DNA of 33,034 nt from a virus. The stretch is taken from positions 1-33,034 of IMG/VR virus record IMGVR_UViG_3300049043_000356. One strand, 5' to 3'. Made by a program: the position numbers and the translations under genes. Shown piece after piece: positions 1 through 33,034 of the stretch. The notes under the pieces are model-generated. The model ran no database searches. It worked only from the letters and a program-made list of their open reading frames with translations, and had not been told where the DNA came from. How positions within the stretch are numbered: the stretch's first letter is position 1; each line of letters opens with the position of its first letter.

Positions 1-312
1 ATGGTGCTATTGCACCTTAGAGCCCATGTGATGGATGGCGGCCCCCAAGTTGTGTATTATTATTGTTTGGTCAAAACCAAACGAGAAGGAAAGCAGATTC
101 AACCCCCGTTCCAGTAGCGTGTGAAAATGATGGTGTTGTTGTTTTGTTGTGAGCAATGTTAAGTAGCGCCCATGTAGAATTTTTGTTTGTCGTGTGTGCT
201 CCTTAGGCACACAGACGATATGTGTGTGTTGGTGTTTCTGTGAGTGGTAGAATGAAAATGATATAGCGAACGGATGGGATGTAGAAAAAGTAAATAGTAG
301 AACAAAGCACAC

Positions 313-404
313 CTGGGTGGTTTTGTTGGAAGTTCCTCCCCAAGCGACGATGGAAAATGCAAAACATGCAATAGTCGTGTGTAGAAGTGAAAAACAACGT
401 GTAC
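313..404 (-). other. Possible small intron (GT-AG)
   Basis: On the minus strand a GTACAC donor begins at 404 and a T-rich tract leads to a CCACCCAG acceptor ending at 313. The position coincides with the loss of protein-like sequence in the gene above. The exon joined downstream (312 leftward to a stop near 7) reads poorly as protein, so this could equally be 3' UTR. Confidence 0.2.
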
Positions 405-429
405 GATGCTTCGAAAGTCTCCAAGCACA

Positions 430-1316
430 TCATCCACAGTGTCAGCAGCCTTCGCCCATTCGACCTCAGAGTCGTGTTGGCTTGACCTCTTGGGCGCAGT
501 GACAGCGGAAAACGCGAGATCGCTCAACGTTGAGGAAGAATATGGAACAGCAGATGATGCTGTTGTGAAGGGAGCTGAATCTTGGTCATCTTCATCAAAG
601 GTGACGAACCACCCGTAGCTCTCTTTCGGGTCGGTCTCGGACTCTGGCAACAGCTGGCCAGAGGTTGATCGAGTTAGGCTTGCAGTGTTCTGGGTGCAAG
701 AGTAGTTGCTGACAGTAGCAGGAAGGTGAGGAAAGGCAATCTTTCCGATCAAGGCAGCGTGAGAGGAGTCACTCTCATTACTAGATGCGCTTGAGACGCA
801 GTGAAGCTGGTAGCTAAGTGAATCGTCACGAGCTAGAGTCAAAGCTGTCGATGGGTGTGATTCCGTTACTGGGGCGGCGAAGATTGGCATCGCGTTTTCA
901 GCATTCGAAGCATCCTTCGCCACATGGAGGTTCGCAAATGACTTTTCACAGCGAGAGATAGATTGAGTCATAGTGATGCGACTTTTCTTGCAAGGCGAGG
1001 GTGCATCGGTAGTTCTGGGCTCGTGCTGAGCTTCGTTCGCCTTCGCAATATCGGCAAAAAGACCTGACAGGAAAGCCGAATTGTACGTAGATAAGCCAAC
1101 TTCGCGGACATTACGGTTGTCTCCAAGGAAGGATCGTTTGCGTAGATTGAAACACACACCCACAGAGGAAGGCACGCGGTCCTTAAGAGGATTTGGCACG
1201 GTCGACGGAGGCGCATCGCCATGATGCAAGGCCATTGCCGAAGGCATTGCGAGACCAAGACTGCAACTGTTGCGGTCGTTTTCGTAGCACTGGTTGTCTT
1301 GAGGAGAAGCTCTCAT
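430..1316 (-). CDS. Diatom-type hypothetical protein, 3' end uncertain
   Basis: I do not recognise a function. The leftward frame opens at 1346 (next Met at 1316) and runs on to 159, but only the part down to about 430 looks like protein: Ser/Thr/Ala-rich, low complexity, a basic CKKSR patch, and an aromatic-acidic block YGWFVTFDEDD that resembles short conserved blocks I associate with diatom hypothetical proteins. Below about 404 the translation turns His/Phe/Leu-rich and looks like intron or 3' UTR; a GT..AG pair at 404 and 313 would give a 92-nt intron, a plausible diatom size. The style suggests a nuclear or regulatory protein, but there is no catalytic motif. Low confidence in both ends. 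Confidence 0.4.
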
Positions 1317-1399
1317 CGTGTTATTGTTTCCTGACTGATCACGCACGAAAGCCTCAAGTTATTCAACAACCTACTAGCATGCCCTCTAGAGGACGATGA

Positions 1400-2878
1400 C
1401 AATGAGTTTAGCAGATCTTGTGTGAAATTGCTCGAAGAATCGTTTCGAGGCAACGCCCTAGCCGTTTCGCCCCTGTAGAAACACGTACTTATGCAGTATG
1501 TTTGCTAACTAGGCCTTTCAGAGTAGGGAGAAAATCCGAGGAACCCTTTGCCTACCTCTCACCATCTCTATCGATTGGATGAGGTCATGCATCCAGGTCG
1601 CCACGTATGTAACACATCCAAAAATTTAGCTTCCACAGCGATGCAATTTGGAGTTAATTCTCTGAAGTGTCAACTTTCGCAACTGGGGGCTTATCTCTCC
1701 AACCCATAACGCGCATTTGCGCCGTAGCAAACTCCTACTGCAAATCCAGATGCTGTGATTGTCGACGTCGGCAACGTGAAAATTTGTGCAGAAAACGCCA
1801 TCTGGGAGTCGGACTAGCTCTCCAATCATTTCGAAGAAAACGCCTTAAGTGAAAAGAATGTCAAGCATTCCGCAGTCATAAAGAAGCTGGTATCCATATT
1901 CTTTAAAACGAAATCATGAAAAAAGACGTTGCAGTCCAATGTGATACGACATTTTCGATAAATGTTTGGGATGGCACTGACATTCCTTGCCTCGGTATTG
2001 GACTTCCAATGGGATCGTGAATGAAACCTACGAGTTTTTGCCAAGGCTATGTCATTTCACTTAAGTCCTCGTCATGCGACCACGTAGGACATGAGCGGAC
2101 CAATGGTCAGCAAGCAGCCTCATCCTACTACCGGTAGTAGTGTGAATAAAATAATTCTACATTACTGCTTGCCAAGTAAGTTCAACTATGAATTGGGAAA
2201 CCGGCCATCGGAAATGCTACTTATTAAATCAATACGTGATGTGTAATTCTACTAACCGACACACGACGACAGCAACCTGGGATATAGTAATAGTGCTATG
2301 CATACATTCATGTAAAAGTGCGTTGACATCACATGCTGGATTTACTATATATGTGTCAAGAATGCTTTCGAGTCTACATAATTGTATTGACCTGAGATTC
2401 AGCGTTGTCGACTGTTCCTATCAAATCGAAAGAAATATCGAGAACCGTGGACAGCTTTGTCATACTTTGCATGTTACGTTGCATATTTCGAAGTGCAATA
2501 GATGATCTGTTCCCGTCACACAAGTTCAAGGTTAATCGTGCACCTTCATTTTTGGACAAGTTGGGATTGGTCAAAGTGCAATCCGATGAGCTCCCCTATA
2601 AATGCACCCGTAGAGTGCTCTGTATCTATAGATTAAAATAGTATGGTATGCGGCACCCCCAACGAGAAATGAAAGCTTTTTCTCCCTTTCTGCCTGCCGA
2701 ACGAAGTTTTCAGTACATTTGCTTGTGAATTCGTTTACTAGTAAATATGATACATGTAGATACGTTGTACCGACTTAAAGTACTCCACGCGAATGTCATG
2801 CTACTGGGCCAGAGAACTTATGCAAACTTGGATTAGTACAGTGCTGCATAGGAGTACTCTAGTGTCTATCCTCCCGAC
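1400..2878. other. Eukaryote-like intergenic stretch without a supported gene
   Basis: No frame of convincing length, composition or motif content is seen on either strand; the open frames are all short and unrecognisable. The stretch is fairly AT-rich with a few homopurine or homopyrimidine runs. It lies between the hypothetical gene and the palindromic left end of the piggyBac-type element, and I take it as intergenic or relic DNA. Confidence 0.4.
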
Positions 2879-2918
2879 GGGGTTAATTAACCCCAAATGG
2901 GGAAAATTAACCCCATTT
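2879..2918. repeat. TTAA-rich palindromes, candidate left end of piggyBac element
   Basis: A perfect 16-bp palindrome GGGGTTAATTAACCCC (2879-2894) is followed directly by a hairpin-capable pair AAATGGGG (2895-2902) and CCCCATTT (2911-2918) that again contains TTAACCCC (2907-2914). PiggyBac-family elements insert at TTAA and their ends commonly begin with C-rich bases after it. The site lies about 250 bp before the transposase frame. Which TTAA (2883, 2887 or 2907) is the true boundary cannot be decided here. Confidence 0.4.
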
Positions 2919-3146
2919 TCAGCGATCACGGAAACGATTGCCTAGCGCCAGGAAGTAGGCCGTTCTCAACCGTTGTTTGCCCAAATGGTGTGAATCACTT
3001 AGAGGTATGGTGGGGCAGACGGGGAGTTGGTAACTGTCGATGCTCGCTTCAATTTGAAACTTACAAGTCACTAAAAAAATATTGCGCCGACTTTAATCGC
3101 TTCCATAGCATCATCGTGCTCTGGCAAAGGGCTACATGCAAAAGCT

Positions 3147-5162
3147 TTGCATGTCACCGCCGCCGCCGAATGTCACCGACGCTACGGAACCAACGCGAAA
3201 ACCAAGTTCCTTAACGGGACTGTTGTCGTCGTTGATTCAGCCCCATCCTCGACCAAGAAGCGGGCTGTGACTCTCATCACTGCCAACTTCGAGCTTGGTG
3301 GGGGTACAACCAAACGGCATCGGTTGAATTCAAGATCTGTCAAGGCTGGTGAAGCACCATCAATGATTGTCGTCCAACCAGAACCCGTGATTGAAACCGT
3401 GACTGAAAATCTCGAACCCACCAACGACACCCATGTTGCCCTGACAGCCCCTGAAGGTGTTCCAACCAGTCCGTTGGTTGGTGAATCGATCATTGATGAT
3501 GAGAGGGTGACACTTGCACCATCTATTGCTTCCCCAGACCCTCCTCTAGTGATCATTCAAGCAGCACCAATGGTGTTAGCAGCAAGAGAAGTCAATCCAG
3601 TGGATGTTGATGTTGTGACAGTGGCCCATGGGACAGATTGGGTCAGAGCATCTCGAATTGACCCGCCATTGAACGGCAATGTCCCTTTGCGCCAATGGAG
3701 TGTTCAGTCTATGGTTGGCGACATCTTCTATCCTGGGGGTCCCAACAATGGACAGCATGGAGATCAAATGTCACCACTTGATTACTTTATGTTGATGTTT
3801 CCTGCAAAGCAGCTGAGTGCAATGGTGCGACTTACAAATGTTCAACTTCACTTGAAAAACCTCCAACTAACAATGACAGGCGAGATATTGAAATGGTTTG
3901 GACTAATTATTTTGACAACTAAGTTTGAATTCGCTTCAAGGGCATCCTTGTGGTCAACGGTTGCACATTCGAAATATCGACCAGCCCCTCAGTTTGGTAT
4001 GACTGGAATGAGTCGGAACAGGTTTGATGATTTGTTCAGTGCGATTCGATGGAGCTACCAGCCTATTACGCGACTTGATGAGGTGTCATCCGAGCAGTAT
4101 CGTTGGATGTTGATCGACGACTTTGTCAAGAACTTCAATAAGCATTGCGAAAGTTATTTCAATCCATCTGATACCATTTGTGTTGATGAATCTATGTCTC
4201 GATGGTATGGGCAGGGAGGCCATTGGATAAACCATGGCCTCCCCCAATATATTGCAATTGATCGAAAGCCTGAAAACGGATGTGAAATTCAAAATGCTGC
4301 TTGCGGTAGAAGTGGAGTTATGTTAAGACTTAAGTTGGTGAAGGGTACTGATCTGGTTGGCGATGATGATGAGAATCATGACCGCAACGAAAACAATTTG
4401 CTTCATGGTACACAAGTTCTCAAGTATCTTGTCTCACCCTGGTTTGGTTCACACAGGATTGTTTGTGCAGATTCCTACTTTGCTTCTGTTGGTGCTGCTA
4501 AAGAATTGTTTGCAAATGGTCTTCGTTTCATCGGTGTTGTCAAAACTGCAACTCGTGGTTTTCCAAAAACTTATCTGTCTGCTGTTGAACTTGCAAACCG
4601 TGGTGACTTTCTTGCACTCAAGTCTGTTCTGCCTCCTGCTAATGATGGTGTTCCTGCCAATGTTGGAGGTGCTTTAATGGCGGCATTTGTTTGGATGGAT
4701 AGGGAGCGACGATACTTTATCTCGACAGCAGGTTCTCTGGAGGCAGGAACTCCATACACTCGTTGTCGTTGGCAACAGATTGACCCTACACCCAGTGCTC
4801 CTCCACAGAGGGTTCATCTGACTATTGAGCAACCCAAAATTGCGGAAATCTATTATTCAACATGTGCATCAATCGACCGACACAATAGGTGTCGGCAAGA
4901 CAATCTTGGCATTGAAAAGAAAATCGAAACAAAAGATTGGTCGATGCGTGTGAACTTGTCCATTTTCTCAATGATTGTGGTTGACAGTTGGCTTGTCTAT
5001 TCTGCTATTAAGAACCATGAGAATCCAATGACAGCTGGAAACCAAAAGGACTTCTATTCTATGTTATCTGAGGAGCTTATCGACAATAATTATGACTTCA
5101 AAGGTCGAACGGTAGGTCTCAGGCGTTCTCCTACATCGAACTATCAAGATGCCTGTCTGTAG
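3147..5162 (+). CDS. PiggyBac-type transposase, catalytic part
   Basis: This protein would cut and paste its element at TTAA sites. After a Pro/Val-rich, low-complexity N-terminus of about 190 residues comes a DDE_Tnp_1_7-like domain. The motifs are ICVDESMSRWYG (Asp347), a conserved run around IDRKPENGCEIQNAACG, IVCADSYFAS (Asp442) and ASIDRHNRCRQDNL (Asp577), matching the usual three-Asp spacing of the family. The hydrophobic segment VVDSWLVYSA follows as in relatives. The frame stops at 5162 before the C-terminal zinc-binding tail, which continues in another frame. The start at 3147 is simply the first ATG in frame; an upstream exon is possible. The family is common in diatoms and other stramenopiles, which supports a eukaryotic origin for this part of the contig. 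Confidence 0.85.
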   Translation: MHVTAAAECHRRYGTNAKTKFLNGTVVVVDSAPSSTKKRAVTLITANFELGGGTTKRHRLNSRSVKAGEAPSMIVVQPEPVIETVTENLEPTNDTHVALTAPEGVPTSPLVGESIIDDERVTLAPSIASPDPPLVIIQAAPMVLAAREVNPVDVDVVTVAHGTDWVRASRIDPPLNGNVPLRQWSVQSMVGDIFYPGGPNNGQHGDQMSPLDYFMLMFPAKQLSAMVRLTNVQLHLKNLQLTMTGEILKWFGLIILTTKFEFASRASLWSTVAHSKYRPAPQFGMTGMSRNRFDDLFSAIRWSYQPITRLDEVSSEQYRWMLIDDFVKNFNKHCESYFNPSDTICVDESMSRWYGQGGHWINHGLPQYIAIDRKPENGCEIQNAACGRSGVMLRLKLVKGTDLVGDDDENHDRNENNLLHGTQVLKYLVSPWFGSHRIVCADSYFASVGAAKELFANGLRFIGVVKTATRGFPKTYLSAVELANRGDFLALKSVLPPANDGVPANVGGALMAAFVWMDRERRYFISTAGSLEAGTPYTRCRWQQIDPTPSAPPQRVHLTIEQPKIAEIYYSTCASIDRHNRCRQDNLGIEKKIETKDWSMRVNLSIFSMIVVDSWLVYSAIKNHENPMTAGNQKDFYSMLSEELIDNNYDFKGRTVGLRRSPTSNYQDACL

Positions 5163-5439
5163 AACCATAAACGGACAGCCAAGGTCTGGTGTTATGACCC
5201 ATCTGACCCCATCGAAGCATCTTAAGAATAGTAAGGGTGAAAAGACAACGTTTCGGTATCAAGGGAGGTGCAAGGAGTGTCAGAAGAAGACAACATGGGA
5301 ATGCTTGGACTGTGCAGACACTGGAAAAACGGTGTATCTTTCATCTAAGGCAAGGGATCTGATGTTACGAAGTTTGAACGAACAAATTTCTTCATATTAT
5401 GACCATTTGCCTAATATTTCAGAAAACACCAAAATTTAA
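5149..5439 (+). CDS. PiggyBac transposase C-terminal zinc-binding tail, +1 frame
   Basis: The frame carries a CKEC followed by CLDC pair within a short basic segment, matching the cysteine-rich C-terminal domain that piggyBac-type transposases use for end binding. It overlaps the end of the catalytic frame by 14 bases and can be read back to a stop at 5113, so the frame change lies between 5113 and 5162. The first part contains GVMTHLTPSKHLK, like the linker before the cysteine domain in relatives. It is most likely not a separate gene but the end of the transposase, split by an indel, a missed intron or, less likely, programmed frameshifting. Confidence 0.6.
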   Translation: MPVCRTINGQPRSGVMTHLTPSKHLKNSKGEKTTFRYQGRCKECQKKTTWECLDCADTGKTVYLSSKARDLMLRSLNEQISSYYDHLPNISENTKI

Positions 5440-5539
5440 TATGAGCTAAATAAATATTTATGAAGTCAAAATCTAAATATGACTTTTTTTCGTATTCGTT
5501 TCCGAGGCGTTAACTTTATTATGAACTAAATTCTTAAAT

Positions 5540-5711
5540 AATCCGTCTGGTGTCAACTTTTATAACGAAAAAATGAAGTTTTGGAAGCGAACTTCATAAT
5601 TAGGAATTTTCAATAACGTATTGCTAATCAAGAATCTCTGAAACATTTATGAAATTGTTCATCCAAAACTTGCTGTTCGCCTACTGTAGCTAAGTTGACA
5701 CCAGCGGAATT
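5540..5711. repeat. Inverted-repeat element of about 170 bp (MITE-like)
   Basis: CTGGTGTCAACTT at 5547-5559 is matched by its exact reverse complement AAGTTGACACCAG at 5692-5704. The arms extend imperfectly outward (AATCCG and AATTCCG). The interior is AT-rich and non-coding. The size and structure suit a small non-autonomous transposon or a hairpin-forming end of a larger element. It sits between the piggyBac element and the next transposon-type gene. Confidence 0.45.
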
Positions 5712-5755
5712 GTGACAGTAAATTGATGCTTGTCACTCGACGAGTAGCAGTATGA

Positions 5756-7392
5756 ATGTGTACTAGTAGTAGCATAAGACTCCCCGATGTTTGGAGAGAA
5801 ACCCATTCCGATCTGCGAGCCACAGTGCATTTCACGATGTCGTCATCCACCGCACCGTTTGTCAATATGGCTGGCAGTCGCTGCCCTAATCCATTGTGTC
5901 CAAAAAGTTCCAAAACGTTTGCCACTGGTCGGTCGTTGTCCCAGCATCTACAACATCACGCTACATGTGCAAGTTTTGTCCTTGACAATGGTGCAGCGAC
6001 ATCCACTGGCAGCGTACATAAAAACGCATCACCACTGATCGCCACGACAGTGCAGAGTACAAAACGTCCGCGTCTTCTTCGCCGTGACGTTTTATCAGGT
6101 CAATTGGCTCCACAGGTAACCGGCAATGCCAGCAACGTGCTAGTAATGCCTGCTCCTATTAATAGTCCATCACGCGATAACAACGACGACGATCATGGTG
6201 AGGATTTTGTCAACGTCGAGGAGCCTCCTGCCGCGGACGAAGTAACTACCACCATCAACTCGGATAGGGATTCGGGGGTCATTCATTCAACTACGCAAAG
6301 GTGGACCGTGTCATTACTAAAGTTGCTGAATGACATGAATGCGCCCGACTACGCGTTTAGTCAATTGCTACAGTGGGGTAGTAACGCAATGTCCGATGGG
6401 TACACATTCAATCCCCCCGGTGGTGTCAACCGCAACCGGAACATTGCTGAATTATACGATACCTTGCACAACGCCGATAAACTGAGACCACGCGTGCAGA
6501 CTGTTGTGTGTCCTCCGGCTGAACCCAGTGATGTTATCATATTTGACTTTGCGCCTCAACTTCTCTATTTACTGCAAAATCCGGCTCATATGACGGCTAA
6601 GAATCTCATTGTGGATCCGCAGAATCCACTCCAACGCTATGCCCCTTCGGATGGCCGTCTGGGCGAGGCCTGCAGTGGAACCGTATATCGCACGGCATAT
6701 GACCGTCTCATTACCAATCCGGCAACACAATTCTTTGTGCCAATCATACAATGGATTGACCGGACATCAATTACCGGCAATGCCAGGTTTTCATTAAAGC
6801 CTTACATGTTTACGCCGGCAATATTCACAGAGGAATTTCGACGAACAATTCATGCTTGGGGTTACCATGGCTTTCTTCCAAAGCCAAAAGTGTCGTCTGC
6901 TCAAAACATCAACCAACGTCAAGGGGATAACATCCGCCGGTACCATGCACAGCTATCGGCAGTCCTTAACTCTTACCAGCTGGCCGGCCCTCAATTACGG
7001 AATGTACAACTCCCGTTAGGTCCCACGGGTTCCATGTGTGTCGACATTGTCACCTGTATTCTGTTTATCATTCAGGATATGCAGGAAGGGGATATGTTGT
7101 GCGGTCGCTTTGGTCCACATACAAGTCTCATTCAACGTCAATGCCGTGCCTGTGATATTGGATACTTTGCCTTGAATGATCCGTACATAGCATGTCGATA
7201 TCTCTACTCTGAACCGATGCATCTGATTGCATGTTCCGCCGACACCCAGTTACGACAGCGATGGTCCCAACATCACTTGGACAATGCGTTTCATCATGTT
7301 GTTTTCGGTGATCCTACCCGCGGTATATTTGGCGCTACACCTGTTGAAACAATGCATGGGTACCAAAAAGGCATGATAGAGGATGGCATGGT
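5756..7392 (+). CDS. Large diatom transposon-type protein, truncated at junction
   Basis: The N-terminal 545 or so residues of a 719-residue frame. The start could be 5756, 5837 or 5867 (Met before AGSRCPNPLCP). Near the start CPNPLCP plus HLQHH make a C2H2-like finger, then an acidic linker, then a long domain with LLNDMNAPDYAFSQLLQWG, FDFAPQLLYLL, TAYDRLITNPATQFFVPII, FIIQDMQEGDMLCGRFG, a CRACD cysteine pair and IFGATPVETMHG. I recall this order from highly repeated diatom proteins thought to belong to transposons; the exact superfamily is unclear to me. Homology appears to run to about GMIEDG, after which the sequence abruptly becomes phage-like. The natural C-terminus is therefore missing. 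Confidence 0.6.
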
Positions 7393-7405
7393 GATTTCTG
7401 GCAGC
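7380..7405. other. Diatom-to-phage junction inside one open frame
   Basis: Upstream the frame reads the diatom-type motif TPVETMHGYQKGMIEDG. Immediately downstream it reads ISGSTTLPAYVYRATISVAS, a Gly/Ser/Thr-rich bacteriophage structural style, and everything to the right is phage. No transposon end, target duplication or attachment site is visible at the join. I consider it a chimeric join; the open frame across it has a one-in-three chance of arising randomly. Confidence 0.7.
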
Positions 7406-7915
7406 ACTACTCTGCCTGCTTACGTCTACCGTGCCACCATTTCCGTTGCTTCTGGTTGGGGTGACGGCCGTGTTGCTTCCGGCATTTATGCCGCTACTGG
7501 CAACGTGGTTACCTTCTGCCGTGATTCCAGTGGTCCCGTGGCTTCCACGGGCGTTGGTGAGGCTGTGGCCCAGGCCAACCTGACCTCTACTACTTCCGGC
7601 TCCCAGCCTGGTGAAATCTTCTTCGCCGCCGGTTCGGCTGCTTACGGCACCAACCCCTTCCTGACTGCTACCGGCGCTGCCGGCGTTATTGCCTCTGGTG
7701 TTAACCTCCAGGTGACTGGCGCTACCACCTTCAAGGTGTTCGCCCGTGGCACCACAACTGGTCTGACAACTTCTGGTGGCTTCTACATTTCCAGCGGTGA
7801 CTCCACTTCTGGTCGCTCTGGTTATCTGGTTGTTGAAGTGTGCTACATCCAACCGGATGAAGCCCCTGGTTACGAAGACATTGACGGCTACCTTCTTGGT
7901 CGCACAGTTAGCTGA
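7395..7915 (+). CDS. Phage virion-type protein, C-terminal part only
   Basis: About 173 residues rich in Gly, Ser, Thr and Val with short beta-strand-like stretches (VFARGTTTGLTTSGGFYISS, SGYLVVEVCYIQP), ending DGYLLGRTVS. It resembles capsid, decoration or tail proteins of cyanophages by composition and by its place at the head of a run of structural genes. The true start is missing because the left side of the contig is foreign. No enzymatic motif is seen, so I give only a general structural call. Confidence 0.55.
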
Positions 7916-7927
7916 TTGAGTTAAACT

Positions 7928-7950
7928 AGGGCCAGGTAATTCCTGGCTCT
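7928..7950 (+). terminator. Hairpin directly before the HHH gene
   Basis: AGGGCCAGG (7928-7936), loop TAATT, CCTGGCTCT (7942-7950): a 9-bp stem with one G-T pair. It ends one base before the ATG at 7951 and has no T-run, so it could be a weak terminator for the virion gene or a structure limiting translation of the next gene. Confidence 0.45.
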
Positions 7951-8379
7951 ATGACACTCTCAGAAGCAATGCTTTATCAGCATAAGAAAACTGGCACTCG
8001 CGTCAAGGTTATAAGTGAATGGGACAATGGCGACTGGTACATGGTTGAAGACCAAGACGGTCGCCTTTTTACTGCTTATAAAACAGAGTTGACTCCCGAC
8101 GAGGAGGCCACCAAAAAGGTAAAGACTCTACAAATTAAAGACAAAGCAGCAAAAGACGAACCCCGTTCTTTTCCGCCTGACAACCGCCTAAACATCAACT
8201 CGGCAACTGCTCAGATGATTGCGGATCATATTAAAGGCATCGGTCTTAAAACCGCAAGGGAAATTAAAGACCTTCAAATGTCGTTATCGGGTGAAAGATT
8301 TAACAATCTTGAGCAGTTAAAACAAATTAAACGTGTTGATTGGGAGGCCGTTTTAGCGGCAGACCTGATTCGAGTTTAA
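7951..8379 (+). CDS. Helix-hairpin-helix (ComEA-like) phage protein
   Basis: A 142-residue protein in two parts. Residues 1-60 form a small beta-rich, charged segment (KTGTRVKVISEWDNGDWYMV). The C-terminal half carries RLNINSATAQMIADHIKGIGLKTAREI, a helix-hairpin-helix DNA-binding motif of the ComEA type with its usual LNINSA opening and GIG hairpin. It would bind DNA without sequence preference. It sits between virion and peptidase genes, so a role in DNA handling within or near the virion is possible but is inference. A second in-frame Met at 7969 is an alternative start because the hairpin blocks the usual ribosome-binding position. Confidence 0.7.
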   Translation: MTLSEAMLYQHKKTGTRVKVISEWDNGDWYMVEDQDGRLFTAYKTELTPDEEATKKVKTLQIKDKAAKDEPRSFPPDNRLNINSATAQMIADHIKGIGLKTAREIKDLQMSLSGERFNNLEQLKQIKRVDWEAVLAADLIRV

Positions 8380-8396
8380 AAACCAGTTCCAACACT

Positions 8397-8418
8397 CCCT
8401 GGGAAACCAGGGGTTTTT
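8397..8418 (+). terminator. Rho-independent terminator
   Basis: CCCTGG (8397-8402), GAAA tetraloop, CCAGGG (8407-8412), then G and five T. It lies 18 bp after the HHH gene stop. The form is canonical. Confidence 0.8.
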
Positions 8419-8444
8419 AGTTTTAAAAATAAAAGAAAAAGATA

Positions 8445-9182
8445 ATGGCCGGTTTAATTCCAATAGGAACAATTGCTGATCATTTAAAAGATCCTCTTCC
8501 CACAACGGGCCCTCACCTTGACCCCCGTGTTATACCTTGTTTTGGTCCACAGTCGGGCAAACGAGTTAACCCTGAAGAGGCAAAGAGCCTGCTGCAAAAT
8601 GTTTTAGTAGGCCCAAATCAAACTCCCCTGGTTCAGCAAACAAAAAGCGGTATGGCAGTGGAATTTTCCTATTACCAGTAAATACGGTTCACGAACAGCT
8701 CCAACGAAAGGCGCAAGTAGTTTTCATGAAGGAATCTGACATAGCAATTTCGGCTGGTACACCGCTTGCTTACAAAGGTTACGGTTCTTTTCAGCCGGAA
8801 AAAGGCTATGGTGTTTTGAAAACAACTGATGCGCAAGGCAATCCATACGACATTCAATTCCTTCATATAACCCGAACAAAAACAGCGGAAGTTAAAGCAA
8901 AACCAACACCTGGCCCTTTGACTCAAGAAACCGATTCCAACCGTACAGCGGATATTCTTAAAGCTTTTATTTACGGAACACAAACAGCAAAAGAAGAAAA
9001 ACCGCAAAAAACTTTTCGTGATGCAATTATGGAAGAGTTGCTCAGCAGTGCGGTTTCTCAAGGCGTTAAATCCAACGTCTTTTTTAAGTGAGTATCCAGC
9101 TACCAATCCGTCGCTTGCCGGTCAACGTGCTGCTACTTCTGATTCTTTGGTGGCATCTTTGGTTGATTACTTGCTTTTATAA
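8445..9182 (+). CDS. M23-like peptidase domain phage protein (frame-broken)
   Basis: Three pieces restore to about 245 residues: 8445-8681, a bridge in another frame, and 8726-9091 plus a tail to 9182. The restored centre reads FPITSKYGSRTAPTKG, then SSFHEGIDIAISAGTPLAYKG, matching the opening of M23 (lysostaphin/LytM) zinc peptidases, with the metal-site HxGxD and a later QFLHI where M23 has HxH. The breaks are one extra T in the run 8664-8667, one extra T near 8736 and one extra T in 8080s-type run 9080-9085; removing them joins everything into one protein ending SLVASLVDYLLL. M23 enzymes cut peptidoglycan cross-links, so a tail-associated wall-opening role is plausible. The second His of HxH is not clear, so activity is uncertain. 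Confidence 0.6.
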
Positions 9183-9205
9183 TTAAACGATAAGAGGAAA
9201 TAGAA

Positions 9206-9667
9206 GTGCAACTCTCTGACTTCGACAAAAGCAGAGTTCGGTACCATTTGGGTTACTTTACCGTTACTGTTCCGGCGGGTGATTATGCCCGTTTGGAAGA
9301 AGCTATGAATACCGTTCCGGATTCATACTTCTATAACAAAATCGTTATTCAGATCGGTCGCTGTGACACAGCAGAAAAGAAAACTGAAATTGCTACCAGC
9401 CCTTCTACAAGAATCGAAAGTATTGCTGGAGACGTTGATCGTACCATTCGTTCCAGCAATGCAAGAGAGGCTCTTAAAACATGGGATGAAATTTACCTTT
9501 ACGAAACTAATCGTTTAGCAGGTATTCTTTACGTTCCTAACTATAAAGATCCTTTTCAGGCTCGCTACCGTTATGAACGATCAGGGGCTGAATTCATTCA
9601 AGCTTTACCTGGTCCTGCTGACACTGCAGTGGGTTCTCGTATTTATTTACATGAAGTTTGGAGGTAA
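9206..9667 (+). CDS. Phage structural-type protein, 153 aa
   Basis: Starts with GTG at 9206, eight bases after a purine-rich GAGGAAAT ribosome-binding site. It reads VRYHLGYFTVTVPAGDYARLEEAM early, then VIQIGRCDTAEKK, and ends SRIYLHEVWR. The mixed alpha/beta composition without signal or membrane segment and the position between peptidase and tail-type genes suggest a head-tail connector or neck protein, as in the cyanophages I know, but I cannot name it. The stop at 9665-9667 sits within the ribosome-binding region of the next gene, implying translational coupling. Confidence 0.6.
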   Translation: MQLSDFDKSRVRYHLGYFTVTVPAGDYARLEEAMNTVPDSYFYNKIVIQIGRCDTAEKKTEIATSPSTRIESIAGDVDRTIRSSNAREALKTWDEIYLYETNRLAGILYVPNYKDPFQARYRYERSGAEFIQALPGPADTAVGSRIYLHEVWR

Positions 9668-9669
9668 TC

Positions 9670-10422
9670 ATGCAACAACCCACAGGCCCGTTTTCCCGTA
9701 AAACCTGGCAAACAATTGAAAATTTACCCGGACAAATTGTTGGCAATTTGGGGCGCCTTGGTTCTTATTTGAGCTCTGAAAAAGCCGCGCAAGATTATAC
9801 TAATTTGTTAAGGGGTTTTCCTGCAAAAACAAAAGGATTACCAGAGAAACCCGTTGTACTTTCAGAAGCAGAAAGACTCGGAGCAAGTAATGCTGCAGAA
9901 CGTGCTTATCAAGAAAAGCGTCGTGCGGAGCAATTAGCAGCGCAAGATCAACTGGCAAAAAAATATCGTGTTGCAGATTTAACAAAAGCTTATAACGCTG
10001 CAAAAGGTGAAGAAAAAGAAAAAATTGGCCTTGAAATCTGGGCAACAACTAATCCTCAGCTTGCTGCAAAACTACGTCCCGGCCAGCTTGGTTACAACGA
10101 AACAGTTAATGCGTTTCAGGCGCAAGGTCCCATGGGGGCTGTTGCCAAGGCCATTGGAAACATGCAGTATGCAAATAAGTTGGGAGAAACCACCTTTAGT
10201 CCCGGCGCTCCTGCGAGCAATGCCTTTGAAGTAGCCACGCCACTTACCGGCGTTTCTTTTACACCGCCGCCTCAGGCTGGCGTTAATGAAGTATTTAACG
10301 CGGCCACTGCATTTCCTGGCACCACGGAGGCATTCACCGATCCGCTTAAGTTTCTTTCATCAAGCACAACCCAGGCAGACCAAGCCATTATTAAACGATT
10401 ATTTGAGCGTGGTTTAAAATAA
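9670..10422 (+). CDS. Phage hypothetical protein, 250 aa, helical
   Basis: ATG at 9670 follows GGAGG (9660-9664), better than the in-frame ATG at 9658 that overlaps the preceding gene. The first half is strongly helical and charged (Ala/Lys/Glu-rich, AAERAYQEKRRAEQLAAQDQ), compatible with a coiled coil over residues 65-115. The second half is Pro/Gly/Ala-rich and flexible. No domain is recognised. Location among virion genes suggests an internal virion or tail-assembly protein; that is inference from context only. Confidence 0.6.
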   Translation: MQQPTGPFSRKTWQTIENLPGQIVGNLGRLGSYLSSEKAAQDYTNLLRGFPAKTKGLPEKPVVLSEAERLGASNAAERAYQEKRRAEQLAAQDQLAKKYRVADLTKAYNAAKGEEKEKIGLEIWATTNPQLAAKLRPGQLGYNETVNAFQAQGPMGAVAKAIGNMQYANKLGETTFSPGAPASNAFEVATPLTGVSFTPPPQAGVNEVFNAATAFPGTTEAFTDPLKFLSSSTTQADQAIIKRLFERGLK

Positions 10423-10528
10423 ATATTTGATGAATTAATTATCTGGCTTCTTTTAATCAAAGTGTAAGCCCAGCCTGCTGAACACGAATCCTTGTATTCA
10501 TGGGAGTCAGCGTAGTTGCTTTAATCTG

Positions 10529-10654
10529 ATGATTCTTTGTCCTAATTTTGTCAAACGCCTTGCTACCACCGTTAGTTTAGTTGCAGCAGCACAAACGGTA
10601 TTTACCCCCGGTCTCAAGGCGGAGTCAAATTGGGTAGGAAAACAAAGGAGCTAG
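10529..10654 (+). CDS. Small protein with possible signal peptide
   Basis: A 41-residue frame reading MILCPNFVKRLATTVSLVAA with a basic n-region, a hydrophobic stretch and an AxA-like end around GLKAES, followed by a short tail NWVGKQRS. It ends four bases before the lysozyme ATG and its last codons overlap that gene's GGAG ribosome site. This could be a short exported protein or simply a leader whose translation couples to the lysozyme. The frame is too short for certainty. Confidence 0.3.
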   Translation: MILCPNFVKRLATTVSLVAAAQTVFTPGLKAESNWVGKQRS

Positions 10655-10658
10655 GAGT

Positions 10659-11202
10659 ATGTCTTTAAACGATGCCGCCAGTATTGTCGCAAGGAAGCTG
10701 AGAGCGCAAGGCTATACTCCTGCGCAAACAGCAGGCATCCTTGGCAATTTCAAACAAGAGTCTGGTTTTAATCCTCGTGTAAATGAGGGCGGCTTTGTGG
10801 GCGCCCCTAGGGGACAAGGTGGTTTCGGCCTTGCTCAGTGGACGGGCGGCAGGCAGGAAGCCCTTATAAACTTTGCAAAGAAACGAGGGGTACGACCCAG
10901 GCGATCCGAATTTACAAACGGACTTTCTTTTGTATGAATTGGCTGGGCCAGAGAAAGCGGCGGCGGCCTCCTTGCGCCAAGCAAAATCTCCAGAGCAAGC
11001 CGCTTTGGTTTTCCGAAGAGATTTTGAACGGGCTGGTATCCCTAAAGATGAAGTTCGCATGAAGGCTGCACGACAGTTGTTGCCTGCGATCGACGCTCTT
11101 GGTGCACCTCAAACCGCTGCTGGCTCAACGCCGACAGATCAAAGGTCTGTTGAAGAAATTCTTTCTTCTTCTTTAGGGCTAGGACAAAAAAAGAGTTTTT
11201 GA
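10659..11202 (+). CDS. Phage tail lysozyme (lysozyme-2 family), frame-broken
   Basis: The N-terminus reads ARKLRAQGYTPAQTAGILGN then FKQESGFNP, the signature of the phage tail lysozyme family, with Glu34 as the likely catalytic acid, and continues through GLAQWTGGRQEALINFAKK. The frame then breaks in the G run 10887-10890; removing one G joins it to GYDPGDPNLQTDFLLYEL and on to the stop at 11200. A second break in the T run 11196-11200 would extend the protein through ENVNAKADDLRRTFFNLVLP to about 11300, just before the next start. The enzyme would cut peptidoglycan glycan strands during genome entry. GGAG lies eight bases before the ATG. Confidence 0.8.
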
Positions 11203-11299
11203 GAATGTTAATGCAAAGGCGGATGATCTTCGGCGCACATTTTTTAATCTCGTTTTGCCCGCCGTCATTAACCCAACGGGTTTAATACGGATTACCCTA

Positions 11300-11572
11300 A
11301 TGGCACGTTTTTCTGAATATTTAGATTATGAATATTTGCCAGGAGAAGTTTATTCTTCTGGATTAAGTGACTATCGTTTGAAGCCTCAGGCGGTGATTGA
11401 TTACATAACCAATAAACGGTTTAAGTTTGAGGGTGATGAAGATCGTGGAGAATTCTTTCAAAAGTTTTTAAGATTACAGGCTAATCCAAACGCTTTAATA
11501 GAAGAAAAGATGAAGTTTCCACAACGTTTCGAAGACTTTATGAGCCTGTCTTCCTTGGGTGGTAATCAATAA
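11300..11572 (+). CDS. Small phage hypothetical protein, 90 aa
   Basis: Chosen start ATG at 11300 (MARFSEYLDYEYLPGEVYSS); the frame is open further upstream, but that part belongs to the C-terminus of the lysozyme. The protein is rich in Phe, Tyr and charged residues with no recognised motif. Its restart right at the end of the lysozyme frame and before a large virion gene fits a small tail or assembly protein. No function can be assigned. Confidence 0.5.
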   Translation: MARFSEYLDYEYLPGEVYSSGLSDYRLKPQAVIDYITNKRFKFEGDEDRGEFFQKFLRLQANPNALIEEKMKFPQRFEDFMSLSSLGGNQ

Positions 11573-11610
11573 ACATAACGCTATAATTAACGAAAGAAGC
11601 ATTAGTCGAA

Positions 11611-12393
11611 GTGTCGTCAACAGCTACAAATAAACAGCCCTTATTGGTTGATCGGCCTTTGTTTAGTTCGGTGCGTGTAACGACGCAAACCGTAGGTAAC
11701 GCGGCCTCCAATACTTTGTTTGTCCAAGGCGGGCAAGCTCCTTCTATTTTGGTGGACATGGATGCCGCCCTGGAGCTAGATAATAATAATGGTGGCGTTA
11801 TTGATTCAATTACAATTACAAGAAACGATTTTACTCGCTCCGCTGATTACACGGTTAACGCAACAACTTCGGGCACTGTAATTTCGCTTGTTAGCGGTCA
11901 AATTGTTAACGTAACCGCTACCGGAATTCTTACAGGTTTAGCCGCAGCAAGTGGGGTTGGTTACTACGTCTATACCGGTGCCACAACCTTGACAGGTGTT
12001 AACACAGCACTTCAGTATTCCGGCGGCACGGCCACAGGCTTTAGTTACAGCGGTGTTGCTTATGGCTACAAACCAGCGGTGACTTTTGCTTTCTACCACA
12101 CGCGTAACACAACCACGCCAATTCCCGCTTCTGGCGACTATCGTTTGCTGTTTGCAAAGACAGTTCCCGCTGATAGCGGTGTAGTGGACTGTTCTGACGT
12201 AATGCCAGCACTAGCCGCTCCGATGCCCAGCGCAGGAAATACCGGTGGCCTTGGATCAAGCGCCCCCCTCCGCAACAAGGGCATTTACCTGGAACGCGGC
12301 GATCGCATTTACGTTGGCGTTTTCCCTGATGGTCCCAACATTTCTGGTTATAACGCCGGTGCTCACATTTATGCAGAAGGCGGATATTTCTAA
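11611..12393 (+). CDS. Phage virion-type protein, 260 aa
   Basis: GTG start at 11611 about seven bases after GTCGAA; the N-terminus reads MSSTATNKQPLLVDRPLF. The middle is Thr/Val/Gly-rich and strand-like (VISLVSGQIVNVTATG, GYYVYTGATTLTG), looking like an inserted beta domain. The C-terminus carries TFAFYHTRNTTTPIPASGDY and ERGDRIYVGVFPDGPNISGY. I read it as a capsid decoration, head-fibre or tail protein. It is followed two bases later by the next gene, so the two are probably co-translated. Confidence 0.55.
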   Translation: MSSTATNKQPLLVDRPLFSSVRVTTQTVGNAASNTLFVQGGQAPSILVDMDAALELDNNNGGVIDSITITRNDFTRSADYTVNATTSGTVISLVSGQIVNVTATGILTGLAAASGVGYYVYTGATTLTGVNTALQYSGGTATGFSYSGVAYGYKPAVTFAFYHTRNTTTPIPASGDYRLLFAKTVPADSGVVDCSDVMPALAAPMPSAGNTGGLGSSAPLRNKGIYLERGDRIYVGVFPDGPNISGYNAGAHIYAEGGYF

Positions 12394-12395
12394 TC

Positions 12396-13966
12396 ATGGC
12401 TAAAAAGAGTGGAAACTCTTTTGGTTCTTTTAATCAAATTACCGTTTTAGACGTCAACAAGGTACTGCCAATTAGAACAGAGTTTTCAAAAGGCTCTGTT
12501 CCCAACTCCTTGTATTCAATAAACTTTGAGTCTGCTTGGTCCAGATGGCGTCGGGGCTTTGAGCTTTACTGCAACTCAACATACAATCAAATCTATAGTT
12601 ATCCTTTTGATTATCTTATTCCTCTGCCGCCGGGAACGGTAATTCCCCCGGTTCAAATCCACCACGAATTCCAGGCGCTTTTCAAGGATTCCCGACTAAA
12701 AACAAAGAACTTGGAATGCATTGGGCGGGTGTTCGTCTTGCTGGTAGCCTTCGTTTCGACAACGTAAGAGATAGTGTCGGAACACCGGCTTCCATTGCAT
12801 CTGTTACGGAAGACGAAAACTATTGGTACGTTCAACTTACAGGAGCCTGGAGCTCTGTTAATACGTTGCCCGCACCATTGTTTATTAAACCTGTAGGACC
12901 AATCCCCAAGCAATATCCAATCAACGGAGAAATTCTAGAGGATCGCGTTATTACCGCTGGTGGCACAGTCATCAATAGTCAAACAATTGATCCGACAACA
13001 CAGAAAAGATATGGCTATGTTCAGGCTGTTTTAATTTCAACAAATGAAGCTACAGGTGTCTTAACACTTCAAAAAGAAGGATCAGTTGAATCAACGCCGG
13101 ACGGTATCTTAAGAACACCTGCAACACGACCTCCAAACGTTGGTCGATACTTAATTACGGGTGCACGATATTGTTGTTCTTGCCAAGACTTTAATAGGCG
13201 CGAGTTTGCTTATTTATCAAACCTTGGTAATAGCACCGCCAAGAAACGTTTTCCTTTGACGCGAATCTCCACAATTAAACCCGGTCGTCATGAACGCATG
13301 ACCTTAAACGGTGCAGTGGATAACAGCGCAATGACCGGAGCAGATGTCAATCGAAAGATGGAAGTGATTGCGCCGTCTGCACCCTATAACGTACCTCCAA
13401 CTGTTACTCCAACCGTATCCACTGACCCTCGTTCAACCAGGGATGATCCTGGTGTTTATCGAGATTTTGGTAACGTTTTTCTTAGAAATCGACCGTCGCC
13501 CAGTATTCCTGGCGCGGTTGCGGACGGCATGCCTTTGTATGAAGATTATTCGACAACAACAGATGAATACGGAGCAACAACCATCACTTCTTTAACTGAT
13601 TATTGGACACCGTTGCTAGACGAAGTTCGATACTGTAAACATATTTATGCAATGAAATTTTCTGAAAAAATATTTCCGCCTGAGCCTTCTGATTTTCCTG
13701 TAAATGTAGAAAGCATGTCCCAGTGGGAGCAGGAGCTTGTAGATAAAGTTTTAAAAGATAATCGTGAAGCTGCATATAATTTGGCGCTAAAAGGACTTGC
13801 AACCATGGATGTACCTCCTTACAACTGCCAAGCTCCGATGATGATGCCAATGATGCAGAAGCTGTTTAACGTTCCTTCTACTTTTGTGCTGATGAGCGGT
13901 TTTAGAATGTATGACAAAAATGGTACGGAATATAATCCTTCTCAAGGTGGTTCGCCAGCTACATAA
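12396..13966 (+). CDS. Large phage structural protein, frame-broken once
   Basis: Two frames (12396-12767 and 12716-13966) restore to about 523 residues by adding one T to the run 12679-12682, giving HHEFQALFQGFPTKNKELGMHW across the break. Notable features are RWRRGFELYCNSTYNQIYSY near the N-terminus, a cysteine cluster GARYCCSCQDFNRREFAYL, and a Met-rich C-terminus (MMMPMMQ). I recall similar cysteine-cluster proteins among cyanophage virion genes, but not a function. The stop overlaps the next start (taATGg at 13965), showing coupled translation. Confidence 0.65.
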
Positions 13967-14193
13967 TGGCTGATTTTGGAGAAATTATTGACGCAACTTT
14001 TGCGCTATCAGCCGAACAGGTTGATATACGAAAATACGGCTTTAGTGACATTAAATACAGCGGTATTCCAACCGTTTATCACGCTGGGGACGTTATTAAT
14101 CTGCCCTATGCTTCCGGAGAAATCTCCACGATGGAGGCAGTTGGGCTTGCATGGGGAGCCTTTGCAAGTGGTGTAACACCCGAAGAGTTGTAA
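13966..14193 (+). CDS. Small phage hypothetical protein, 75 aa
   Basis: The ATG overlaps the stop of the preceding structural gene. Sequence MADFGEIIDATFALSAEQVD then a Tyr/Gly-rich middle (KYSGIPTVYHAGDVINLPY). It is acidic, with no membrane segment. Probably the last gene of the structural operon; function unknown. Confidence 0.55.
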   Translation: MADFGEIIDATFALSAEQVDIRKYGFSDIKYSGIPTVYHAGDVINLPYASGEISTMEAVGLAWGAFASGVTPEEL

Positions 14194-14284
14194 TAAATTT
14201 TTAATAATGTATACTTATCTTAAGTTCCATAAGACTTGTTAGGAAATTCTTAACCAGTCCGTGGGCTCCAACTTGTTTTTGTAT

Positions 14285-14305
14285 GGTAGGGGCACTTTAC
14301 CCACC
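14285..14305 (+). promoter_or_regulatory. Hairpin upstream of recombinase-like gene
   Basis: GGTAGGG (14285-14291) can pair with CCCACC (14300-14305) with one bulged A, leaving eight bases before the ATG at 14314. There is no T-run after it. Possibly a translational control structure; weak evidence. Confidence 0.2.
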
Positions 14306-14313
14306 ACTCAACC

Positions 14314-14736
14314 ATGAACCAACCACCGCCTGTTGATCAGCGGATTGTGGATGAGTATTTTCAACTGGCTTCCCATCGCAAGACTCAATCGATCGCCTGG
14401 CTTTATGGTTTGCTCGCAACCTATGGCCTAAAACCAGAAGAGCTCAACGGCTTTACCTGGAGACCACAAAATGCGTTGGCAGTATCCGGTCGGAAACGTC
14501 TTATTCATCCTTTGCATCCGCAGTGGGTTTTATTGTTTGAACTAAAAGAAAAGCAGCCTTGCGATTTGCAAGACTGCTGGAATTCCTTGGTGGCCTCCCT
14601 TTACAGGGCCATTGCATATCAGGATGTTCAGTTAAACGTCACTGATTTGCTATTAGCCCATCAACTTCGCAAGCAACACTACAAAACTTTTAAGCGGCCG
14701 GCGCCAACAATCCGCTCTTGCGTAGGTGTTTTCTAA
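14314..14736 (+). CDS. Tyrosine-recombinase-like protein lacking catalytic residues
   Basis: The segment SIAWLYGLLATYGLKPEELNGF, then GRKRLIHPLHPQWVLLFELK, resembles the first half of cyanobacterial integrase catalytic domains (ATYGLRPHE.. then GKTGxRRVxPLxPEW). Here the catalytic Arg position is Lys, and no HxxR or Tyr nucleophile follows; the protein ends after about 140 residues. It may be a decayed or repurposed recombinase, or a regulator. It converges on the helix-turn-helix gene and overlaps its 3' end by 47 bases. The family call is tentative. Confidence 0.4.
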   Translation: MNQPPPVDQRIVDEYFQLASHRKTQSIAWLYGLLATYGLKPEELNGFTWRPQNALAVSGRKRLIHPLHPQWVLLFELKEKQPCDLQDCWNSLVASLYRAIAYQDVQLNVTDLLLAHQLRKQHYKTFKRPAPTIRSCVGVF

Positions 14737-14908
14737 CAGCGCTTACATTCCAACGATAACCATCCCGTGAAAAAGTATCCTCAAAGGCTCGGAAGTGTGG
14801 GCCCAACTTTAGTGTGCCGTCATCTCGATATTTAAAGAGTGTTTTTCGGTCAATACCGAGCAATTTTTCAGCTCGGTGGGCGGGAACCCAGCTTTTACGG
14901 CCAGTCAT
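14690..14908 (-). CDS. Helix-turn-helix DNA-binding protein (excisionase/MerR-like)
   Basis: A 72-residue protein. VPAHRAEKLLGIDRKTLFKY fits the helix-turn-helix of small HTH_17/excisionase-type proteins, followed by RDDGTLKLGPHF (wing) and YRWNVSAVRKHLRK at the end. Its gene faces left, away from the HNH nuclease, with a 141-bp divergent region between them that holds a perfect palindrome. Likely an excisionase or transcription regulator of this phage; which of the two cannot be told from sequence. Confidence 0.7.
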   Translation of the reverse strand: MTGRKSWVPAHRAEKLLGIDRKTLFKYRDDGTLKLGPHFRAFEDTFSRDGYRWNVSAVRKHLRKSGLLAPAA

Positions 14909-15049
14909 GGGAAGCAGCTAATAGCGCATGCTTAAACAACGTAACAATCGACAGGGCCTTGTCAAGGATTTTAACAATTGTTTTATGCTTTAGTTAAAGA
15001 GCTTTACATATTTAGTGAAATTAAAATAAAGTAACGGCAACTAAAGAGT
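14909..15049. promoter_or_regulatory. Divergent control region with AACAATTGTT palindrome
   Basis: AT-rich spacer between the leftward HTH gene and rightward HNH gene. AACAATTGTT (14973-14982) is a perfect 10-bp palindrome and overlaps a possible rightward promoter with TTGTCA at 14960-14965. The -10 match is poor. It is a reasonable operator candidate for the adjacent HTH protein. Confidence 0.3.
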
Positions 15050-15319
15050 ATGTTCAATAGTGAACAGGATCCCCTCGCCCTGCTCATTGAATTAACTCCG
15101 AAGCTAGCAAAGAAACGTTATCGACAATCCATTTACGAAGCCTGGGATTGCAAGTGTGGTTACTGCGGGGAAGAAGCAACGTCCCTGGATCATATCGTCC
15201 CTAGGTTTCGCTCTGGTTCCAGTAATCGAAACAATCTGATTCCTGCCTGTAGGCGTTGCAACACAAACAAAGCAAGTGCCAAGATGGAAGACTGGTATCT
15301 GTCAGCAGGACTATTTTAG
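15050..15319 (+). CDS. HNH endonuclease, McrA-like
   Basis: An 89-residue protein with the full compact HNH core: CKCGYCGEEATSLDHIVPRF (zinc knuckle plus catalytic DHI), NRNNLIPACRRCNTNKAS (second cysteine pair and Asn). The length and layout suit small stand-alone phage HNH nucleases, which nick or cut double-stranded DNA and often act in packaging or as homing genes. Here it stands alone after a divergent control region, not next to terminase genes, so a free-standing homing-type role is more likely. Confidence 0.85.
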   Translation: MFNSEQDPLALLIELTPKLAKKRYRQSIYEAWDCKCGYCGEEATSLDHIVPRFRSGSSNRNNLIPACRRCNTNKASAKMEDWYLSAGLF

Positions 15320-15334
15320 CAGAAGCTACGGATG

Positions 15335-15718
15335 GATAAAATTCAAGTCTTGGATGATCTCAGAGAATCCATAGACATCGCCACTGTTTCAGTTACTGCG
15401 TTACAGATACAGCTCGACTGGTAGCAGGATAGTGGGCATTTTTTACGATCCGTCCAGTAAAAAACGGAATGGATCACGTAATTGGAAAAAGCGGATTATA
15501 CCCGGAGGAATTACGCACTGATCGATCGGAAGTGATACAGTCAGCGCCAATTAATGCAACATCCTTGTGATGGCGCAATTGGTTGGGTGATCGTTGCAGA
15601 AGAGCGTTGGGTACGCGTTGGATACCTGACAACAAGCAATTGTTGCAATCAATGCGGCAGCGATGGCAAAAACAGCTTAATCAAAACACAAACAAGCTGA
15701 TATTAAAACAACAAACAT
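15335..15718 (+). pseudogene. Frame-broken phage coding remnant
   Basis: No intact frame, yet pieces read as protein in different frames: MDKIQVLDDLRESIDI from 15335, YTRRNYALIDRK further on, and a clean end RWIPDNKQLLQSMRQRWQKQ running to a TAA near 15718. This looks like one small helical protein split by several indels. The function is unknown. The damage is denser than in most phage genes here. Confidence 0.35.
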
Positions 15719-15819
15719 AATATAGGAATGATGCATCCATCACACAAAGGAAGCTTGACAGAACTAAAAAGAAACAAACACAGCTTTAAATGTTAAAAAC
15801 ACTAATAAAAATAAAATTT

Positions 15820-18105
15820 ATGACAGCAGGCAATAGCAGCGGCATCGCGTACACGAGGCGGCGATTATGTTGCCCAGCGAGACCCCCTGACTTTCTCAGG
15901 TTGATTCTCTGGCTTAGATAAAAGTTTCAAAGACAATATTAATCAAAATTTTCGAAACTTTTATACCACTGAAAAATTACAAACATGGGACGGCAATAAA
16001 CTTCGGGGCCAAGCCGTTATATGGGGACTTTAATCCGACGTACTACAAAAAGCAAAATCCAGATGTTGCACAAGCGTGGACAGCAGCTAAGGCAATTGAT
16101 GACGTAGATGTTGTTGATAGGTATGGTGAAAATCAATATTACTTATGGCATTACACAACACAGGGCAAATCAGTCAGGCATACGTGGAAATCCAGCCAGA
16201 AATTGCTGAACAAGCGCCAAAGCCTATGTTGAAGAAAAACCAACATGGATCAAGATATTCAAGCTGTAAGAGATCTGCAGTTAGGCGTAAATATTGATAC
16301 GCAAACACAAAGACTATTAAACATACCTGCGGTTGCAAGTGCTTGGGAGAACGCTAAAAATAAGTGATCCTTATTGGATAAATTTAGCCAAAGAAAAATA
16401 CCTGGACGTTACCAAACCAGATGAGTTTGCAGCATTATTTCGCTTGTCAGAAAGACCAGAAGATAAACAAGTTGCTTTTAATTACAACGCCAACGCGGGA
16501 TATGGCATTACCGAATTAGAGGATGCAATTAGCCAGGCGGTTGGTGAAAAAGCAGCCGTTGACGTCAAGCGTTTTGGCGCATTGACTCAAGATGTCTTAA
16601 AGCAAACGATTGAAGAAATGAAGCAAGCAAAAGCAAAAGAACAAATGCTCGGCTTGATGAGTGGGTTTGGTGGTTTTAGTGAGATTACAAATATAAATAA
16701 AGAGTTAACAAATTCTATTCTTGGAGATTCGGGAGTAGGCGGACTTCTTTCATTTACTTCTGCTGGAAAAGCCGAAGAATCCTTAGAGAAAAGTCTGCAA
16801 AATATAACTGGCGTGCGTAATAACGCAACATATAATTGGCAGCAATGGTTTGATGGCGAGTTAAAAAAACGATATGAACAAGATTTGGAGCTTGGCTATA
16901 CAACAGCAGAAGCTCAAGACCAAGTAAAAATTCAAGCAGATTTTGCAAGACAGTTTATTGATGAATATTTAATACCTCGTTTTAATACTTCAAAATCAAT
17001 GGACGAATTTGTTGAATATTTAGATGTTCGACAAGAAGAACAAAACCCGTTCCAGACTCAAGACATGGTTAACGCGGTAAAGCTTGTTGCTGACTTACGC
17101 GCAAACCAATATTTAACAGACATTCAAAAAATGCAAGATCAATATTTTAATGCAGACTTTTACTTCAATCCAGTCGGCAATAAAGCGCGAGAGGCTGACT
17201 ATTTAAATCAAGCCAAAATGGTTTCAGAAGATTGGGAGGCGGCTAAAAAAGGAGACCCTTATTGGGCTCAACAGGCATATCGCTTTGGTATTGATCTTAA
17301 CGATAAAGATGCTTTTGCCAGAATTCACTTCCAAGTAAAAGGACAAGGCAGGGGTTTTGACGCAGCCAAAGATATCCTGACTACTGGTGGCGTGCAAGAC
17401 GAAATATACGGTCGTATTCTTCCAGCGCTAAAAGAAGAAGCTTTGAAGCAAGGAACCGTTTTTGGTCAATTTGTTTTACCTGAAGAATTTGCTGATGAAA
17501 TGTTGCGTGGCTTGGACCCCAGCGATAAATCGACCTGGGAAGAAGTGTTAAAGCGCTACGGACTAACAGATTTTAAAGGCGATATTCAAGAGCTTAAAAA
17601 CTATATTGTAGAGACACTGCGCACTGGTACCGCCCAGGATATCCGGGAACAAATTAAATATTTGAATGAAAAAAGACAAAAACCAACACAAGAAGTTCTT
17701 GGCATTACTTACATTGAAAGACCCGAAGATTACACGGATAAACAGGCTAAGCCCTCAACAGAACTTTATAGTGTGTTTCAAAAAGCTGGTTACCAAGGAA
17801 CAGAAGACGAGTTTTACCAGAATTTTTTCCCTGATCTAGACCGCTCCGAACAAACGATTCTTACTAAGGCAGGTTCCAATGAAGCCTTAAAAACATACGG
17901 TCTTGATTTCAGCGACCCGTTTGCCTCCCTTGGTACGGTTGAAAGCTTCTTTACTGATGAAGAAGAGCCTTCTACTACGGACAAAGAAAAGTCTTCAAAT
18001 TTCTTTAGCTTAAAATTAAATGAGGACGAAGAAGAAACGAATTACAAATCCAAGACTGGCACACAAATCCTGGGTGAATTCACTTCAATGTTTAAAGGAC
18101 TCTAA
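15820..18105 (+). CDS. Large NPDVA-motif virion-type protein, 5' part frame-broken
   Basis: The intact frame 16333-18105 (590 aa) is the C-terminal part of a longer protein. Upstream, pieces in several frames read KSFKDNINQNFRNFYTTEKL, FNPTYYKKQNPDVAQAWTAA, ENQYYLWHYTTQGKSV and DIQAVRDLQLGVNIDTQTQR, the last joining the long frame if one A is removed from the run 16356-16360. The likely start is ATG at 15820. The protein shows repeated DPYW or NPxYY boxes (SDPYWINLAKEKYLDV, GDPYWAQQAYRFGIDL), a pattern I associate with cyanobacterial and cyanophage proteins carrying NPDVA motifs. It is helical, charged and acidic at the C-terminus. It may be an internal virion or tail protein. Function unknown. 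Confidence 0.6.
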
Positions 18106-18476
18106 TGGCTGAAAAACATAAAAAAGCAGCGGCTGCAGCTAAGATTGCTAAAGATGAAATGGCTTGTAACAAGCCTCGCCGTACGCCGGGCCATCCAACA
18201 AAGTCGCATGTTGTTAAAGCTTGCGAAGGTGGTCAAGAAAAGATCATTCGCTTTGGCCAACAAGGCGTGCAAGGAAGCCCAAAAAAAGAAGGGGAATCCG
18301 AGTCTTATCGCAAGCGTCGTGAAAGTTTTAAGGCAAGACATGCTCAAAATATTAAAAAAGGAAAAATGTCTGCTGCATTTTGGGCCGACCGCGTAAAGTG
18401 GATGCTCTTAGGTGGTATATTGGGGGCTGACGCAATTTCTCAATGTCTTCACAACGTTGGAACTATGTTGACGTAA
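18105..18476 (+). CDS. Conserved small basic phage protein
   Basis: The start overlaps the stop of the large preceding gene (taATG). The core ACNKPRRTPGHPTKSHVVKA, EKIIRFGQQG, then KARHAQNIKKGKMSAAFWAD is a motif set I recall from many cyanophages and other marine phages, where the protein usually ends shortly after VKW. Here about 24 further residues (MLLGGILGADAISQC...) follow, which may be a shifted frame reading into the next gene. Very basic, so nucleic-acid contact is likely, but no tested function is known to me. Confidence 0.75.
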   Translation: MAEKHKKAAAAAKIAKDEMACNKPRRTPGHPTKSHVVKACEGGQEKIIRFGQQGVQGSPKKEGESESYRKRRESFKARHAQNIKKGKMSAAFWADRVKWMLLGGILGADAISQCLHNVGTMLT

Positions 18477-18868
18477 CGTGTTTAATTTGTAATAAAGAAG
18501 GAAAAATAAGAATTGATCAATTTAACCGCCGAGGTAAAACTTGGGAATGTAGGTCTTGCGCTTATAGCGGCAAAAAGCTCAATATACAAAAACCTTCTCC
18601 TCGACATGATCCAATTAAGCAAGGGGCCTGGAATAGCTATTACAAAGCAAAACAAAGATGTAATACCGGACATGGTGGTTATTACACGTGTATTGAATTT
18701 AGGTTTAATTCTTTTGAAGAGTTCTACAAAGAGTTGGGACCACGGCCCGATGGAATGAGCTTGGATCGGATTGATAATCTTGGTCATTATGAACCAGGAA
18801 ATGTCCGCTGGGTTACCCATCAAGAGCAATGTAACAACCGCCGTGCTCGCGGCTCAGTTTTCAAGTAA
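18443..18868 (+). CDS. HNH/AP2-type phage nuclease-like protein with zinc ribbon
   Basis: A 141-residue protein. The N-terminus has CLICNKEGKIRI and CRSCAYSG, a four-cysteine zinc ribbon. The C-terminus reads RPDGMSLDRIDNLGHYEPGN then VRWVTHQEQCNNRRA, the usual end of phage HNH homing-type proteins (LDRIDN..GxYxPxNVRW). It overlaps the preceding gene by 34 bases, unusual unless that gene's tail is an artefact. Most likely a selfish homing nuclease or DNA-binding relative inserted beside virion genes. Confidence 0.75.
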   Translation: MSSQRWNYVDVTCLICNKEGKIRIDQFNRRGKTWECRSCAYSGKKLNIQKPSPRHDPIKQGAWNSYYKAKQRCNTGHGGYYTCIEFRFNSFEEFYKELGPRPDGMSLDRIDNLGHYEPGNVRWVTHQEQCNNRRARGSVFK

Positions 18869-18894
18869 AGTGGTAGCGCCCATTCAAACACAAC

Positions 18895-19020
18895 GTGGCA
18901 AAACCCAAAACATCTTCATCCGTCAAGCTTGAGTCCAAGCCCAAGAAAACTAGACAAGGCCAGGGCCAGCACAGTCTTCCTAATCACGGACGCAAAAAAA
19001 TGCGCGGTCAAGGTAAATAA
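18895..19020 (+). CDS. 41-aa basic QGQG protein, copy 1
   Basis: GTG start, reading MAKPKTSSSVKLESKPKKTR then QGQGQHSLPNHGRKKMRGQGK. A second copy at 30673-30810 shares the C-terminal half almost exactly (KTxxQGQGxxSxPxHGRKxxRGQGK). I recall similar very short Lys/Arg/Gly proteins in marine cyanophage genomes. The conserved basic tail suggests binding to nucleic acid or incorporation in the virion; no function is established to my knowledge. It lies just before the endolysin gene. Confidence 0.7.
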   Translation: MAKPKTSSSVKLESKPKKTRQGQGQHSLPNHGRKKMRGQGK

Positions 19021-19032
19021 TTTGTGTATGAT

Positions 19033-19056
19033 TGGGGGTAATAAGTGTTGCCCCCA
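19033..19056 (+). promoter_or_regulatory. Hairpin covering the endolysin start
   Basis: TGGGGG (19033-19038) pairs with CCCCCA (19051-19056), whose last base is the A of the endolysin ATG. The 12-base loop holds the only purine-rich stretch near the start (TAATAAG). It could restrain early translation of the lysis gene, or act as a weak terminator; there is no T-run. Confidence 0.35.
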
Positions 19057-19721
19057 TGTCTGACATTTCTTGTGCGATTAGTTTAATTTGTAAGCATGAA
19101 GGCTTTAGTGAAAAGGCATACGCCGATCCTGTAACGGGAAAAGAGCCTTACACCTTTGGTTACGGCACGCAGTTTTACCCTGACGGATCTCCGGTAAAAC
19201 AAGGACAATGCTGTACAAAAGAGAAAGCATTGGAATATTTGTTCCACGAAGTGCATTTAATTGATACTCAGTTGTTAAAACTAAACTTGGGTCTTGATGA
19301 TTTCATGCGTCAAGCCTTAATATCTTTTATCCATTCCATTGGGTGGGAGCCTTTTCTTTACAGCGACATTGTCGACTGCATTGATAAAGAAGATTTTTTT
19401 GGTGCCACCCAGGGAATGTCTTGCTGGATCTTTGATGCTGAACACAAGGTCATAGGCGGCCTTATTGACAGGCGCAGAGAGGAGGTTGATTTATTTCTTC
19501 AGGAAGTTGACACAAATCAGTGGGCTTCTACTGAAGTGTTGCTTGCTGCGTTCCGAAATTACACGGCGGCTCCCCACCAAGTAAAAGCAATTCGTACCCT
19601 GGAAGAACAGATCAGCCCTTATCTTTTGTCACAGTTTGCCAATGACTTTGACATTGAAGGGGATTCGTGGTCTTCTTTTCTTCCGGAAGAGCTTGACGCA
19701 ATATTTACAGGTTGGGCGTAG
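19056..19721 (+). CDS. Endolysin, GH24 muramidase
   Basis: A 221-residue protein. Residues 10-38 read LICKHEGFSEKAYADPVTGK then EPYTFGYGTQ, giving Glu15, Asp24 and Thr33, the catalytic Glu/Asp/Thr layout of T4/lambdoid GH24 lysozymes with a slightly longer loop between Asp and Thr. DFMRQALISFIHSIGW and GLIDRRREEVDLFL match later conserved helices of the family. It would cleave the MurNAc-GlcNAc bond for host lysis. About 60 residues beyond the domain are unassigned. There is no signal peptide, so release would need a holin, which I cannot identify with certainty. The ATG at 19056 is preferred over an upstream TTG at 19032. Confidence 0.85.
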   Translation: MSDISCAISLICKHEGFSEKAYADPVTGKEPYTFGYGTQFYPDGSPVKQGQCCTKEKALEYLFHEVHLIDTQLLKLNLGLDDFMRQALISFIHSIGWEPFLYSDIVDCIDKEDFFGATQGMSCWIFDAEHKVIGGLIDRRREEVDLFLQEVDTNQWASTEVLLAAFRNYTAAPHQVKAIRTLEEQISPYLLSQFANDFDIEGDSWSSFLPEELDAIFTGWA

Positions 19722-19748
19722 AATAATTGAAATGAAGCGATAGTTTCA

Positions 19749-20036
19749 ATGGAGCACACAACGGAACCCACTGAGTTTCAGCTACCATTAGAGCTTCAAT
19801 TTTCAATGCGCAAGGCTGAGCTGGTAGCGCAAGAACTCACTTGGGATGAGCTCTACGCCGCACTCCTCAACCTTTACCACCAACGTTTAATGGAGTGGCA
19901 TGCCATTAAAACGCTGATGGCAGATGAAAATATTGATATTGATTTTGACATCCCCACCGATTTGGAGCTTGCAGAACTCGCGGCTGCATGCGCATATTCG
20001 GACGACGACGATGAAGACGAACTTCAGCCGTTCTGA
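19749..20036 (+). CDS. Small acidic phage protein, 95 aa
   Basis: Reads MEHTTEPTEFQLPLELQFSM and ends with a run of Asp/Glu (AYSDDDDEDELQPF). It is helical and strongly acidic, with no motif recognised. It starts 28 bases after the endolysin stop, so is probably in the same operon. Its end overlaps the convergent DUF3310 gene by 13 bases. Function unknown. Confidence 0.55.
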   Translation: MEHTTEPTEFQLPLELQFSMRKAELVAQELTWDELYAALLNLYHQRLMEWHAIKTLMADENIDIDFDIPTDLELAELAAACAYSDDDDEDELQPF

Positions 20037-20691
20037 GTTTCGTCCAGCTCAATAAGACGATTTAAGTACCACTGCGCCTTTTTCAGGGACTCGGTTCCAC
20101 CCTTGTGACGCTCTCTCCAAATATATTTCATACAGTTTCCTTTGCAGTAGCCACGAAATTCCTCGTTGGTTAAAGCCGCTTCAATGGCTTCAATTGTTTC
20201 GATGCCGCCATCCGTGTAATGTGACGGGTGGTTAACAACATCTTCTTTTAATTGAGGACGTTCTTGAATTGTGAATACAGAGTTGTCTTTAATTGCCCAG
20301 GGTACAGGACAGACGCCCCCAGGGCAGTCAAGTACTTTTTTGTTTTCTATCGGAGCAAACCACGTCGCTTGAGGGATTCTTCCTTCATCTCCTCCGTTGG
20401 TCCTTCCAGCTCCAGCACCAGGGCCTTGGGCTTCGGGCTGGCTCCCATCGCCATGCCCTCCTCCGCTGACGGAATGTAACCCGTCAATCCGGGTCGGTCC
20501 ATCCCCTCGATGTTGAGTGGGTTCCTCTCCATTCCCTCCTCGCATGCTGCTAAGCCCCTGTTATACATGTCATATAAAGGTACATCATTTTCTTCGTTTG
20601 CGAGTGGCTGCCCAAAATCTTCTTCTTGATCAAGACAACGGCATTTCACTTCGTCCTGAACAAAGGCATCCAAAAATGCAGATGCGTGCAT
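20024..20691 (-). CDS. DUF3310-domain phage protein (frame-broken)
   Basis: The C-terminal part reads VNHPSHYTDGGIETIEAIEA, then GYCKGNCMKYIWRERHKGG and SLKKAQWYLNRLIEL, the clear DUF3310 signature found in many phage early regions (annotated there as nucleotide-kinase-like, role unproven). In this frame no ATG, GTG or TTG exists between 20359 and the domain, while the upstream frame 20347-20691 (MHASAFLDAFVQDEVKCRCL) ends just there. Adding one T to the TTT run at 20357-20359 (minus strand) joins them as KRRGFAPIENKKVLDCPGG. I therefore annotate one gene of about 222 residues. Confidence 0.7.
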
Positions 20692-20729
20692 GTTATTAAG
20701 CCTTGATGTATGTCTTTTACAATAATACT

Positions 20730-21107
20730 ATGGCAAATTTCTTTGATCCCACTTACGATCCCAGGCAAGATTCCGGATCTTCTGGGGTCGAAGTAACTGA
20801 TTTAACGCCCGAAAAAATCTACGATACGGATTTACGGCGTCTTCCCGAAGAAGAAAGGGGTGCCACAAAGTCTGTTAATGATCAGCAAAACCGTGTAGCA
20901 AAGTTTATGCGGGCTGCCAAAACAGCGGGCGCTTATCGTCTTCGTGCAGGAATTGCTGAACCAACAATCCGAGGGAAAACACCGCGTACCCCAGCAACAA
21001 TCGCTGGCACGGAATTACCAAGCATGGGGGATACCGCCGGGCCTGTCGGAAGTACCAACTACGCCAACAAACCACAACCACGCTTTGGTAAAGCGTTCAA
21101 TTATTAA
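20730..21107 (+). CDS. Phage hypothetical protein, 125 aa
   Basis: ATG at 20730 (MANFFDPTYDPRQDSGSSGV) is preferred over an upstream ATG at 20703 because the intervening residues look like leader sequence. The protein is hydrophilic, Pro/Thr/Arg-rich, with AKFMRAAKTAGAYRLRAGIA as its only helical segment, and ends RFGKAFNY. The lone rightward gene between two leftward blocks, divergent from DUF3310 and convergent with the dCTP deaminase (4-base overlap). Function unknown. Confidence 0.5.
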   Translation: MANFFDPTYDPRQDSGSSGVEVTDLTPEKIYDTDLRRLPEEERGATKSVNDQQNRVAKFMRAAKTAGAYRLRAGIAEPTIRGKTPRTPATIAGTELPSMGDTAGPVGSTNYANKPQPRFGKAFNY

Positions 21108-21690
21108 ACCTGAGAAAACACAACTTCATTCGGTTGGTCCTGGTATTTACCCTGGCGATCTTGATAACTTACTTGACACGGCTCTCCGCGATAAAAAAGA
21201 AGTTGTGTTATTCCTTCGTTGGCATAAATACGATTAAATAAGCCAGTACAGTTACTAATCTCAAGTGTTAAATAACCCTCCCAACCGCTTTCCGCTGGGG
21301 TGATATTTACCAAGATGCCAGATCGTGCGTAGGTTGATTTGCCAACTGCAACAACTGTAATATCACGTGGCAACTTAAGACGTTCTTGCGCTACTCCCAG
21401 GCAGTAGCCGTATGGAGGCAATAAAAAATACTGACCGCGCTCGTCTTCCAACAACTCAGCAGGCTTGAGAATGTCGGGATCAAAAGCTTTGGGATCGCAA
21501 TCTCCGGCCTGAACTTTTCCAAAAATTAAACATTGCTTAGGTGACAGGCGAATGTCATAGCCATAGGAACCAAGGCCATAACTTAAGAGCTTCCGTCCAT
21601 CTTGGTGGCTGACCAGGCGATCAAAAAGGGTTCGATCATCCCTTTTTCTTCGGCCAGTTGTTTGATTTCCCAGTCGGCAAGAACGCTCAT
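21104..21690 (-). CDS. dcd: dCTP deaminase
   Basis: Converts dCTP to dUTP, feeding thymidylate synthesis during phage replication. The restored protein (about 195 aa, the usual family length) begins MSVLADWEIKQLAEEKGMIE and contains LLSYGLGSYGYDIRLSPKQC, VAVGKSTYARSGILVNITPA and GWEGYLTLEISN, the last carrying the family's catalytic Glu. A single missing base in the A run 21623-21627 (T run on the coding strand) splits the first 20 or so residues from the rest; restoring it gives IEPFFDRLVSHQDGRKL. The end overlaps the convergent gene by four bases. It lies with methyltransferase-like and HTH genes in a leftward metabolism block. Confidence 0.85.
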
Positions 21691-21723
21691 GACAGTTGTC
21701 TATCGTTATTTAGTATACAAAAA

Positions 21724-22310
21724 TCAACACAGAATGCGTCCTTTTTCTCCGTAAATGTCAATGAAACGTTCCGTGGCTTCAGCCGCTTCGTTGACGGGAG
21801 GAAGATAAACCAAAAAAGAAGTGCACGTTTTCTGCTCTTTAATCCCACCGCTGGTGTTCACAACCAACTTGGGAGGCGTCCGTAAGATGCACACTGGAAA
21901 ATCAAATAGATTTTGTTCATACCTAATCATGTCTGGGCAATTTGTAAAGTACAAACCTTGCTTGATTTCTCGAGCAAGCCACGCTTTTCTTATTTTTCTA
22001 AACCAAATAGCGTGAGAAGAAATTAAAGACGGAGAGGTAGACCTTGTCATCTTCCATCTTTGTTGTTTCTTTTCCCAAAAATACGTACCGCTGGGGGAAA
22101 CAGGTAGACGCTTCCGTACCATTGCTGGGCGTTTAAGCCGTCATCCAGTGGACTATAGAATTCTTTTGCTTCTACATACGTATTAGCCAGCGGAGAACTG
22201 GCAACATCTAAATCGATGCCGTCAAGCAAAGCGTGTGCAGCGGCAACAAGATCATAATTTGTTATTAATTCACGATCTTCTGCATGTTTTAAAATATTTT
22301 GAATGGCCAT
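21724..22310 (-). CDS. Phage adenine methyltransferase-like protein (frame-broken)
   Basis: Two frames (22047-22310 and 21724-22122) join by adding one C to the five-base run at 22093-22097, giving WYGSVYLFPPSGTYFWEKKQ. The layout is that of phage Dam-type N6-adenine methyltransferases: GIDLDVASSPLANTYVEAKE, then a Trp-Gly-strand and a PP loop. The usual NPPY/DPPY catalytic loop is here FPPS, so activity may be altered or absent. Later FDFPVCILRTPPKLV fits the strand after the target-binding region. About 195 aa. The start codon overlaps the stop of the upstream gene at 22310. Possible roles are self-protection against host nucleases or a non-catalytic relative. Confidence 0.6.
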
Positions 22311-22696
22311 CAGTTTTCTGCGGCACGGTTGTAATCAATTTCAAAGTAACGCATGCCCTCGCCATCATTGATAACGTAACCAGCTTTTTCTTGCGGATCA
22401 ATATTCTGTGCCGACTCCAGAATTCGACGAAATGTTTCGGCCATGTCTCCGTTGTTGTCGCGTTCGCACTCTTCTTGCGCTGCGTGCAACTCTTTAAGTG
22501 TTAGGAAAAACATAGAACGCGCCATATTTTCAGGCTGAAACACCATGACGCCAGGACCTTCGTAATCCCACATCTTGCAATAATGTTCACCCATGTCACC
22601 AAGAATGAGCTTCATGGTGCTCTCAAGCATCTTTGCTTTTGTGTCGTCAAGTTCTGGTCCGATAACTGACGCGATTAGTTTTTCCCTACGGTTCAT
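22310..22696 (-). CDS. Phage hypothetical protein, 128 aa
   Basis: Reads MNRREKLIASVIGPELDDTK; helical, acidic, with MKLILGDMGEHYCKMWDYEG and KELHAAQEECERDNNGDMAE. No catalytic motif is seen. It overlaps both neighbours by one to four bases (ATGA-type junctions), so it is translated in one operon with the methyltransferase-like protein and the gene upstream. Function unknown. Confidence 0.65.
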   Translation of the reverse strand: MNRREKLIASVIGPELDDTKAKMLESTMKLILGDMGEHYCKMWDYEGPGVMVFQPENMARSMFFLTLKELHAAQEECERDNNGDMAETFRRILESAQNIDPQEKAGYVINDGEGMRYFEIDYNRAAEN

Positions 22697-23150
22697 GGTT
22701 CCAGTAATCCTTGCTTGGCGAGTGATTCGATCAGTTTATCTGTTGGCTGGTATAAAACGACCATTTTTCCAAGAACACCTCTTTTTTTAACAAGTTTTCC
22801 GTCCGCATCCCTGACCTTGTCAAATTCTCCAGAGCGAATAAGATACTCCGCTACGCAACGAAGGCGTCTTTTAAGCGGGAGCTCGGCTTGAGGAAACTTG
22901 CCGCAAATGGTGTCTGCATTCATGTCACGAAAAGCAAGACGCAAACGGTTGGCAAGTGTCATGCCTGAGTTAGCGTCTTCTTCTTCATAGTTTTTTAAGT
23001 TTTCCAGGTATCGATGTAAGCACCCAACATCAAAAGATCCCCCGGGGGCAGGAACATTTCTACTTGGCGCGCCAAGGATTCCGGAAGTACCTCTTCGTAA
23101 TTATTAAGAGTAACCTCGCTGACCTTAAAACTCTTGAAGCGGTGCGCCAT
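22693..23150 (-). CDS. Phage hypothetical protein, likely one gene in two frames
   Basis: Frame 22995-23150 (MAHRFKSFKVSEVTLNNYEE, ending LLMLGAYIDTWKT) runs into frame 22693-22962, whose open reading continues upstream as HRYLENLKNYEEEDANSGMT. Changing one base count near 23010 would give a single protein of about 150 aa. The C-terminal half (RRLRCVAEYLIRSGEFDKVR, KRGVLGKMVVLYQP) looks like a winged-helix fold, but I cannot confirm it. The start overlaps the stop of the HTH gene (taATGg). If the join is wrong, there are two small genes. Confidence 0.5.
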
Positions 23151-23566
23151 TAGCTGTCAAAATCCCTTGGCGGAGACTGGTACAGTTTTCCAAATCCTCG
23201 TTGATAATCACGCGATCCAAGTTCTCTATTTTTTGCAAAAGACCGCACAAGATTGTTCCAGGGGATGCGGATGATTGCTTTTTTACTGGGGTTGGGGCAA
23301 GCATTAATGTAATGAATGCCCTCGACCCAGCCCTTGTCCGGTGTCTTTCTGCCAATCGCCATCCAGTTTCTAAGCGTTTGATCTGAAACGTTCAAGCGTT
23401 TAGCACATTCTTCTGTTGAAATATATTCGTCGGCATAAGCCTCTGGATTTAATACGTCCGTTTCTTCGTTTTCGTAACGGCTATGCCACATGGACGCCAA
23501 AATATTTCTAATGCCTTTCAACTCGTGAGCAACATCTTCTAAACCTTTTCTTAAGCCGTAAGCCAT
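23150..23566 (-). CDS. MerR/excisionase-type helix-turn-helix protein
   Basis: A 138-residue protein. Residues 1-30 are helical (MAYGLRKGLEDVAHELKGIR); residues 46-75 read YISTEECAKRLNVSDQTLRN then WMAIGRK, a clear HTH_17-like helix-turn-helix. The segment PSKKAIIRIPWNNLVRSF matches the strand and helix that follow in excisionase-like proteins. First gene of the leftward block and divergent from the membrane protein at 23620, so it may control its own operon or the tail-fibre side. Confidence 0.7.
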   Translation of the reverse strand: MAYGLRKGLEDVAHELKGIRNILASMWHSRYENEETDVLNPEAYADEYISTEECAKRLNVSDQTLRNWMAIGRKTPDKGWVEGIHYINACPNPSKKAIIRIPWNNLVRSFAKNRELGSRDYQRGFGKLYQSPPRDFDS

Positions 23567-23619
23567 GTCAACAAAGTCTTTGATTAGATGCTAACGTGTA
23601 AGAAAACATTTTGCTTGAT

Positions 23620-23907
23620 ATGGAACAACCTGTTCCCCCCAGCCAAACCCCCGCTCCTCCCCAAATCACTCCGGAACAACTGGAAGAAATGAAGGCGCGT
23701 GCCAGGGAATTGGCCATTCAGCAAACCCTGGTGCAACAAGCAGCAATTCCTTCGACACAAAAAGAAATTATTTATGTTCGGAGAAATCTAACGGTTGCAG
23801 AGCTTCTGTTGTTAATTCTTTTGTCTTGTGGAATTGTAACAGGAATTCAGTGGAGCTGGAACACAGCGGCAAACTTAATTCCACGCATTGAAATTAAAGT
23901 TCGCTAG
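23620..23907 (+). CDS. Small membrane-anchored phage protein
   Basis: ATG at 23620 (MEQPVPPSQTPAPPQITPEQ); the upstream ATG at 23611 is also possible. Residues 1-25 are Pro-rich, 25-60 helical (LEEMKARARELAIQQTLVQQ), then one membrane segment LTVAELLLLILLSCGIVTGI, ending in a short basic tail IEIKVR. A single-pass protein this size could be a holin, spanin or virion membrane protein; none can be assigned. It stands directly before the tail-fibre genes. Confidence 0.6.
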   Translation: MEQPVPPSQTPAPPQITPEQLEEMKARARELAIQQTLVQQAAIPSTQKEIIYVRRNLTVAELLLLILLSCGIVTGIQWSWNTAANLIPRIEIKVR

Positions 23908-23953
23908 ACAAAGACATTTATAATTGAAGAATAAGAATATGGCGTAACAGTAG

Positions 23954-26121
23954 GTGGCAAACAGGAGAATCAGCGAATTTCCCGCAATTGGCGGGATAGA
24001 AGTTAACGAGCAGGACCTGTTGACACTTGTCCACGTCTTTGAGGTGGATCCGACGCTTCGTAATAAAAAAATTACTTTTACCGAGTTTCGTAATTACTTA
24101 GACCAGTATTACGCAACCATCACGGGGGAAACGTTTGCCGGAAACGTCACGATCACCGGCAACCTTACGGTTAGCGGCGCTACCAGCCTTAATACGGTTA
24201 CAAGCTCTGGCCTGGCTACGTTCAGTGGCGTTGTTGTTCAGAATAATTTAACAACTACCGGTACGATCAGTGGCTCTACGATCACCGGGGATACGGCACG
24301 CTTTACCAACATCACTGGTGTTAGCGGAACGTTTACGAGCCAGCTTTCTGGCGCAACAATAACCGGTAATACGGTAAGGGTATCAACTGTTACGGGCGTT
24401 TCAGGTGTTTTTACAACGCAATTATCTGGCGCAACAGTTACAGGCGATACAGTCAAATACACAACTAGCACTGGAGTTTCCGGGGTATTTACCAGTCAAC
24501 TCTCTGGTGCAATTATTACCGGTGATACGGGCCGGTTCAACACAATTACTGGTGTTAGTGGAGTTTTCACAACACGGATTTCTGGCGCAACAGTTACCGG
24601 AACAAACGCTAACTTCACGACCGGTACTTTTCAAACGCTGATTGCAGGTAGTCATACAACCACAGGAAACCACACCGTTTCAGGTAACTTATTTGTTAGT
24701 GGCTCCGGTTTTTTCGCCTCTGGCATTAGTGTTACCGGCACGATCAGCGGACAAACGGTTACAGGAACAACCGCGAACTTCACTTCTGGTGTTTATCAAA
24801 ACCTAAGTGGTCTTGTTATCACAGGAGACACGGTACGTTTCACTACGGCAACTGGAGTATCCGGTGTTTTTACCAGTCAGTTTTCTGGTGCAGTTATTAC
24901 TGGTGATACTGGACGGTTTAGCAACATCACTGGTGTTAGTGGTGTATTCACAACTCAATTAAGCGGCACAACAATTACCGGCAATACAGTTCTTGCTTCT
25001 ACCGTTACTGGTGTTAGTGGAGTTTTCACCACGCAAGTAAGCGGTGCAACAATTACAGGAAACATTGGCAACTTCACAACATTAACTGCCGAGACGGCAA
25101 CCATTACCACTGGAATTGTTAAACAAAACATCACTGTTACTGGCAATATTTCTACAAGCGGAACACTGACGGTCGGCTCTTCTGGAATAATATCGTATCT
25201 GGACTCACGGTTACCAACGGAACAGTTTCAGGCGTTACATTTACTGGTACCACGGCGCAGTTCACCCAAGTTACTGGCGTAAGTGGCGTCTTCACATCCC
25301 AGCTTTCGGGGGCTGTTATTACTGGAGACACGGTACGAGCCACCACGGTTACAGGAGTCTCGGGTTTTTTCACCACTGAAGTATCTGGCGCAACTGTTAC
25401 AGGGAACATTGGCAAATTCACAACGCTAACCGGTGTTTCAGGTGTATTTACAACACAGCTTTCCGGTCAAACGCTGACAGGAAATACGGTTCAAGCAACT
25501 GTTATCACCGGTGTTAGCGGCATATTTACTGACCGAGTTTCTGGCCAAACGGTAACTGGCGGAAACGCAAGCTTTACCAGCGGCGTTTTCCAATTTTTAA
25601 CTGCCATCAACCAAACCTTTGCCGGAGACCAGACAATTAGCGGCAACTTTACCGTTTTATCAGGTGTTTTTGTCTCGGGCTCTGGTTTATTTGTTTCCGG
25701 CACAATTACAGGCGCCACCTACACGGGGATTAGCGGCACATTTACCACCCAGCTTTCAGGTGCTTCTATTACGGGAACAACAGTAAATGCAACAAATATT
25801 ACGGGGGTTACCGTTGTTGGAACAACGCTTGTTTCCGGTGCAACTGTTACCGGCAACGCGGGTCAGTTCACAACGCTAACCGGTGGAACCGCAGGCTTTA
25901 CTACCGTTACTGGTACAACAGTCACCGGAACAACAGCAAACTTTACTACTGTTTCTGGTACCACGGTCACAGGTAACACCGCACAGTTTACCAACATTAC
26001 TGGCAGTACACTTGCAATTACTACTCCTTCAGGTGCAACTGCTGCCATTGTTTGCTCTGGCGTTGTATCTGGCGGAACGGGTGGATTTATTATCCAAGGT
26101 CCTCTTGTTATCCTGCCTTAA
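23954..26121 (+). CDS. Tail fibre protein with tandem repeats (one frame break)
   Basis: Starts GTG (MANRRISEFPAIGGIEVNEQ DLLTL...), a tail-fibre N-terminus seen in cyanophages that probably docks to the tail. Then come imperfect 26-residue repeats of the form ATITGDTARFTNITGVSGTF TSQLSG, interrupted by spacer modules (HTTTGNHTVSGNLFVSGSGF). The frame stops at 25282, but one A added at 25186-25187 continues it as SGNNIVSGLTVTNGTVSGVT with many more repeats to a TAA at 26119-26121, about 723 aa in all. Such TG/SG-rich repeats form long beta-structured fibres. The C-terminal ATPSGATAAIVCSG-type tip lacks an S74 chaperone, unlike the next gene. Confidence 0.8.
24250..25560 (+). repeat. Array of 78-bp (26-codon) protein repeats
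   Basis: At least nine units of the pattern ATxTGDTxRxTxxTGVSGVF TxQLSG are seen, in three groups near 24258-24610, 24810-25070 and 25220-25560. The nucleotide sequences of neighbouring units differ mainly at third codon positions, so the repeats are clear in protein and weak in DNA. Confidence 0.75.
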
Positions 26122-26157
26122 TTCTTTCAGTTAAAATAAGAAAAAAGCTTTAGAGAA

Positions 26158-28545
26158 ATGCCGTACGGTACGATAAAAGTTGACACCATCACATTTACCG
26201 CTGGTGGTGCGGATACCAGCGTTTCAATTTCTGGTTTAGTTCAAAACCCCACTTTTAGTGGAAACATTACCTCTACCGGCACTATTTCCGGTAACGTGAT
26301 CCAGGGTGGCACAACTGTTTCTGGTGCAACCGTAACTGGTGCCGCAGGTCAGTTCGGAACATTAACAGGTAACACTGCAGGCTTTACGACTGTTACCGGT
26401 ACAACTGTTACCGGTACAACTGCAAACTTTGTAACTGTATCCGGAACTACCGTCACCGGAACCACTGGAAATTTTGGCGGCACCGTAACTGCTGCGACTA
26501 TTCGAGGCACCACTACCGTTTCCGGTGCAACGGTTACAGGAAACGCAGGTAGTTTTACAACAGTAACTGGTGGCGTTGCAACAATTACTTCTGGTGTTTT
26601 TGCTGCTGGTACTGAAGCATTACCCAGCATTTCCTTTGCTTCTGATCCAAACACCGGCATTTATTCCCCTGGCGCAGATCAACTAGCCCTCGCCACTGGT
26701 GGGTCTGGGAGGTTGTTTGTTGATAGTCTTGGGCGAATTTGTAATCGGTAATTCAACAAGTACACCAGTTGCCGGTTTTAATACCTCACTTCAAATCCAG
26801 GGCACTTCTTTCGATACAGCAGGAGTAGCCTTAACAAGTGTTGCCGGCAAACAACACAGGCTCTTACTTACTACTTGGAAAAGCAAGAGAGGCTCTTTAG
26901 GTGGTTACACAATAGTAAGCAACTGGCGCTAATCTTGGCGGCAGATTCGTTTTTGCAGGTGCTGAATGGTGTCAAATATGTAGAGGCTGCCTATATAGGT
27001 GTCGCCTGTAATGGGGCTCCCGGCAGTCAACATACATGCCGGTGAAGGTTATTCGTTTTCTACGTAATTCATGGCAGTGCATCTGTTACCGAAAGACTGT
27101 GTATTACTCCTTCTGGCCTCGTAGGCATAGGGACATCAGCCCTCAGCACCTCTTGCATGCTGCAGGAATTCTGCAGATGACAACATGAGCATTCTGCGAT
27201 TCAACTCACGTACTGGCAACATCTGGCGAAGCAACTGCTTTTAGCTTAACGGCAGGACTAATTACGCCATTTTCGGTTCGTCTGCTACAACTGAGAACTG
27301 AGCGTTATTCGCGCTTCAGGTAATTACACGGATCATGATGGATTAGGGATTGGCACTGGTCGACCCTGCATGACATTCACTAGCTGTAGCTGTTCTAGCG
27401 AACGTTCGTTCAAGACTAGCAGTGCAAGGAGTATGCGGATGTTGGCACTAGTGCATGCTACGGACCAGCTGACTAGTTACAAGCGTATCGAATCCGGCTG
27501 TTACGATGCTTGCAACTCTATTGCTCGCCGAGACTGGACGCGGCATCAGCGGAAAGTACGCCCGCATCGACAGCTCCGGCAGGCTTCTTCATGGGCACGT
27601 CTAGTGCGCACAGGTGATTCAGGGTCAACTCACGTCGTTTCAAGATCGAACAAGTATCAGGTAACTCATGGCGCGAGCATTGTTCGAGATGCTGGACGGT
27701 CAAGGCGCTCTGCTTTCGTTCGGTAGTCGGGTTCAGCCGTATGTCTGATACTATTGCTAATAGTGGCGACACCTTAGGCGGATCTGCATTTTGTGCGTGC
27801 CGATGGCAGCAAACTAATCACAGGTGCAAGTTGCATGGCCAAGTAGATCGGCAACCCGGCACCAACGATATGCCCTGGCCGCCTAGTGTTCAGCACTACA
27901 AGAGACGGCGCTTCATCACCAACCGAAGCAGTTCGGATAACGCAAAAGGGGTACATTAAATGCACCAGTAAGGCTACTACTCCGTATTACGACTCAAACG
28001 GCGCGTTTCACGAACTTGTTAGCGATAACTCCAACAATATTGCCGTTTTTAGCAGCTATGGCACAACTCCTTATGGACCTTATATTTATTATTCCACAAC
28101 TCCAAATAACACTAGCAGTGAGTTTTTAACCTGTACTGATGCGACTACAACTCGTGCAGCCATTAGATCGAATGGCGGCCTCGCCAATTACAGTGCCAAC
28201 AACGTCAACCTTTCCGACCGCAACGTCAAAAAAGACATTGCACCTGCTGCTGGCACTTGGAACTGCCTGAAAGAGTGGGAAATCGTCAACTTCCGCTACA
28301 AGGATCAGCCAGACGATGCTGACCTGAACATGGGTGTTATCGCCCAGCAGGTTGCCGAGAGCTGCCCGGAAGTGATCCAGGTGTTCCAAGAGGAAAAGGA
28401 AGCCACCGAAGATAAGCCAGCGCAAGAAGAGCGGATTGGCGTCAAAGAGCAACAGATGATGTGGATGGCAATCAAGGCGCTGCAGGAAGCACAGGTTCGC
28501 ATCGAAGAACTGGAAGCCAAAGTTGCAGCCCTTGAGGCGTCGTAG
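26158..28545 (+). CDS. Tail fibre with C-terminal S74 self-cleaving chaperone (frame-broken)
   Basis: Begins MPYGTIKVDTITFTAGGADT followed by TG/SG repeats (VTGTTVTGTTANFVTVSGTT) and ASDPNTGIYSPGADQLALAT, a classic phage-fibre block. From 26738 the frame breaks repeatedly, yet fibre motifs persist in all frames: VIGNSTSTPVAGFNTSLQIQ, RGSLGGYTIVSN, TERLCITPSGLVGIGTSAP, SDTIANSGDTLGG, DRQPGTNDMP. The intact end 27886-28545 carries LSDRNVKKDIAPAAGTWNCL, NFRYKD and NMGVIAQQVAE, the peptidase S74 intramolecular chaperone that helps trimerise the fibre and then cuts itself off at the SD site, and a final coiled coil (QVRIEELEAKVAALEA). The fibre would determine host binding. Confidence 0.75.
26930..27740 (+). 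other. Heavily frame-damaged part of the S74 fibre gene
   Basis: Within the fibre gene this stretch has no frame longer than a few dozen codons that fits the family, although fragments do (VKYVEAAYIGVACNGAPGSQ, then GLVGIGTSAPQHLLHAAGIL). Several breaks are not in homopolymers, for example an extra AG near 26890. It may be low-coverage sequence or mixed variants of related phages. Confidence 0.5.
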
Positions 28546-28565
28546 TCCTACTGAAACTCTCCCTG

Positions 28566-28590
28566 GGGCGGCTATACGGTCGCCCTTTTT
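28566..28590 (+). terminator. Rho-independent terminator after the tail fibre
   Basis: GGGCG (28566-28570) pairs with CGCCC (28581-28585), with inner C-G and wobble pairs, then TTTTT. It lies 21 bp after the fibre stop and closes the fibre operon. Confidence 0.8.
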
Positions 28591-28662
28591 GCTGCGTGGT
28601 GGTAAGGTTGGAGGGCAGCGAGTTTGCGGCTCCTGCCCAATGGCCACAGTTCCCTAGAAACC

Positions 28663-28881
28663 ATGACCCAAGAAGATTACCCCAAGCTCACGCCTGCCGA
28701 ATGGCTTGAGCAGCGTGAAACCCGCATGGACAAACATTCTGCGTGGGTCAAGGACGGCGTTGTACAACTGGCAAACAACGAAGATCCGCATTACACGGAA
28801 ACTTTTGAAACGCCTGAAGAATTAGAACGTTTCATCGCTTACTTGCTGTTAAAGGCTGATGAAGCCTGGCCTAACCATTAA
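28663..28881 (+). CDS. Small acidic hypothetical protein, 72 aa
   Basis: ATG at 28663 (MTQEDYPKLTPAEWLEQRET) is preferred over the in-frame upstream ATG because the extra residues overlap the intergenic leader. Helical, ending TPEELERFIAYLLLKADEAW. No motif known. It opens a short group of small genes before the integrase; similar small proteins occur in Synechococcus accessory regions in my memory, but I give no function. Confidence 0.5.
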   Translation: MTQEDYPKLTPAEWLEQRETRMDKHSAWVKDGVVQLANNEDPHYTETFETPEELERFIAYLLLKADEAWPNH

Positions 28882-28906
28882 GTCGCTTCCACTACGGTGC
28901 TTTCCG

Positions 28907-29113
28907 ATGAAAGGTCCAAGTCCGCATCCTGAGCTTCCAAATGTTTTGACTTGTAACGGTTGCGATTACATCGTGACATGTGACGGTCATTACAATTATT
29001 GCCGCGCACTCCCTGACACCGCACCAGCATTACGTCCTGGCTGCGAACGCATTTGCATTGGGGAAGAAACCCCATTAATCCAAAAGGTGAAATTGTTTGC
29101 CCAATTATGCTGA
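28907..29113 (+). CDS. Small cysteine-rich hypothetical protein, 68 aa
   Basis: Reads MKGPSPHPELPNVLTCNGCD YIVTC, with six or more cysteines (CNGC, C, C, C, C) spread over 50 residues, suggesting a metal site. Starts 26 bases after the preceding gene. No family recognised. The tail FAQLC may be shifted sequence, since the next start lies close. Confidence 0.4.
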   Translation: MKGPSPHPELPNVLTCNGCDYIVTCDGHYNYCRALPDTAPALRPGCERICIGEETPLIQKVKLFAQLC

Positions 29114-29150
29114 CAGTACGCCAGCCCTCGTAATCCTCATTCTCACTTCG

Positions 29151-29354
29151 ATGACTGAACTTTCACCCGCAGCAAAAGGTGTCCTTGAAAGAGCAATGGA
29201 ATTTTCAGGACCAGGATTTGAGCGCCTAGTGCGTCAGATGCTTGGCGAAGCCCTTCGTTCTGCTGTAGCTCACACTCAGCAGCATCGTGGAAACGATGTA
29301 TGGACCTGCGACGCCGATGAACTTTTGGCTATTGCCGACCAGCTTGAAGCCTAG
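29151..29354 (+). CDS. Small hypothetical protein, 67 aa (cyanobacterial style)
   Basis: MTELSPAAKGVLERAMEFSG opens like a group of small proteins common in marine Synechococcus and their mobile elements (LSPAA..VL..). The rest is helical and ends DELLAIADQLEA. It is located 80 bp before the integrase. No function is known. Confidence 0.5.
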   Translation: MTELSPAAKGVLERAMEFSGPGFERLVRQMLGEALRSAVAHTQQHRGNDVWTCDADELLAIADQLEA

Positions 29355-29435
29355 TAGTCACCTTCAACTCTGGCGCTGGTGTTGACATGCGTCGGGTGGT
29401 GCATTAGTGTGCCACCCTCGCAACCATTTCAACTC

Positions 29436-30290
29436 ATGCCAACCACCTTGACGGAACTGTGGGACGCCTTCATGGAGGAGCGTTCTATTTCCTTGTGTCC
29501 CACCAGTCTTGATTCAGACTACAAGCAAGTTGGTAAGTGGTTAGCCCGCTGCCCAATTCAAGATTTTAATGAAGCCAGAAAAATCATGATCTGGGTGCTG
29601 GGAGAAAAGCCAGTGCTTTCTTCCAGGCGCGTGGCCATGTATACCAAGACAATGTTTAGGTGGGCTGCACAGGAGGATGTGGGCTATCTAGACAAAAATC
29701 CCCTGGCAAGTTTCAAAATGCCAAAGGCTCCTCAAAGGGATGAAGAAATTATTGTCATCCCAAGAAATGAAGTGGGGTTGGTGCTTGCCGCTTTGGAAGC
29801 AAAGCTGACTTACAAAAAGGTTAATTGGGCTTGGTATACCGAATTTATGATTCAAACTGCCATGCGTACAGGAGAAGTAAGGGCATTACGTTGGGATGAC
29901 ATTAAAGATAATAAGATTCTGGTGCATTCTAATTGGACATTGACGCATGGCTTGAAAAATAGCACCAAAACTAATAAGAAAAGATGGGTGCCGCTGAACA
30001 ATAAATGTCAGGAAATACTAACAAAACTTCCGCAAGAGCAAGAATATATATTCCCTTGGGATCGTCTTGCGTTTCAAAGTTACTTTCGTAAAAAATTACA
30101 GCCGCTCTATAAAGCTGAATTAATTTCTCATATGTATCGTCCTTACGACTGTAGGCATACGGCAATTAGCCGTTGGATTGAAGCTGGTATTCCCGTGCCG
30201 CAAGTGGCTTTATGGGCTGGAAACACCTCGGAGATTATTTTCAAGCACTATTGCAATACGACAAAGGAATATGATATGCCAGAGCTGTGA
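29436..30290 (+). CDS. Tyrosine-type site-specific integrase
   Basis: A 284-residue recombinase that would insert or excise the phage DNA. The N-terminal 100 residues form a SAM-like core-binding domain (TTLTELWDAFMEERS, MYTKTMFRWAAQEDVGYLDK). The catalytic domain shows TAMRTGEVRALRW (Arg144), the beta-hairpin lysine region KTNKKRWVPL, box II RPYDCRHTAISRW (Arg240, His241) and KHYC (nucleophile Tyr272). The usual first His of box II is Tyr237, and the later His/Trp position is Asn263 (AGNTSEII), so it is a diverged but probably active member. ATG at 29436 is chosen; the open frame upstream to 29379 reads as leader. Its presence implies a temperate phage or an integrated element. Confidence 0.85.
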   Translation: MPTTLTELWDAFMEERSISLCPTSLDSDYKQVGKWLARCPIQDFNEARKIMIWVLGEKPVLSSRRVAMYTKTMFRWAAQEDVGYLDKNPLASFKMPKAPQRDEEIIVIPRNEVGLVLAALEAKLTYKKVNWAWYTEFMIQTAMRTGEVRALRWDDIKDNKILVHSNWTLTHGLKNSTKTNKKRWVPLNNKCQEILTKLPQEQEYIFPWDRLAFQSYFRKKLQPLYKAELISHMYRPYDCRHTAISRWIEAGIPVPQVALWAGNTSEIIFKHYCNTTKEYDMPEL

Positions 30291-30327
30291 AGCACCCTTA
30301 CAATAGTTTTAAGCTTTTTTGTTCACC

Positions 30328-30649
30328 ATGGCTTCTTCCATTCAATACACCTGGGGCATCAATAATCTTGAGCGCACTTTGGCAGACGGAATTGTTTACA
30401 CCGTTCACTATGCCATTGATGCCTTTGATGGCACTTATCGTTCAGGAGCCTATGGCTCTATTGGGCTTGAAGCGCCCGAAGAAGACCAAGCCATTCCTTA
30501 TAGCGATTTAACTTTCCGACTTGGTCGTGCAATGGACCAAGGACAAAATTGGCGAAGACAAAGTGGTGGAAATCGAAGCCGCTCTTGCCGCTCAAATTCA
30601 ACAGCAAATTGCTCCGACTACGGGCAACGGTTTGCCTTGGGCTAGCTAA
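30328..30649 (+). CDS. DUF7936-like small cyanophage protein (one frame break)
   Basis: The N-terminus MASSIQYTWGINNLERTLAD, then YTVHYAIDAFDGTYRSGAYG, fits a conserved small phage protein family. Removing one T from 30513-30515 restores the end: TSDLVVQWTKDKIGEDKVVE and AAQIQQQIAPTTGNGLPWAS, stopping at 30649. The closing PTxGxGLPW block is characteristic. About 106 aa. It lies close after the integrase. Function unknown; often found near virion genes. Confidence 0.65.
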
Positions 30650-30672
30650 TATTATGCTTTCGCCTTCCTCCA

Positions 30673-30810
30673 TTGGCAGTTAAAAGCAAAGTTGGCGCCT
30701 CGTCGTCCAAGCGCATTATCATCCGCAAGCCCAAAACCACCAAACAAGGGCAAGGAAAAAATAGCAAGCCTTCCCATGGTCGAAAAATGCTCAGGGGGCA
30801 AGGCAAATAA
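30673..30810 (+). CDS. 45-aa basic QGQG protein, copy 2
   Basis: TTG start, reading MAVKSKVGASSSKRIIIRKP then KTTKQGQGKNSKPSHGRKML RGQGK. It is homologous to the 41-aa protein at 18895-19020: the last 24 residues match apart from about eight substitutions, while the N-termini differ. It begins 23 bases after the DUF7936-like gene and is followed at once by a strong terminator, so it closes that operon. The strict retention of HGRK and RGQGK suggests a nucleic-acid or capsid contact; this is inference. Confidence 0.7.
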   Translation: MAVKSKVGASSSKRIIIRKPKTTKQGQGKNSKPSHGRKMLRGQGK

Positions 30811-30812
30811 TT

Positions 30813-30834
30813 AAGGGGCCGCAAGGCCCCTTTT
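30813..30834 (+). terminator. Strong rho-independent terminator
   Basis: AAGGGGCC (30813-30820), loop GCAA, GGCCCCTT (30825-30832), T-run to 30834. A perfect 8-bp GC-rich stem three bases after the small basic gene. Confidence 0.9.
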
Positions 30835-30885
30835 CGATTGTTAAAACAGTGCAAGGCTATAATAAAACAAAACGATGGGGCGTAA

Positions 30886-31227
30886 ATGTATTATCCCGCC
30901 ACTTACAACATAGTGGTGTTGCAAAATTCCACTTATCGCATGCAAATCACTGCAACGCAAAGTGGAGGCACGCCCATTAACCTTTCCGGCTATACCATTG
31001 ATAGTGATATTTGCGGCGCATTGGATGGAGACATTGTTGCAAGTTTTGTACCAGCTATTACAAATGCAGCTAGCGGAATTTTTCAATTAACATTGCCGCC
31101 AACTGTTTCCAGTGGATTAGAAGTGGGAATTTATAACTATGACGTTAGCGCCACTCAAGCAGGTGGAGATCGTTACTATTGGTTAAAGGGCACTTGTACA
31201 GTGTCAGGCACTTGCTCTAGGAACTGA
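30886..31227 (+). CDS. Phage structural protein, Ig/BppU-like fold, 113 aa
   Basis: Reads YNIVVLQNSTYRMQITATQS, GGTPINLSGYTIDSDICGAL and later GIYNYDVSATQAGGDRYYWL, the alternation of strands seen in small baseplate or fibre-docking proteins of phages (BppU N-terminal-like). It ends with KGTCTVSGTCSRN. The spacing of two bases to the next ATG suggests one operon of virion genes following the terminator. The fold call is from pattern only. Confidence 0.6.
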   Translation: MYYPATYNIVVLQNSTYRMQITATQSGGTPINLSGYTIDSDICGALDGDIVASFVPAITNAASGIFQLTLPPTVSSGLEVGIYNYDVSATQAGGDRYYWLKGTCTVSGTCSRN

Positions 31228-31229
31228 TC

Positions 31230-31706
31230 ATGCCCGATATTATTCTTACTGTTGTTAGCGGAGAACCCATTGACATTGGCCTGTCCATTCCTGGCGTGCA
31301 AGGTCCAATGGGGCAAGAGCACATTGCCCTCTGGGGGCAGTGTCGGTCAAATTATTACGAAAGCATCTTCCACTAATTACGATGCATCGTGGACTTCCAC
31401 TGCATCTGGATTGGTTTTAAGAAATTGTACTATTTCTGGAACAACCGTTTTAGGCATTAGTTCCGGCGGTACGTATCAATCAGTTACGATGACTGGTTCT
31501 ACAATTAATGGGCCAACCATTAATGGGCACTGGCAAATGGTACGGCATTATCTAGTGCAATTGTTGATCAATGCACCATTGATAATTCGACATTTGAAGA
31601 TGGAACAATTTTCAATATTACGCTTTCTGGCACGGTAACCAATGTTGCCACGATTACTAGCGGCACATTTAACAGTCCAGTAGTTGTTTCTCCGACAATT
31701 TCGTGA
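31230..31706 (+). CDS. Short phage fibre-like protein (frame-broken)
   Basis: MPDIILTVVSGEPIDIGLSI opens the gene. Restoring one G near 31317 joins it to STLPSGGSVGQIITKASSTN, and later indels near 31530 (a G and an A run) lead to ALSSAIVDQCTIDNSTFEDG and a TGA at 31704. The sequence has a phage-fibre style: IPGVQGPMG collagen-like start, a GQIITKASSTNYDASW block common in fibre proteins, then TG/SG repeats. About 158 aa. Likely a minor fibre or fibre-tip protein. Confidence 0.6.
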
Positions 31707-31709
31707 ACC

Positions 31710-31895
31710 ATGTCGGCTTCTGGCGGGGTGACTGTTTTCGCCAGCGGTGCCTCCATGGGATTTTATGGTGCATCGCCAGTTGTTTGTCCTTCTGGCATTG
31801 CCATTCCAAGCGGTGGGGCTTCTACTGCTGAAGTGTTGACAGCGTTAAGCGGCGTGATTGTTGCCCTTCGCAATTTAGGTCTTATTCGTGCATAA
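31710..31895 (+). CDS. Small conserved phage protein with GFYGxxPV motif
   Basis: A 61-residue protein reading GVTVFASGASMGFYGASPVV, then a Pro/Gly/Ser loop and a final helix LSGVIVALRNLGLIRA. The motif GFYGxxPVxxPSG..LxxLGLI occurs widely in small phage proteins encoded beside fibres or capsid genes. It starts three bases after the fibre-like gene and ends two before the next, so is co-translated. A virion or fibre-accessory role is likely, but untested as far as I know. Confidence 0.6.
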   Translation: MSASGGVTVFASGASMGFYGASPVVCPSGIAIPSGGASTAEVLTALSGVIVALRNLGLIRA

Positions 31896-31897
31896 TT

Positions 31898-33034
31898 ATG
31901 GGACAAATTATTGCTGGCGCCGAACAATTTGAAACTCACATTGAGGCGGATTATCGCGGCAAAATTTTACAGAAGGGACCAGACAGTGGCGATGTAGACG
32001 CTTTTGGCAGGGCAAGAATTAGTGAGCCCCATACGCTTTTTGATAGTTCATTACGTTATAGCAAGCAAACTAATTTATGGTATGAAGCCACAACGGGAGG
32101 AGCATCAACAAGCTATTTAACGAATGAAAGCAGTCTTTCTTTAATTGTTAACACTGCATCTGGCGATACTGCATTGCGTAGAACTAAGCGCAACATGCCT
32201 TATCAGCCAGGCAAAAGCTTGATGATCATGGAAAGCTTTTGTGGCGCAACTCCCGTAGCGGGATTAATTCAGGAAGTGGGATATTTTGACGATAGCAATG
32301 GCGTGATGGTAAGAGCTAGTGGAACGACAGTGCAATTTGTTGTTCGCAGCAAGGCATCAGGAAGCGTTTGAAGACGTAGTAAATCAAACTAGCTGGAATA
32401 TTGATGCGTTTGAAGATTTAGATTTTAGTAAAACTAATATTTTTATCACTGATCTTGAATGGTTGGGAGTGGGGCGTGTGCGGACAGGGTTTTGTTGTTG
32501 ACGGAGAGATCAAATGGTGCCATGAGATTTAATCATGCCAATGCTAATACGACTGTTTATATGACCACTGCCGTCTCCCATTGTCATATCGCATTCGCAA
32601 TGATTCTGCTCAATTATCAAGCCATACGCTAAAACAAATTTGCTGCACTGCTATTAGCGAAGGCGGCTATGGGCCCTATTTATCTTGCTGGACGTGGGGC
32701 TGGTAATTTTTCAAACATTTCTTCTGAAACCATGGTTGCTGCTATTCGTATGGCTAGTGGCCGCACAGATAATGTAGTTTTACCGGCACAAATTGATGTG
32801 ACAATTGGCGGCAACCCTGATGCCAACATTGCTGCAGAATGGCGGCTTCGCCTTAATCCTACGGTTAGCGGCGTTTGGACTGCTGCTGATAATGGGCGAG
32901 GCAATGTGGAAGCAATGGCCAGTGGAACGTTTAGTGGAGGCACTGTTATTGGAGGGGGTCTTATTGCCGCTCGCTCTAGTATTGAATTTGATCCTGCCAG
33001 TGCGCTGGCGTTGAGTCTTAGGCAAAGATGCTAG
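31898..33034 (+). CDS. Minor virion protein, RISxPHTLFDS family (frame-broken)
   Basis: Reads DVDAFGRARISEPHTLFDSS, then MPYQPGKSLMIMESFCGATP, GLIQEVGYFDDSNGVMVRAS, and after a break VNQTSWNIDAFEDLDFSKTN, ITDLEWLGVGRVRTGFVVDG and TAISEGGYGP. This is a phage structural family I know from several marine phages, with the same order of motifs. The breaks are one extra T in 32367-32369, one extra T in 32490-32493, an extra A near 32525, a missing C near 32578 and an extra C near 32670. The last part (32669-33034) is in one frame and ends at the contig edge; the final residues LALSLRQRC may be shifted, so the true end may lie outside. Confidence 0.65.

Follow-up and report, generated by a model that had tools for sequence, protein, structure and literature searches.

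Synechococcus phage S-EIV1 (KJ410740.1) and its many IMG/VR relatives have a gene content and order in common with the right part of the window, by which we mean the whole 33034-base IMG/VR record analyzed here. The left part contains frames that resemble two described types of transposase. The domain of Plavaka transposases (PF18759) is present, with a match of residues 260-544 to positions 46-320 of the 325-position profile that lies above the curated cut-off, and a frame of 671 aa shares with piggyBac transposases (PF13843) a full domain match. In contrast with the known elements, the Plavaka-type coding region ends at the junction with phage DNA, any C-terminal part and the right end being absent, and the piggyBac-type frame shifts near 5149, ahead of the cysteine-rich tail. 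The window also carries frameshifting indels similar to those of long-read viral metagenomes (PMC6487183, PMC8018248), whose chimeric reads bring unrelated DNA together as is seen here, where a chimera is the probable cause. Chimeric reads represented 0.01-0.19% of the reads in the later protocol (PMC8018248); they had been found before, yet no chimerism was found in the final assemblies (PMC6487183), and for that reason the passage of a chimeric read into the contig is one that we infer in the present case.

Our analyses indicate that the window is very probably an artefact, i.e., a chimeric molecule, read or assembly in which a fragment of a eukaryotic genome with piggyBac and Plavaka transposons would meet, at 7384|7385, a 25.6-kb genome fragment from an otherwise ordinary cyanophage related to S-EIV1. 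A fusion protein of transposase and phage sequence would then not exist. The record should be taken as a warning. Because it has many frameshifts and its first 7.4 kb are of eukaryotic type and not viral, one would be misled on gene content or host by reading it, for instance, as a phage that possesses eukaryotic transposases. The features on which this reading is based are collected in Table 1.

Table 1. Features of the window, with coordinates, strand and supporting evidence.
Feature	Position	Strand	Evidence or remark
piggyBac-type transposase (DDE_Tnp_1_7)	3147..5162	+	Pfam PF13843 E=8.7e-41, full profile 1-349
Plavaka-type transposase, 3' end cut by join	5756..7384	+	Pfam PF18759 E=5e-11
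Junction of eukaryotic-type and phage DNA	7384..7385		Alignments of relatives, composition, junction 20-mer
C-terminal two thirds of conserved S-EIV1-type protein (AHV82229 homologue, residues 91-263)	7385..7915	+	tblastn 71%
Remaining S-EIV1-like genome fragment, ended by contig end	7951..33034	+	Gene order as in KJ410740
Robust frameshifts (13)	8652, 8737, 9062, 12651, 15299, 16004, 16170-16192, 16246, 16362, 21624, 22091, 23042, 25187		
Frameshift-dense patch in tail-fibre gene	26740..27873	+	~12-17 frame changes relative to intact relatives, nearly all of them within these 1.1 kb
Phage tyrosine integrase	29379..30290	+	PF00589 E=1.4e-14; phrog_1 E=3.8e-40

An earlier note, made from the sequence alone, had described a single open reading frame at 5756-7915 that passes from a transposon part to a phage part, with the join in the region 7370-7420. 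The ORF list and its translation do contain an uninterrupted frame of 719 codons (719 aa) at this place, and within the proposed region the join could be resolved to one base. The homology of the frame to the S-EIV1 protein AHV82229 begins with base 7385, in codon 544. At the nucleotide level, the alignments to the best 80 IMG/VR relatives and to S-EIV1 started at 7385 (7384 in two rows), and none of them began further left of the join. Going leftward, the match to L002, the closest relative, dropped at 7385 from 16-20 to 3-8 bases per 20. This closest contig (L002/L165, 3300021962), which is 87.9-92.2% identical to the window over the main aligned blocks, continues as straight phage sequence through the join position. 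The join is sharp and located inside two unrelated coding regions; speaking against an artefact, it lies outside the frameshift-dense patches, and the reading on either side is clean. Its 20-mer matched no other IMG/VR contig. As an in-frame, same-strand join is a one-in-six chance event, the open frame across it needs no explanation.

The phage sequences expected upstream of this position are missing. The N-terminal 90 codons of the AHV82229 homologue are contiguous in 80 of the best 80 IMG/VR relatives, all of which run on into phage DNA upstream of the gene. Where the flank suffices, AHV82228, AHV82224 and TerL were found there in 74/74, 24/24 and 17/17 relatives, respectively. Unlike S-EIV1, the window has nothing of what precedes residue 91 of AHV82229: the first 90 residues, AHV82228, AHV82224 and TerL are all absent from it. 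The phage fragment is therefore cut at the join, with no complete AHV82229 homologue together with the upstream structural and terminase genes. A chimeric join had been the preferred interpretation of the earlier note, and it is supported by the sharpness of the break, the intact gene with its neighbours in all 80 relatives and the uniqueness of the junction, as well as by the absence of phage DNA on the left and, in the phage half, of the decay that a stay in the nucleus should bring.

Composition was also analyzed on both sides. When the whole window was scanned for a change-point in 3-mer usage, unsupervised and without any homology information, the maximum was reached at 7400. Codon and dinucleotide use differed between the left and right sides of the join.

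To the left of the join, the piggyBac-type frame matched, though weakly, the sequences of transposases with solved structures, namely piggyBat and others of piggyBac type. Upstream of it, at 2879-2923, are a TTAA-centred palindrome, GGGGTTAATTAACCCC, and a near copy. The palindrome at 2879 could be the left end of the piggyBac element; no confident right end matching GGGGTTAATTAACCCC was found by a TTAA and inverted-repeat search. A 20-nt inverted pair (85%) at 5540-5559 and 5692-5711 lies between the piggyBac and Plavaka frames, upstream of the latter. These sequences are possibly subterminal repeats, and they form the sole inverted pair available for the Plavaka element, of which the right end is missing. 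A Ser/Thr-rich frame of 395 aa on the minus strand (162-1346) had no Pfam or PHROG match.

Four frames of the left half were compared with PHROGs, without any relative being found, and phage records contained no DNA relative of the left 7.4 kb. Among the IMG/VR viral contigs, there was neither a relative of either transposase nor another phage-transposon join. The proposed division into a eukaryotic left and a phage right side holds as far as it is testable, the left side having the piggyBac and Plavaka matches and the right side the synteny with S-EIV1; the diatom character that had been attributed to the left side is putative, the domain matches showing eukaryotic-type transposases.

The region from 7951 to the contig end contains structural genes, an endolysin, a dCTP deaminase, tail fibres and an integrase. 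tblastn showed the S-EIV1 proteins to be collinear with the window from 7385 to about 30640. Along the window, AHV82229 (from residue 91) is followed by 82230, an M23 peptidase, 82232, 82234-82238, HNH, 82241, the endolysin, the dCTP deaminase and the tail fibres; relative to KJ410740, the order runs from AHV82230 through AHV82255 and then to AHV82127 and AHV82128. This gene-by-gene synteny confirms the cyanophage identity that had been claimed for the right side and places it in the S-EIV1 lineage. In a comparison of 12 gene segments with L165, dN/dS was 0.021 (dS 0.40, dN 0.008), and there were no in-frame stops, so that purifying selection on the phage half is strong.

Indels of 1-2 bases break conserved phage genes in the window that are intact in the relatives. 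Frameshift-aware alignments identified the 13 robust sites, each backed by nearly all covering relatives; isolated frameshifts were placed at 12652, 16364, 21623 (A6>A5), 22093 (G6>G5), 23044 and 25193. Rather than being scattered, the frameshifts are clumped in patches of ~0.5-1.1 kb. In the tail-fibre patch, where the available relatives are distant, the positions of the frame changes are individually uncertain, and the frame is intact on both flanks. This patch looks like sequencing error and resembles an unpolished single-read stretch. Smaller clusters are found at 8652-9141 (M23 peptidase) and 15299-16362 (HNH/AHV82241), where the covering relatives agree. A dinucleotide hint of a second foreign insert at 26.7-27.9 kb was rejected, as this region corresponds to the tail-fibre gene with its dense frameshifts. 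The observation that frameshifts clump while purifying selection is strong elsewhere suggests that the indels result from errors of unpolished long reads and not from decay. It is from the indels alone that we infer a long-read origin of the data.

The join would have formed in library preparation, as a ligation or amplification chimera, or in assembly. With error-prone long-read data, a chimeric molecule or read could enter a contig without homology at the join. Misassembly in a de Bruijn graph through a shared repeat appears unlikely, given that the phage-like sequence ends abruptly at 7385.

A real join would mean that a eukaryotic nucleus contains a large stretch of DNA from a bacterial virus: a cyanophage segment of 25.6 kb or more would have entered the nucleus of a transposon-rich microalga, recently and before selection was relaxed, and the insertion would have broken the Plavaka element. 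Such an endogenised phage would fit the contig, which is continuous as assembled, and the frameshifts of the phage half could be read as its decay. Nuclear residence is expected to relax selection on phage genes. However, the dN/dS of 0.021 and the lack of in-frame stops indicate that phage selection acted until very recently, arguing against a long nuclear stay, and dN to the nearest relative is only 0.008. The clustering of the frameshifts, which decay would have spread, the absence of the junction from any other contig and the distance of the integrase from the join also speak against this scenario, which we regard as very improbable. A literature search on cyanophage DNA in diatom nuclei and on diatom Plavaka elements gave nothing directly relevant.

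Joins made by transposition arise at element ends, and those made by site-specific integration arise at att sites, which as a rule adjoin the integrase. The join lies inside a transposase coding sequence, has no transposon end and is ~22 kb from the integrase, and therefore neither process explains it. The absence of a transposon end had been noted before and was borne out, with no TTAA or terminal repeat at the break. That transposases adjoin the join might suggest that a phage genome received a eukaryotic transposon while replicating, but the break occurs within the transposase frame, and the left 7.4 kb comprise two different transposons and other DNA without any return to phage sequence on their far side. 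Furthermore, cyanophages are not known to come into contact with eukaryotic transposition machinery, which counts against this possibility and leaves it extremely improbable. Site-specific integration into eukaryotic or bacterial DNA could have been performed by the product of the phage integrase gene. Nevertheless, the join is inside a conserved phage gene and not at an att site beside the integrase, and the latter has phage genes on each side, the AHV82128 homologue coming after it. In addition, a search of prokaryotic (bacterial and archaeal) genomes for integrated copies with the joined phage protein yielded one weak partial match only, and we give this explanation hardly any credence. Finally, the single open frame of 719 codons might represent a functional gene combining a transposase N-terminus with a phage C-terminus. 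This too would be most surprising, since chance provides such a frame in one join out of six and the fusion is absent from every relative. It is almost certain that the fusion protein read from this frame is artificial.

Aside from the chimeric join that we favor, the phage half differs from S-EIV1 by its integrase. No gene is annotated as an integrase in KJ410740, whereas the window has one between the tail-fibre and AHV82128-like genes, with 113 relatives in IMG/VR viral contigs. Part of the S-EIV1-type lineage may thus be temperate. Within the phage half, L165 does not align at 8449-9164, 9672-11563 and 15652-16005, although the more distant L005 and L007 do align in the block 8449-9164 and in most of 9672-11563. 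From these alignments, the blocks missing from the L165 match appear to be mosaic alleles among S-EIV1-like phages.
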